Shown: positions 1 to 64,000 of the stretch, in pieces | Layout of the letters: the number at the start of each line of letters is the position of its first letter | Numbering within the stretch: position 1 is the stretch's first letter | Assembly: GCF_003323745.1 (NCBI RefSeq) | Contig: NZ_QOIL01000024.1 | Span: 1,866-65,865, forward strand | Reading direction: 5' to 3' | Length of the DNA: 64,000 bases | Origin: Sphaerisporangium album | GTDB lineage: Bacteria; Actinomycetota; Actinomycetes; Streptosporangiales; Streptosporangiaceae | Notes under the pieces: generated by a model | Database searches by the model: none | What the model was told of the DNA's origin: nothing | Seen by the model: the letters and a program-made list of their open reading frames with translations, nothing else | Program-made: the position numbers and the translations under genes

Positions 1-1
1 C

Positions 2-2968
<2,967 letters not shown>

Positions 2969-2990
2969 CGCCGCTGGCGTTCAGGGCGTA

Positions 2991-3033
2991 CGAGGGGCGC
3001 CCGTCTCCCGGGGAGGGAGGCGGGCGCCCCTCG
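2991..3033 (+). terminator. rpoC terminator hairpin
   Basis: Perfect 13-bp inverted repeat, CGAGGGGCGCCCG at 2991-3003 and its complement at 3021-3033, with a 17-nt loop, 22 bp after the rpoC stop. There is no U-tract, which is common for actinobacterial terminators. Confidence 0.8.
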
Positions 3034-3273
3034 CGCTCCGCAGGGGTCCCCGCGAGCGGACGCCGTGACGGCCCCTGCCGCCCGGCGCGGCGGCCGGGGG
3101 AACGGGCCCGACGGCACGACACGGGAACGCCGGCGAGACCCGGAAATCGTCGAGAGAACCCCGCGAGTGCCGGTAAGCTTGTCGGGAGTCTCGACAGCGG
3201 CCGGAGGGAAACCGTCCGCGGGACCACGACACGACCCCGGGCCGCCCGACACGAGCGGTCAGGCGCAGCCGTT

Positions 3274-3302
3274 TTGACGTGTTGCGATGGGCTGGGTAGT
3301 CT
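3274..3302 (+). promoter_or_regulatory. Promoter of the rpsL operon
   Basis: -35 TTGACG (3274-3279), 17-bp spacer, -10 TAGTCT (3297-3302). This is one of the best HrdB/SigA-type matches in the window; predicted start near 3309, giving a leader of about 245 nt before rpsL. The -10 is identical to that of rplM (35157-35162). Confidence 0.75.
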
Positions 3303-3351
3303 TGCCCTTCGTGCCCGTGGCTTCATGGGCTCACATGCGTGTGCTCCGAGA

Positions 3352-3371
3352 GGTTCTCGTCATCGAGAACC
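3352..3371 (+). promoter_or_regulatory. Hairpin in the rpsL leader
   Basis: Perfect 8-bp stem GGTTCTCG / CGAGAACC closed by a TCAT tetraloop, about 45 nt downstream of the predicted transcription start. It could be an attenuator or a protein-binding leader element; the function is not shown. Confidence 0.5.
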
Positions 3372-3552
3372 GGCCGGACGCCGCATGATCTCTCCCACTG
3401 GTCCGGCCATCGCCGGGCGTACTGCGGCAAAGATCGCGACACGCCCGAACGCGTGGGTCGGAGCCGGAGGAAAAACAGCAGGTCATGACACCGGCAGAGC
3501 CTGCGAAACGCACGACTTTTCGAATCACCGGCCAAGCACGAACGGAGACGCG

Positions 3553-3927
3553 GTGCCCACGATTCAGCAGCTGGTCCGCAAGGGCCGCCAGGACAAGGTC
3601 AGTAAGACCAAGACACCGGCGCTCAAGGGGAGCCCCCAGCGGCGCGGCGTCTGCACGCGCGTATATACGACGACTCCCAAGAAGCCGAACTCGGCCCTCC
3701 GCAAGGTGGCGCGTGTCCGGCTGACCAACGGCATCGAGGTCACGGCCTACATCCCGGGTGTCGGCCACAACCTTCAGGAGCACTCCATCGTGCTCGTGCG
3801 TGGCGGTCGTGTGAAGGACCTGCCGGGTGTTCGCTACAAGATCATCCGCGGCTCGCTGGACACCCAGGGCGTCCGCAACCGCAAGCAGGCCCGCAGCCGT
3901 TACGGCGCGAAGAAGGAGAAGAGCTGA
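3553..3927 (+). CDS. rpsL: 30S ribosomal protein S12
   Basis: 124 aa, GTG start giving [12 protein letters not shown], the normal S12 N-terminus; a GGAG Shine-Dalgarno lies in the preceding bases. S12 sits at the decoding centre. Lys43 (in [13 protein letters not shown]) and Lys88 (in [13 protein letters not shown]), where streptomycin-resistance substitutions occur, are both wild type. First gene of rpsL-rpsG-fusA, one base before rpsG. The same frame is open far upstream, but only the GTG at 3553 gives a family-length protein. Confidence 0.98.
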
Positions 3928-3928
3928 C

Positions 3929-4399
3929 ATGCCGCGCAAGGGTCCCGCTGGGCGTCGCCAGCTTGTCGCTGACCCGGTGTTCAATTCACCGCTGGTCACC
4001 GCGCTCATCAACAAGGTTCTTCTGAACGGCAAGCGGTCTCTCGCCCAGAAGATCGTGTACGACGCCCTGGAGGGCTGCAGGGACAAGTCGGGCAACGACC
4101 CGGTGGTCACCCTGAAGCGTGCCCTCGACAACGTCAAGCCCACCCTCGAAGTTCGCAGCCGCCGTGTCGGTGGCGCGACCTACCAGGTGCCGGTCGAGGT
4201 GCGCGCCGCGCGCAGCACCACGCTGGCGCTGCGCTGGCTGGTGCAGTACTCCCGCGCCCGCCGCGAGAAGACCATGACCGAGCGGCTGATGAACGAGCTG
4301 CTCGACGCGAGCAACGGCCTCGGAGCCAGCGTGAAGCGGCGCGAGGACACGCACAAGATGGCCGAGTCCAACAAGGCCTTCGCCCACTACCGCTGGTAA
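3929..4399 (+). CDS. rpsG: 30S ribosomal protein S7
   Basis: 156 aa, the usual bacterial S7 length. It starts [18 protein letters not shown] and contains the typical [20 protein letters not shown] stretch. S7 is a primary 16S rRNA binder that nucleates the 30S head. ATG one base after the rpsL stop indicates translational coupling. In E. coli S7 represses its own operon; no obvious equivalent structure is seen here because the rpsL-rpsG gap is only 1 bp. Confidence 0.98.
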
Positions 4400-4438
4400 T
4401 CCCGGCGGCGACGACGAGACGACGAGGACGCGAGAGAA

Positions 4439-6538
<2,100 letters not shown>

Positions 6539-6558
6539 TTCCGACGCCCTTCAGGCCG

Positions 6559-6671
6559 GGGCGGCGAGATGATCGCCGCCCGCGGGCCGAGGGGCTCGGG
6601 GCGAAGGTCCCAGACCCCGACCGACTCGGGTGGCGAGTGATCGCCGCCCGGGGATCGGGCTCCGAGCCCGA
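6559..6671 (+). promoter_or_regulatory. Three consecutive hairpins in the fusA-tuf spacer
   Basis: Hairpin 1: GGGCGGCGA / TCGCCGCCC, 9 bp, loop GATGA (6559-6581). Hairpin 2: CGGGTGGCGA / TCGCCGCCCG with one T-G pair, loop GTGA (6627-6650). Hairpin 3: TCGGGCT / AGCCCGA, loop CCG (6655-6671). Hairpins 1 and 2 are near copies of each other (19 of 20 positions from 6563 and 6632, one base deleted). This may be the fusA terminator and/or a tuf leader. Confidence 0.6.
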
Positions 6672-6713
6672 GTGAGTAGCAAGTCACGTCAGAATCTCTA
6701 AGGAGACAGAGCA

Positions 6714-7907
<1,194 letters not shown>

Positions 7908-7927
7908 TACGACCGCCGCACCACGAC

Positions 7928-7974
7928 GGGGCCAGAGCATCGGCCCCCGAGCCCCGGCGAGGGCTCCGAGCCCG
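7928..7974 (+). terminator. Hairpins after tuf
   Basis: Starting 20 bp after the tuf stop: GGGGCC / GGCCCC (7928-7947), GAGCCC / GGGCTC (7949-7966) and GGGCT / AGCCC (7961-7973). The last two share bases and are mutually exclusive. There is no U-tract. This is a likely tuf terminator or processing region. Confidence 0.5.
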
Positions 7975-7983
7975 GCCAGGCCC

Positions 7984-8033
7984 GTGATCTCGCAGCCGTC
8001 TCGGTCCCAGGACCGAGTCGACTGCAAGATCAC
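7984..8033 (+). promoter_or_regulatory. Long hairpin in the S10-operon leader
   Basis: A 50-nt segment folds almost end to end: GTGATCT (7984-7990) with AGATCAC (8027-8033), a C/A mismatch, GCAG (7992-7995) with CTGC (8022-8025), two inner pairs, then CTCGGTC (8000-8006) with GACCGAG (8011-8017) closed by CCAG. About 20 base pairs in all. It lies 76 nt after tuf and 104 nt before rpsJ. It could be an S10-operon control element or a tuf terminator. Confidence 0.6.
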
Positions 8034-8137
8034 GGAAGAATGAGGCGGGTCAGGGGCGCCCATCCCGGGACACCTGACAGCGGCACAAGGCCGCACGAAA
8101 CTTTTGCAGGACGACAGCGAAGGACACCGAGGCCACT

Positions 8138-8446
8138 ATGGCGGGACAGAAGATCCGCATCCGGCTTAAGGCCTATGACCACGAGGTCATCGACAGCTCG
8201 GCCAAGAAGATCGTCGAGACGGTGACGCGGACTGGCGCGAAGGTCGCGGGCCCGGTGCCGTTGCCGACCGAGAAGAACGTGTACTGCGTCATCCGCTCGC
8301 CGCACAAGTACAAGGACAGCCGTGAGCACTTCGAAATGCGCACGCACAAGCGGCTGATTGACATCATCGATCCGACGCCGAAGACGGTCGACTCGCTCAT
8401 GCGTCTCGACCTCCCGGCCGGCGTCGACATCTCGATCAAGCTCTGA
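8138..8446 (+). CDS. rpsJ: 30S ribosomal protein S10
   Basis: 102 aa, full length ([21 protein letters not shown]...). S10 is a 30S head protein and the NusE partner of NusB in antitermination. First gene of the S10 cluster, 230 bp after tuf and preceded by a structured leader. The spacing shows it is not simply co-translated with tuf; rplC follows after 14 bp. Confidence 0.98.
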
Positions 8447-8460
8447 GGGAACGCACTGAC

Positions 8461-9114
8461 ATGGCTAAGCAGATCAAGGGCGTCCTGGGCAAGAAGCTCG
8501 GCATGACCCAGGTCTTCGACGAGGGCAACCGGATGGTCCCGGTGACCGTCGTCGAGGCCGGTCCGTGCGTGGTGACCCGCGTCCGCAGTGAGGAAAAGGA
8601 CGGCTACTCCGCTGTTCAGCTCGGCTACGGGCAGGTCGACCCGCGCAAGGTCAACAAGCCCCTGGGTGACTACCTGCGCAAGCACGACATCACCCCGCGC
8701 CGCTACTTCGTCGAGGTCCGCACCAGCGACGCCTCCGACTACACCCTCGGCCAGGAGGTCCTGGCCGACGCGTTCGAGGCCGGCCAGTTCGTGGACGTCA
8801 CGGGCAAGAGCAAGGGCAAGGGCTTCGCGGGTGTCATGAAGCGTCACGGCTTCAAGGGCCTGGGCGCCTCGCACGGCACCCAGCGCAAGCACCGCTCGCC
8901 CGGCTCCATCGGTGGCTGCGCCACCCCGGGCCGCGTCTTCAAGGGCCTGCGCATGGCGGGCCGCATGGGCAACACCCGCACCACGGTCCAGAACCTCAAG
9001 GTTCACGCCGTCGACGCCGAGAAGGGCCTGATCCTGCTGAAGGGCGCCGTCCCCGGTGCCAACGGCAGCCTGGTCCTCATTCGCACCGCCGCCAAGAAGG
9101 GGGCTGCCAAGTGA
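8461..9114 (+). CDS. rplC: 50S ribosomal protein L3
   Basis: 217 aa, full length. Early-assembly 23S rRNA binder near the peptidyl transferase centre. It contains the characteristic segments [17 protein letters not shown] at the N-terminus and [20 protein letters not shown] near residues 150-170. Its stop overlaps the GTG start of rplD by GTGA, indicating translational coupling inside the S10 operon. Confidence 0.98.
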
Positions 9115-9761
9115 GCACGACCATTGACGTCCTCGACGCGGCCGGCGCGAAGACCGGCAGCGTCGACCTGCCCGAGGACATCTTCGGGGCCAAGGTCAAC
9201 ATCCCGCTGATCCACCAGGTCGTCGTCGCCCAGCTGGCCGCTCGCCGGCAGGGCACCCACAAGACGAAGACCCGCGGCGAGGTCAGCGGTGGCGGCAAGA
9301 AGCCGTACCGGCAGAAGGGCACCGGCCGCGCCCGTCAGGGCTCGACCCGCGCGCCGCAGTTCGCCGGCGGTGGCACCGTCCACGGCCCGCAGCCGCGCGA
9401 CTACTCGCAGCGGACGCCGAAGAAGATGAAGGCCGCGGCGCTTCGCGGAGCCCTCAGCGACCGCGCGGTCGGTGGCCGGGTTCACATCGTCGACGGCCTG
9501 GTCACGGGGGAGACCCCGAAGACCAAGGCGGCGCTGGACGCCCTGCGCAACATCACCAAGGCTCGCAGCGTCCTCGTCGTCGTCGACGAGGGTGACGAGC
9601 TCACCTGGCTGAGCCTGCGCAACGCCCCGGAGGTCCACCTCCTGGACGCCGGCCAGCTCAACACCTATGACGTGCTCTGCTACGACGACCTGGTCTTCAC
9701 CCGTGAGGCCTACGACCAGATCGTGGCGCGGCTGGGCAGCAGCGGGAAGGAAGACGCCTGA
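9111..9761 (+). CDS. rplD: 50S ribosomal protein L4
   Basis: 216 aa. Lines the peptide exit tunnel with its long internal loop, visible here as the Gly/Arg/Lys-rich stretch from [19 protein letters not shown] to about residue 105. The GTG start overlaps the rplC stop and the TGA stop overlaps the rplW ATG. In E. coli L4 represses the S10 operon through the leader, which makes the structured rpsJ leader here a natural candidate target (inference only). Confidence 0.98.
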
Positions 9762-10063
9762 TGCAGAAGATCGCCGACCCGCGCGACATCATCATCAAGC
9801 CGATCGTCTCCGAGAAGAGCTACGGCCTGATCGATGAGCACAACAAGTACACGTTCCTGGTGCGCAAGACGGCCAACAAGACCCAGGTCAAGATCGCGAT
9901 CGAGCAGATCTTCGGCGTCAAGGTCACGAGCGTGAACACGATCAACAGGCAGGGCAAGCGCAAGCGCACGAGGTTCGGCTTCGGCCAGCGCCCCAGCACC
10001 AAGCGGGCGATCGTGAGCCTGGTGGAAGGCGACCGGATCGACATCTTCGGTCAGATCGGCTGA
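9761..10063 (+). CDS. rplW: 50S ribosomal protein L23
   Basis: 100 aa, normal L23 length ([20 protein letters not shown]...). Sits at the tunnel exit and docks trigger factor and SRP. The start overlaps the rplD stop by one base. The conserved tract [20 protein letters not shown] is present. Part of the S10 operon, 47 bp before rplB. Confidence 0.98.
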
Positions 10064-10110
10064 TCACCACCGCATTGCCACGCAACACCGACGAGGGATG
10101 AACGAAAAAG

Positions 10111-10947
10111 ATGGGCATCCGTAAATACAAGCCGACGACTCCGGGCCGTCGCGGCGCGAGCGTCTCGGACTTCGCCGAGATCACGCGCAGCACGCCGGAG
10201 AAGTCGCTGCTTGCTCCCCTGCACAGCAAGGGTGGCCGTAACGTCCACGGCCGTGTGACCGCGCGTCACCAGGGTGGCGGGCACAAGCGCGCCTACCGGA
10301 TCATCGACTTCCGGCGCCACGACAAGGACGGCGTCCCGGCGAAGGTCGCTCACATCGAGTACGACCCGAACCGCACATCGCGCATCGCGCTCCTGCACTA
10401 CGCGGACGGCGAGAAGCGCTACATCCTCGCTCCCACGGGCATCAAGCAGGGCGACCGCATCGAGAACGGCCCCGCGGCCGACATCAAGCCGGGCAACTGC
10501 CTGCCGCTGCGCAACATCCCGACCGGTACCTTCATCCACGCCGTGGAGCTGAAGCCCGGTGGCGGCGCGAAGCTCGGCCGGTCCGCCGGCGCGCAGATCC
10601 AGCTGCTGGCCAAGGAGGGGCAGTACGCCACGCTGCGTATGCCCTCCGGCGAAATGCGCCAGGTGGACGTGCGCTGCCGCGCCTCGGTCGGCCAGGTCGG
10701 CAACGCCGAGCAGGCCAACATCAGCATCGGCAAGGCCGGTCGTAACCGTTGGAAGGGCAAGCGCCCGACCGTCCGCGGTGTCGCCATGAACCCGGTCGAC
10801 CACCCGCACGGTGGTGGTGAGGGCAAGACCTCCGGCGGTCGCCACCCGGTGAACCCCAAGGGCAAGCCCGAGGGCCGTACCCGTCAGGCCAACAAGGCCA
10901 GCGACCGACTGATCATCCGTCGGCGGAGCAAGAGGAAGAAGCGGTAG
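10111..10947 (+). CDS. rplB: 50S ribosomal protein L2
   Basis: 278 aa, full length. Binds 23S rRNA and is needed for subunit joining and peptidyl transfer. The conserved C-terminal block [20 protein letters not shown] contains the histidine equivalent to E. coli His229. Starts [20 protein letters not shown]. Followed after 11 bp by rpsS. Confidence 0.98.
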
Positions 10948-10958
10948 GAGCAGCCTAA

Positions 10959-11237
10959 ATGCCACGTAGCCTTAAGAAGGGTCCTTTCGTTGACGACCAC
11001 CTGATGAAGAAGGTGGACACGCAGAACGAAAAGGGCACCAAGAACGTCATCAAGACGTGGTCGCGGCGCTCCATGATCGTGCCCGACATGCTCGGCCACA
11101 CGATCGCCGTCCACGACGGGCGCAAGCACGTCCCGGTCTTCGTCACCGAGTCGATGATCGGCCACAAGCTGGGCGAGTTCGCGCCGACGCGGACCGTCCG
11201 CAGCCACGTCAAGGAAGACCGGCGTAGCCGGCGGTAA
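10959..11237 (+). CDS. rpsS: 30S ribosomal protein S19
   Basis: 92 aa, normal length ([20 protein letters not shown]...). 30S head protein that contacts S13 and the A-site tRNA region. The family blocks [20 protein letters not shown] and [19 protein letters not shown] are present. Ends 27 bp before rplV, which has a GAGGAG ribosome-binding site. Confidence 0.98.
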
Positions 11238-11264
11238 GCGCCTTTCAGAAACGAGGAGTAAGCG

Positions 11265-11633
11265 ATGGAAGCCAGGGCTCAGGCGCGGTTCGTCCGCGTC
11301 ACGCCCCAGAAGGCCCGCCGTGTGGTGGACCTCATTCGCGGGCTGCCCGCTTCGGAGGCGCAGGCCGTGCTGCAGTTCGCCCCTCAGGCGGCGAGCGAGC
11401 CGATCTACAAGGTGCTGTCGAGCGCGATGGCGAACGCCGAGCACAACTTCAAGCTCGAGCGCGACACGCTGATCGTGAGCCGCGCGTGGGTTGACGAGGG
11501 CCCGACGCTGAAGCGGTTCCGCCCCCGTGCCCAGGGCCGTGCCTATCGGATCAACAAGCGGACGAGTCACATCACCGTGATCGTCGAGTCCCGGCCTGAG
11601 CGCCAGGACAAGCCGAAGGGAAGGACCCGCTAG
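11265..11633 (+). CDS. rplV: 50S ribosomal protein L22
   Basis: 122 aa. Its extended beta hairpin lines the exit tunnel opposite L4; the hairpin region is visible as [20 protein letters not shown]. Start ATG after ACGAGGAGTAAGCG. The short basic tail [14 protein letters not shown] is ordinary for actinobacteria. The TAG stop overlaps the rpsC GTG start by one base. Confidence 0.98.
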
Positions 11634-12502
11634 TGGGCCAGAAGGTTAACCCGCACGGGTTCCGACTCGGCATCACGACCGACTTCAAGAGCCGGTGGTA
11701 CGCCGACAAGCTGTACAAGTCGTACGTCGCCGAGGACGTGTCGATCCGCCGCATGCTGCAGAAGGGCATGGAGCGCGCCGGCATCTCCAAGGTCGAGATC
11801 GAGCGCACCACCGACCGCGTCCAGGTCGACATCCACACCGCCCGGCCGGGCATCGTCATCGGCCGCCGCGGCGCCGAGGCGGACCGCATCCGTGGCGACC
11901 TCGAGAAGCTGACCAAGAAGCAGGTTCAGCTGAACATCCTCGAGGTCAAGAACCCCGAGGTCGACGCCCAGCTCGTCGCCCAGGGCGTGGCCGAGCAGCT
12001 CTCCAGCCGGGTCTCCTTCCGGCGGGCGATGCGCAAGGCCATGCAGTCGGCGATGAAGAGCGGCGCCAAGGGCATCCGTGTCCAGTGCTCCGGCCGTCTC
12101 GGCGGCGCCGAGATGTCGCGCTCGGAGTTCTACCGCGAGGGCCGCGTGCCGCTGCACACCCTCCGCGCGGACATCGACTACGGCTTCTACGAGGCCCGCA
12201 CCACCTTCGGCCGCATCGGCGTGAAGGTGTGGATCTACAAGGGCGAGGCCCCGACCAGCCGCGCCGAGCGCGAGGCGGCCGCGGCCGGTGCGCGCGCGGG
12301 CGGCCAGCGTCGTGACCGCACGGACCGGCCGCAGCGCGGCCGTGGCGGCGCGGGCGGCGGCGGCGGTCGTGGCGGACGTGACGGCGGCGCGCCTCGTGGC
12401 GGCGGTCGTGGCGGAGCCAGTGGAGCCAAGACCGAGAACACCGCGCCCGCCGGGGCGCCCGAGACCGGCCCGGCGGAGCAGCCGGGTGCTGAAGGGAGCT
12501 GA
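11633..12502 (+). CDS. rpsC: 30S ribosomal protein S3 with RGG-rich tail
   Basis: 289 aa. S3 lies at the mRNA entry site; the KH domain GXXG loop is GRRG at residues 77-80. The globular protein ends near residue 218. The last ~70 residues are a low-complexity tail: an Arg-rich part ([14 protein letters not shown]), a Gly/Arg part with several RGG and GRGG units (about residues 235-263), then an acidic Pro/Ala/Glu end. Such tails vary between actinobacteria and resemble RNA-binding RGG boxes. GTG start overlapping the rplV stop by one base. Confidence 0.97.
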
Positions 12503-12504
12503 CC

Positions 12505-12924
12505 ATGCTGATCCCGCGCAGGGTCAAGCACCGTAAGCAGCACCGGCCCGACCGCAGCGGAGCCGCCAAGGGCGGCACCAGGGTCGTGTTCGGCGAGTAC
12601 GGCATCCAGGCGCTTGAGCACCACTACGTGACCAACCGCCAGATCGAGGCCGCTCGTATCGCCATGACCCGGCACATCCGCCGTGGCGGCAAGGTGTGGA
12701 TCAACATCTACCCGGACCGCCCTCTGACCAAGAAGCCGGCCGAGACCCGCATGGGTTCCGGTAAGGGTTCGCCGGAGTGGTGGATCGCCAACGTCAAGCC
12801 CGGCCGCGTCATGTTCGAGCTTTCCGGCGTCACTGAGCCGGTCGCCCGCGAGGCCCTGCGCCGCGCGATGCACAAGCTCCCAATGAAGTGCCGGTTCGTC
12901 AAGCGTGAAGTGGGTGAGGCGTGA
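12505..12924 (+). CDS. rplP: 50S ribosomal protein L16
   Basis: 139 aa, full length ([20 protein letters not shown]...). Contacts A-site tRNA and helps organise the peptidyl transferase centre. The conserved segment [19 protein letters not shown] is present around residues 82-100. Starts 2 bp after rpsC and overlaps rpmC by one base. Confidence 0.98.
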
Positions 12925-13160
12925 TGGCTAAGGGCCTGACCGCCGGTGAGCTGCGGACTTCGGACCAGGATGAGCTGGTCCAGAAGCTGAAGGAAGCCAA
13001 GGAGGAGCTGTTCAACCTCCGCTTCCAGGCGGCGACCGGTCAGTTGGAGAGCCATGGGCGGCTCCGTGCCGTCCGCCGCGAGATCGCCCGTATCTACACC
13101 GTGATGCGCGAGCGGGAGCTCGGCATCATCACGGTCGAGAAGGAGCCGAGCGATGGCTGA
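12924..13160 (+). CDS. rpmC: 50S ribosomal protein L29
   Basis: 78 aa. Small helical hairpin protein next to L23 at the tunnel exit; the core [20 protein letters not shown] is typical. I choose ATG 12924 ([11 protein letters not shown]) over the in-frame GTG at 12921, because the ATG overlaps the rplP TGA by one base in the usual actinobacterial arrangement. Its end overlaps rpsQ by 8 bp. Confidence 0.96.
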
Positions 13161-13440
13161 GACAACTGAGACCACCGAGACCGCCCAGGCGCGGAACTAC
13201 CGCAAGACCCGCGAGGGTCTGGTCGTCAGCGACAAGATGGACAAGACCGTCGTCGTCGCCGTCGAGGACCGCGTCAAGCACCCGCTGTACGGCAAGGTCA
13301 TCCGCCGTACGACCAAGTACAAGGCTCACGACGAGCAGAACTCCTGCGGCGTCGGCGACCGCGTCCTCCTGATGGAGACCCGGCCGCTGTCCGCCACCAA
13401 GCGGTGGCGGGTCGTGGAGATCCTCGAGCGGGCCAAGTAA
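13153..13440 (+). CDS. rpsQ: 30S ribosomal protein S17
   Basis: 95 aa. OB-fold primary 16S rRNA binder; blocks [20 protein letters not shown] and [19 protein letters not shown] are standard. A short Thr/Glu-rich N-terminal extension ([12 protein letters not shown]) precedes the core, as in many actinobacteria. Starts inside the rpmC 3' end. It is the last gene before the hairpin at 13450-13478. Confidence 0.98.
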
Positions 13441-13449
13441 GTCGCCGTG

Positions 13450-13478
13450 CGGGAGGCCCCCCGGAAGGGGGTCTCCCG
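13450..13478 (+). terminator. Strong hairpin between rpsQ and rplN
   Basis: 12-bp stem, CGGGAGGCCCCC with GGGGGTCTCCCG (one G-T pair), loop CGGAA, 9 bp after the rpsQ stop. It marks the S10/spc operon boundary and looks like an intrinsic terminator or attenuator without a U-tract. Confidence 0.7.
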
Positions 13479-13587
13479 TGTGGCGTCCCCCCTCGGAGCC
13501 GGCAGGGCCGTCGCCGGGGGTGTAAAGACCGAATCTAGTTCCGCCAGGCTCAGAGAATGAGAACCGGCGTGACACACGGGAGTTGAC

Positions 13588-13956
13588 GTGATCCAGCAGG
13601 AGTCGCGGCTCAAGGTCGCCGACAACACGGGTGCCAAGGAGCTTTTGTGCATCCGCGTGCTCGGTGGCTCGGGTCGGCGCTACGCGGGTATCGGCGACAT
13701 CATCGTCGCGACGGTGAAGGACGCCCTTCCCGCCGCGGGTGTCAAAAAGGGTGATGTGGTCAAGGCTGTCGTGGTGCGCACCAGTAAGGAGCGCCGCCGC
13801 CCCGACGGCTCCTACATCCGCTTCGACGAGAACGCCGCGGTCATCATCAAGGACAGCGGTGACCCTCGGGGCACGCGTATCTTCGGTCCGGTGGGTCGCG
13901 AGCTGCGCGAGAAGAAGTTCATGCGCATCATCTCGCTCGCGCCGGAGGTGTTGTAG
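13588..13956 (+). CDS. rplN: 50S ribosomal protein L14
   Basis: 122 aa, full length ([20 protein letters not shown]...). Interface protein contacting L19 and the silencing factor RsfS. GTG start at 13588, 4 nt after GGGAG. It opens the spc cluster, 147 bp after rpsQ, behind a strong hairpin; I could not find a convincing promoter in that gap. The stop is directly followed by rplX. Confidence 0.98.
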
Positions 13957-14280
13957 ATGCCGAAGCTGCATGTGAAGAAGGGTGACCTCGTCCAGGTCAT
14001 CGCCGGTAAGGACAAGGGTGCCAAGGGCCGCGTTATCCGCGCGATCCCGCGCGAGGACCGCGTGGTGGTCGAGGGCGTGAACCTGATCAAGAAGCACTCC
14101 AAGGTCACCCACCAGGGACCGCGCGGCGCCAAGGAAGGCGGCGTGCAGACCCTGGAGGCCCCCATCCACGTGAGCAACGTCAAGAAGCTCAAGGATGAGG
14201 CCAAGAAGGACGAGGCGAAGAAGGACGACAAGCCCGCGAAGAAGGCCGCCGAGGCCGACGAATCGGGTGAGGACAACTGA
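13957..14280 (+). CDS. rplX: 50S ribosomal protein L24
   Basis: 107 aa. Assembly initiator with an N-terminal KOW motif ([19 protein letters not shown]). The last ~30 residues are a charged Lys/Asp/Glu/Ala tail with the repeat [17 protein letters not shown], beyond the folded domain. ATG immediately after the rplN stop; the TGA overlaps the rplE ATG by one base. Confidence 0.97.
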
Positions 14281-14855
14281 TGACCGCCACCACAACCGAG
14301 ACCGAGCGCGTCGCGCCCCGCCTCAAGCAGCGGTACCGCGAGGAGATCGCCGACAAGCTGCGTGAGCAGTTCGGCATCGAGAACGTCATGCAGATCCCCA
14401 GGCTCACCAAGATCAAGGTGAACATGGGTGTCGGCGAGGCGGCCAGGGACTCCAAGCTCATCGAGGGCGCGGTTCGCGACCTCACGGCCATCACCGGCCA
14501 GAAGCCGGCGGTCGCCCACGCCCGCAAGTCCATCGCGCAGTTCAAGCTGCGCGAGGGCATGCCGATCGGCGCGCACGTCACGCTGCGCGGCGACCGCATG
14601 TGGGAGTTCCTCGACCGGCTGCTGTCCCTCGCGCTTCCGCGTATCCGGGACTTCCGCGGCCTCTCGCCCAAGCAGTTCGACGGCAACGGGAACTACACCT
14701 TCGGGCTGACCGAGCAGGTCATGTTCCACGAGGTGGACCCCGACAGGGTCGACCGCCAGCGGGGCATGGACATCACGGTCGTGACCACGGCCCCGAACGA
14801 CGACCAGGGCCGGGCGCTGCTCAAGCTTCTCGGCTTTCCTTTCAAGGAAGCGTAG
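14280..14855 (+). CDS. rplE: 50S ribosomal protein L5
   Basis: 191 aa. Binds 5S rRNA in the central protuberance. Conserved blocks: [40 protein letters not shown] and [20 protein letters not shown]. The start overlaps the rplX stop by one base. Ends 38 bp before rpsZ. Confidence 0.98.
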
Positions 14856-14893
14856 GCAGTCACGATGACTGTGGATCGCAAGAGGGAGGCCTG

Positions 14894-15079
14894 ATGGCCA
14901 AGAAGTCTCTGATCGCCAAGGCCGAGCGCAAGCCGAAGTTCGGTGTCCGCGCGTACACTCGTTGTTCGCGCTGTGGCCGGCCCCGCGCCGTCTACCGCAA
15001 GTTCGGCCTCTGCCGCGTGTGCTTCCGTGAGATGGCGCACCGGGGCGAGCTGCCCGGCATCACCAAGTCGAGCTGGTAG
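14894..15079 (+). CDS. rpsZ: 30S ribosomal protein S14, zinc-binding type
   Basis: 61 aa, the short zinc-dependent S14 form. Two CxxC pairs (CSRC and CRVC) form the zinc ribbon; the sequence ends [10 protein letters not shown] as expected. Actinobacteria often also carry a zinc-free S14 copy elsewhere under Zur control; none is in this window. ATG 14894, with GGGAGG just upstream. Confidence 0.97.
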
Positions 15080-15086
15080 CCCGCGT

Positions 15087-15110
15087 GCGGGCCTCCTCCT
15101 GGGGGCCCGC
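15087..15110 (+). terminator. Hairpin after rpsZ
   Basis: 10-bp stem GCGGGCCTCC / GGGGGCCCGC (one T-G pair) with tetraloop TCCT, 7 bp after the rpsZ stop. A competing small hairpin (15079-15092) shares its left arm. It probably attenuates transcription inside the spc operon. Confidence 0.6.
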
Positions 15111-15143
15111 GCCGTACCGGCTCATTTCAAAGTCATATCAACC

Positions 15144-15163
15144 GGGCGCCGATCGAGGCGCCC
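15144..15163 (+). promoter_or_regulatory. Hairpin in the rpsH leader
   Basis: Perfect 7-bp stem GGGCGCC / GGCGCCC, loop GATCGA, 54 nt before the rpsH start. In E. coli S8 represses the spc operon by binding an mRNA structure; whether this stem does the same is unknown. Confidence 0.35.
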
Positions 15164-15217
15164 ACGACCACACCGTAGGTCCCTGCCGGGAAACCGCGGT
15201 GAGGAGGGCCACCGGCC

Positions 15218-15616
15218 ATGACGATGACCGACCCGATCGCAGACATGTTGACACGTCTGCGTAACGCGAACTCGGCATACCACGACACCGTGGCCATGCC
15301 GTACTCGAAGATCAAGGCGCACATCGCCGAGATCCTCCAGCAGGAGGGCTACATCCAGTCCTGGGCCGTCGAGGACGCCAAGGTTGGAAAGAACCTCGTG
15401 GTGGAGCTCAAGTTCGGGCCCACGCGTGAACGGTCAATCGCGGGCCTGCGCCGGGTTTCCAAGCCCGGTCTGCGGGTCTATGCAAAGAAGGACAACCTGC
15501 CTCGGGTCCTGGGCGGTCTCGGCGTCGCGATCATCTCGACGTCCGGTGGCCTCATGACCGACAAGCAGGCCGGCAAGCGTGGTGTGGGCGGGGAAGTCCT
15601 CGCCTACGTTTGGTAA
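15218..15616 (+). CDS. rpsH: 30S ribosomal protein S8
   Basis: 132 aa, full length ([20 protein letters not shown]...). Central 16S rRNA binder. The conserved C-terminal block [20 protein letters not shown] is present. GAGGAGG lies 10-17 nt upstream of ATG 15218. Separated from rpsZ by 138 bp containing two hairpins, so it may be a regulated re-start of the spc cluster. Confidence 0.98.
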
Positions 15617-15634
15617 CGAGGGGAGGAACCCAGC

Positions 15635-16177
15635 ATGTCGCGAATTGGACGGCTGCCCATCCCCGTACCGAATGGTGTTGACATCACCATCGACGGCCGG
15701 GATGTCACGGTCAAGGGGCCGAAGGGCACGCTCTCGCACACGATCGCCGAGCCGATCGACGTCGCCCGTGGGGATGACGGCAACATCACCGTCACCCGCC
15801 CGAACGACGAGAACAAGGTACGCGCGCTCCACGGGCTGTCCCGCACGCTGATCTCCAACATGGTGGACGGCGTGACCAAGGGGTACAGCAAGACGCTGGA
15901 AATCGTCGGCGTCGGTTACCGCGTCCAGGCCAAGGGGCCGACGCAGTTGGAGTTCTCACTGGGCTTCAGCCACCCGGTGGTCGTCGACGCCCCCGAGGGC
16001 GTCTCCTTCCGCGTCGACCGGCCGACCCTGTTCCACGTGGACGGCATCGACAAGCAGAAGGTCGGCGAGGTCGCCGCGAACATCCGCAAGCTGCGCAAGC
16101 CCGACCCCTACAAGGGCAAGGGCGTGCGGTACCAGGGCGAAGTCATCCGCCGCAAGGTCGGAAAGGCTGGTAAGTAG
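15635..16177 (+). CDS. rplF: 50S ribosomal protein L6
   Basis: 180 aa, full length ([20 protein letters not shown]...). Two-domain protein near the sarcin-ricin loop and factor-binding site. The C-terminal block [20 protein letters not shown] is typical. 18 bp after rpsH, 2 bp before rplR. Confidence 0.98.
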
Positions 16178-16179
16178 TC

Positions 16180-16560
16180 ATGGCCTTCACCAAGGTTGCC
16201 AAGCACACGGCCGCCCGGGCGCTGTCGCGCTCGCGCCGTCACCGTCGCGTCCGCAAGAAGGTCGTCGGCTCTCTGGCCCGTCCGCGCCTGGTCATCAACC
16301 GTTCCGCGCGCCACATCTTCGTCCAGATCGTGGACGACACCGCCGGCCACACGCTGGCGAGCGCCTCCACTCTGGACGCCTCGCTGCGCACGGCCGAGGG
16401 TACCAAGACGGACAAGGCGAAGAAGGTCGGCGAGCTCGTCGCTCAGCGGGCCAAGGCCGCCGGGATCACCGCTGTCGTGTTCGACCGCGGTGGCAACCGC
16501 TACGCGGGCCGCATCGCGGCCCTCGCGGACAGCGCCCGAGAAGGCGGGCTGGAGTTCTGA
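16180..16560 (+). CDS. rplR: 50S ribosomal protein L18
   Basis: 126 aa. Carries 5S rRNA into the 50S subunit. Strongly basic N-terminus ([20 protein letters not shown]) and the classic end [23 protein letters not shown] 2 bp after rplF. Confidence 0.98.
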
Positions 16561-16609
16561 TGTCTCCGGCCAGGATCGCAATCAAGAGCAACGAGGAGAG
16601 GAACCACTG

Positions 16610-17242
16610 ATGGCTGCAGCTCCGCGTCGCGGTGCCGGCGGCGGTGGTGAGCGGCGTGACCGTCGCGACGATCGCCGCGGCGGCGCTGCCGAGAAGGGCG
16701 TCTCGTACATCGAGCGCGTCGTAAAGATCAACCGGGTCGCCAAGGTCGTCAAGGGCGGCCGGCGCTTCAGCTTCACCGCCCTGGTCGTCGTCGGTGACGG
16801 CAACGGCCTGGTCGGCGTCGGGTACGGCAAGGCCAAGGAGGTGCCCGCGGCGATCGCCAAGGGCGTCGAGGAGGCCAAGAAGCACTTCTTCAAGGTGCCG
16901 CGCATCCAGGGCACCATCCCGCACACCGTGCAGGGGGAGGACGCCGCGGGCGTCGTCCTGCTGCGCCCGGCCTCGCCCGGTACCGGTGTCATCGCGGGTG
17001 GCCCCGTGCGCGCCGTCCTGGAGTGCGCCGGCATCCACGACGTGCTGTCCAAGTCGCTCGGCTCGGACAACCCGATCAACATCGTCCACGCCACCGTCGC
17101 GGCGCTGAAGGGCCTCAGCAGGCCCGAGGAGATCGCCGCGCGTCGTGGGCTGCCGATCGAGCACGTCGCCCCGGTGCGCATGCTCAAGGCCCGTGCAGAG
17201 GGCATCGCCGAGGCCGCGGCCGCGGCGAAGGCGGTGAGCTAG
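16610..17242 (+). CDS. rpsE: 30S ribosomal protein S5
   Basis: 210 aa. Helps maintain decoding accuracy and mRNA unwinding at the entry site. An Arg/Gly-rich N-terminal extension of about 28 residues ([20 protein letters not shown]) precedes the conserved core [23 protein letters not shown] 16610 is chosen because GAGGAGAGG precedes it and the open frame upstream encodes only read-through of rplR bases. 3 bp before rpmD. Confidence 0.97.
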
Positions 17243-17245
17243 CCG

Positions 17246-17428
17246 ATGGCTCGTCTGAAGATCACCCAGGTCCGGTCCAAGATCGGTGGCAAGCAGAACC
17301 AGCGTGACTCTTTGCGCTCGCTGGGCCTGAAGCGAATCGGCGACGTCGTCGTCAAGGAGGACCGCCCGGAGATCCGGGGCATGGTCGCCGTGGTGACGCA
17401 CCTCGTCGAGGTGGAAGAGGTCGACTAG
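17246..17428 (+). CDS. rpmD: 50S ribosomal protein L30
   Basis: 60 aa, full length ([20 protein letters not shown]...). Present in bacteria that lack the chloroplast-type deletion of this gene. Sits between rpsE and rplO as usual, 3 bp and 2 bp away, so it is translationally coupled. Confidence 0.97.
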
Positions 17429-17430
17429 TC

Positions 17431-17904
17431 ATGGCTAACGCTGAGAACACCGGCGGCGGCACGCCGCTGCGCGTCCACCACCTGCGTCCGGCTCCCGGCG
17501 CCAACAAGGCCAAGATCCGCAAGGGTCGCGGCGAGGCGTCCAAGGGCAAGACCGCCGGTCGTGGCACCAAGGGCACCAAGTCCCGTACGACGGTGCCCTA
17601 CGGCTTCGAAGGCGGCCAGGTCCCGCTCCAGCGGCGCCTGCCCAAGCGGAAGGGCTTCTCCAACGCCCTGTTCAAGACGACCTACCAGGTCGTCAACCTG
17701 GACAGGCTCGGCGAGCTCTTCCCCGAGGGCGGCGACGTCTCCGTGGAGACGCTGGTCGAGCGCGGTGCCGTCCGCAAGAACCAGCCGGTCAAGATCCTCG
17801 GAACCGGTGAGATCTCGGTGGCGTTGAACCTGCGTGCGCATGCGTTCTCCGCCTCCGCGAAGGAGAAGATCGCTGCGGCCGGTGGCTCCGTCACCGAGCT
17901 GTAG
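17431..17904 (+). CDS. rplO: 50S ribosomal protein L15
   Basis: 157 aa. 23S rRNA binder needed late in 50S assembly. The Gly/Lys/Arg-rich N-terminal region ([20 protein letters not shown]) and the C-terminal [19 protein letters not shown] block are typical. It is the last ribosomal protein gene before secY and is followed by a strong hairpin. Confidence 0.98.
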
Positions 17905-17920
17905 TAGGCAGGCAATACGA

Positions 17921-17951
17921 GGCGCGGGGGCTCATAGAGAGCCGCCGCGCC
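17921..17951 (+). terminator. Hairpin between rplO and secY
   Basis: GGCGCGG-G-GGCTC (17921-17933) pairs with GAGCC-G-CCGCGCC (17939-17951): 12 pairs with one G/G mismatch and loop ATAGA. 16 bp after the rplO stop. Likely spc-operon terminator or attenuator. Confidence 0.7.
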
Positions 17952-17961
17952 CGTAGTGCGT

Positions 17962-17989
17962 TAGAGTGCGCTGGACAAACGGTGTCCAG
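17962..17989 (+). promoter_or_regulatory. Possible secY -10 element and leader hairpin
   Basis: TAGAGT at 17962-17967 resembles a -10 box, with no recognisable -35. A 7-bp hairpin CTGGACA / TGTCCAG (loop AACGG) follows at 17971-17989. Together with the upstream terminator this suggests that secY-adk-map is a separate unit. Confidence 0.35.
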
Positions 17990-18072
17990 GGCTCGTTGAT
18001 CAGAGATGTGCCGATGGATCACCTGCAGACCTTCGCTGACCGATACCGCCTTTCAGGCGCGCAGGAGGGACC

Positions 18073-19380
18073 GTGCTGACCGCGATTACCCGGGCGTTCC
18101 GTACGCCCGACCTGCGCAACAAGCTTCTCTTCACGCTGGGCATCATCGTGTTGTTCCGGCTCGGGTCGGTCCTGCCGACGCCGGGCGTCAACACGATCAA
18201 CGTGCAGCAGTGTCTGAAGGAAGCGCAGGCCGGAGACGCCGCCAACATCTACGGAATGGTGCAGCTCTTCAGCGGCGGCGCGCTGCTGAAACTTTCAGTC
18301 TTCGCGCTGGGCATCATGCCGTACATCACCTCCAGCATCATCCTCCAGCTGCTGACGGTGGTGATCCCCCGGCTCGAGGCGCTGAAGAAGGAAGGCCAGG
18401 CCGGTACCACCAAGATCACGCAGTACACGCGTTACCTCACCATCGGCCTCGCGGTCCTGCAGTCGACCGCCTTCGTCGCGCTGGCGCGCACCGGGCAGCT
18501 CTTCCCGAACTGCCGTCAGCCGCTCCTGGTCAACAACGACGTCTTCACCATCGTCACGATGGTGGTCGTGATGACGGCGGGCACCTCCGTGATCATGTGG
18601 CTGGGCGAGCTCGTCACCGACCGGGGTGTCGGCAACGGCATGTCCATCCTGATCTTCACTCAGGTCATCGCGGTCTTCCCGTCCGAGCTGCTGAACATCT
18701 TCCGCCAGAACGCCTTCACCTTCGTCGTGGTGATGGTCGTCGGAGTGTTCATGATCGCGGCGGTCGTGTTCGTCGAGCAGGCCCAGCGCCGCATCCCGGT
18801 GCAGTACGCCAAGCGCATGGTGGGCCGGCGCATGTACGGCGGGACCTCGACCTACATCCCCCTGAAGGTGAACCAGGCCGGCATCATCCCGGTCATCTTC
18901 GCCTCCTCGCTGCTCTACCTTCCGCAGCTCGTGGTGTCGCTGTTCGGGAACAGCTCGGAGCCGAACGCCGTGGTCCAGTGGCTCGCGCAGAATTTCGTGC
19001 GCGGCGACCACCCGGTCTACATGCTCACGTTCTTCGTGCTGATCATCTTCTTCACCTACTTCTACGTGTCCATCACCTTCAACCCCGTTGAAGTGGCCGA
19101 CAACATGAAGAAGTACGGTGGATTCATCCCGGGCATCCGCCCGGGACGGCCGACCGCTGAGTACCTGAGCTACGTGCTCACGCGGCTGACCGCTCCCGGC
19201 TCGCTGTACCTGGGCCTGATCTCCATGGTGCCGATCATCGCGCTGGCAGTGGCAGGAGCGAGCCAGAACTTCCCGTTCGGAGGCACGAGCATTCTGATCA
19301 TGGTTGGTGTTGGGCTGGACACCGTGAAGCAGATCGAGAGCCAGCTACAGCAGCGGAACTACGAGGGCTTCCTCAAGTAG
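18073..19380 (+). CDS. secY: Preprotein translocase subunit SecY
   Basis: 435 aa, ten-helix integral membrane channel of the Sec translocon. Start GTG 18073 after GCAGGAGGGA. Conserved segments: TPGVNTINV near the N-terminus (plug region), [30 protein letters not shown] in a cytoplasmic loop, and the final helix region ending [10 protein letters not shown]. The stop overlaps the adk GTG by one base, the standard secY-adk-map order in actinobacteria. Confidence 0.98.
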
Positions 19381-20033
19381 TGCGCGTCGTCCTGGTCGGG
19401 CCCCCCGGAGCGGGCAAGGGGACACAGGCCCAGTTCATCGCATCGAACCTGTCCATCCCGAAGATCTCGACAGGGGACATCTTCCGTGCCAACGTGTCGG
19501 GCGGCACGGAACTCGGCAAGCTTGCCAAGGAGTACATGGACCGTGGCGACCTCGTACCCGACGAGGTGACCGTCGCCATGGTCCGCGACCGCCTTTCGGA
19601 GCCGGACGCGCAGGAGGGCTTCCTGCTGGACGGTTTCCCGCGCAACGTGCCACAGGCCCAGATCCTCAACAAGATGCTGGCCGAGTTCGGCACCTCGCTC
19701 GACGTCGTGCTGGAGCTCGTGGTCGACGACGAGGAGGTCGTGCGGCGCCTGGCCGGGCGGCGCACGTGCCGGTCCTGCGGCAAGGTGTGGCACGTGGTGT
19801 TCGACCCTCCCGGCAACGAGGGGGTCTGCGACGCGTGCGGCGGCGAGCTGTTCCAGCGGGACGACGACCGGGAAGAGACCATCCGCCACCGGCTGGAGGT
19901 CTATCAGGACCAGACCGCCCCGCTGATCAGGTTCTACGCCGACGAGGGCATCCTGCGCGGCGTGGACGCCACCGGGCCGGTCGAGGAGATCACGCAGCGC
20001 GCGATGTCGGAGCTGCGTCGCTTCGCGGAATGA
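19380..20033 (+). CDS. adk: Adenylate kinase
   Basis: 217 aa. Interconverts ATP+AMP and 2 ADP. P-loop GPPGAGKGT at residues 7-15; LLDGFPRN is the AMP-binding segment. The lid carries a four-cysteine zinc site, Cys130/133/150/153 (CRSC...CDAC), the zinc type of LID found in Gram-positives. GTG start overlapping the secY TAG. Confidence 0.98.
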
Positions 20034-20066
20034 CGTAATACAGCCGAATACATCCCATTCGGTGCC

Positions 20067-20103
20067 AACGCCACTTCTGGGGGCTTTCTCCAGGGGTGGC
20101 GTT
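20067..20103 (+). terminator. Hairpin between adk and map
   Basis: AACGCCAC / GTGGCGTT (8 bp), two T-G pairs, then CTGG / CCAG, loop GGGCTTTCT. About 14 pairs, 33 bp after the adk stop. Probable terminator or attenuator, so map may be transcribed partly separately. Confidence 0.6.
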
Positions 20104-20177
20104 CGGCATGTTGGGGGACAATCGGGGGAATCGTGCCGCCGCACCGGCCGTTGAATCACCCCAGGGGGTGCCAGTAA

Positions 20178-21020
20178 GTGTTCAAGAAGAACAAGCACGG
20201 AATCCAGATCAAGACGCCGGAGCAGGTGGAGAAGATGCGGGCCGCCGGCCTCGTCGTCGGGCGGACGCTCGAACTCCTGCGTGAATCCGTGCGACCCGGG
20301 ATCACGCCGCTCGACCTCGACGCGATCGCCGAAAAGGCCATCCGCGGCGAGGGGGCGATCCCGTCCTTCAAGGGGTACCAGGGCTTTCCCGCCACCATCT
20401 GCGCGTCGGTCAACGACGAGGTGGTCCACGGCATCCCGACCGCCCGGCGCGCGCTGCGCGAGGGCGACATCATCTCCATCGACTGCGGGGCGATCCTGGA
20501 CGGGTGGCACGGCGACTCGGCGATCACCGTGGGCGTCGGCGAGGTCGACCCGTCGCTCACCGAGCTGATGCGGGTCACCGAAGAGGCCATGTGGCGCGGT
20601 GTCGCCGCCTTGACCGTGGGTCGGCACCTTTCCGACATCGGGCACGAGGTAGAGCGTTACGTTCGATCTCAGGGCCGCTACGGCATCCCTCAGGAGTACG
20701 GCGGTCACGGCATCGGCACCGAGATGCACATGGACCCGTGGGTCGCCAACCACGGCCGGCCCGGCAAGGGCCCGCGCTTCGAGCCGGGCATGTGCTTCGC
20801 GGTCGAGCCGATGCTCAACCTCGGCACCGACCGCACCCGCGTGCTCGACGACGACTGGACCGTCGTGACGATCGACGGAAAGGCTTCCGCGCACTTCGAG
20901 CACAGCGTCGCCGTCACCGATAATGGTCCTTGGGTGCTTACCGCCCTCGACGGGGGGAAGGCACGGCTCAGCGAACTGCTGGGCGGGCAGGCTGTGACCG
21001 GTGGAGAGACGGGGCGTTGA
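20178..21020 (+). CDS. map: Methionine aminopeptidase, type I
   Basis: 280 aa. Removes N-terminal Met from new proteins. The five metal ligands are all in place: Asp102, Asp113, His177 (GGHGIG), Glu210 (FAVEP) and Glu241 (HFEHS); His84 in VVHGIP is the conserved substrate-side histidine. GTG start at 20178 (MFKKNKHGIQIKTPEQ) behind a G-rich stretch. Follows secY-adk as in other actinobacteria. Confidence 0.97.
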   Translation: MFKKNKHGIQIKTPEQVEKMRAAGLVVGRTLELLRESVRPGITPLDLDAIAEKAIRGEGAIPSFKGYQGFPATICASVNDEVVHGIPTARRALREGDIISIDCGAILDGWHGDSAITVGVGEVDPSLTELMRVTEEAMWRGVAALTVGRHLSDIGHEVERYVRSQGRYGIPQEYGGHGIGTEMHMDPWVANHGRPGKGPRFEPGMCFAVEPMLNLGTDRTRVLDDDWTVVTIDGKASAHFEHSVAVTDNGPWVLTALDGGKARLSELLGGQAVTGGETGR

Positions 21021-21082
21021 GCTCCCTTGACCCGCCGGGCGGCGGCCCCGTGGCGGACGTCAGCGCGGAAGTTGAGGGATCG

Positions 21083-21514
21083 ATGGCGGCGACACCGGAG
21101 ATGAGGGCGTCCGACGGCGACAGGGACCGGGTCGCGGCCGCGCTCCGTGAGCACTGCGCCCAGGGGCGGCTCACCATGGAGGAGTTCCAGGAGCGCCTGG
21201 AGCTCGTCTACCAAGGAAGAACCTATGGTGACCTGCAGAAGGTGACGGCCGACCTGCCGGACATCGACCTGAAGGCACGACCCGTCCCCGCGCCCTCTCC
21301 AGGCAAAGGTGTCGAGCCGTCCGACGCCCAGAAGGGGCTCAAGGCCGCGTGGGCGAGCTGGGCCGGGGCGGTGGCGGTGTGCACGGTCATCTGGGCGATG
21401 TCCGACTTCGGCGGCTACTACTGGCCGATGTGGGTCGCCGGCCCCTGGGGCGCGATCCTGCTGGTCAGCACCATATTCGGCGCCGGTCCGAAGAATCGCG
21501 ACCGCGGACGCTGA
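21083..21514 (+). CDS. DUF1707 domain membrane protein
   Basis: 143 aa. N-terminal DUF1707 domain: RASDGDRDRVAAALREHCAQ, then GRLTMEEFQERLELVYQGRT and LQKVTADLP (about residues 6-60). A Pro-rich linker follows, then two hydrophobic segments (WASWAGAVAVCTVIWAMS and PMWVAGPWGAILLVSTIFG), giving a small two-helix membrane protein with a basic tail. ATG 21083 is chosen for the GAGGG six bases upstream; an in-frame GTG at 21050 is possible. Function unknown; such proteins are widespread in actinobacteria. Confidence 0.85.
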   Translation: MAATPEMRASDGDRDRVAAALREHCAQGRLTMEEFQERLELVYQGRTYGDLQKVTADLPDIDLKARPVPAPSPGKGVEPSDAQKGLKAAWASWAGAVAVCTVIWAMSDFGGYYWPMWVAGPWGAILLVSTIFGAGPKNRDRGR

Positions 21515-21604
21515 TATCCGCTTCTGTGCCGTAGTGCACGTTCGGCCCTGAGTGTGTATTCCTACGCGGAACGCCGGGCCCGATCTTCCTAACGTGAGCG
21601 ATGT

Positions 21605-21668
21605 CCGGAACGAGCGGCACCGAGAAGGCTCGTCCGGCACGGGGAACCCGTCCTCGTCCCGAGGACGG
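21605..21668 (+). promoter_or_regulatory. Two hairpins in the leader of the secreted protein gene
   Basis: Hairpin A: CCGGAACGAGC (21605-21615) with GCTCGTCCGG (21628-21637), 10 bp with one bulged A. Hairpin B: CCGTCCTC (21648-21655) with GAGGACGG (21661-21668), loop GTCCC. Hairpin B ends 21 nt before the start codon, close to the AGGAGG ribosome-binding site (21679-21684). Confidence 0.45.
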
Positions 21669-21689
21669 CTCGCAATCAGGAGGAACACC

Positions 21690-22172
21690 GTGCGAAAGAT
21701 TCGCAACCTGGTCGTCGGCACCGCCCTCGCCGGCTCGCTGGCCGCAGGTCTCGCCGCCCCCGGGACCGCCGCCCAGGCCGCCACCGGCGACGCGAGCACC
21801 ACCGCGGGCGTCACGGCCACCGCGCAGGCGCAGCGTCTTGGCGGAAGCTTCGGCCCGATCTACTCGGGCTTCGGTCGCGGCGAGGACCGGGGGCACCGCT
21901 CCTACGTCAAGGGCTTCTGGGGCGTCAAGGGCGGCCGGGACTACGTCGACTTCGACCTGTTCGACCGTGACCGCGACCGCCAGTACAGCTGGGCCGACTT
22001 CTACTACCACGACGACGAGGGCTGGCACTTCTACAAGCGCTACAAGACCTTCGGTCACTACCACACCCGCCTGTTCTTCAACGACAGCGACATCGACGGG
22101 TTCCGCTTCCGGGTCGGCGAGGGCTCCACGAGCGACTACGACTGGAGCGGCTGGAAGAACTACGGCTTCTGA
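21690..22172 (+). CDS. Small secreted Asp/Tyr/Phe-rich protein
   Basis: 160 aa with no family that I recognise. Start GTG 21690 after AGGAGG. A Sec signal peptide is clear: VRKIRN, hydrophobic VVGTALAGSLAAGLAAPG, cleavage near AAQA/AT (about residue 31). The mature part (~130 aa) has no cysteine and is dense in Asp, Arg, Tyr, Phe and Gly (for example YVDFDLFDRDRDRQYSWADF and FFNDSDIDGFRF), which suggests an extracellular beta-rich, possibly cation-binding fold. Its own leader has two hairpins and a terminator follows at 22234. Function unknown. Confidence 0.8.
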   Translation: MRKIRNLVVGTALAGSLAAGLAAPGTAAQAATGDASTTAGVTATAQAQRLGGSFGPIYSGFGRGEDRGHRSYVKGFWGVKGGRDYVDFDLFDRDRDRQYSWADFYYHDDEGWHFYKRYKTFGHYHTRLFFNDSDIDGFRFRVGEGSTSDYDWSGWKNYGF

Positions 22173-22233
22173 GCCCTGGGCGGTGACGTGAGGCCTCGGG
22201 CCCCAGCGAGGAGGACCTGAGAAGGGGGACGGC

Positions 22234-22261
22234 GAGCGGGCGCTCCAGGGGGCGCCCGCTC
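22234..22261 (+). terminator. Terminator of the secreted protein gene
   Basis: 10-bp perfect stem GAGCGGGCGC / GCGCCCGCTC with an 8-nt loop, followed by TTCTCGTGTTC. 61 bp after the stop codon. Confidence 0.75.
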
Positions 22262-22449
22262 TTCTCGTGTTCACGGGCATTGGACACAGCCTTTACCACT
22301 CATGGCAGTTTCCCGGTTTGTTGGCGGGTAGGTGATCTTTAGCGGACAACGGGGGTTACCGCCGAGATGGAGGAGCGCTGTGACCGTCCGCCCGCGCATT
22401 GGACACGTGATCGCCGCCGCCGACGGCTCTGACGTGTCCACCCGTGAGC

Positions 22450-22501
22450 ACGCGCCCACTCAGGCCGGGTATCGGCGGTACCGGCGGCCGGGTGGGCGCG
22501 T
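22450..22501 (+). promoter_or_regulatory. Large hairpin upstream of infA
   Basis: ACGCGCCCAC (22450-22459) pairs perfectly with GTGGGCGCGT (22492-22501). Inside it GGCCG pairs with CGGCC, and GGTA with TACC around loop TCGGCGG. About 19 pairs over 52 nt, 240 nt before infA. It could be a leader element, a small RNA or a terminator. Confidence 0.4.
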
Positions 22502-22584
22502 CCGCGCGCGGGTCAGCCCATCCCGTCAACAGGCAGGTCTGAGGTAGAGTGATGGGCGGTTGTGTCCGGACAAGCGCCAGGCGT

Positions 22585-22614
22585 TTCGCAATTCCTCGCC
22601 GGTTGTCGTACACT
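22585..22614 (+). promoter_or_regulatory. Possible infA promoter
   Basis: TACACT at 22609-22614 is a fair -10, with a weak TTCGCA -35 18 bp upstream (22585-22590). It would give a leader of about 120 nt. Confidence 0.3.
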
Positions 22615-22740
22615 CCTTTGTCGGCTCACTATGACCATTTGCGCGTCCGGCGGTCCATCCGCCGCTCTCTCACGCGCTCGCGGTCGCGGCTGCGTAGTGT
22701 GCCGAAACCTCAGACGACCGATCAGTGAAACGCGAGGGAC

Positions 22741-22962
22741 ATGGCCAAGAAGGACGGCGCCATCGAGATCGAGGGCACTGTGGTTGAGTCGCTACCGAAC
22801 GCGATGTTCCGGGTGCAACTCGACAACGGCCATAAGGTCCTGGCCCACATCAGCGGACGGATGCGGATGCACTACATCCGGATCCTCCCCGACGACAGGG
22901 TCGTCGTAGAACTGAGCCCTTACGACCTCAGTCGTGGGCGGATCGTCTACCGATACAAGTAA
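22741..22962 (+). CDS. infA: Translation initiation factor IF-1
   Basis: 73 aa, full length ([20 protein letters not shown]...). OB-fold factor that binds the 30S A site during initiation. GAGGG sits just before ATG 22741. It opens the infA-rpmJ-rpsM-rpsK-rpsD-rpoA-rplQ cluster, 568 bp downstream of an unrelated secreted protein gene. Confidence 0.98.
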
Positions 22963-23068
22963 CCCTCCTACCCGGCGGCGAGGTGGGGCCGGCCGATCGT
23001 GCGCGCACGGTCGGGCGACTCGGCCGACGGTGCCGGCGGGCGGGCCGTCTGAGGAAACGACAAGGACT

Positions 23069-23182
23069 ATGAAGGTCAAGCCGAGCGTCAAGAAGATCTG
23101 CGACAAGTGCAAGGTGATCCGCCGGCACGGTCGCGTCATGGTGATCTGCGAGAACCTGCGCCACAAGCAGCGCCAGGGCTGA
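23069..23182 (+). CDS. rpmJ: 50S ribosomal protein L36, zinc-binding type
   Basis: 37 aa. Zinc-ribbon L36 with Cys11, Cys14, Cys27 and His32 as ligands (CDKC...CENLRH). ATG 23069 after CAAGGACT. Sits between infA and rpsM as in most bacteria. A terminator-like hairpin follows 13 bp after the stop. Confidence 0.97.
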
Positions 23183-23195
23183 TCGCGTCCCGGTG

Positions 23196-23216
23196 AGGCC
23201 CGCCCGGTGCGGGCCT
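23196..23216 (+). terminator. Hairpin after rpmJ
   Basis: 8-bp perfect stem AGGCCCGC / GCGGGCCT, loop CCGGT. Probably a partial terminator separating infA-rpmJ from rpsM. Confidence 0.6.
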
Positions 23217-23381
23217 TCGGGTGACAACTGAATACGACGTAATCGCGCATCACACCCGCGCAGGCGGCGCACGCCGAACCACGCGGGAGACCCCCGGTCG
23301 GAGGCCGGGGCCCTCACCCCGGGCATGGGGAGGGGTAGTGAGGCGCAGGACCTCCGCCACATCGAAGGAGAATGCCCGACC

Positions 23382-23762
23382 ATGGCTCGCCTGGTTGGCG
23401 TCGACCTCCCCCGCGACAAGCGGCTGGAGATCGCTCTCACCTACATTTACGGAATCGGCCGCAGCCGCGCTCTCGAAGTGCTGCAGGCCACGGGGATCAA
23501 CGGGGACCTTCGCGTCCACCAGCTCTCCGACACCGAGCTGGTGCCGCTGCGTGACTACATCGAGGCCACCTTCAAGATCGAAGGTGACCTGCGCCGTGAG
23601 GTCCAGGCCGACATCCGCCGCAAGATCGAGATCGGCTGCTACCAGGGCATCCGCCACCGCCGCGGTCTCCCCGTGCACGGTCAGCGTACGCAGACCAACG
23701 CGCGCACCCGCAAGGGCAAGAAGAAGACCGTGGCCGGCAAGAAGAAGCCCGGCAAGAAGTAG
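23382..23762 (+). CDS. rpsM: 30S ribosomal protein S13
   Basis: 126 aa. 30S head protein contacting P-site tRNA and L5. ATG 23382 ([20 protein letters not shown]) is the family start; an earlier in-frame ATG would add 19 unrelated residues. The basic tail [15 protein letters not shown] contacts tRNA. 199 bp after rpmJ, with GAAGGAG upstream. Confidence 0.97.
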
Positions 23763-23852
23763 TCCGCGACGGAGGCGCCCGGCAGGGCCCGGCGGCCCGC
23801 CCCGCGCCCCCGTACACGCAGCAGGACCGATTACCTCAGGAGATAGCGCTAC

Positions 23853-24257
23853 ATGCCGCCGAAGAGCCGCCAAGGCGCACCCAAGAAGGTGCGTCGCAAG
23901 GAAAAGAAGAACGTCGCTCATGGGCACGCCCACATCAAGAGCACGTTCAACAACACGATCGTCTCGATCACCGACCCGAGTGGGAACGTGATCTCCTGGG
24001 CCAGCGCCGGCCACGTCGGGTTCAAGGGCTCCCGCAAGTCCACCCCGTTCGCCGCGCAGATGGCCGCCGAGAACGCCGCCCGCCGCGCCATGGAGCACGG
24101 CATGCGCAAGGTCGACGTCTTCGTGAAGGGCCCCGGGTCCGGTCGCGAGACCGCCATCCGGTCGCTCCAGGCCACCGGCCTGGAGGTGGGGTCCATCCAG
24201 GATGTGACCCCGGTTCCCCACAACGGTTGCCGTCCGCCCAAGCGCCGCCGCGTCTGA
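23853..24257 (+). CDS. rpsK: 30S ribosomal protein S11
   Basis: 134 aa. Platform protein near the E site and the mRNA exit. Conserved blocks [19 protein letters not shown] and [17 protein letters not shown] are present. AGGAGATAGCGCTAC precedes the ATG. 20 bp before rpsD. Confidence 0.98.
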
Positions 24258-24277
24258 GGCCCAGGAGAGACAGAGAA

Positions 24278-24904
24278 ATGGCTCGTTACACCGGAGCGGA
24301 CTGCAAGCTCTGCCGCCGTGAGAAGACCAAGCTCTTCCTCAAGGGCGCCAAGTGTGAGTCCCCCAAGTGCCCCATCGAGATCCGTCCTTACCCGCCGGGT
24401 GAGCACGGCCGCGGCCGTCCCAAGGAGTCGGAGTACCAGCTCCAGCTTCGTGAGAAGCAGAAGACGCGCCGCATCTACGGCATCCTCGAGAAGCAGTTCC
24501 GCAACTACTACGAGGAAGCCAACCGCAAGACCGGTAAGACCGGCGAGAACCTCCTCCAGATCCTGGAGAGCCGCCTGGACAACGTCGTCTTCCGCGCCGG
24601 CCTCGCCGTCTCGCGCGACGCCGCCCGCCAGCAGGTCCGTCACGGACATATCCTGGTGAACGGCAAGAAGGTCGACATTCCGTCCTACCGTGTGCGGGAG
24701 CACGACATCATCGAGGTCCGCGAGAAGTCGCGGAACCTCATGCCCTACGAGGTGGCCCGCGCCACCGTCGGCGACAGGACCGTCCCGGCGTGGCTCGGTG
24801 TCGTGCCGGACAAGCTGCGCGTCCTCGTGCACCAGCTCCCGGTCCGCCAGCAGATCGACACGCAGGTCCAGGAGCAGCTGATCGTCGAGCTCTACTCCAA
24901 GTAA
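24278..24904 (+). CDS. rpsD: 30S ribosomal protein S4
   Basis: 208 aa. Primary 16S rRNA binder and RNA-polymerase-associated antitermination factor. Zinc-type N-terminus with CKLCRREK and CESPKC. The S4 RNA-binding domain is near residues 98-160 ([20 protein letters not shown]). ATG 24278, 14 nt after AGGAGA. In E. coli S4 controls the alpha operon. The 121-bp gap to rpoA carries a strong hairpin. Confidence 0.98.
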
Positions 24905-24923
24905 GAGCTCGCAGGCCGTCCGA

Positions 24924-24960
24924 AGGGCGTGTCTCCTCCGATCCGGAGGCGGCACGCCCT
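24924..24960 (+). promoter_or_regulatory. Two-part hairpin between rpsD and rpoA
   Basis: Outer stem AGGGCGTG / CACGCCCT (8 bp), 3-nt internal loops, inner stem CCTCCG / CGGAGG (6 bp) with loop ATC. 19 bp after rpsD. It may be an attenuator that sets the rpoA level relative to the ribosomal proteins. Confidence 0.6.
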
Positions 24961-25025
24961 GGGTGGTTGGAAGAACCGTCGCGGTGGTCAAATAGCGGGC
25001 CCCGCGGAACCAGGGGAGAACCCAC

Positions 25026-26042
25026 ATGCTGATCGCACAGCGTCCCTCCCTCCTCGAAGAGTCGATCGAGGAGACCAGGTCGCGGTTCGTCATCGAGCCG
25101 CTGGAGCCGGGCTTCGGCTACACCATCGGCAACTCGCTGCGGCGCACGCTGCTGTCCTCCATCCCGGGGGCGGCGGTCACGAGCATCCGCATCGAGGGCG
25201 TGCTGCACGAGTTCTCGACCGTGCCCGGGGTCAAGGAAGACGTCACCGACATCATCCTCAACCTCAAGGCGCTGGTCGTGTCGTCCGAGCACGACGAGCC
25301 CGTTGTGATGTACCTGCGCAAGCAGGGGCCCGGCGAGGTCACCGCCGCCGACATCGCGCCGCCCGCCGGTGTCGAGGTGCACAACCCCGACCTGCACATC
25401 GCCACGCTGAACGGCAAGGCGAAGCTGGAGATGGAGCTGACCGTCGAGCGCGGCCGAGGCTACGTCTCCGCCGCCCAGAACAAGCAGCCCGGCCAGGAGA
25501 TCGGCCGCGTTCCCGTCGACTCGATCTACTCGCCGGTGCTCAAGGTCACCTACAAGGTCGAGGCCACCCGAGTCGAGCAGCGCACCGACTTCGACCGCCT
25601 CATCCTGGACGTCGAGACCAAGCCGTCGATGAAGCCCCGCGACGCGGTGGCCTCCGCCGGCAAGACGCTGGTCGAGCTGTTCGGCCTGGCCCGTGAGCTC
25701 AACGTCGAGGCCGAGGGCATCGACATCGGCCCGTCGCCGACGGACGCGGCGCTCGCCGCCGACCTCGCGCTGCCGATCGAGGAGCTGAACCTCACGGTCC
25801 GCTCCTACAACTGCCTCAAGCGCGAGGGCATCCACACGGTGGGCGAGCTCGTCGCGCGCAGCGAGCAGGACCTTCTGGACATCCGGAACTTCGGTGCCAA
25901 GTCCATCGAAGAGGTCAAGCAGAAGCTGCACGAGATGACGCTGGCCCTGAAGGACTCCCCGCCCGGGTTCGACCCGACGGCCGTCGCCGGCGGCGACTAC
26001 GACGACGACGACGCCCGTTACGTCGAGACCGAGCAGTACTGA
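25026..26042 (+). CDS. rpoA: DNA-directed RNA polymerase subunit alpha
   Basis: 338 aa. N-terminal dimerisation and assembly domain (about 1-230; [20 protein letters not shown] near 31-50). The C-terminal domain spans about 252-305 with the UP-element/activator contact residues Arg259, Asn262 and Lys292 ([26 protein letters not shown]). An acidic tail [17 protein letters not shown] ends the protein, as in related actinobacteria. ATG 25026 after GGGGAGAACCCAC. Confidence 0.98.
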
Positions 26043-26086
26043 TCTTCGGGGCGCCCGGCTTCACCGCTTCTCGCAGTTCCACGTCA

Positions 26087-26244
26087 ACGGGAGCCCCGGA
26101 GCACCGACTCCGAGGCTCCCTGCCCGACTCCGGTACCTGACACGGCCGGAGCGGGTCATCCGAGAACGGGAGTCCTGGGGTTCCACCCCCAAGGCTCCCG
26201 GCCCGACCCCGGTACCTGACACGGCCGGAGCGGGTCATCCCAAA
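26087..26244 (+). repeat. Tandem duplication of a 79-bp leader-RNA unit upstream of rplQ
   Basis: Unit 1 is 26087-26165 and unit 2 is 26166-26244. Each begins with a 12-bp hairpin: GGGAGCC-C-CGGAG / CTCCG-A-GGCTCCC in unit 1 and GGGAGTC-C-TGGGG / CCCCA-A-GGCTCCC in unit 2, both with 6-nt loops and the same C/A mismatch. All stem differences keep pairing. The second half (26114-26161 versus 26193-26240) is nearly identical, with two changes. Unit 2 ends 11 bp before the rplQ start and overlaps its AAAGGAG ribosome-binding site. Confidence 0.9.
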
Positions 26245-26255
26245 GGAGATAGACC

Positions 26256-26822
26256 ATGCCCAAGCCTGCCAAGGGCGCACGTCTCGGCGGCAGCCCGGCT
26301 CACGAGCGGCTGATCCTGGCGAACCTCGCCACCCAGCTGTTCCAGCACGGCCGCATCCGCACCACCGAGACCAAGGCCAAGCGCCTCCGGCCGCTGGCCG
26401 AGCGTCTGATCACCAAGGCCAAGAAGGGCGACATCCACAACCGCCGCCAGGTCCTGACCGTGGTGAAGGACAAGGGCGTCGTGCACCACCTGTTCACCGA
26501 GATCGCTCCGACCTTCGCCGAGCGTCCCGGTGGCTACACCCGCATCACCAAGCTCGGCCCCCGCAAGGGCGACAACGCCCCCATGGCGCTGATCGAGCTG
26601 GTGAGCGAGCCGCTGAACGCCGCCAGGGTCACCACCCGTACGGCTCCCGCCGCCGCCGCTCCGGCCGCGCCCGCCGAGGAGATCGTCGAGCTTCCCGAGA
26701 ACGACGTCCCCGCCGATTCCTCCTCGGAGGCCCCGGCCGACGCCGCGCCCGCGGACGAGACCCCCGCCGGCGAGAACGCGGCCGCGGACGAGAAGACCGA
26801 GTCCAAGAAGGACGAGGCCTGA
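26256..26822 (+). CDS. rplQ: 50S ribosomal protein L17 with acidic tail
   Basis: 188 aa. The core L17 (about 118 residues: [20 protein letters not shown]... to [12 protein letters not shown]) is followed by a ~70-residue Ala/Glu/Asp/Pro-rich tail ending [12 protein letters not shown]. Similar tails occur in other actinobacterial L17s. AAAGGAG at 26242-26248 is the ribosome-binding site. Unlike typical alpha operons the gap from rpoA is long (213 bp) and holds the duplicated leader unit, suggesting dedicated control of rplQ. Confidence 0.97.
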
Positions 26823-26837
26823 TCGGGCAGTGGTGAT

Positions 26838-26858
26838 GCCGGGATCTTCCGTCCCGGC
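26838..26858 (+). terminator. First hairpin after rplQ
   Basis: 7-bp perfect stem GCCGGGA / TCCCGGC with loop TCTTCCG, 15 bp after the rplQ stop. Confidence 0.55.
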
Positions 26859-26876
26859 CGATGATCGATCGCGAAA

Positions 26877-26911
26877 CGGGCCCAGCGCACTCGACCGGTG
26901 CGCTGGGCCCG
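26877..26911 (+). terminator. Main terminator after rplQ
   Basis: 14-bp perfect stem CGGGCCCAGCGCAC / GTGCGCTGGGCCCG with a 7-nt loop, the longest uninterrupted stem in the ribosomal clusters. It ends the alpha operon before truA. Confidence 0.85.
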
Positions 26912-26963
26912 CGTCGTTCACCGACCCGTCTGGAGAGCCTTCACCGTCCCGAGAGGAGGAACC

Positions 26964-28067
26964 GTGACCCCCGGAACCGCTGACGACGCCCGCGAGGCCG
27001 CGGCGACGTCTTCGCGCGCTTCCGTCGCGCCCGCGCCCGTCCCCGAGTCCGCGCCTGTTCCCGGGTCCGGCCTCGCGCCTGGGCCTGAGTGCGCGCCTGA
27101 GCCTGCGTGCGAGGCCGCGCCCCGGCGCGCGTGCGAGGCCGCGCCCGAGCCTGCGTCCGAGGCCGGGTTCGTGCCTGAGGCCGGGGCGGACGCGGGGGAG
27201 CCGACCGTCCGGCTGCGCCTCGACCTGAGCTACGAGGGCACGGACTTCTCGGGATGGGCCCGGCAGCCGGGGCTGCGCACCGTCCAGGGTGAGCTGGAGA
27301 AGGCCCTAGGCCGGATACTGCGCCTGGACCCGCCTCCCTCCCTGACCGTCGCCGGGCGTACGGACGCCGGCGTGCACGCCCGCGGACAGGTGACCCACGT
27401 CGACATCCCCGTCGCGTCGCTCAGGGCCACCGAGGGACGCCGGAGCGAGTCGGCGGCCCCCATGAGCATGGCTGAGCGGCTCTCTGCGCTCACGCGGCGC
27501 CTCGCGGGTGCCCTGCCCCTGGACGTACGGGTGAACGCCGTCACAGAGGCTCCTGAGGGCTTCGACGCCCGCTTCTCCGCGCTGTCCCGCAGGTACGCGT
27601 ACCGGGTGTGCGACGCGCCTGGGGGCGTGGACCCCCTGCGCAGGAGCGAGGTCCTGTGGTACCCGCGCCCCCTGGACCTCGGCCGCATGAACGCGGCCGC
27701 CGCCCGGCTCGTCGGGGAGCACGACTTCGCCGCGTTCTGCAAGCGCCGTGACGGCGCCACGACCATCCGGGAGCTCCAGCGGCTGGAATGGGCGCGCGAG
27801 GAGGATGGGATGCTCGTCGCCACCGTGGTCGCCGACGCGTTCTGCCACTCGATGGTCCGCGCGCTCGTCGGCTCGCTGCTCGCCGTCGGCGAGGGCAACC
27901 GGCCGGTCGAGTGGCCGGGAACCGTCCTCGCCAACGCCGTGCGCGACTCCGGGGTCAACGTGGCCCCCGCCCTGGGCCTGTGCCTGGAAGAGGTGCGTTA
28001 CCCCGCCCCCGAGGACCTGGCCGGACGCGCCCGGCGGACCCGGCGCGTCCGAACCCTCAGCCGCTGA
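26964..28067 (+). CDS. truA: tRNA pseudouridine synthase A with N-terminal extension
   Basis: 367 aa; TruA is usually ~250-290. Makes pseudouridine 38-40 in tRNA anticodon arms. The catalytic Asp134 is in [11 protein letters not shown], and the fold starts near residue 81 ([20 protein letters not shown]). The first ~80 residues are low complexity, rich in Ala/Pro/Glu/Cys with repeats such as CEAAP and [11 protein letters not shown] 26964 is taken because GAGGAGGA lies 6 nt upstream; the internal GTG at 27171 has no comparable site. The extension has no known role. Confidence 0.93.
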
Positions 28068-28228
28068 GCCGCCACCCGGTACGTACGCCAAGGGGCGCAT
28101 GGCACCGGCCGGGGAGCGCACTCCAGGTCGGACCTACTCCGGGTCGGACCCGCTTCACTCCGGCCGGGACCCCTCGGCTCCCGGCCAGGCCAATGCCGAG
28201 GGGCGGGTCGTCTGTCGGGTCGGAAGGA

Positions 28229-31200
28229 TCAGCCCGTGACGCGCTTTTGTATGACCTGGGCGGTGTAGTCCCGGAAAGCGCCGCTGATGGGGCCGAGGTC
28301 CTTTTCCTGGGTCGTCGGGGTGTGGCCGTCGCTGTAGGTGGCGAAGCTGAAGACGATGTAGCGGCCCCACACGAGACCGGCCGCGTAACCGCCGGAGATG
28401 TCGGCCTTGTCCGCGCCGCTCCCCGCCGCCCCGGCCAGTCCCCGGAACCAGAGGGTCTTCGCCAGGTCCTTCTTCTTGTCCACCGCGACGGCGGCCTCCT
28501 TGGTCGGGAACACCGCGATGCCCGTGGTCACGGCGTACTGCCGTTTGCTGTCCACGTACGTCGCCCGCAGGATCCGGCTGCATCCGGCCTTCTTCAGCGC
28601 CTTGGCGTACGCGCCGACGGCGGCCTTATCCCACTGGGCGGTGATGTTCACCTTCGTCCGGACGAACGCGCGCCCGCCGACCGACACCTTCTGCCGGGCG
28701 AACGCCTCCTTCAGCGTCAGCTTCTTCGGGTCGGTCTTCTCCGAGTTGAGAACCGTCGTGACGGCCGGGGACGGCTCGGCCGAGGGCAGGTCCGTGGGCT
28801 CGGGGATCACGACGTCCACGGACGGGAGCGGGTCCGGCATCGCCGCCGGCGTGGCACCGCCTCGGTCGAAGGCCTGGAACCCGAAGACGGCCCCGGTGCC
28901 GATCGCGGCGACGGCCACGGCGGCCCCGGCGACCAGGAGGAGCCGCTTGCGCGAGGACGAGGCGGGCGGCGGGGAGCTCGTCCCCGCCGGAAGCTCCGGA
29001 ATGGCGCCCGGGGGGACGAACGGCGGGCGTTCGACGACGGGACCGGACGACGGCCGGTCGGCACGGAAGCCGGTCGCGGACGAGCCCGCGCGGACGGACC
29101 GGGCCGGGACGATCTCCTTGCTCGGGGACGTGGCCGGGGAGGCGGCCGCGGGTGAGGACGCGGCGGCGGACCGCGTTCCCAGGCCGCCGTTCGGCGACGG
29201 TGATGCCGAGCCGGCCGGTGATCCCGCCGCACCGCCGGGCGCGGCTTCTGACCCGGGGACAGAGGGCGTGCCCAAGGTCTCCGGGGGCGTGCCCGCCGGG
29301 CGAGCCGGTGACCTGCGGGTGAGGGCGTCGCTGGTCACGGGGGCGGGGGGGAGCGGCGTACCAGGGGCAGGCGGCCCGGCCGTGAGACCACCTGAGCGGG
29401 ACGGGCCCGTGCCCGGCCCTGTGGACGATCCTGCGGGGGACGTCGGCGAGCCCAGGGTCGGCGCGGCCGGGGACGGCCACGGGGGCAAGGACACCGGGGC
29501 CGGAGGAAGGGGTGTGCCCGGGCGGCGTCCCGGAGGAGCCGCGGGCTTCGGCGGGGGGCCGGCCTGGGAACGCGGGAGGGGCATGCCCTTCCGGCCCGTG
29601 GGAGGTTCGCCGCCGGAGGAGTCCCGCGCCGGGGGAGGCGGCGTCTCCGGAGACGGAACCGAGGCGGGTGCGGCGGGCCGCGGCGCGGGGATGGTGGGCG
29701 TGGGGGCCGGCATCGGCGGGGGAGACGGCGCGGGCACCGTGGGAGCCGGCACGGGGCCGGGGGACGGGATCGGGGGCGCGGGCTTCGGACCGGGGCCGTC
29801 GGGGCCGGGTGTCCGGGGGGCCGGCCCCTCGGGGCCGGCGGCTTCCGGGGCCGCGCTGGGCGCGTCCTGAGCGGGGGCGGGCGCGTCGGCGGGTGACGCG
29901 GGGCCGGTGGCCGGCGGTGTCCGCGGCGCGGTGACCGAACTCGGTGAGTCGAGCGGGTCGGGGGCAGACGTCAGCAGGTCTCCGTCGGGGGAGGCGGCGC
30001 CTCCCAACGGGACCGGCGAAAGGGACGGAGTCATACCGGCGGCACTCGTCCCTGGTGACGAAGTGGTGCCTCCGGCGTACGTGTCGCCGGCCGACGTAGC
30101 CGTACTCCCGAGGTCTGTGCCCCCGGGTGGCGGAGCGATGGCGTCGGCGAGTGCGTCCCCGGCCGGAGCGGTGCCGTCCGGGCCTGCGCCCCCGGGGAAC
30201 GGGAAGGTGGCGGTCGGGTACTCCGGCTGTGTCCCCATGACGGGGACGGGCGTCCTCGGGACGCGGATCGTGGTCTCTCCGGGGAGGGACTGCGACCGGC
30301 CGGTGGCGGGGATGGTGCTCTCGCCCACCAGGCCGCCGCCTTCCGATCCCGCCGCCGGTTCCGCGGAACGCTCGCCCTGGCCGGGGGAGGGTGTCAAGGG
30401 CCAGACGGGAACGTCGCCCGGCTCGCCAGGACGTACGGGCCCCGTCCGCTCGGCGGGCGACGCACCGGGGAGACCTGACACGGCGGACGCCCCAGAAGGG
30501 GCCGAGTCAGCAGGGGCCGAGGCGGAGGGGCCCGAGCCGAAAGAGTCCGAGCCGAAAGAGTCCGAGCCGGAAGAGTCCGAGCCGGAAGGGGCCGCGTCGG
30601 AAGGGGCCGCGTCGGCAAGGGCCGGGTCGAGAGGTGCGCCACGCGTGTCCCGCGCCGGGGGCGGAGTCCCTGGCGGCGTCCATGGCGCGTCCTGCGGCAC
30701 GGCCCCGGTACCGGTCCAGGGGACGTCCTGTGGGGAGGATCCTGGCCCGGCCCACGCGCCCGGCGATGCCGGAGGCGCCTCGGCGGGCAGCACGACCGGA
30801 GCGGCCCACATGGGCACCTCGCCCGCGTGCGGGTGTGTCGAACCGGCGGGGCCGTGTGCGGGAGCGGGCGAGCCACCAGGGAGCCCCGAGGTAGAGGTGT
30901 GCCGGCTCGTCGGGTCGGGCGGAGCGGCGGGGGTGCCTGGAAGGGCGGTCGCGGAGGTCTGCCAGGTCGCCGGGTCGGGCGGGCCGACGGGGGCGTTCGG
31001 GGAAGCGGGCGCGCTACTCGGGACGCCTGAGGCAGAGGTCTGCCGGCTCGTCGGGTCGCCGAGCGCCTTCGGGTCGCCTGGGAGCGGCGAGGTGGATGTC
31101 CGCCAGGCGGACGGGTCCGGCGAACCGGTGGGGGGGTGTGTTGAGTTGCTGGAAAGGCCGGAAATAGCCGAAATGGCCGGGGTGTCGGGGAGTCCTGGAG

Positions 31201-31873
31201 TAGCCGAGCCGCCCGAAGCGGAGATCTGCCGGTTCGTGGGGCTCGACGAACCGGCGCCTCCTGGCCAGGGTTCCATCACCGGCTCGCCGCGTCGTGCGTC
31301 CGATGCCGCTGCGTTGGTCGAGAGCGCAGGGGAGGCCGGGGTGGTCGGGGGCGCGGGCCGGTCGGTGTGTGCGGAGGGCCACGGTGGTGTGTGGGGAGTG
31401 CGGGACGACGGGGTGGCCTGGGCCGGTTGACCGAACCAGTCGTACTCGCTGGGGAAGCGCTCGTCGGCGGGCCAAGGCTGGGCGTCGCCGCGGCCCCACG
31501 ACGCCGGCCTGCCCCACGACTCCGGAACGCTGGAGGCGGCCGTACCGCCTCGGGTCGCCGGGCCGGTCGAAGCCGCCGGGGTCTCCGGGACACCAGGGCC
31601 GGCAGGAGCCGCCGGGGCCGCCGAAGTCCCTGGTCCGCTCGGAGGTGGGAATGATGAGAGCCGCGGGGCTGCCGGGGCCGGACTGGCCTGGGGGTGGTCA
31701 GGAGGGAGCAGATGAGGGGGCGCCGGAGGGCTTGGGGTGTGTTCGGGCACGGGCACGGCGGGGAAGGCCTGGCCGAAGCTGGGGGGTGGCATTGCCGGAG
31801 CCCCCGAACTCTCGGTCTCTCGCTCGTGCTCGGATCCGGAATCCTGGCCACGCATACGCGGAAGCGTATCCAC
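28229..31873 (-). CDS. Large proline-rich single-pass membrane protein
   Basis: 1214 aa. Residues 1 to ~970 are disordered and Pro/Ser/Ala/Thr/Gly-rich, with internal repeats (DPTSRQTSASG, DPATWQTSATALPG, DPTSRHTSTSGLPG; SGSDSFGSD). Then a basic stop-transfer RKR, a transmembrane helix (~978-997) and an extracytoplasmic domain of ~210 residues. That domain is homologous to the end of the neighbour at 31965-34067 (LTLKEAFARQKVSVGGRAFV; KKAGCSRILRATYVDSKRQY). GTG 31873 starts the longest frame; ATG 31855 is an alternative. No function assigned; possibly an envelope-spanning or surface sensor protein. Confidence 0.8.
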   Translation of the reverse strand: MDTLPRMRGQDSGSEHERETESSGAPAMPPPSFGQAFPAVPVPEHTPSPPAPPHLLPPDHPQASPAPAAPRLSSFPPPSGPGTSAAPAAPAGPGVPETPAASTGPATRGGTAASSVPESWGRPASWGRGDAQPWPADERFPSEYDWFGQPAQATPSSRTPHTPPWPSAHTDRPAPPTTPASPALSTNAAASDARRGEPVMEPWPGGAGSSSPTNRQISASGGSATPGLPDTPAISAISGLSSNSTHPPTGSPDPSAWRTSTSPLPGDPKALGDPTSRQTSASGVPSSAPASPNAPVGPPDPATWQTSATALPGTPAAPPDPTSRHTSTSGLPGGSPAPAHGPAGSTHPHAGEVPMWAAPVVLPAEAPPASPGAWAGPGSSPQDVPWTGTGAVPQDAPWTPPGTPPPARDTRGAPLDPALADAAPSDAAPSGSDSSGSDSFGSDSFGSGPSASAPADSAPSGASAVSGLPGASPAERTGPVRPGEPGDVPVWPLTPSPGQGERSAEPAAGSEGGGLVGESTIPATGRSQSLPGETTIRVPRTPVPVMGTQPEYPTATFPFPGGAGPDGTAPAGDALADAIAPPPGGTDLGSTATSAGDTYAGGTTSSPGTSAAGMTPSLSPVPLGGAASPDGDLLTSAPDPLDSPSSVTAPRTPPATGPASPADAPAPAQDAPSAAPEAAGPEGPAPRTPGPDGPGPKPAPPIPSPGPVPAPTVPAPSPPPMPAPTPTIPAPRPAAPASVPSPETPPPPARDSSGGEPPTGRKGMPLPRSQAGPPPKPAAPPGRRPGTPLPPAPVSLPPWPSPAAPTLGSPTSPAGSSTGPGTGPSRSGGLTAGPPAPGTPLPPAPVTSDALTRRSPARPAGTPPETLGTPSVPGSEAAPGGAAGSPAGSASPSPNGGLGTRSAAASSPAAASPATSPSKEIVPARSVRAGSSATGFRADRPSSGPVVERPPFVPPGAIPELPAGTSSPPPASSSRKRLLLVAGAAVAVAAIGTGAVFGFQAFDRGGATPAAMPDPLPSVDVVIPEPTDLPSAEPSPAVTTVLNSEKTDPKKLTLKEAFARQKVSVGGRAFVRTKVNITAQWDKAAVGAYAKALKKAGCSRILRATYVDSKRQYAVTTGIAVFPTKEAAVAVDKKKDLAKTLWFRGLAGAAGSGADKADISGGYAAGLVWGRYIVFSFATYSDGHTPTTQEKDLGPISGAFRDYTAQVIQKRVTG

Positions 31874-31964
31874 AGTCGGAGATCGGCATACCGTTATGGG
31901 CGTTTCCGGGTCTAGCTCACAACCACTATGTGCGCTTATGGGTGCTTTTGAGGGGAATTCGGGG

Positions 31965-34067
31965 TCAGTTGGTTCGGGCTCCGGTAAGCGCCCGGGTGTC
32001 CAACGCCGCGAAAACGGTCGCCTCGGTGATGTCCAGGGCCGCCCGGTTGAGACGCTTCATCTCTGCCTTCGACGGCTTGTGCCCGTCCTTGTACTGGAAC
32101 CACAGCATGACGAGGTAGTGCCCCTGGGGCCACGCGGTCGCGAAGGACTCCCCGGGGCCGCCGAGCAGCTTGGTCGCGGTGTCCTTGCCCGGCAGCGGCG
32201 TGACGTAGTCGGCCAGGTCGTTGCCCGAACCCGACTTCGCGGCCTTCTTCGACGCCGCGGCGTTCTTCAGGTTCGCGATCCCCACCGTGCCGATGAGGTT
32301 GCCCGGCTTGTCCCGGAAGCTGGCGCGCAGGAACTGGGTGCAGCCCGCGGCCGTCAGCGACTTCTGGATCCCCGTCCCGTGCACGGCGTCCTTGCACTTC
32401 TTGTCGGCCCGCCGCACCGTCATGACGTACGACCGGCCGTGCGCGCTCACCGTCTTGTGGCCGAACAGCTCGTTGAGCGTGAGCGGCTGCGGGTCGGTCT
32501 TGCGGGAGGCCGCGAAGCCGTACTTGTCGGTGCCGGCCCCGACGATGGGCGCCTGTGCGGTCGGGCCCGTGGCCGGGGTGGCCGCCGGCGGCGCGGGGTC
32601 GTCCAGGTTGTTCAGGAACATGATGCCTCCGACCACCGCGGCGATCAGGAGGACGACGCCGCCCGCGACGAACAGCGGACCCTTGGACCGGCCTGCGGCG
32701 GGATCGGGCTCGCTCCTGCGCGTCTCCTTCGGCGGACGGGAGGACTTCCCCCCGTTCTCGGTCGCCTTGTCGTCGCCCGTGTGTCCGAAGGCTCCGCCCG
32801 CCTGCCGGGAGAACGCCTCGAACGAACGCTCCTCGGCGCGGGGCGCCTCGGGCGCGCCCCCTTGGGGCCGCGACGGCTCGAAGGGATTTCCGGACGTGCG
32901 GCCGGTCTCGAACGGGTCCGCCTCGGCGCGCGGCGGCTCGAAGGGGCGGCCGGGGGCGCGGGGCGGCTCGAAGGGGCTGCCGCCCGGCTGGTCGGCGAAG
33001 GGACGCGAGGCGGGCCGACGCGTCTCGAACGGGTTGCGCGCCTCCTGCGGCCGGGGTTGCTCGAACGGGCGCGACTCGGGCTTCTCGAAGGCGCGCTCGA
33101 AGGGTTGGCCGAAGGGCTGCCCGGCAGCCGGATCGGACGGGCGGCTGAAAGGGCTCGCGCCCTCGGGGTCCTGGAAGACGCCTCCGCGTCCCCGGGGCGA
33201 CTCGAAGGCACTGCCCCCGCCGACCCCCCCGAACGCGGATCCGGACCCGGGCCCATATACAGAGCCGCCGCCTCCTGCCCCGGGCTCACCGAAGCCGGTG
33301 CCGTTGGTCGTACCGGGTTCCCCGAAGCGGTCAGAGGCGAGCGGGTCGACGCCGAAGCCGGAGCCGGGCGCGGAGGGGTTCGCCGGGGCGCCGCCGTAGC
33401 CCGTGCCGCCCGGGGAACCGGAACCCGCGCCGAAGTTGGTCCCGGACGGGGGCGTCGGATCGCCGCCGAAGCTCGCGCCGGGCAGGGACGACGAGGTCCC
33501 GCCGAAGTCAGGGGCGCCGGAGGACGACGGGGCCGCGCCGAAGGCCGATGTGCCGACGGACGACGGACCCGCTCCGAAAGGGGAGGTGCCGGGCAGGCCG
33601 CCGAGTCCGCCTAGGCCGGGATCCGTGCGCAGGGCCGGGTCGTCGCCGGGCCCGCGACCGGCGGGACCCAGGCTCAGTCCGGGGTCGGTCCTGGGCTCGG
33701 AGTTCGCGCCGTACCTGGACGCAGGATCCGCGCCGTACGTGGTCCCCGCGCCGTACGCGGACGTCGGATCCGTGCCGGGAACGGAGCCGCCGGAAGGGCT
33801 CGGCTCGCCGGAGTCGCCGGGGACGAGGGGGCCGAACAGGGGGTCGCCCGCCGGGACGCCCTGGGCGCGTCGGCGGCGTTCCTCCATGCGCGACAGCGGG
33901 CGTCGCGCGGCCTCGCGCTCCTCCTCCGGCGGAAGGGATGGCCACGACGCCGACTCTCTGCCCGGCTCGTCCGTTTGCTCCTCCGGCCTGGGCGAACCGG
34001 TCGGCGCGGGCGGCTCGTACGGGCGGTAAGGCTGGCGGCGTGGTGGCTGGTCCCCGGGGTAACCCAT
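31965..34067 (-). CDS. Proline-rich single-pass membrane protein, paralogue of its neighbour
   Basis: 700 aa. Same architecture: ~455 residues of cytoplasmic low-complexity sequence rich in Pro/Gly/Phe/Arg (repeats such as PFEPPRAPGRPFEPPRAE and FGQPFERAFEKP), a transmembrane helix at ~463-485 (FVAGGVVLLIAAVVGGIMFL) and a ~200-residue outside domain. Shared motifs with the 1214-aa protein: LTLNELF/LTLKEAF, AAGC..FLRA/KAGC..ILRA, YKDGHKPS/YSDGHTPT. An extra Cys (KKCKD) could pair with the conserved one. ATG 34067 lies 6 nt after TAGTCT, so the mRNA may be leaderless. Unknown function. Confidence 0.85.
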   Translation of the reverse strand: MGYPGDQPPRRQPYRPYEPPAPTGSPRPEEQTDEPGRESASWPSLPPEEEREAARRPLSRMEERRRRAQGVPAGDPLFGPLVPGDSGEPSPSGGSVPGTDPTSAYGAGTTYGADPASRYGANSEPRTDPGLSLGPAGRGPGDDPALRTDPGLGGLGGLPGTSPFGAGPSSVGTSAFGAAPSSSGAPDFGGTSSSLPGASFGGDPTPPSGTNFGAGSGSPGGTGYGGAPANPSAPGSGFGVDPLASDRFGEPGTTNGTGFGEPGAGGGGSVYGPGSGSAFGGVGGGSAFESPRGRGGVFQDPEGASPFSRPSDPAAGQPFGQPFERAFEKPESRPFEQPRPQEARNPFETRRPASRPFADQPGGSPFEPPRAPGRPFEPPRAEADPFETGRTSGNPFEPSRPQGGAPEAPRAEERSFEAFSRQAGGAFGHTGDDKATENGGKSSRPPKETRRSEPDPAAGRSKGPLFVAGGVVLLIAAVVGGIMFLNNLDDPAPPAATPATGPTAQAPIVGAGTDKYGFAASRKTDPQPLTLNELFGHKTVSAHGRSYVMTVRRADKKCKDAVHGTGIQKSLTAAGCTQFLRASFRDKPGNLIGTVGIANLKNAAASKKAAKSGSGNDLADYVTPLPGKDTATKLLGGPGESFATAWPQGHYLVMLWFQYKDGHKPSKAEMKRLNRAALDITEATVFAALDTRALTGARTN

Positions 34068-34073
34068 GCGCCG

Positions 34074-34079
34074 AGACTA
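34074..34079 (-). promoter_or_regulatory. -10 box for leaderless transcript of the 700-aa protein gene
   Basis: On the minus strand TAGTCT ends 6 nt before ATG 34067, the distance expected when transcription begins at the start codon. There is no ribosome-binding site and no clear -35. Confidence 0.5.
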
Positions 34080-34102
34080 GCCCGGCGGCGCGACATAACA
34101 GG

Positions 34103-34897
34103 TCAGGAATAGCCGAAGTCCTGGGTCCACCAGATGTCGCCCGAGCCGTAGGCGACTCCGACGCCCACGGTCTTGATCTGGCAGTTCAGGATGTTGCGGC
34201 GGTGTCCGCTGTTGGCCATCCAGCTGCGCACGGTCTCCTCCGCGGACGCGTAGCCGCGGGCGATGTTCTCGGCGGCGCTGTTGCTGTAGCCGGCGCGGGC
34301 CATGCGGTCCCAGGGGCTGGCGCCGTCGGGCGAAGTGTGGCCGAAGTAGCCGCGCTCGGCCATGTCCCGGCTGTGGGCGCGGGCGGCACGGGCCAGGCGC
34401 GGGTCGAGCCGCAGCGGTGCGCATCCCTTGCGCGTGCGCTCCTCGTTGGTGAGCGCGACGGCGGCCGCTTCGAGCTGGGAGACGGGCAGGGCGTCGTCGG
34501 GGGGCGCGGCCCGGCCGTCGCCGCTGGCGGTGCCCACATTGGCGTCGCCGCCGGGGATCTGGGAGCCGCTGCCGTCGATGGCGTCGCGGCTCTTGGTGGC
34601 CGTGGGGGTCGGGCGGGTGCGCGGCTCGCCGGTGGCACGCGGCGCGCTCGGGCGGGCGACTCGGCCGAGGGGCGGCATGCGCGTGGTGGCGACCTCGGGG
34701 GCGACGAGGATGTGGCCGGGGGTTGCCGTGGGCACGCCGGTCTGCAGGTAGACCTCGTCCAGGGCGGCCTTGGGAGGGTCGAGACGGGAGACGACGATGC
34801 CGGCGAGCAGGGCGGCGGTCAGGCATGCCAAAAGACCCACGTGGGTCCGCCTAGGGGGGAACCTCTGGGGTGATCTGGGGGTGAGGCGCTGACACAT
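34103..34897 (-). CDS. Membrane-anchored CAP/SCP-domain protein (YkwD-like)
   Basis: 264 aa. N-terminal signal anchor (HVGLLACLTAALLAGIVVS, ~19-37), a Thr/Pro/Arg-rich linker, and a C-terminal CAP domain (~140-264): LTNEERTRKGCAPLRLDPRL, ARAARAHSRDMAERGYFGHT, SPDGASPWDRMARAGY, AENIARGY, SWMANSGHRRNILN. This is the bacterial CAP signature, including the His and Glu of the putative active site. Members are extracytoplasmic with mostly unknown function. Two Cys (C160 region and LNCQIK) may pair. Downstream of and same strand as nothing else close; its 5' region faces rplM. Confidence 0.9.
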   Translation of the reverse strand: MCQRLTPRSPQRFPPRRTHVGLLACLTAALLAGIVVSRLDPPKAALDEVYLQTGVPTATPGHILVAPEVATTRMPPLGRVARPSAPRATGEPRTRPTPTATKSRDAIDGSGSQIPGGDANVGTASGDGRAAPPDDALPVSQLEAAAVALTNEERTRKGCAPLRLDPRLARAARAHSRDMAERGYFGHTSPDGASPWDRMARAGYSNSAAENIARGYASAEETVRSWMANSGHRRNILNCQIKTVGVGVAYGSGDIWWTQDFGYS

Positions 34898-34939
34898 GCC
34901 GCTGCCAAATATAGGGAGGTCGGCTCATGTTACAGAAGA

Positions 34940-34964
34940 GACGTCGGGGACGGGTTTTTGTTCC
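34940..34964 (-). promoter_or_regulatory. Possible ECF-sigma promoter of the CAP-protein gene
   Basis: Minus strand GGAAC (34964-34960), 16-bp spacer, CGTC (34943-34940), which is the general shape of ECF (SigE/SigW-like) promoters. A separate TATATT at 34923-34918 is a possible housekeeping -10. Confidence 0.3.
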
Positions 34965-35132
34965 GGAAAGGTGTCCGAATCTCGGTTCCAGGACAGGTTT
35001 CCGGACCGCGGGGCGGGGTTGCGCGCCGGAATCCGGGTTTCCCGTGCCCGTGTCCCCCGGGTGCACGTGGCGCTGACCAGTAGACTGTGCGGCGCGGACC
35101 CGGTGTGACACCGCTGCGTCGGTGCTCTCGTT

Positions 35133-35162
35133 TTGACCCGCGCTCGTCGCTACCGGTAGTCT
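35133..35162 (+). promoter_or_regulatory. Promoter of rplM-rpsI-glmM
   Basis: -35 TTGACC (35133-35138), 18-bp spacer, -10 TAGTCT (35157-35162). Nearly the same core as the rpsL promoter, fitting common control of ribosomal operons. Confidence 0.7.
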
Positions 35163-35315
35163 GCTAGTTCGTTGTGTGTGGATCGGTCTGTCGTGACCGA
35201 TGCGCGGCGCGTCCGGCGTCATCTCCCTGTTCGCGGAGACGGAAGGTCTGGGCCATGTCGTGCGCCCGCCCATGACCTACTCCAGAGATGCCCACCCGAC
35301 AGAAGGCTTACCACC

Positions 35316-35759
35316 GTGCGCACGTTCACCCCTAAGGCCACCGACGTACAGCGTCAGTGGTACGTCATCGACGCCACCGACGTCGTGCTGGGTCGGCTGG
35401 CTGCCCAGGTCGCGACGCTGCTCCGCGGTAAGCACAAGCCGATCTTCGCGCCGCACGTCGACACCGGTGACTTCGTCATCATCATCAACGCCGACAAGGT
35501 GGCCCTGACCGGCAACAAGCTGGAGCAGAAGAAGGCGTACCGCCACTCCGGCTACCCGGGCGGTCTGCGCTCGGTGTCCTACAGCGAGCTGCTGGAGAAG
35601 CGGCCGGACCGCGCCGTCGAGAAGGCCGTGAAGGGCATGCTTCCGAAGAACTCCCTCGGCCGGAAGATGGCCAAGAAGCTCAAGGTGTACGCCGGCAACG
35701 AGCACCCGCACCAGGCGCAGCAGCCGGTCCCTTACGAGCTCACCCAGATCGCCCAGTAG
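35316..35759 (+). CDS. rplM: 50S ribosomal protein L13
   Basis: 147 aa, full length. Early assembly protein. The GTG start gives [20 protein letters not shown], the expected N-terminus; the earlier open frame is leader. Contains [20 protein letters not shown] and [20 protein letters not shown]. Forms an operon with rpsI and glmM, as in other actinobacteria. Confidence 0.98.
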
Positions 35760-35812
35760 TCGCACACCGTTGGCCGACGGCTGACGCCAAGATCGAAAGT
35801 TAGAGGAGAACC

Positions 35813-36340
35813 GTGGCCGAGCCCACCGGTGTCGAAACGCCCTACGAAGGCGAGCCGGACTTTGCGGACCCCTCCAGCGAGGAGTTCCCGTCCGAGTACA
35901 CCAGCGAGTCCGCTCCCAGCAGCGACGTCGCCGCGCGTAAGCCCATCACGACGGGCAACTCGTACGGCACCGGCCGTCGCAAGGAGGCGATCGCCCGGGT
36001 GCGCATCATGCCGGGCACCGGCAAGTGGACCATCGAGGGTCGCTCGCTGGACAACTACTTCCCCAACAAGGTCCACCAGCAGATCGTCAAGGAGCCCTTC
36101 GTGGTCCTCGGCGCCGAAGACCAGTTCGACGTCTTCGTGCGCATCGACGGTGGCGGCGTGACCGGTCAGGCCGGCGCCGTACGCATGGGCCTCGCCCGCG
36201 CGCTCACCGCGCTGGACGTCGAGGTCAACCGCGCGCCACTGAAGAAGGCCGGCTTCCTCACCCGTGACGCGCGGGAGACGGAGCGGAAGAAGGCCGGTCT
36301 CAAGAAGGCCCGTAAGGCTCCTCAGTACAGCAAGCGTTGA
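35813..36340 (+). CDS. rpsI: 30S ribosomal protein S9
   Basis: 175 aa. The conserved S9 core starts near residue 48 ([20 protein letters not shown]) and ends in the universally conserved basic tail [12 protein letters not shown], whose last Arg reaches the P-site tRNA. The ~45-residue acidic N-terminal extension ([20 protein letters not shown]) is typical for actinobacteria. GTG start after GAGGAGAACC. The stop overlaps the glmM TTG. Confidence 0.98.
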
Positions 36341-37698
36341 CGGGCCGGCTGTTCGGCACCGACGGAGTCCGTGGGGTCGCGGGCCGCGACCTCACGGCGG
36401 AGCTCGCCATGGACCTGTCGGTCGCGGCGGCTCATGTCCTCGGCGACGCCGGAGCATTCGAGTCGAGCGTCGGGCGGCGTGGCCGCCCGGTCGCCGTCGT
36501 GGGCCGGGACCCTCGCGCTTCGGGGGAGTTCCTCGAAGCCGCGGTGGTGGCCGGCCTCGCGTCGTCCGGTGTGGACGTGCTGCGCCTCGGCGTGCTGCCC
36601 ACCCCGGCCGTCGCCTACCTCACTTCGGCCCTCGGGGCCGATCTCGGGGTCATGCTGTCCGCCTCGCACAACCCGGCGCCGGACAACGGCATCAAGTTCT
36701 TCGCCCGTGGCGGCTTCAAGCTTCCGGACGCGGTCGAGAACGACATCGAGCGGCGCCTCGGTGAGAAGTGGAACCGCCCGGTGGGCGCCGCCGTCGGCCG
36801 CGTGCGCGACGCGTACGGCGAGGCCGACCGGTACGTCTCGCACGTCCTGACGACGGTCGACGGCCGCCTTGAGGGCCTGCGGCTGGTGGTCGACTGTGCG
36901 CACGGCGCGGCGCACATGGTGGCTCCTGAGGCGCTGCTGCGCGCGGGCGCGACCGTGGAGACCATCGGCACCTCGCCGGACGGTCTCAACATCAACGAGG
37001 GCGTCGGGTCCACGCACCTGGACGCGCTGCGCGAGGCCGTCATCGAGCGCGGCGCCGACGCGGGCATCGCCTACGACGGCGACGCCGACCGCTGCCTGGC
37101 CGTGACCGCCACGGGCGAGCTGGTGGACGGCGACCAGATCATGGCGATCCTGGCGCTGGCCATGCACGATGCGGGCACCCTGGCGAAGGACACGGTCGTC
37201 GCCACGATCATGTCCAACCTCGGCTTCAAGATCGCCCTGCGGAAGGCCGGGCTGACCATGGTGGAGACCGCGGTCGGCGACCGGTACGTCCTGGAGGCGA
37301 TGAAGACCGGCGGGTACAACTTCGGCGGCGAGCAGTCGGGCCACGTCGTGATGCTCGACCACGCCACCACCGGGGACGGCCTGCTGACCTCGCTTCACCT
37401 GCTCGCGGAGGTCTCCAGGTCGGGCCGGTCGCTGGAGGAGCTGGCGTCGGTCATGACACGGCTGCCTCAGGTGCTGGTCAACGTCCGGGACGTCGCCAAG
37501 GCCAAGGCCGCGACCTCCGAGGAGCTCGCCTCCGCGGTCGCCGAGGCCGAGAGCGCGCTCGGGGACACCGGCCGGGTGGTCATCCGGCCGAGCGGCACCG
37601 AGCCGATGGTCCGGGTGATGGTCGAGGCCGAGTCGCAGGACGAGGCCGAGCTCATCGCCGGAAAGCTGGCCGAGGTCGTCCGCGCCACCTGCGCCTGA
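36337..37698 (+). CDS. glmM: Phosphoglucosamine mutase
   Basis: 453 aa. Converts glucosamine-6-phosphate to glucosamine-1-phosphate for UDP-GlcNAc and peptidoglycan. Phospho-acceptor Ser110 in MLSASHNP; Mg-binding loop [12 protein letters not shown]; sugar-binding GGEQSGHVV; phosphate-binding [14 protein letters not shown]. It starts at a TTG (36337) that overlaps the rpsI TGA as TTGA. This gives the normal N-terminus ([13 protein letters not shown]), and no ATG/GTG is available nearby. Synthesis is probably coupled to rpsI translation. Confidence 0.97.
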
Positions 37699-37726
37699 TC
37701 CGAGGCGTCACGCGCGACAGCAGTGC

Positions 37727-37767
37727 CCGAAAGGCGGGGTCCTCCTGGTGAGGGCCCCGCCTTTCGG
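37727..37767. terminator. Bidirectional terminator between glmM and the convergent gene
   Basis: CCGAAAGGCGGGG (37727-37739) pairs with CCCCGCCTTTCGG (37755-37767), and the stem can extend inward through T-G and CCTC/GAGG, giving about 18 bp with loop CTGGT. It lies between convergent genes and would work on both strands. Confidence 0.85.
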
Positions 37768-37787
37768 CTTCCAGGACTCGCGCGGGC

Positions 37788-38327
37788 TCAGGCGTGGGCG
37801 CGCAGGGCCTCGGCCAGCCACTCGAACGCCGGGACGCCGCTCGGAAACGGCGGCCGGTCGTTGAGGACGCCCGTCAGCTCCCAGAACCGCTCCACCCGCC
37901 GGTCGGTGAACGTCTCCACCTGGCCGGCCAGGCGGCGGCGCTCCTCGGCGGGGGTGCCCGCCGGGACGATCCTGTCGAGAACCTCCCGGCCCTCGGGCGA
38001 GCCGGGCGCGATGCCCGCCGCCACCGCGGCACCCGCGTGTTCCAAGATCGGCTGCGGGTCGTACGGCCGCTTCTCGGCCTCCTGGGCGCCGGTGACCGCC
38101 ATCTGGCGCACGCGCCGCCGGAAGGCGGGGTCGGCGACCAGCTCCGCCAGCTCGTCCCAGGCCCGCGCCTTGTCGGCGTCGAGCTCGTCGGGGGCGTCGG
38201 CGGGCAGCTGCCGCATGCCCTCGGCGATGCGCGCGCCGGTCGCGCCGGGGCCGACACCGGCGAACGCCTCGCTCACGAACGCGTCGATGATCTGCTGCCG
38301 CTCTCGCGCGGACGGCCGATCCGCCAT
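37788..38327 (-). CDS. Orphan effector-like domain related to MerR-family regulators
   Basis: 179 aa, soluble, acidic, all-helical in appearance. Segments such as AWDELAELVADPAFRRRVRQM, YDPQPILEHAGAAVAAGIAP and RVERFWELTGVLNDRP resemble, from memory, the C-terminal ligand domain of some actinobacterial MerR regulators. There is no helix-turn-helix here, so DNA binding is not expected. ATG 38327 (MADRPSARERQQ) is chosen because GAGGAG lies 9 nt upstream; an in-frame ATG 9 nt earlier sits directly on that site. Moderate certainty about family. Confidence 0.6.
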   Translation of the reverse strand: MADRPSARERQQIIDAFVSEAFAGVGPGATGARIAEGMRQLPADAPDELDADKARAWDELAELVADPAFRRRVRQMAVTGAQEAEKRPYDPQPILEHAGAAVAAGIAPGSPEGREVLDRIVPAGTPAEERRRLAGQVETFTDRRVERFWELTGVLNDRPPFPSGVPAFEWLAEALRAHA

Positions 38328-38491
38328 GATGGTCATCTCCTCATATGTCAGGCGTGGTGGCGGCACCAGATGGCGTGCCTTCGAGGAGCAACCTTCCAGC
38401 CTCCAGCAGGTGGAGACTCAAGCCGGTCAACGCGACGGGCCCCGCGCGCCCACCCGCCGGAGGTGCGACGGCGCGCGGTGGCGTTGTCATC

Positions 38492-38497
38492 TAGGGT
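38492..38497 (+). promoter_or_regulatory. -10 box for leaderless transcript of the 38.5-kb membrane protein gene
   Basis: TAGGGT ends 8 nt before GTG 38506. Confidence 0.4.
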
Positions 38498-38505
38498 GAT
38501 TGTTC

Positions 38506-38880
38506 GTGGTCCACAGGTACAGGCTCCAGATGATCGCCGTCGCCTCGTTCCTCGCGGGAGCGTTCTTCACCTGGATCCTCGCCTCGACGGGCACCGACGG
38601 TTACTTCTTCCGCTCCCTGCTGTACCCCTGGATGTACGCCGTCGTGCTGATCGGTGGGCTCGTCCTCGGCGTGACCGTGTCGGTCAAGAGCGCCGTGGCG
38701 ACGCTGGTGCCGTTCGCGGTGCCACAGCCCCTCACGGCCCTGTGGCAGGGCGTCGGCCCACGACCCGAGACCGGCGGGGGCCTGTGGGTCGTGGGCTTCG
38801 TCTCCTCGACGGTCCTGCTGGTCTTCGCGGTGGGCTGCATCGCCATCGGCGTCTGCGTCCGCCTGATGTTCCGCCGCTGA
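38506..38880 (+). CDS. Small integral membrane protein, unknown
   Basis: 124 aa, not recognised. Three hydrophobic stretches: MIAVASFLAGAFFTWILAST (~9-28), YPWMYAVVLIGGLVLGVTVS (~38-57) and WVVGFVSSTVLLVFAVGCIAIGV in the C-terminal part, so 3 (possibly 4) membrane helices, with a basic C-terminus MFRR. GTG 38506 is 8 nt after TAGGGT; a TTG at 38500 would add two residues. Convergent with the ABC operon, whose last gene ends 25 bp away. Confidence 0.65.
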   Translation: MVHRYRLQMIAVASFLAGAFFTWILASTGTDGYFFRSLLYPWMYAVVLIGGLVLGVTVSVKSAVATLVPFAVPQPLTALWQGVGPRPETGGGLWVVGFVSSTVLLVFAVGCIAIGVCVRLMFRR

Positions 38881-38905
38881 CAACACGGCCGCCGAGGAAG
38901 CGGCG

Positions 38906-39622
38906 TCACTCCTCGCCGGTGAGGGAGATGGAGCGGAGGCGCTGGCCTGCCCACACCACCGAGCCGATCGTGACGATCAGTACGGCGGGGACGGCGAAAC
39001 CCATGCCGACGGAGGACTTGAAGAAGTTCGACGTGACGAACTGCGCGGCGAAGGTCTGCGCCCACTGCTGGATCGACAGGTTGCCCGCGCCGGGCACGTA
39101 CTGGCCGACCAGGCCCTCCCACACCACGGCGTAGATGATGCCGACCGTCACCGCGTGCCGGGTGACGACGCCGAGGAACAGGAAGACCCCGGCGTACGCG
39201 ATGCCGCCGACCAGTGCGCCGAGCCCGAAGCCGGTGGCGATGCCCGCCTCGTTGCCGAGGACGATGTAGGCGGCGATGTACGTCGGGACGGCCGCGAACA
39301 GCACGAGCAGCGAGGCGGCCACGGCGAACTTGGTGACGGCGATCGACGGGCGGGAGATCGGCTTGGACAGCAGGTGGATGATCGTGCCGTCGTCGATCTC
39401 GGGCGCGATCGTGCCCGTGCCCGCGATCAGGCCGAGCAGTGGCAGCATCATGCCGATCGCGTAGATCTGCATGAGCTTGATCGTGGCGTTCTCGTCCGTG
39501 CTGCCGATGGCGCGCAGCAGCACCGCGAGGCCGATGAGCAGAAGGGGCAGCAGGATCAGCAGCAGCACCCTGCGCCGCCCCAGCACGGCCCGGTAGGTGA
39601 TTCCGGCGACGACGGAGTTCAA
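38906..39622 (-). CDS. ABC-2 type transporter permease
   Basis: 238 aa with six hydrophobic segments (LLLILLPLLLIGLAVLLRAI, IYAIGMMLPLLGLIAGTGTI, FAVAASLLVLFAAVPTYIAA, IAYAGVFLFLGVVTRHAV, VTVGIIYAVVWEGLVGQY, AVPAVLIVTIGSVVW). It contains the ABC-2 signature-like DDGTIIHLLSKPISRPSIAV. Last gene of a four-gene minus-strand operon; ATGA overlap with the preceding ATPase gene (39619-40536). Probably forms an exporter with that ATPase; substrate unknown. Confidence 0.85.
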   Translation of the reverse strand: MNSVVAGITYRAVLGRRRVLLLILLPLLLIGLAVLLRAIGSTDENATIKLMQIYAIGMMLPLLGLIAGTGTIAPEIDDGTIIHLLSKPISRPSIAVTKFAVAASLLVLFAAVPTYIAAYIVLGNEAGIATGFGLGALVGGIAYAGVFLFLGVVTRHAVTVGIIYAVVWEGLVGQYVPGAGNLSIQQWAQTFAAQFVTSNFFKSSVGMGFAVPAVLIVTIGSVVWAGQRLRSISLTGEE

Positions 39623-40536
39623 CGGGAGCTCCCGGAGATCAGGTAGGAGAAGACGCTTTCGAGGTCCTCGTCGGCGGGGGACACCTGCCAGACGGAGACG
39701 CCCGCGTCGCGGGCGAGCCTCGGGAGCAGCCAGGTGAACCTGCGGAAGTCCACCGCCTGGACCTCCAGGCCGGCCTCGCCCAGGGAGACCGCGCCCGAGG
39801 ACGCGTCCGCGATCAGCGCGGAGGCCAGGCGCCGGTCGTCGCTGGAGCGGACGCGGAACAGGTGGGGCCGGTCGGTCATGCGCCGGCGGATCTCGCGGAA
39901 GTCGCCCGAGGCGGCGTGGCGGCCGGCCACGAGCACCTCGATCTGCTGGGCGACCCGCTCGACCTCCTCCAGGATGTGGGAGCTGAACAGGATGGTGCGC
40001 CCGGCGGCGCCGAGCTCCCTGACCAGGTCCATCAAATGGAGGCGCTGGCGCGGGTCCATGCCGTTGAACGGCTCGTCCAGCAGCAGCACCTGCGGGTCGT
40101 GGACGAGCGCGGCGGCGACCTTGACCCGCTGGCGCATGCCCTTGGAGTAGGTCTCGACGCGCCGGTCCTTCGCGCCCTCCATGTCGACCAGCGCCAGCGC
40201 CTTGGAGGCGGCGTCCTCGGGGGACGACAGGCGGTGCAGGCGGGCGCTGGACAGCACGAACTGCCAGCCGGTCAGGAAGCCGTACACGGCCTCGCGCTCG
40301 GGCACCAGGCCGATGGAGCGGTAGATCTGGTGGTTGCGCCAGATCTGCCGGCCGTCGAGGGTGGCGGTGCCGGTGGAAGGGGCGAGGAACCCGGCCATCA
40401 TGTGCAGCAGCGTCGACTTGCCTGCGCCGTTCGGGCCGAGCAGGCCGGTGACGCCGGGCCCGACGGTCATCGTGACGTCGTTGACGGCGACCACGTTGCC
40501 GTACCAGCGGGAGACCTGGGCGAGTTCGATGTTCAC
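39619..40536 (-). CDS. ABC transporter ATP-binding protein
   Basis: 305 aa. Walker A GPNGAGKST at 34-42, signature YSKGMRQR, Walker B VLLLDEP, then FSSHILEEVERVA. GTG 40536 is the start because it overlaps the upstream permease stop as GTGA and gives a normal N-terminus (NIELAQVSRWYGNVVAVNDV); longer frames only read through the permease gene. The ~80-residue C-terminal domain is that of ABC-2 exporter ATPases. Third gene of the operon. Confidence 0.9.
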   Translation of the reverse strand: MNIELAQVSRWYGNVVAVNDVTMTVGPGVTGLLGPNGAGKSTLLHMMAGFLAPSTGTATLDGRQIWRNHQIYRSIGLVPEREAVYGFLTGWQFVLSSARLHRLSSPEDAASKALALVDMEGAKDRRVETYSKGMRQRVKVAAALVHDPQVLLLDEPFNGMDPRQRLHLMDLVRELGAAGRTILFSSHILEEVERVAQQIEVLVAGRHAASGDFREIRRRMTDRPHLFRVRSSDDRRLASALIADASSGAVSLGEAGLEVQAVDFRRFTWLLPRLARDAGVSVWQVSPADEDLESVFSYLISGSSR

Positions 40537-41450
40537 GATGAGGCCGCCTTGCGGTAGCGGAGGGCCAGGGCGGTCACGCTCAGGGCGATCACCACCAGGA
40601 TGGCGGCCAGGGCGACGGGGCCGCCCACGCCTTCGGGGTACCCGCCGTCGTTGTTCGGAGAGGTGCCGAACAGCCACACCTGCACGGCGTCGACCAGGAA
40701 GAACGGGTTGATGAGCCACGCCCAGGCGGCCGCGCTGTCACGGCTCACCGACATCAGCACGCCCACCAGCACGCCGGAGATGGCGGAGGTCAGCAGGTAG
40801 ACCGCGATGACGGCCGCGACGCCCAGCCCGCGCCGGGGGGTGAACGAGGCGATCGCGACCCCGACGGAGGCCAGCAGCACCGCGAAGATCACGCCGGTGG
40901 CCAGCGCCGCGAAGTACTCCTTGGTCTGCGGGGGCCCGTCCAGATCCACAAGCAGCTCGCCGGCGTACAGGACGGTCAGCGGCACGGCGATGAGCAGGAA
41001 CATCGCCAGGGCCATCGCCGCGAGCTTGGCGGCGATGTAGTCGGCGGTCGTCACCGGCCGTGACAGGTACAGCGGCAGCACCCGGAACCGCAGGTCGGGG
41101 GCCACGAGGTAGGGCGACTGGGCCGCCAGGAACACCGCGAGCACGGCCTGCATGATCAGCGCGTAGGACGGATAGGCCACCCCGCGCTGCTTGACCACGG
41201 CCATGAGCGCGATGGACACCACCGCGGGCAGCATCATGGTGCCGCCGATCAGGAACGGCATGATCTTGGCCCGGGCGGTGCGGCCGAGGCCGAAGACGCC
41301 GCGGAGGCTCTGGATGGTGAGCGCCACGAGCGCGGCGCCCCGGCCGAGACGCGGGCCCTCGTAGTGGCGGTAGCCGATGTCGTGGATGACGCCGGTGGGC
41401 GCCGCGGGGGACGCCTGTGCGGCCGCGGTCGCGGGGGACGGCTCAGACAT
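40533..41450 (-). CDS. ABC-2 type transporter permease
   Basis: 305 aa. An Ala/Pro-rich start, then the motif IHDIGYRHYEGPRLGRG found in several ABC-2 permeases, followed by about six membrane segments (MLPAVVSIALMAVV, YALIMQAVLAVFLAA, AMALAMFLLIAVPLTVLY, TGVIFAVLLASVGVAIASF, AVIAVYLLTSAISGVLVGV, LAAILVVIALSVTALALRY). Overlaps the upstream ATPase gene by 8 bp. Second gene of the operon. Confidence 0.85.
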   Translation of the reverse strand: MSEPSPATAAAQASPAAPTGVIHDIGYRHYEGPRLGRGAALVALTIQSLRGVFGLGRTARAKIMPFLIGGTMMLPAVVSIALMAVVKQRGVAYPSYALIMQAVLAVFLAAQSPYLVAPDLRFRVLPLYLSRPVTTADYIAAKLAAMALAMFLLIAVPLTVLYAGELLVDLDGPPQTKEYFAALATGVIFAVLLASVGVAIASFTPRRGLGVAAVIAVYLLTSAISGVLVGVLMSVSRDSAAAWAWLINPFFLVDAVQVWLFGTSPNNDGGYPEGVGGPVALAAILVVIALSVTALALRYRKAASS

Positions 41451-42351
41451 TGGCGACCTCCTCCCTGAAGACGTCCTCGATGCGGTGGCGGCCCTGCTCC
41501 AGCCGGACCAGGCACAGGTCCAGGTCGACCACGGCGTCGCGGACGACGTCGAACGCCGCCGGGGAGTCCGTCTCGACGATCAGCAGGCGGCCGTGCGCGG
41601 TCACCGTCTGCCCGAGGGCGGTCAGCCGGTCGGCCAGGGCCTGCCGGCCCTCCTCGACCTCGACGGTGATCGTCCGGGTCGCCTGCGTGAACTCGCCGAT
41701 GGCCGAAGAGCGCAGCAGGCGGCCCCCGTCGATGACGATGACGTGGTCGCAGACGCGTTCGAGCTCGCCCAGCAGGTGGGAGGTGACGACCACGCTGATG
41801 CCGAACTCGGTGCCGATGCGCCGGATCAGCGCGAGCATGTCGTCGCGACCCTGCGGGTCCAGCCCGTTGGTGGGCTCGTCGAGGAAGACGAGCTTGGGGT
41901 CGTGGACGAGCGCCTGGGCCAGCTTCACCCGCTGGCGCATGCCGGTCGAGTACCCGCCGATGGGGCGGTAGCGCTCCTCGTACAGCCCGACGTGGCGCAG
42001 GGTGTCGGCGGCGCGCTCGCGGGCGGCGCTGCGCGGCAGGCCGGACATCTGCGCCATGTGGACGGTGAACTCGGTCGCGGACACGTCCGGCGGGAGGCAG
42101 TCGTGCTCGGGCATGTAGCCCACGGACCTGCGGATGTCGAGGGCCCGCGTGGCGGGGTCGAGGCCGAGCACCGTGGCGGTGCCCTCGGTGGGCGGCAGCA
42201 GCCCCAGCAGGATCTTGATGAGCGTCGACTTCCCCGCGCCGTTCGCGCCGACCAGGCCGGTCACGCCAGGCCCCGCGCTGACGGTGAGGCGGTCGAGCGC
42301 CGTCACCCGGGGGAAGCGTTTGGTGAGTCCCTCGGTGGCGAGGATGGTCAT
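41443..42351 (-). CDS. ABC transporter ATP-binding protein
   Basis: 302 aa. Walker A GANGAGKST at 35-43, signature YSTGMRQR at 134-141, Walker B LVFLDEP at 154-160, then VTSHLLGELERVCD. First gene of a minus-strand operon ATPase-permease-ATPase-permease in which every junction overlaps. ATG 42351 has no ribosome-binding site but lies 6 nt after TAGTGT, so the operon mRNA may be leaderless. Confidence 0.92.
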   Translation of the reverse strand: MTILATEGLTKRFPRVTALDRLTVSAGPGVTGLVGANGAGKSTLIKILLGLLPPTEGTATVLGLDPATRALDIRRSVGYMPEHDCLPPDVSATEFTVHMAQMSGLPRSAARERAADTLRHVGLYEERYRPIGGYSTGMRQRVKLAQALVHDPKLVFLDEPTNGLDPQGRDDMLALIRRIGTEFGISVVVTSHLLGELERVCDHVIVIDGGRLLRSSAIGEFTQATRTITVEVEEGRQALADRLTALGQTVTAHGRLLIVETDSPAAFDVVRDAVVDLDLCLVRLEQGRHRIEDVFREEVANV

Positions 42352-42357
42352 GACCGG

Positions 42358-42363
42358 ACACTA
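42358..42363 (-). promoter_or_regulatory. -10 box for leaderless ABC-operon transcript
   Basis: Minus-strand TAGTGT ends 6 nt before ATG 42351; no clear -35. Confidence 0.45.
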
Positions 42364-42390
42364 TCCAACGTCCGTCCGGTGGTTCCTCCG

Positions 42391-43356
42391 TCACAGGGAG
42401 GAACTCCTCCTCATCCGCGCGGTGGGCGGCGTGATCCGCAGGCCGTACCTGGACCAGAAGAACCTCTGGACGAGGAGCGTGGCCGTGCCCGCGATGACCA
42501 TCCCGGTGATGTTGACCGCGAGCTGCGCCACGGAGCCCGCGACGTCGCCCCACCGGCCGAGGGCGACGGCCACGGCGGCGTACCCGGCGGCCGGGACGGT
42601 GGTGACCGAGATGAAGACGCCGACCAGCGCCGAGGACTTGCCCGCCGTCACCGACAGCACCCCGGCGGCCCCGGCGAGCAGTGCCACGATGAAGGACCAT
42701 TTGTCGGGCTTGACGATGAAGTCGACCTCTTCGTGGCCGGCCAGGCTGCCGGGCCCGATCCAGCCCAGGCCGCGCGAGACCAGCGCGCAGGCGCACGTGA
42801 CCGCGATGGCCACCGTGAACCCGACCGCCAGGGTGCGCAGGGCCGACGTGACCAGGCGAGGGTGCCCGCGCAGGATGCCGAAGCAGATCGCCGCCACCGC
42901 CCCGAACTCCGGGCCGAGGACCATCGCGCCGACGATGAGGATGATCGACGGCAGCAGCACGCCGATGGCCGCGATCTGCGTGGCGATGGCGAGGAACGCG
43001 AGGTACGCCCAGGTGATCCGGGAGTCGGAGGACACCTGCCGGGAGAGTTCCTCCCAGACCACCGCGTCCTCGGGCGCGCCGGGGGCCTCGGCCTCGGCCT
43101 CCTCGGCGACGCGCGAGAGGGAGAAGTCCACCCGTTCCACCGCGATCGAGCCGTCGTCGGCCATGCCGAGTTCCTTCAGGTGGCCCAGCAGCTCGCTGGC
43201 GGCCTCGCGGGCGACGTCGAACAGCACCACGTCGCCCTTCGGCCGGTGGCCCGCGCCCGGCAGGACGACGACGTTGGTGACGCCGGCCGCGTCGTTGAGC
43301 AGGTCCAGCACGGCGGAGCTGCGCTCGGCCGGGCAGATGACGCGTAAGTGCAGCAC
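42391..43356 (-). CDS. DUF389 family membrane protein
   Basis: 321 aa. N-terminal ~110-residue soluble domain (VLHLRVICPAERSSAVLDLL..., an ACT-like or regulatory region), then the DUF389 hydrophobic domain with the conserved stretch SIILIVGAMVLGPEFGAVAA and about six membrane helices. Family function is unknown. GTG 43356 lies 6 nt after TACGCT, and a TTG at 43362 would add two residues. It is 39 bp upstream of the ABC operon on the same strand, so it could also feed that operon. Confidence 0.85.
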   Translation of the reverse strand: MLHLRVICPAERSSAVLDLLNDAAGVTNVVVLPGAGHRPKGDVVLFDVAREAASELLGHLKELGMADDGSIAVERVDFSLSRVAEEAEAEAPGAPEDAVVWEELSRQVSSDSRITWAYLAFLAIATQIAAIGVLLPSIILIVGAMVLGPEFGAVAAICFGILRGHPRLVTSALRTLAVGFTVAIAVTCACALVSRGLGWIGPGSLAGHEEVDFIVKPDKWSFIVALLAGAAGVLSVTAGKSSALVGVFISVTTVPAAGYAAVAVALGRWGDVAGSVAQLAVNITGMVIAGTATLLVQRFFWSRYGLRITPPTARMRRSSSL

Positions 43357-43362
43357 CGGCAA

Positions 43363-43368
43363 AGCGTA
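43363..43368 (-). promoter_or_regulatory. -10 box for leaderless DUF389 transcript
   Basis: Minus-strand TACGCT ends 6 nt before GTG 43356. Confidence 0.4.
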
Positions 43369-43486
43369 CGCACGGCGCGGCCCCGCGCACGCGACGACTC
43401 CCCGGGACGCGTTTCGCGGGGCCGGGCGGCTTCGTACGGCCTGGTGTGGTCGGTGCGGTCAGGTGGCGCCGCGTGGCTTGGTACGG

Positions 43487-44410
43487 CTACGTGCGGCGCA
43501 GGCGGATGCGGCGGACGGAGTGGTCGGAGCCCTTCAGCAGGACGAGGCCCGCGCGGCCACGGGTGGGGGCGATGTTCTCCACCAGGTTCAGCTCGTTGAC
43601 GTCCCGCCAGACGTTCCTGGCGAACCGGGTCGCCTCCTCCTCCGACATGTCGGCGATGTAGGAGAAGTACGACTTCGGGTCGGCGAAGGCCGTGCGGCGC
43701 AGCTTGTGGAAGCGGTCGACGTACCAGGTGCGGATGTCCTCGACCTTGGCGTCCACGTAGATCGAGAAGTCGAAGTAGTCGTTCACCGCCAGCGCCGCGG
43801 GGGGAGCCGGTTGCAGCACGTTCAGCCCCTCCACGATGAGGATGTCCGGCCGCCGCACGGTCTGCACCGCGCCGGGCACGATGTCGTACTCCAGGTGGCT
43901 GTAAACGGGCGCGCGGACCTCCGGGACCCCGGCCTTCACCTCGGCGACGAAGCGGACCAGCGCCCGCCGGTCGTAGCTCTCGGGGAAGCCCTTGCGGTGG
44001 GGGATGCCGCGCTCCTCCAGCACCTTGTTCGGGTACAGGAAGGAGTCGGTCGTGATCAGCTCGACCCGGGAGTGCTCGGGCCAGCGGGCCAGCAGCGTGT
44101 GCAGCAGCCGCGCCGTGGTCGACTTGCCGACCGCGACGCTGCCCGCGATGCCGAGGATGTACGGCGGCGGCGCGTGGTCGTCGCCGAGGAAGGTGTTCAC
44201 CGCCGCGCTGCGCTGCCGCGCCCCGGTGAAGTGCAGGTTGAGCAGCCGGGTCAGCGGCAGGTAGATGTCGGTGACCTCGGCGAGGTCGATCGGGTCGTCG
44301 ACGCCGCGAAGCTCTTCCAGCTCCTCGGCCGTCAAGGTGAGAGGCGTGTTCAGGCGTAGGTCCCGCCACTGCTCGCGGCTCAGCTCGACGTACGGCGTGG
44401 GTGCCTCCAT
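43487..44410 (-). CDS. coaA: Pantothenate kinase, type I
   Basis: 307 aa, standard CoaA length. First step of coenzyme A synthesis. P-loop GSVAVGKST at 90-98; [20 protein letters not shown] and [17 protein letters not shown] are family blocks; C-terminus [21 protein letters not shown] 44410 ([18 protein letters not shown]) is the family start; the longer open frame is antisense noise. ATG lies 8 nt after TAGAGT. In many actinobacteria glmS sits between coaA and acpS; it is absent here. Confidence 0.97.
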
Positions 44411-44765
44411 GGCCGCAAACTCTACTGAGGGCCTTGGGCCCGGCCGCTCGGGGGCCTCGGCGCGGCGGGCGCGGCCTTTCCCGGGGGAGAAGAGGGGGAG
44501 CGGATCTTCGGGATGATCACACAGGGGTGCCGGTCTAGGGGTAGGGGTGGGGCGATACCGGGGGGCCCTGCAAGGAGACCCGAGCTGCTGAAGTGGGGCA
44601 AGATTGGACCGTGACGCAATGGCCGCCACCTGCCGCTCCGGTGCGCCCGAGCGTCGGGACCCCCGCCTTCGCGCGGGTGCCGCACGAAGTCCCTGAGCCT
44701 GTCAGGGCAGGACGGCACGCCTCGCCACCCCTACGGCGCCCGCCGGCGCCGGGGAGGGCGGGCCG
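44411..44765. other. Divergent coaA-acpS intergenic region
   Basis: 355 bp. Apart from the coaA -10 box and a GGGGAGGG ribosome-binding site for acpS, I see no gene and no convincing promoter or structured element. Confidence 0.5.
44419..44424 (-). promoter_or_regulatory. -10 box for leaderless coaA transcript
   Basis: Minus-strand TAGAGT ends 8 nt before ATG 44410; no ribosome-binding site is present between them. Confidence 0.5.
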
Positions 44766-45116
44766 GTGATCGTCGGCATCGGCGTCGACATCGTCGAGAT
44801 CGCCCGCCTGGACACCGCGTTGGAACGTACCCCCAAGCTACGCGAGCGCCTGTTCACCGAGGTCGAGATCGGGTTGCCCATCGCCTCCCTCGCCGCGCGG
44901 TTCGCGGCCAAGGAGGCCGCGGCCAAGGCGCTCGGCGCGCCGCCCGGCCTCGCCCACCGCGACGCCGAGATCACGACGGCCGCCCTCGGCAGGCCCGTGC
45001 TCCGGCTCACCGGGCGGGTCAGCGACCTCGCCCGCGAGCTGGGCGTGCGCCGGTGGCACGTGTCCCTGAGCCACGACGGCGGTTTCGCGATCGCGTACGT
45101 GATCGCCGAGGGTTGA
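44766..45116 (+). CDS. acpS: Holo-[acyl-carrier-protein] synthase
   Basis: 116 aa. Transfers 4'-phosphopantetheine from CoA to acyl carrier protein. Conserved IVGIGVDIVEIARLD (Mg-binding Asp) and ARFAAKEAAAKALG (Glu/Lys), ending WHVSLSHDGGFAIAYVIAE. GTG start with GGGGAGGG upstream. Fits functionally with the divergent coaA, which supplies CoA. Confidence 0.96.
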   Translation: MIVGIGVDIVEIARLDTALERTPKLRERLFTEVEIGLPIASLAARFAAKEAAAKALGAPPGLAHRDAEITTAALGRPVLRLTGRVSDLARELGVRRWHVSLSHDGGFAIAYVIAEG

Positions 45117-45163
45117 CGGGAGCGCTCCGGCGGGTGGCCTTCGCCTCGATGATCGGGGAGGGC

Positions 45164-45169
45164 TAGATT
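45164..45169 (+). promoter_or_regulatory. -10 box for leaderless nnrE/D transcript
   Basis: TAGATT ends 7 nt before ATG 45177. No typical ribosome-binding site at the right distance. Confidence 0.5.
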
Positions 45170-45176
45170 CGGTGGA

Positions 45177-46679
45177 ATGCTGACCGCGTACACCTCCGAC
45201 GAGATCAGGGCGGCCGAGCGCGAGCTGATGAGCCGCCTGCCCGAGGGCACGCTCATGCGCCGCGCCGCCACCGGGCTCGCCGCCACCTGCGCCGGCCTGC
45301 TGCCCGCCGTGTACGGCTCGCGCGTCGTGCTGCTCGTCGGCGCCGGCGACAACGGCGGCGACGCCCTGTACGCCGGGGCGTACCTGGCCCGCAGGGGCGC
45401 GCGGGTGCACGCCGTGCTCGCCGGGCGGTCGGCGCACGAGGGCGGCCTCGCCGAGCTGCGGCGCGCGGGCGGCAGAACGCTCGACCTGCGCGGGGCCGAC
45501 GCCCACGCCGATCCGGCGCTCGCCCGGCTGATCGACCGTGCCGATGTGATCCTGGACGGCCTGGTGGGCATCGGCGGCGCCGGCGCGCTGCGTGAGCCGT
45601 ACGTCACGCTGGCCCGGCTCAGCGCCCATGCCCCCGGCATCGTCGTCGCGGTGGACGTGCCGAGCGGGGTGGACGCGAGCACCGGCGAGGTCGAGGGCGA
45701 GGCGGTGCGCGCGCACGTCACCGTGACCTTCGGGGCCGTGAAGGCCGGCCTGCTGATCGACCCGGGCGCGAGCCACGTCGGCCTGCTGAGCCCGGTGGAC
45801 ATCGGTCTCGGCCCCTGGCTGCCGGAACCGGGCGTGACCGCGCTCACCGGCCCCGACGTCGCCGACCGGCTGCCGAAGCCCGAACCCGAGTCCAACAAGT
45901 ACCGGCGCGGGGTGGTCGGCGTCGTCGCGGGCAGCGACCGCTTCACCGGCGCGGCCGTGCTCACCGTCGGCGGCGCCGTGCGGGCGGGCGCCGGGCTGGT
46001 GCGCTTCGCGAGCGCCGCCGAGCCCGTCCGGTACGTCAGGGCCAGGTGGCCGGAGGCGATCACCACGATCCTCGCCCCGGGCGAGGGGGTGAGCGAGGTC
46101 GGGCGGGTGCAGGCGTGGGTGCTCGGGCCCGGCATGGGCACCGACGACGACGCCCACGCGCTGGCCAGGTCGGTCCTTCGGAGCGACGTGCCGGTGCTCG
46201 TCGACGCCGACGGGCTCACGCTGGCCGCTCGCGACCCCTCGCTCCTGCGGCGCGACGCCCCCACGCTCCTCACTCCCCACGCCGGCGAGCTCGGCCGCCT
46301 GCTCGACGTGCCGTCCGGCGAGATCGAGGCCCGCAGGCTCCACTACGCGCGGCGCGCGGCCGAGGAGCTCGGCGTGACGGTTCTGCTCAAGGGGTCGACT
46401 ACCCTGGTCGCCGAGGAGGGCCGGCCCGTCCGCGTGAACCTCACGGGCACTCCGTGGCTCGCCACCGGCGGCACGGGGGACGTGCTCGCCGGCATCGCCG
46501 GAGCCTTCCTCGCCGGGGGGTTGAGTTGCTATGACGCGGCTTCGTGCGCGGCCTATGTGCACGGCCTGGCCGCCCGGGCCGCCGCGGGCGATCCGCGCAC
46601 GGGCGAGGCGCCCATCGCGGCGCTGGACGTCGCGCTGGAACTTCCCGGCGCGCTCCGCGCCCTCACGGCGGGCGCCTGA
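45177..46679 (+). CDS. Bifunctional NAD(P)H-hydrate epimerase / ADP-dependent NAD(P)H-hydrate dehydratase
   Basis: 500 aa. The N-terminal YjeF_N domain (about 1-220; GAGDNGGDAL at 55-64) epimerises damaged NAD(P)HX. The C-terminal ribokinase-like domain (about 225-495) dehydrates S-NAD(P)HX, with nucleotide motif TGGTGD at 430-435 and NLTGTPWLATGG. This is the usual fused repair enzyme (nnr in E. coli; NnrE/NnrD). Upstream of alr, as in M. tuberculosis. Confidence 0.96.
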   Translation: MLTAYTSDEIRAAERELMSRLPEGTLMRRAATGLAATCAGLLPAVYGSRVVLLVGAGDNGGDALYAGAYLARRGARVHAVLAGRSAHEGGLAELRRAGGRTLDLRGADAHADPALARLIDRADVILDGLVGIGGAGALREPYVTLARLSAHAPGIVVAVDVPSGVDASTGEVEGEAVRAHVTVTFGAVKAGLLIDPGASHVGLLSPVDIGLGPWLPEPGVTALTGPDVADRLPKPEPESNKYRRGVVGVVAGSDRFTGAAVLTVGGAVRAGAGLVRFASAAEPVRYVRARWPEAITTILAPGEGVSEVGRVQAWVLGPGMGTDDDAHALARSVLRSDVPVLVDADGLTLAARDPSLLRRDAPTLLTPHAGELGRLLDVPSGEIEARRLHYARRAAEELGVTVLLKGSTTLVAEEGRPVRVNLTGTPWLATGGTGDVLAGIAGAFLAGGLSCYDAASCAAYVHGLAARAAAGDPRTGEAPIAALDVALELPGALRALTAGA

Positions 46680-46819
46680 CAGGTTTACCCGGCCTGGCCA
46701 GGGCACGGGTCCGGTCGCCGGCGGCACACTGCGAAATGAGAGGGTGAGCTCCCATTACAGCTAGCGAGGGGACCGGCGACTTCACCCAGCGGGGGAACCG
46801 CCTTCCCGAGACGGTACCC

Positions 46820-48034
46820 GTGCCCGGAACGGGCAGGGCCTGGCCGCCGCCGACCTCGGCCGAGGGAAGCGGGCAGCCGCTCTCTCCGGAGAGCGGAGCG
46901 GTCACGCGCGGTTCCCTCGTCACTCCTGCCGAGGCCCGCGTCGACCTGACGGCGATCAGGCACAACGTGGCCGTCCTGCGCGAGCACTCCCGCGCCTCCG
47001 AGATGATGGTCGCCGTCAAGGCCGACGGCTACGGCCACGGCCTCGTGCCCTGCGCGCGCGCCGCCCTGGAGGGCGGGGCCACCCGCCTCGGCACCGCCTA
47101 CGTCCGGGAGGCCCTGGAACTGCGCGCGGCCGGCGTGACGGCGCCCGTCCTGTCCTGGATCCTCACCCCGGGCGAGCCGCTGGACGAGGCGCTCACGGCC
47201 GGCGTCGAGCTGTCGGCCGGGGCGCCCTGGCTGGTCGGGGACATCTCCGCCGCCGCCCGGCGCACCGGCCGCGTGGCGCGCGTCCACCTCAAGATCGACA
47301 CCGGCATCACGCGGGGCGGCGCGACCGCCCGCGAGTGGGCCGCGCTGCTCGACACCGCGCTGGCCGCCCAGGCCGAGGGCGTCATCGAGATCGTCGGCCT
47401 GTGGTCCCACTTCGCCTGCGCCGACATCCCCGGGCACCCCTCGATCGCCCGCCAGATCGCCGAGTTCGACGACGCGGTGAGCCTCGCCGAGAAGGCGGGG
47501 ATCACCGGGTCGCACGTCCTGCGCCACCTCGCCAACTCGGCCGCCACGGTCTCGCTGCCCGGGACCCACTACGACATGGTGCGCCCCGGCATCGCGGTGT
47601 ACGGCCTCAGCCCCATCCCGGAGCTCGGCGACTTCGGCCTGCGCCCGGCGATGACGCTCACCGCCCGCGTCGCCCTGGCCAAGCGCGTGCCGCCCGGCAC
47701 GGGAGTCTCGTACGGCCACCTCTACACGACCGAGCGCGAGACCACCGTCGCCCTGGTTCCCCTCGGGTACGCCGACGGCGTGCTGCGCGGCGCCACCAAC
47801 CGCGCCGAGGTGCTCGCGGCCGGGCGCCGCCGCCGGGTCGCGGGACGGGTCTGCATGGACCAGTTCATGATCGACGTCGGGGACGATCCGATCGCCGAAG
47901 GAGACGAGGTCGTGCTGTTCGGATCGGGTGCGGACGGCGAGCCGACCGCACAGGAATGGGCGGATTCCCTAGGCACGATCACTCATGAGATCGTGACCAG
48001 GATTGGTTCACGCGTGCCGCGCGTTTACCGCTAA
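46820..48034 (+). CDS. alr: Alanine racemase
   Basis: 404 aa from GTG 46820. PLP enzyme making D-alanine for peptidoglycan. PLP lysine Lys67 in VAVKADGYGHG; catalytic Tyr in GVSYGHLYTT; VCMDQFMIDVGD is conserved. The catalytic domain begins near residue 38 (AEARVDLTAIRHNVAVLREH), so the first ~37 residues are an extension. The start is uncertain: GTG 46820 has no good ribosome-binding site, while an in-frame ATT at 46754 follows GAGAGGGTGAG by 5 nt. Confidence 0.95.
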   Translation: MPGTGRAWPPPTSAEGSGQPLSPESGAVTRGSLVTPAEARVDLTAIRHNVAVLREHSRASEMMVAVKADGYGHGLVPCARAALEGGATRLGTAYVREALELRAAGVTAPVLSWILTPGEPLDEALTAGVELSAGAPWLVGDISAAARRTGRVARVHLKIDTGITRGGATAREWAALLDTALAAQAEGVIEIVGLWSHFACADIPGHPSIARQIAEFDDAVSLAEKAGITGSHVLRHLANSAATVSLPGTHYDMVRPGIAVYGLSPIPELGDFGLRPAMTLTARVALAKRVPPGTGVSYGHLYTTERETTVALVPLGYADGVLRGATNRAEVLAAGRRRRVAGRVCMDQFMIDVGDDPIAEGDEVVLFGSGADGEPTAQEWADSLGTITHEIVTRIGSRVPRVYR

Positions 48035-48046
48035 GAGGAGGTTGGG

Positions 48047-49129
48047 ATGTCCACACGCCGCAGGGTCGGCATCGCGGGGGCGATCGTCGGAACCGCGTCG
48101 GCGGGCGTGGCGGCTGCCGCCCTGGCCAAAAGGTACGCCGTGGGGCGCATCCGCCTCAGGCCCGACCTGGAGGCGAGCGAGCCCTTCGGCGAGCTGCGGG
48201 GCCGTCCGGCCATCGTGAAGACCTCCGACGGGGTCGAGTTGTACGCCGAGGTCGACGGGCCCGAGGACGCCGCGCTGACGGTCGTCTTCTGCCACGGCTA
48301 CACGCTGAACCTCGACTCCTGGCACTACCAGCGCCGCGACCTGCGCCACACCCACCGCCTGGTCTTCTGGGACCAGCGCTGCCACGGCCGCTCCACGCGC
48401 ACCCCCGCCGAGGACTGCACGATCGACCGCCTGGGCGCCGACCTGGCCGAGGTGCTGAAGACGCTGGTGCCGGGGCCGTGCGTGCTCGTGGGCCACTCCA
48501 TGGGCGGCATGACGGTGATGGCCCTGGCCGACGCCCACCCCGAGCTGTTCGGCGACAAGGTGCGCGGCGTCGCGTTGATCTCCACCTCCGCCGGCAAGCT
48601 CGCCGAGATCACGCTCGGGCTGCCCGCCCTGATCTCCAAGGCCGTCCACTGGGCGGCGGCGCCCGCCGTCTCCATGTTGGGCCGCCGCGCCGCCCTCATC
48701 GACAAGGGCAGACAGGCGGGTAACGACGTGTCGTTCCTGGCGCTGCGCTTCCTCGGGTTCGGCGACCCGTCCTCGATCAGCCCGACGGTGGTCGACTTCG
48801 CCGAGTCGATGATCCGCTCCACGCCCACCGACGTCATCGCGGACTTCTACCCGGCGCTGATGTCCCACGACAAGCTGTCCGCGCTCGGCGTGCTGGACAA
48901 GGTGCCCACGGAGATCATCGTGGGCGCGAGCGACTGGCTGACCCCGCCCGACCACAGCAGGGCGATCAGCGCGGGCCTGCCCAGTGCCCGGCTGACCGTC
49001 ATCGACGGCGCCTCCCACCTGGTGCCCCTGGAGAACCCCGAGACCGTGAACGAGACCCTGACCGAGCTGATCAAGCGCGCCGAGGACACCGGCGGCGGCT
49101 CCGCGGGGGCGGGGAGGGAGGCCGTATGA
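48047..49129 (+). CDS. Alpha/beta hydrolase
   Basis: 360 aa. A Sec-like hydrophobic N-terminus (RVGIAGAIVGTASAGVAAAALA, ~6-27) may anchor it or direct export. Catalytic triad visible: Ser151 (VGHSMGG), Asp296 (VGASDWLTPP) and His324 (DGASHLVPLE); oxyanion motif FCHGYTL near 81-87. Good ribosome-binding site AGAGGAGG. ATGA overlap with tsaE. Substrate unknown; hydrolases are often found between alr and tsaE in actinobacteria. Confidence 0.92.
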   Translation: MSTRRRVGIAGAIVGTASAGVAAAALAKRYAVGRIRLRPDLEASEPFGELRGRPAIVKTSDGVELYAEVDGPEDAALTVVFCHGYTLNLDSWHYQRRDLRHTHRLVFWDQRCHGRSTRTPAEDCTIDRLGADLAEVLKTLVPGPCVLVGHSMGGMTVMALADAHPELFGDKVRGVALISTSAGKLAEITLGLPALISKAVHWAAAPAVSMLGRRAALIDKGRQAGNDVSFLALRFLGFGDPSSISPTVVDFAESMIRSTPTDVIADFYPALMSHDKLSALGVLDKVPTEIIVGASDWLTPPDHSRAISAGLPSARLTVIDGASHLVPLENPETVNETLTELIKRAEDTGGGSAGAGREAV

Positions 49130-49608
49130 CGCTTTCGCGGCACGTGCCCACGACCGAGGACATGCGCGCCCTGGGCGAGGAGCTCGCCCGGCTGCTCGGC
49201 CCCGGCGACCTGATGGTGCTGTCGGGGCCGCTCGGCGCCGGCAAGACCACGCTCGTGCAGGGCCTCGCCGAGGGCCTGAAGGTCCGCGGGCCGATCACCT
49301 CGCCGACGTTCGTGATCGCCCGGGTCCACCCCTCGCTGGCGGGCGGCCCCGCGCTGGTCCACGCCGACGCCTACCGCATCGGCGGCGCGCTGGAGGTCGA
49401 CGACCTCGACCTCGACGCCTCCTTGGAGGACTCGGTGACCGTCGTCGAGTGGGGCGAGGGCCTGGTCGAAGGGTTGGCGGACGACCGGCTGGAGGTGTCC
49501 ATCCGGCGCGGCGAGAGCGGCGAGGAGCGGTTCGTCGAGGTCCGCGGGGTCGGGGCGCGATGGAACGGTACCGGCGCCTCCCCGGATCGACCGCGTTCGC
49601 CGATCTAG
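49126..49608 (+). CDS. tsaE: tRNA threonylcarbamoyladenosine biosynthesis protein TsaE
   Basis: 160 aa. ATPase that drives the TsaBD complex in tRNA t6A37 formation. Walker A GPLGAGKTT at 34-42; ITSPTFVI and HADAYRI are family motifs; VTVVEWGEGL near residue 105. Overlaps the hydrolase gene by 4 bp (ATGA). The t6A partners tsaB and tsaD are 1.5 and 2.7 kb downstream, split from it by a surface protein and a sortase. Confidence 0.96.
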   Translation: MTLSRHVPTTEDMRALGEELARLLGPGDLMVLSGPLGAGKTTLVQGLAEGLKVRGPITSPTFVIARVHPSLAGGPALVHADAYRIGGALEVDDLDLDASLEDSVTVVEWGEGLVEGLADDRLEVSIRRGESGEERFVEVRGVGARWNGTGASPDRPRSPI

Positions 49609-49775
49609 ACCGGTAACCTTGCCTGTCTTGACGCACTCCTGAGTTGTTGCGGATCATCGGTAATGAAGATCGTTCCGATGGATTGGCCTGTTAATTCTGG
49701 GTATGCAGGTTAGGTAAAGCCCAGGTGTGGTCGTATCGGGCGGGGTCGGATCGTACGGCGAAGTGGAGTGCGACG

Positions 49776-50414
49776 GTGCACAGGGTCGGGCGGGTCGCGG
49801 TGTCGGGTGCATTCCTTCTCTTAGGCGGGGTCGCGTGCACCGCCGAAGCCCAGACCGGCGCGGCTCCAACGCCGTCTCCAACGATCAGCAGGCAGGACAT
49901 CCGCGTTCAGCTCGTGCCGGACAAAGTGCAGAGCGGGGCGTCGCGGTCGGTCCGCGTCCGGGCGTTCTGCCCCGTTCCCCAGGGCGGCACCGACTACCGC
50001 GCGACGGCGCGGTCCAACTCCTTCACCGGTGTCGTCACCCTCACCCAGCCGCCGCCGTCCACCCCCGCCGCGTCCTCCACGCCCGTCACCGCGGCGCCCT
50101 CGCCCGAGGTGCACGGCTTCGCGCTCGTCAACGAGGACGCCCGGCCCGGCCGCTACCAGGTCGACGTCAAGTGCGACGGCACCAACGACACCGGCAGGAC
50201 CACGCTCACCCTCACCGCCCGCGCGACGCCCAAGCCCACCAGGACGCGCGTCGTGCCGAGCCGCGCGCCGAGGGCCGGAGGCGGTGGCACGGCGGCGAGC
50301 GCCGCGTCCGGGGACGAGCCTTCCGGCATCCCCACGGCCGTGACCGTCGTGGCGCTGCTCGCGGCACTCGGCGGCGGCGTCGCCCTGGCGCGGCACAACT
50401 CCAGGTCGCGCTGA
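49776..50414 (+). CDS. Exported protein with C-terminal membrane anchor
   Basis: 212 aa, family not recognised. GTG 49776 with GGAG 7 nt upstream. Hydrophobic signal VAVSGAFLLLGGVACTAEAQ; the Cys at ~20 makes an imperfect lipobox (GGVAC). The outside part has an Ig-like look (VRVQLVPDKVQSGASRSVRV, YRATARSNSFTGVVTL), a Pro/Thr linker, and a C-terminal helix TAVTVVALLAALGGGVALA with a basic end RHNSRSR. The layout matches cell-wall-sorted proteins, but no LPxTG or LAxTG is present. It directly precedes a sortase gene. Confidence 0.75.
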   Translation: MHRVGRVAVSGAFLLLGGVACTAEAQTGAAPTPSPTISRQDIRVQLVPDKVQSGASRSVRVRAFCPVPQGGTDYRATARSNSFTGVVTLTQPPPSTPAASSTPVTAAPSPEVHGFALVNEDARPGRYQVDVKCDGTNDTGRTTLTLTARATPKPTRTRVVPSRAPRAGGGGTAASAASGDEPSGIPTAVTVVALLAALGGGVALARHNSRSR

Positions 50415-50436
50415 GCCCCGAACGCGTCTCCTCCCG

Positions 50437-51006
50437 ATGGCCGACACCCCCAAGTGGTTGAAGATCGTGGTGGCGGGGTTCGTCACCGGCACGGTCATGT
50501 ACGCACTCACCGGCGGGCCGCGCAAGGAGGCCGAGGCGCCCCGGGTCACGGCCGCCGTCCCCAAACGGCTCGAGATCCCCTCGCTCGGCCTCAAGGCCCC
50601 GCTGATGAAGCTCGGGCTCGCCGATGACGGGGAGGTCGAGCTGCCGCCGTTCGAGAAGCCCTCGACGGCGGGCTGGTTCGACGAGAGCGTCGTCCCCGGC
50701 GACGACGGCCCCTCGGTGATCATCGGCCACGTCGACACCAAGACCGCCCCGGCCGTCTTCTACCGCCTCCGCGAGGTCAAGAAGGGCGCCGTCGTCAAGG
50801 TCCTCCGCAGCGACGGCAAAACCGCCCAGTACCGCGTCGAGTCGGTGGAGCAGATCTCCAAGGACCACTTCCCGTCGGAGCGCGTCTACGTGGACGACGG
50901 CCTCCGCCTGGTCACCTGCGGCGGCGTCTTCGACCGCAAAACGCACGAATATCAGGACAACGTGATCGTTTACGCGACGCTCGTGGCGCGGCCTTCGGAC
51001 GCGTGA
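50437..51006 (+). CDS. Sortase (class E/F type)
   Basis: 189 aa. Cysteine transpeptidase. N-terminal membrane anchor (LKIVVAGFVTGTVMYALTGG, ~8-27) and a sortase domain: LEIPSLGLKAPLMKLG, GPSVIIGHVDT with catalytic His98, and LVTCGGVFD with catalytic Cys161. The third catalytic residue is unclear: after the Cys come Arg at +6 and Gln at +12 (EYQDN), with no Arg at +12/+13. 22 bp after the exported-protein gene, so the two probably form a pair. Confidence 0.88.
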   Translation: MADTPKWLKIVVAGFVTGTVMYALTGGPRKEAEAPRVTAAVPKRLEIPSLGLKAPLMKLGLADDGEVELPPFEKPSTAGWFDESVVPGDDGPSVIIGHVDTKTAPAVFYRLREVKKGAVVKVLRSDGKTAQYRVESVEQISKDHFPSERVYVDDGLRLVTCGGVFDRKTHEYQDNVIVYATLVARPSDA

Positions 51007-51066
51007 GGGAGGCGTTGAGGCCGGGTTCACGGGGCTCACTCGGCTCGGGCGGCGGTCGGACGCAAC

Positions 51067-51072
51067 TAAGCT
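51067..51072 (+). promoter_or_regulatory. -10 box for leaderless tsaB transcript
   Basis: TAAGCT ends 8 nt before GTG 51081; no Shine-Dalgarno sequence in between. Confidence 0.5.
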
Positions 51073-51080
51073 AGGCGTTT

Positions 51081-51851
51081 GTGCTGGTCTTGGCTTTCGA
51101 TACTGCGACTCCGGCTGTCACCGCCGCGCTTCACGATGGTGAGCGCGTGCTCGCCGAGGTCACGACGGTTGACGCTCGCCGGCATGGTGAGCTGCTGATT
51201 CCGTCCGTGCGCGAGGTGCTGCGCGAGGCGGGGGCGGTGCTCAAGGACGTCACGGCGATCGTGGCCGGGTCGGGGCCTGGGCCGTACACCGGGCTGCGGG
51301 TCGGCCTGATGACCGCCCAGGCGCTGGCGTCCACCACGGGCGCCGCGGCGTACGGCCTGTGCACGCTGGACGTCCTCGCCTACGCGAGCGGGCTCTCCGA
51401 GCCGTTCCTCGTGGCGACGGACGCGCGGCGAAAAGAGGTGTTCTGGGCGCAGTACGCCGACATGCGCACGCGGGTCTCGGGGCCGTCGGTCGACCGGCCC
51501 GGGGACGTGCCCGGCGAGCTGCCCCTGGTGGGCGCGGGCGCGCGCATGCACGCCGGCGCGTTCGGCGAGGCACGCCTGGTGGAGGGCGCCCCCGAGTATC
51601 CCGGGGCCGGCGCCCTGGCCGCCCTGGCCGTCGAACGCCTGACGCTCATGGCCGCCGGTCATGCCCATCACGCCTCCACCGCCGGTGAGCCCGTCAGCGG
51701 CCACGGCACCGTGGCCGCTCTCGCGGACGACGACTCGGGGGACGCCGCCGGTTCGGGCACCGGTGACGCCGTGCTGACCCTGCCGCGGCCGATCTACCTG
51801 CGCCGTCCCGACGCCCGGGTGCCCGGCCCGCCGAAGAAGGTCACGGCGTGA
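51081..51851 (+). CDS. tsaB: tRNA threonylcarbamoyladenosine biosynthesis protein TsaB
   Basis: 256 aa. Inactive-ASKHA-fold partner of TsaD in t6A synthesis. VLAFDTATPAVTAALHDGER at the N-terminus, RRHGELLIPSVREVL, and GPGPYTGLRVGL near 70-80 are diagnostic. The C-terminal part is longer than in E. coli (231 aa). GTG start; the stop overlaps rimI by 4 bp (GTGA). Confidence 0.96.
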   Translation: MLVLAFDTATPAVTAALHDGERVLAEVTTVDARRHGELLIPSVREVLREAGAVLKDVTAIVAGSGPGPYTGLRVGLMTAQALASTTGAAAYGLCTLDVLAYASGLSEPFLVATDARRKEVFWAQYADMRTRVSGPSVDRPGDVPGELPLVGAGARMHAGAFGEARLVEGAPEYPGAGALAALAVERLTLMAAGHAHHASTAGEPVSGHGTVAALADDDSGDAAGSGTGDAVLTLPRPIYLRRPDARVPGPPKKVTA

Positions 51852-52348
51852 GCCCGGCGGAGGGCCGCCGCCTGAGCGCGGCCACGCTGCGGCAGATGAC
51901 CGAGGCCGACCTGCCCGCCGTCCTCGCCATCGAGCGCTCGACGTTCCCGCTCGACGCCTGGAGCGAGGGCATGCTGCGGGGCGAGCTGGCCGACCAGCCG
52001 CGCACCCGCCACTACGTCGTGGCCGTGGCCGGCGACGAGATCGTCGGGTACGCGGGCCTCGCGGCGGCGGCCGACCAGGCGGACGTGCAGACGATCGCGG
52101 TGCTCGCGGGCCACCAGCGGTCCGGCATCGGCAGCGCCATGCTGACCGAGCTGCTCGCCGAGGCGGCGCGCCGGGGCGTGACGGCGGTGTTCCTGGAGGT
52201 CCGCGCGGACAACCCGCCCGCGCAGGCGATGTACGAGCGCTTCGGGTTCGAGCGCATCGGCCTGCGCCGCGACTACTACGACGACGGAACCGACGCGATC
52301 ATGATGATGAGGTCGCTGAACGGCCAGGGGGATGATCGAAATGGCTGA
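51848..52348 (+). CDS. rimI: Ribosomal protein S18 alanine N-acetyltransferase-like GNAT
   Basis: 166 aa. GNAT acetyltransferase with acetyl-CoA loop QRSGIG at 90-95, then [20 protein letters not shown] and [14 protein letters not shown], typical of RimI. Sits between tsaB and tsaD as in many bacteria, overlapping tsaB by 4 bp and tsaD by 8 bp. Actinobacterial RimI may acetylate several N-termini; the exact targets are not known here. Confidence 0.93.
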
Positions 52349-53372
52349 CCTGCCCTTGGTGCTGGGCATCGAGACCTCGTGCGACGAGACCGGGGTCGGC
52401 ATCGTGCGCGGGCAGACCCTGCTCGCCAACGCCGTCGCCTCCAGCGTCGAGGAGCACGCCCGGTTCGGCGGCGTCGTGCCCGAGGTGGCCTCGCGCGCCC
52501 ACCTCGAGGCGATGACGCCGACGGTCGAGCGCGCCCTCGACCAGGCCGGGGTGCGGTTCGCCGACATCGACGCGGTGGCCGTGACGGCGGGCCCCGGGCT
52601 CGCGGGCGCGCTGCTGGTCGGCGTGGCCGCCGCCAAGGCGTACGCGGTGGGGCTCGGCGTGCCGCTGTACGGCGTGAACCACCTGGCCGCGCACGTCGCG
52701 GTGGACCAGCTCGAACACGGCCCGCTTCCCAAGCCGTCGATCGCGCTGCTGGTCTCCGGCGGCCACTCGTCGCTGCTGCTGGTGCCCGACGTCGCCAAGG
52801 ACGTGATCTCGCTCGGCTCGACGGTGGACGACGCCGCGGGCGAGGCGTTCGACAAGGTGGCCCGGGTGCTCGGCCTGCCCTTCCCGGGCGGGCCCCACAT
52901 CGACCGGGCCGCCGCGCAGGGGTCGGGGGCGGCGGTCGCGTTCCCGAGGGGCAAGTACGACGACGGCACGCTGGACTTCTCGTTCTCGGGCCTGAAGACC
53001 GCGGTCGCGCGCTGGGTCGAGGCCAAGGAGCGTGCGGGGGAGACGGTGCCGGTGGCCGACGTCGCCGCGTCCTTCCAGGAGGCCGTGGTCGACGTGCTGA
53101 CCCGCAAGGCGTTGCAGGCGTGCCGCAAGTACGACGTTCAGGACCTGCTGATCGGCGGCGGCGTCGCGGCCAACTCCCGGCTGCGGGCGCTGGCCCAGGA
53201 GCGGTGCGACGCCGCCGGGGTGCGGCTGCGGGTGCCCCGGCCGGGGCTGTGCACGGACAACGGCGCCATGATCGCCGCGCTCGGGTCCGAGCTGGTCGCC
53301 GCGGGCATCGGCCCGTCCGCCCTGGACATCCCGGCCGACTCCTCCCTGCCGATCACGACCGTCCACATGTGA
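52341..53372 (+). CDS. tsaD: tRNA N6-adenosine threonylcarbamoyltransferase TsaD
   Basis: 343 aa. Catalytic subunit of t6A37 formation. [12 protein letters not shown] at residues 9-20; metal ligands His114 and His118 ([10 protein letters not shown]); [37 protein letters not shown] 52341 is chosen over ATG 52332 because the AGGGGG site is directly against the latter and 9 nt from the former. Last gene of the tsaB-rimI-tsaD operon. Confidence 0.97.
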
Positions 53373-53387
53373 TACGGCGGCTCGCGG

Positions 53388-54902
53388 TCAGTCCTTGACC
53401 GGGCGGGCGGGGCGTAGCAGGGCCTCGGCGAGGGCGAGCATCGTCTCCTCCAGGGCGCCGAGCCTGCGGGTGAGGTCGGTGCGGGCGGGCTGGACGACCT
53501 CGTTCACGGTCTGCGAGAGCTGGTCGCGGTCGGGGCGGGCCCGCACCAGGTCGACGAGCTCCGCGAGCGGGGGCAGGGACGCGACGGTCTCGGCGAGCTT
53601 CTCGTCGATGCGGTCGAACCGCTTGCCCTGGTCGCCCCCCTTCGCGTCGAGCAGCTCGCCGACGCGCTTGTGCACCTCGCCGACCTCCAGCAGCGCGGGG
53701 AGCTGGCCGACGCGCTGGTTGACGGCCTCCACGCGGTCGTCCACCATCTCCAGCCGCTCGTTGACGTCCTCGAAGCTCGCGCCGATGGTGCCGAAGCGCT
53801 CGTCGTGGCGCGACAGGGCGCCGTCGATGCCGGTGAACCGCTGGTCGAAGCCGGTGAGGCGGCCGTCCACGTCGGTGAGCCGCCGGTCGAGGCCGCTCAG
53901 CCCGTCGTCGACGCCGGTGAGCCGCTCGCCCAGGTCGTCCAGGACGGTGAGCCGGGCGTCGGAGGCCTCGACGCGCTCGTCCAGGCTGCGCAGCCGGGCG
54001 TCCACCGTGTCGAAGCGGCCGCGTACGGCGCCCAGGTGGCTGTCCACGTCGTCGAAGCGCCCGGGGACGGCCGCGAGCGTGCCGTCCATGCCGGCCAGGC
54101 GGGTCTCGACGCCGGCCACGCGCCCGTCCACCCCGTCGAGCCGGTCGCCGAGCCGCGTCTCGGCCGCCTCCAGCCTGGCGCTCATGTCGTCCAGCTTGCC
54201 GGCGAGCCGCTCGACCGTGCCGGTAAGGCGGTCGATCGCCGAGGGCAGGGTCTCCTCCAGGCCCTCGGTGAGGTCGAGGACGCCGCCCTCCAGCCGCTCG
54301 GTGCGCTGGGTGAGGTCGGTCAGCGCCTTGTCCAGGCGGGTGAACCGGCCGCCCGCGGCCTCCATGCTGGAGGCGAGCTGGTCCAGGCGGCGCGCGAACT
54401 CGCCGAGGCGCTCGGGGATCGCCTGGCCGCCGTCCAGGACGGCCTGGAGGCGTTTGAGGGCCTCGGCGACGCCCTCGCGCACCGTTGCGAGGTCGGTCCA
54501 GAGGCCGGACAGGTCGGCGATGGGCTTGACGCGGTCGCTGACGACCTCGATGCGGTCGCCGAGCCCGGCGAGGCGGTTGCCCACGCCGTCCACCCGGTCG
54601 CGCACGGCCTCGACGTGCTGGGCCAGGCCCTCCGCCCACACGGGGGGCCGGGTGGCGAGCTCGCCGAGCCGCCCGCTGACCCCCTCCAGCGCGCCGCTGA
54701 GGCCGCCGAGCTCGCGCTCGCGGACCTCGCGCAGCAGCCATTCCATGCCTTCGAGCCGTTGCCGGATCTCGTCGAGCACGGCCCCCTGGGTGCGCTGCTC
54801 GTAGACGTGGTCCTGGGCCGCCCGGGCGAGGAGCTCGCGCATCCTGTCGGAGATGGCGGTCTGGTCGCCCGCCTGGAGGAGGGTGTGGTTGGAGTGATCC
54901 AC
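53388..54902 (-). CDS. Heptad-repeat coiled-coil protein
   Basis: 504 aa, no membrane segment or signal. About residues 245-395 are a near-perfect 7-residue tandem repeat of the form D-x-R-L-x-x-V (for example DGRVAGV, DARLRSL, DERVEAS, DRRLTDV, DGRLTGF), about 20 copies, predicting one long coiled coil. The flanking parts are also Leu/Glu/Arg-rich helices. GTG 54902 has AAGGAG 6 nt upstream; an in-frame GTG at 54917 lies before that site. Function unknown; it may be structural or act in polar growth or DNA organisation. Confidence 0.8.
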   Translation of the reverse strand: MDHSNHTLLQAGDQTAISDRMRELLARAAQDHVYEQRTQGAVLDEIRQRLEGMEWLLREVRERELGGLSGALEGVSGRLGELATRPPVWAEGLAQHVEAVRDRVDGVGNRLAGLGDRIEVVSDRVKPIADLSGLWTDLATVREGVAEALKRLQAVLDGGQAIPERLGEFARRLDQLASSMEAAGGRFTRLDKALTDLTQRTERLEGGVLDLTEGLEETLPSAIDRLTGTVERLAGKLDDMSARLEAAETRLGDRLDGVDGRVAGVETRLAGMDGTLAAVPGRFDDVDSHLGAVRGRFDTVDARLRSLDERVEASDARLTVLDDLGERLTGVDDGLSGLDRRLTDVDGRLTGFDQRFTGIDGALSRHDERFGTIGASFEDVNERLEMVDDRVEAVNQRVGQLPALLEVGEVHKRVGELLDAKGGDQGKRFDRIDEKLAETVASLPPLAELVDLVRARPDRDQLSQTVNEVVQPARTDLTRRLGALEETMLALAEALLRPARPVKD

Positions 54903-55176
54903 CGGAAGCTCCTTCACTCGCGGGCCGTCGGCCGCACGGCGGTGGGGTCGGTCCTGGTCGTCGTGGCACGACGAATAGTTGACGTAGTTGACGAATAAGG
55001 CGGGTCGGCGATCGATCCGGCCAAAATCCCGCGCTGGCCAACTGTAGTGGCTCGGCCGAAGACTTTCGGGGCCGACTTTAAAACTTCGTGATTATGGTGG
55101 GTTTGGCGGGTTGTGAAACGTTTGCGCAGGTCAGAGCGGTCGGCGGGTGAGTCGAACGCCGGTCGGTTAGCGTGCC

Positions 55177-56349
55177 TCAGGCCGGTTGGCAGATGAACGC
55201 GAAAGGATGCGTGCCGATGCGAGTAAGGGCAACAACACACGATTTGTCGCCAGAAAGGCGGAGGTCTTTTCGCAGCCGCTCCAGGTCCAGCGCGGAGCCG
55301 CGCTTCTTCAGCGTCACCGTGCCGATCCGGCGCTCGCGCAGCGCCGCGCGCAGGCGCTTCAGCGAGAAGGGCAGCGTCTCCAGCACCTCGTACCGCGTCG
55401 CCCACGGCGTGCGGACGGGCGCGTCGCCGGTGATGTAGGCGATCTGCGGGTCGATCAGGTGGCCGTCCACCAGGGCGGCGACCTCGGCCACCAGATGCGC
55501 GCGGATCGCGGCGCCGTCCGGCTCGTACAGGTACCGCGCGACGGGGCCGTGCCCGGCGGGCCCCAGCGAGGGGTCGGCGGTGAGCGTCTCGCCGGACGGC
55601 AGCATCGTCGCCCGGCCGCCGGGGCGCGCGGCGAGGGCGCCGGTCCACAGGACGGCCTCCTTGACCTCGCCCCGGTAGGACACCCACTCGGCCTCGGCGC
55701 CCTCGGGGATCAGCTCGTACGGGATGCCGGGCGCGACCTTCAGGCAGGCCGCCCCCGCCCGCGCCACCAGGTCCAGCACGACCGGCCACGGCGGGGAGTA
55801 GGCCATCGGGTCGAACACGCGCCTGCCGGTCGAGCGCCGCGCCGGGTCGGCGAACAGCACGTCGTAGGCTTCTGGCTCGATCTCGGACGCCTCGCCCCGC
55901 CGGACGGTGACGCGGTCCGCGAGGCCCAGCGCGGCGGCGTTGGCCCGCGCCACCTCCACGGTGAGCGGGTCGAGGTCCACGGCGTCCACCCGGCAGCCGG
56001 CGCGGGCCAGGGCGATCAGGTCGCCGCCGATGCCGCAGCAGGCGTCCGCCACCCGCGTGCCGGGCGCGAAGCGGCGGGCGCGGTGGGCGGCGACCTCGGC
56101 GCGGGTGGCCTGCTCCAGGCCGTCGGGGGTGAAGTACATGCGCGCGGCGTCCTCGCCGAACTTCACGACCCCGCGCGCCCGCAACCGGGCCTGCGTGAGG
56201 GCCGCGCCGGTGAGCGCCGCGTCATGGCTCTTCCTCAGCCGGCTCGCCGCCACGACCGGATCCGCGCCCTCCGCCACCGCCGCCTCGGCCTCGCCGAGCG
56301 CCTCCTGCCCATGCGGCGTCAGCAACTCGCGAAAAGCATCAAGCTCCAC
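55177..56349 (-). CDS. Class I SAM-dependent methyltransferase with THUMP-like C-terminal domain
   Basis: 390 aa. Rossmann SAM motif VADACCGIGGDLIALAR, motif II AVDLDPLTVEVAR and motif IV FADPARRSTGRRVFDP, close to RNA/DNA methyltransferases. The C-terminal part (YEVLETLPFSLKRLRAALRE, IGTVTLKKRGSALDLERLRK) matches the THUMP-like domain of this actinobacterial family. GTG 56349 (VELDAFRELLTPHGQEAL) is 8 nt after TAGCGT and has no ribosome-binding site. Substrate unknown. Confidence 0.85.
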   Translation of the reverse strand: MELDAFRELLTPHGQEALGEAEAAVAEGADPVVAASRLRKSHDAALTGAALTQARLRARGVVKFGEDAARMYFTPDGLEQATRAEVAAHRARRFAPGTRVADACCGIGGDLIALARAGCRVDAVDLDPLTVEVARANAAALGLADRVTVRRGEASEIEPEAYDVLFADPARRSTGRRVFDPMAYSPPWPVVLDLVARAGAACLKVAPGIPYELIPEGAEAEWVSYRGEVKEAVLWTGALAARPGGRATMLPSGETLTADPSLGPAGHGPVARYLYEPDGAAIRAHLVAEVAALVDGHLIDPQIAYITGDAPVRTPWATRYEVLETLPFSLKRLRAALRERRIGTVTLKKRGSALDLERLRKDLRLSGDKSCVVALTRIGTHPFAFICQPA

Positions 56350-56357
56350 GCGTACTG

Positions 56358-56363
56358 ACGCTA
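56358..56363 (-). promoter_or_regulatory. -10 box for leaderless methyltransferase transcript
   Basis: Minus-strand TAGCGT ends 8 nt before GTG 56349. Confidence 0.4.
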
Positions 56364-56528
56364 GCGCGCCCCGCGCATGGCGAGGCCCACAGCCCCGGAC
56401 CTGGACCGTGGGCGTGCCCGCACGCCTCGCGACCGGAGATCGCGCCATAAATACAGACATTGTGGGCGAGACGTGCGGCGTGTTCGCGCGAGGGGGAAAG
56501 CGTTCTGAGCTGGGGCGGCCTGTCCGTG

Positions 56529-56557
56529 TTGACTGTGTCGGCGGCCTTGCATACTGT
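56529..56557 (+). promoter_or_regulatory. groES-groEL promoter
   Basis: -35 TTGACT (56529-56534), 17-bp spacer, -10 TACTGT (56552-56557). The CIRCE operator begins 6 bp downstream, over the transcription start. Confidence 0.85.
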
Positions 56558-56563
56558 TCAGTG

Positions 56564-56590
56564 TTGGCACTCGACCATTGAGAGTGCCAA
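56564..56590 (+). promoter_or_regulatory. CIRCE operator (HrcA site)
   Basis: TTGGCACTC (56564-56572), 9-nt spacer, GAGTGCCAA (56582-56590): a perfect inverted repeat of the CIRCE type, the binding site of the heat-shock repressor HrcA. No HspR/HAIR site was seen here. Confidence 0.95.
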
Positions 56591-56684
56591 GACGAAAATG
56601 CGACGAGGCAGGTCTGACACCCGCGACGGCAGGCCGCTGGTCGCCTCTTCAGCCATCAACGCATTCTGAAGGGGAGGTCCGATC

Positions 56685-56996
56685 GTGACGACCGCCACCA
56701 AGGTTCCCGTTAAGCCGCTCGGCGACCGCATCGTGGTCCAGCCGCTTGAGGCCGAGCAGACGACCGCTTCCGGTCTGGTCATCCCGGACACCGCCAAGGA
56801 GAAGCCGCAGGAGGGCAAGGTCCTCGCGGTGGGCCCCGGCAACTGGGACGAGGACGGCGAGAAGCGTATTCCGCTCGACGTCAAGGAAGGGGACGTCGTC
56901 CTCTACAGCAAGTACGGCGGTACCGAGGTCAAGTACGGCGGCGAGGAGTACCTCGTGCTCTCCGCCCGTGACGTTCTCGCGATCATCGAGAAGTAA
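56685..56996 (+). CDS. groES: Co-chaperonin GroES
   Basis: 103 aa. Lid of the GroEL chamber. [20 protein letters not shown], the mobile loop [20 protein letters not shown] and the end [20 protein letters not shown] are typical. GTG start ([10 protein letters not shown]) with GGGGAGG upstream. First gene of the CIRCE-controlled operon, 110 bp before groEL. Confidence 0.98.
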
Positions 56997-57070
56997 AGCC
57001 CGGAGCGCGCGAGCGACTACCAGTCCGGAGCCTTACAAAATACGCGTGTCATGCCCCGGGTCCTGTAACT

Positions 57071-57086
57071 GAGGCCCCGGGGCCTC
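57071..57086 (+). promoter_or_regulatory. 16-bp palindrome between groES and groEL
   Basis: GAGGCCCCGGGGCCTC is a perfect palindrome 21 nt before groEL. As RNA it could fold into a hairpin near the AGAGGA ribosome-binding site; it may modulate the groES:groEL ratio. Confidence 0.35.
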
Positions 57087-57106
57087 TGATGCTGAGAGGA
57101 CCTTAA

Positions 57107-58729
<1,623 letters not shown>

Positions 58730-59038
58730 GCCCGGCCCTCGCCCCGGTACGGCTCCGAGTACGGCTCGCGTCCTCACGGACGCGGGCCGTACTTTTTGTT
58801 GAATCGATTTTCGCGTCCGCGGATTTGACGCCGAGGTAAACCGATCGGCGGGCCGGGGCGTCAGCCGAGGCCCCTCGCGAGCAGGCGCGACATCTGACGA
58901 ATATCCCGCGAATTCGGGTGCGCGAGTGAAATGCGCAAACGTGGCTGTGTGCGTTTGATTACCCTGCGTTATCGTCGCGTCAATGTGACCAATCCGTATC
59001 CGTTCACCATGACGACATGCGCGATCGTGGCGGGCATC
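58730..59038 (+). other. groEL to sigma factor intergenic region
   Basis: 309 bp. Holds the groEL terminator and the upstream region of the sigma gene. TATCGT at 58970-58975, followed 9 nt later by an in-frame GTG (58985), is one possible sigma-gene start signal. M. tuberculosis has whiB3 between groEL1 and sigD; no whiB-like gene is present here. Confidence 0.5.
58758..58797 (+). terminator. groEL terminator
   Basis: 16-bp stem (one T-G pair) AGTACGGCTCGCGTCC / GGACGCGGGCCGTACT with loop TCAC, running into TTTTT. The only classical hairpin-plus-U-tract terminator found in the window. Confidence 0.95.
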
Positions 59039-59665
59039 ATGCCTAACGTGACCGAGGGATGCGTCGCCGACGCCAAGACTGGGGTAAGGCTTGCGACGAG
59101 ATCGGACGAGTCCGACCTCAGGGATCTGACGAGCCTTGCCGTACAGGGGGATCGCACCGCGATCGAAACATTGCTGGGGCAGTTGCGCCCGATGGTGGTG
59201 CGCTATTGCCGTGCTCGATTGGGCCGGGTGTCCGGTCATTACCACATAGCCGACGACGTGGCCCAGGAAGTCTGCATCGCGGTGCTGGCGGCCCTGCCGC
59301 GCTACCGTGACATGGGCCGCCCGTTCGCTTCCTTCGTGTTCGGCATCGCCTCCCACAAGGTCGCGGACGCCCTGCGCAGCTCGGTCCGCTCGGCCGTGCC
59401 GACGCAGGACCTTCCGGACGGACCGGACCAGGGGCCGGGGCCGGAGGAGACCGTCGTCCGCTACATCGAGGCGGCGCACGCCCGGGAGCTGCTCTCCCGG
59501 CTTCCCGAGAACCAGCGCGAACTGATCATTTTGCGGGTGGTCTCGGGACTGTCGGCCGAGGAGACGGGTAACGTACTCGGTATGTCACCAGGTGCGGTTC
59601 GCGTCGCCCAGCATCGGGCGCTGGCAAGGCTTCGGGCGATGGCCGACATGGAGTCGATAGCTTGA
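59039..59665 (+). CDS. ECF-type sigma factor, ShbA/SigD group
   Basis: 208 aa from ATG 59039; starts at 58985, 59009 or 59048 are also possible. Region 2: [18 protein letters not shown], then [20 protein letters not shown] (~72-91) and [12 protein letters not shown]. Region 4: [20 protein letters not shown] then [20 protein letters not shown] (~181-200). It closely resembles Streptomyces ShbA (also beside guaB, and known to drive hrdB) and M. tuberculosis SigD. The stop overlaps the next gene as TTGA. Confidence 0.92.
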
Positions 59666-59868
59666 CCGCTGTCCATCCGGCGCGTTCGCTACGAAAACGC
59701 GGGGCCGAGACCGACCCCCGGGTGCTCAGCACGGACGCGATCATCGACGCGCTCGCGCGCCGCGAGGCGACCGGCGAGCAGGACGATGCCGTGGTGAGCC
59801 TGCTGCGCGCCCTCACCGAGGACGTCGATCAGCGGCTCTCTTCGGTGTCGATCACCCCGTCGACGTAG
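59662..59868 (+). CDS. Small RsdA-like sigma-binding protein
   Basis: 68 aa. TTG start overlapping the sigma factor TGA (TTGA), so probably translationally coupled. The motif [20 protein letters not shown] followed by [15 protein letters not shown] resembles the N-terminal SigD-binding region of the anti-sigma factor RsdA, which occupies this same position in M. tuberculosis. RsdA there is much longer, with a membrane helix and an outside part; here nothing follows. Its last 40 bp overlap the 3' end of the convergent DUF5319 gene. Confidence 0.65.
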
Positions 59869-60206
59869 CCCCGGGCGTACTCCCAGGTGACGTAGTCGGC
59901 GGGGTCGGGCTCGAAGGCGGGCTCGTGCACCTGTGGACGGCCGTGGTCGATCATCTGCCGCAGGTTGCCGCGCAGCAGATCCCAGTCGAAGTAATGCTGC
60001 TCGCCGCATTCCGGGCAGTCGAGCACGAGCCCGAGCACGCCCTGCGGCTCCAGCAGGGAGCGGAAGACCTCCACGTCGGCGAGGTCGGTGAGCGCCTCGT
60101 CGCGCTCGGCCAAGGTCAGCGGCTCGGAGTCGTCGAGCTCGCCCAGCGCCGACGCGGGGTCGTTCGGGTCGTCCGCGAAGGGATCGCGGGGGACGTCTTC
60201 CAGCAC
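59829..60206 (-). CDS. DUF5319 family protein
   Basis: 125 aa, acidic and soluble. DPFADDPNDPASALGELDD at the start and GLVLDCPECGEQHYFDWDLL in the middle (one CxxC pair) are typical of DUF5319, the family of Rv3412. It keeps its mycobacterial position, opposite in strand, between the sigma/anti-sigma genes and guaB. GTG 60206 is 7 nt after TAAGGT, which could be a -10 box or a weak ribosome-binding site; GTG 60215 would add three residues. Function unknown. Confidence 0.85.
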   Translation of the reverse strand: MLEDVPRDPFADDPNDPASALGELDDSEPLTLAERDEALTDLADVEVFRSLLEPQGVLGLVLDCPECGEQHYFDWDLLRGNLRQMIDHGRPQVHEPAFEPDPADYVTWEYARGYVDGVIDTEESR

Positions 60207-60213
60207 GCATTCC

Positions 60214-60219
60214 ACCTTA
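60214..60219 (-). promoter_or_regulatory. -10-like box before the DUF5319 gene
   Basis: Minus-strand TAAGGT ends 7 nt before GTG 60206. It also resembles a weak AAGGT ribosome-binding site, so the role is ambiguous. Confidence 0.3.
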
Positions 60220-60327
60220 TGACCCCCACCTACCCTGATGAGGGCAAGTGGGTGGGGAACCAGTAAGCCGACCTACCTTGGCGAGGGCCGCCCGTTGGCA
60301 AGCGGTGACCGAGCGGTCGCCGCCAGG

Positions 60328-60336
60328 TTATCCACA
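60328..60336 (+). promoter_or_regulatory. Consensus DnaA box upstream of guaB
   Basis: TTATCCACA, an exact match to the E. coli DnaA box, 94 nt before the guaB ATG and 30 bp upstream of the -10-like TAAACT (60367-60372), so over or next to the -35 region. Confidence 0.5.
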
Positions 60337-60366
60337 GGACCGCAATGGCCGTGACCAGCGGGACAC

Positions 60367-60372
60367 TAAACT
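60367..60372 (+). promoter_or_regulatory. Possible guaB -10 element
   Basis: TAAACT is a good -10 match, 58 nt before the guaB start; no TTGACA-like -35 is present at the right distance. Confidence 0.4.
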
Positions 60373-60430
60373 GACTGCGGGGGCCGGCGCCTTACCCCAT
60401 CTTCAGCGCGCCATGGCAGGAGGGTCGTAG

Positions 60431-61909
<1,479 letters not shown>

Positions 61910-61950
61910 GCCCCCGGCCGTACGGGCGGCCCGCCGAGGTGACGCGATCT

Positions 61951-62022
61951 CGGACGGGCGCCCCGCGCCGGACATGACGGCATCCACCCCGGGAAGAAGC
62001 CAAGGGGGGTGCCGCCCGTCCG
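61951..62022 (+). promoter_or_regulatory. Possible three-way-junction RNA between guaB and guaB3
   Basis: Closing stem CGGACGGGCG (61951-61960) / CGCCCGTCCG (62013-62022), 10 bp perfect. It encloses GCCG / CGGC with a 7-nt loop (61967-61981) and CACCCC / GGGGTG with a 15-nt loop (61985-62011). It ends 73 nt before the guaB3 start. A terminator of guaB is the alternative. Confidence 0.4.
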
Positions 62023-62095
62023 TTGCCGGTGCGCCGAGCCAGGACATATCCACCACGAGCAATCGGTTTTCCAGACGACGGGAACGACGAAAAGC

Positions 62096-63214
62096 ATGAC
62101 TCAGGTAGAAATCGGGCGTGGCAAGAGCGGGCGCCGGGGCTACGCGCTGGACGAGATCGGCATCGTGCCCTCGCGGCGCACCCGTGACCCCGAGGAGGTC
62201 TCGATCTCCTGGCAGATCGACGCCTACCGCTTCGACCTGCCCGTCGTGGTGAGCCCGATGGACAGCGTGGTCTCGCCGAAGACGGCGATCGAGATCGGGC
62301 GGCTCGGCGGCCTCGCCGTGCTCGACCTGGAAGGGCTCTGGACCCGCTACGAGGACCCCTCGTCGCTGCTGTCGGAGGTCGCCGAGCTGCGCGGGGAGGC
62401 CGCGACCAAGCGCCTCCAGGAGATCTACTCCGCGCCGATCAGCGACGAGCTCATCGGCCGCCGCATCGAGGAGATCAGGTCCGCCGGCGTGACCACCGCC
62501 GCCCGGCTGTCCCCGCAGCGCACCGCGCAGCACTACAAGGCCGTGATCGACGCCGGGGCCGACATCTTCGTCATCCGCGGCACCACGGTCTCGGCCGAGC
62601 ACGTCTCCGGCCGCGCCGAGCCGCTGAACCTCAAGCAGTTCATCTACGAGCTGGACGTCCCGGTGATCGTCGGCGGCTGCGCCACCTACACCGCCGCCCT
62701 CCACCTCATGCGCACCGGCGCGGCGGGCGTGCTCGTGGGCTTCGGCGGCGGCTCGGGCCACACCACCCGCACGGTGCTGGGCGTGGCCGTCCCGATGGCC
62801 ACGGCGATCGGCGACGTCGCGGCCGCGCGCCGCGACTACCTGGACGAGTCGGGCGGCCGGTACGTCCACGTCATCGCCGACGGCGGCATGACCAGCTCCG
62901 GCGACATCGCCAAGGCGATCGCCTGCGGGTCCGACGCGGTCATGGTGGGCTCCCCGCTCGCCCGGGCGGCCGAGGCCCCGGGCCGGGGGCACCACTGGGG
63001 CTCGGAGGCGCACCACGGCGAGTTGCCGCGCGGCGCCCGCGTGGAGGTCGGCACCATCGGCACGATGGCGCAGATCCTGCACGGCCCGTCCAGCGTCGCC
63101 GACGGCTCGATGAACCTGATGGGCGCCCTGCGCCGCACGATGGCCACGGCGGGCTACTCCGACCTGAAGGAGTTCCAGCGCGTCGAGGTCGTCGTCGCCC
63201 CGCACCCCCACTGA
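62096..63214 (+). CDS. guaB3: GuaB3 family IMP dehydrogenase-related protein
   Basis: 372 aa. TIM-barrel protein of the GuaB3 group, lacking CBS domains: GRRGYALDEIGIVPSRRTRD, PVVVSPMDSVVSPKTAIEIG, VLVGFGGGSGHTTRTVLGVA, ADGGMTSSGDIAKAIACGSD. The catalytic loop Cys of GuaB is replaced by a Gly/Ser-rich loop (GFGGGSGHTT), as in the family, whose role in actinobacteria is still debated. ATG 62096 (MTQVEIGRGKSG). Frames extending further upstream pass through the structured spacer. Confidence 0.95.
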   Translation: MTQVEIGRGKSGRRGYALDEIGIVPSRRTRDPEEVSISWQIDAYRFDLPVVVSPMDSVVSPKTAIEIGRLGGLAVLDLEGLWTRYEDPSSLLSEVAELRGEAATKRLQEIYSAPISDELIGRRIEEIRSAGVTTAARLSPQRTAQHYKAVIDAGADIFVIRGTTVSAEHVSGRAEPLNLKQFIYELDVPVIVGGCATYTAALHLMRTGAAGVLVGFGGGSGHTTRTVLGVAVPMATAIGDVAAARRDYLDESGGRYVHVIADGGMTSSGDIAKAIACGSDAVMVGSPLARAAEAPGRGHHWGSEAHHGELPRGARVEVGTIGTMAQILHGPSSVADGSMNLMGALRRTMATAGYSDLKEFQRVEVVVAPHPH

Positions 63215-63224
63215 CCTTCTTCGG

Positions 63225-63254
63225 CCCCAGGCCCCGCCGCACAGGGGCCTGGGG
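63225..63254. terminator. Terminator between guaB3 and nagA
   Basis: 11-bp perfect stem CCCCAGGCCCC / GGGGCCTGGGG, loop GCCGCACA, between convergent genes; it can act in both directions. Confidence 0.8.
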
Positions 63255-63261
63255 GAGCCGG

Positions 63262-64000
63262 TCAGCCGAGCCAGGCGCCCCGGCGCATCACGGAGTGGAC
63301 GGTCAGGTCGTCGTCGAGGACGACCAGGTCGGCGTCCTTGCCCACGGCGATGGAGCCGACGCGGTCGTCCACGCCGAGGACGCGCGCGGGCGTCAGTGAG
63401 GCCATGACGGACGCCTCGGCGATCGGCAGGCCGACCCGCTCGACGGTGCGCCGGAAGGCGACGTCCATGGTCAGCGTGCTGCCCGCGATGGCCCCGCCCT
63501 CGACCAGGCGCGCGGTGCCGCCGGAGACCTCGACCTCCATGGAGCCGAGCCGGTAGACACCGTCGCCCATGCCGGTGGCCCCCATGGCGTCGGTGATCAG
63601 CGCGGTGCGGCCGGTGCCCGCGACGCCGTGCGCGAGCCCCACCATCGCGGGGTGCACGTGCACGCCGTCGTTGATCAGCTCGACCGTGACCCGCTCGTCC
63701 TGGAGCAGCGCCGCCATCGGCCCGGGGTCGCGGTGGTGGAGCGGGGGCAGCGCGTTGTAGAGGTGGGTGGCGACGGTGCAGCCCGCGTCGATCGCCGCGC
63801 GCGCCTGGTCGTAGGTCGAGTCGCTGTGCCCGAGCGCGGCGATCACGCCTTCCGACACGGCCGCGCGGACGGTGTCGAGCCCGCCGGGCAGCTCGGGGGC
63901 GAGGGTGAGCATGCGCACGTGGCCGCGCCCGGCCTTGAGCAGGTCCGCCAGCTCCGCCGTGGAGGGGTCGCGCAGCAGCGCGGGGTTGTGCGCCCCGCAG
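63262..64000 (-). CDS. nagA: N-acetylglucosamine-6-phosphate deacetylase (5' end outside window)
   Basis: C-terminal ~246 residues; the frame runs past the window edge (GAHNPALLRDPSTAELADLL near 63930-63995). Metallohydrolase of amino-sugar catabolism: metal Glu in TLAPELPGG, GHSDSTYDQARA, THLYNALPPLHHRDPG, and catalytic Asp in ALITDAMGATG; ends in the usual IAVGKDADLVVLDDD block. It recycles GlcNAc-6-P toward the glucosamine-6-P used by GlmM. Confidence 0.95.
   Translation of the reverse strand, partial: CGAHNPALLRDPSTAELADLLKAGRGHVRMLTLAPELPGGLDTVRAAVSEGVIAALGHSDSTYDQARAAIDAGCTVATHLYNALPPLHHRDPGPMAALLQDERVTVELINDGVHVHPAMVGLAHGVAGTGRTALITDAMGATGMGDGVYRLGSMEVEVSGGTARLVEGGAIAGSTLTMDVAFRRTVERVGLPIAEASVMASLTPARVLGVDDRVGSIAVGKDADLVVLDDDLTVHSVMRRGAWLG

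Follow-up and report, generated by a model that had tools for sequence, protein, structure and literature searches.

In tandem riboswitches, such as those for glycine, a single leader contains the same sensing RNA twice. Their ligands are metabolites, whereas the presumed ligand of the leader analyzed here is a ribosomal protein. Among ribosomal leaders, the closest described element is RF03132, the L17-Actino-Proteobacteria ribosomal leader, which was predicted by Eckert and Weinberg (2020; PMC7247131) with L17 as the proposed ligand, because rplQ was the only ribosomal gene that the motif appeared to regulate. In the table of that paper the motif bears no mark for rRNA similarity, and the words tandem and two copies are absent from its main text. 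No experimental test of this leader class was found in the literature searched, and the accession RF03132 appeared in none of its papers. The same paper describes the L17DE motif, which is likewise associated with L17 genes but lies downstream of them and only in Firmicutes, whereas our leader lies upstream. In Escherichia coli, the alpha operon resembles our locus in being an rplQ-containing operon under ribosomal-protein control (which is a prediction in our case); however, its S4 site is located at the first cistron and forms a pseudoknot, unlike the leader studied here (PMC10931766). In the part covered, that 2024 review deals with the control of E. coli L17 by S4 and mentions no L17-bound leader. 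Each of the published ribosomal leaders compared here is depicted as a single element in the portions of these sources that were consulted.

The whole stretch of DNA that we analyzed, hereafter the window, comprises 64,000 nt from Sphaerisporangium album. The top named relatives of its rplQ product were Sphaerisporangium records (80–87% identity). The 3' part of the gap between rpoA and rplQ was occupied by two tandem units (Table 1), and a repeat search confirmed that the tandem duplication upstream of rplQ, first noticed in a sequence-only reading of this DNA, is real. The proximal P2 hairpin ended 9 nt before the Shine-Dalgarno sequence and 22 nt before the rplQ ATG.

Table 1. Features of the rpoA-rplQ region of the window and the basis on which each was assigned.
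Feature	Positions	Strand	Basis
rpoA, RNA polymerase alpha subunit, 338-aa ORF, upstream gene	25026..26042	+	named by gene order and sequence
Leader unit 1 (distal copy), 76 nt	26086..26161	+	repeat search, RF03132 match, folds
Unit 1 hairpin P1	26089-26120	+	folds
Unit 1 hairpin P2	about 26122-26156	+	folds
Unit 1 P2 core GGTACCTGACACGGCC	26132-26147	+	core pattern search
Junction of units 1 and 2, 3 nt	26162..26164	+	repeat search
Leader unit 2 (proximal copy), 76 nt	26165..26240	+	repeat search, RF03132 match, folds
Unit 2 hairpin P1	26168-26199	+	folds
Unit 2 hairpin P2	about 26203-26233, core 26211-26226	+	folds; marginally stable with rplQ start included
Shine-Dalgarno AAGGAG	26243..26248	+	by inspection
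rplQ, ribosomal protein L17, 188 aa, presumed regulated gene	26256..26822	+	gene order and sequence

When the entire window was scanned against Rfam 15 at the gathering threshold, exactly two matches came up, both to RF03132 and one in each unit (26098-26154, 51.7 bits, and 26175-26233, 48.4 bits; gathering cut-off 34.9). Alignments and single-unit folds revealed the form of this family in both, that is, two neighbouring hairpins of which the second has the conserved loop GGUACCUGAUACGGCC. With scores above the cut-off, a place directly 5' of rplQ and stem covariation, both units are members of RF03132. Thus, a novel RNA family was ruled out, and the sequence-only reading, which knew of no described rplQ leader of this form, has to be corrected on this point. 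As judged from its sequence, the segment consists of two tandem copies of the known L17 leader; it has the two-hairpin structure and the place before rplQ of the published motif and differs from it in having two complete units in tandem (PMC7247131, as far as its published description was available to us).

Beyond the observed family membership, position, structure, covariation and recurrent doubling, we propose, with slightly more confidence than doubt, that the segment is a cis-regulatory tandem leader in which L17 would bind at P2 near the Shine-Dalgarno sequence and the distal copy would serve as a second site. Each unit is modelled as two hairpins, the GC-rich and variable P1 and, 3' of it, P2 with the near-invariant loop UACCU-NRY-ACG, and surplus L17 would most likely bind P2. 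On the proximal P2, so close to the Shine-Dalgarno sequence, the bound protein could impede the loading of ribosomes onto rplQ. From its place 79 nt further upstream, the distal copy should be unable to cover the start site; it would most likely be a second binding site that provides higher occupancy or a steeper response. What is observed in the window is that one leader contains two structural units with conserved cores.

The two units were identical at 65 of 76 positions (86%), with a start-to-start distance of 79 nt. Nine of the 11 differences fell in the 32-nt P1 and only two outside it (26121/26200 and 26129/26208), in agreement with the earlier statement that the other half of the unit is almost unchanged. 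The three changes of stem pairs reported before for P1 were exact: C-G to T-G (26094/26115 versus 26173/26194), C-G to T-A (26097/26112 versus 26176/26191) and A-T to G-C (26100/26109 versus 26179/26188). All three pairs were still paired in both copies, and alignment and folds also bore out the retention of the C/A mismatch and the 6-nt loop. When nine random substitutions were placed in P1 (67% transitions assumed), all 12 pairs stayed intact in 0.6% of trials, and in 0.25% they did so with at least two double changes; for five substitutions confined to the stem, the corresponding values were 1.3% and 0.29%. The substitution at 26208, not discussed in the earlier account, replaces a T-A pair of P2 by C/A in copy 2, which makes the predicted proximal P2 less stable (−16.0 versus −20.8 kcal/mol). 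This C/A appears to be tolerated, because 13 of 112 single-copy relatives share it at the same P2 pair (−3/19). An assembly artefact would be an unlikely source of the doubling, since the copies differ.

Each unit was found to fold into the two hairpins P1 and P2. The fold of 26086-26164 reached −46.0 kcal/mol (z −4.5; none of 200 shuffles was as good) and that of 26165-26250 reached −43.8 kcal/mol (z −2.7; 3 of 200 shuffles). Further covariation was found in relatives; the first outcome named as fatal to the sequence-only reading, namely related genomes with neither the unit nor covariation, did not occur. For P1, the outer pairs 3 and 4 were paired in all 12 sequences compared (10 other species of the genus and both window copies), as G-C or A-T at pair 3 and as A-T, G-C or C-G at pair 4; shuffles reached 12/12 in 1.8% and 0.04% of cases, respectively, in a test that ignores kinship. 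Pair 6 was unpaired in 3 of the 12 and pair 7 in one. For P2, we used 112 single-copy loci that all have the exact core, so that core pairs are uninformative in this set. Pair −1/17 was CG in 102 loci, GC in nine and TG in one; pair −3/19 was CG in 33, AT in 22, TG in 21, TA in 9 and GC in 9 (unpaired in 18, including the 13 with C/A); pair −6/21 was GC in 81 and TA in 29; and pair −7/22 was CG in 68, TA in 39 and TG in 4. Like those for P1, these counts take no account of kinship. Together with the compensatory changes between the copies, this covariation backs the earlier suggestion that the RNA hairpin itself is under selection, and both P1 and P2 look selected as RNA.

The P2 core was also compared with rRNA. 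Mimicry of 23S rRNA was rejected: against the 23S locus of this organism the core had nothing better than weak matches, among them ACCTGAAACCG and CCTAGTACG; the stretch with CCTAGTACG is presumably part of the sarcin-ricin loop. The same locus (L135) also has, probably by chance, a stretch similar to a P2 loop variant (CCUAGUACG), in what we again take to be the sarcin-ricin loop. The lack of a convincing P2-loop mimic in this 23S locus counts against L17 binding at P2 as proposed above.

We then considered the distribution of the leader. RF03132 was detected in 11 of 11 genomes of the genus, so its presence in the window is to be expected, and in none of 14 control genomes. It was found in 24 of 60 mixed relatives and 220 of 341 genomes of the family, with stricter filters, and hence a loss of weak matches, in surveys of more than 40 genomes. 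The exact P2 core occurred somewhere in 82 of 394 genomes of the class, a figure that overstates the leader, because in 6 of 30 such loci inspected the core was not before rplQ (it was in the remaining 24). The core started 33–48 nt before rplQ in 100 single-core loci, so placement near rplQ, as in the proximal copy, is general; the distal copy of the window falls outside this range. The rpoA-rplQ gaps of three genomes of the genus (G005, G002 and G007) were identical to those of Sphaerisporangium records (L026, L027 and L028). In another gap (L017, genome G001), inspection by eye showed an additional P1-like hairpin, then a P2-like start and a repeated leader 5' flank, which suggests a possible remnant of an older tandem unit without P2.

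Two intact cores close together were present in 22 of 948 genomes from three surveys (g107, f1 and g46, all of Actinobacteria), and all 22 tandem loci were directly before rplQ. They comprised 16 of 215 genomes of a Nocardioides-like genus (g107), three of the 341 genomes of the window's family (f1: G000, G256 and G292) and three of 392 sampled genomes of a Streptomyces-like genus (g46). The first assignment rests on a tandem stretch (G703) that is the same as that of Nocardioides alcanivorans (L048); the second genus, like an Actinomadura-like one (g79), was placed by tree. The core-to-core gap allowed was 4–34 nt in g107 and 9–69 nt in f1 and g46. In g107, the core occurred somewhere in 190 of 215 genomes, 17 of which had two cores; 16 of these were adjacent pairs, and in G816 the two cores were on different contigs. 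One locus (L041) that had two cores by a loose pattern had one by the strict pattern and was discarded.

Spacings ranged from 23 to 79 nt and layouts differed. The window has P1-P2-P1-P2 at 79 nt, G256 has P1-P2-P2 at 38 nt, G1006 has P2-hairpin-P2 at 60 nt, and G292 has two P2 at 69 nt that flank a P2-like hairpin with a trimmed loop. This third hairpin (locus L184), with just a few loop bases left, is probably a decayed middle copy. The remaining 18 tandems were short P2-P2 arrangements at 23–30 nt, including all 16 from the Nocardioides-like genus (L166-L181). In these 18, pair −4/20, which was present in 112 of 112 single-copy loci, was absent from 17 distal and nine proximal copies, and 17 of the 18 distal copies also lacked most lower-stem pairs, a feature that counts against our preferred reading. 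In the short tandems, inspection by eye gave no sign that the 5' flank of the distal copy pairs with the 3' flank of the proximal one to enclose both P2 hairpins. In the long-spaced tandems the lower P2 stem was conserved in each copy, apart from the distal copy of G1006 and the C/A of the window, whose copies kept all other tested P2 pairs; the intactness of the tandems found is in part a product of selection by the search, which demanded intact cores in both copies.

Two quick trees, which do not distinguish gains from losses, were used to follow the tandem state. A tree of rpoA and rplQ (159 rows), on which G256 and G292 were nearest neighbours, gave six changes. The tree of the Nocardioides-like genus (among the matches listed, 149 loci, with 141 distinct stretches upstream of rplQ, reduced to 139 rows) also gave six, four of which were forced by well-supported branches. 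The doubling is rare (22/948) and comes and goes, which also counts against our preferred reading. Decayed second cores with up to four mismatches were not more frequent than in shuffles, with three among the 107 of the 112 single-copy loci that entered the test (6.3 expected) and one of 125 in another set (5.4 expected). This fits clean gain and loss of second copies rather than slow decay; it does not prove selection, because the tandem searches required intact cores. The recurrence of doubling in separate lineages suggests that two copies can be useful.

The distal copy might instead be a neutral leftover of a slippage duplication, with the proximal copy alone regulating rplQ, which we regard as possible but rather doubtful. 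The window's genome was the only one of 11 in its genus with two copies, the distance of the distal copy from the start site should preclude direct occlusion, and the main tandem clade of the Nocardioides-like genus (22 rows) included eight single-copy rows with no clear trace of a second core. On the other hand, the loop of the window's distal unit is intact and none of the seven P2 pairs tested is lost there, the stem changes between the copies remain paired, and the distal P2 is the more stable of the two in silico (probability of 0.95–0.98 with the rplQ start included). Besides its recurrence in separate lineages, doubling was found in the other 14 of the 22 rows of that clade, a share inflated by the sampling of every tandem genome but only part of the single-copy ones. 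It seems unlikely to us that the ligand is instead some other factor, for example S4, or that the segment between rpoA and rplQ serves in mRNA stability or processing. In favour of S4, the synthesis of L17 in E. coli is subject to repression by this protein, for which an additional site upstream of rplQ has been proposed without strong evidence (PMC10931766, in the part covered). Within 25900-26300, a consensus scan for sigma-70-like promoters found none, and no intrinsic terminator (GC-rich hairpin followed by a T run) was detected, which fits a longer operon transcript. However, rplQ is the motif's only regulated ribosomal gene in the account of PMC7247131, an argument for L17 that is not direct evidence.

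It is quite improbable, in our view, that alternative pairing is itself the device, either between the copies or between the 3' arm of the proximal P2 and the Shine-Dalgarno/start codon region, shifted by ligand. Nested copy-to-copy forms were predicted by RNAfold in some short-spaced tandems (such as L167 and L176), but near-identical hairpins can always pair with each other. For the window, folding of 26043-26290 gave a minimum-energy structure without the proximal P2, which counts against our own reading as well; 26223-26241 was paired with 26245-26266, in the Shine-Dalgarno and start codon region of rplQ. Because the 3' arm of the proximal P2 has this alternative partner, the hairpin is unstable in folds that extend into rplQ; its probability varied from 0.00 to 0.68 with the span folded, and P2 probability was below 0.5 in 47 of 133 proximal P2 stretches. 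However, a fold that stopped at the start codon retained four separate hairpins, and enforcing the proximal P2 barely moved the exposure of the window's Shine-Dalgarno sequence (0.49–0.52 against 0.51–0.52). Across the 133 loci, enforced P2 shifted this exposure by more than 0.1 in 22, of which 14 became more closed and eight more open. Opening or closing of the Shine-Dalgarno sequence by P2 thus has no consistent direction, and folding alone gives no backing for a structural switch. Despite these results, occlusion of the Shine-Dalgarno sequence by a bound protein, as in the L17 model that we favour, is possible.

The element itself was already known; the feature of note is its tandem form, which is recurrent in Actinobacteria and was not found described in the literature searched, where tandem ribosomal leaders received no mention. 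The recurrent doubling of P2 points to the P2 loop as the functional core of the leader. Moreover, since one-copy and two-copy forms exist in close relatives, the effect of a second site on the strength or steepness of feedback is directly testable. As a wider and distinctly tentative proposal, which we consider less likely than not, tandem L17 leaders might constitute a class of two-site autoregulation that was repeatedly gained in Actinobacteria and in which joint action of two L17 binding sites sharpens or extends the feedback on rplQ. If so, they would be the ribosomal-protein counterpart of tandem riboswitches.
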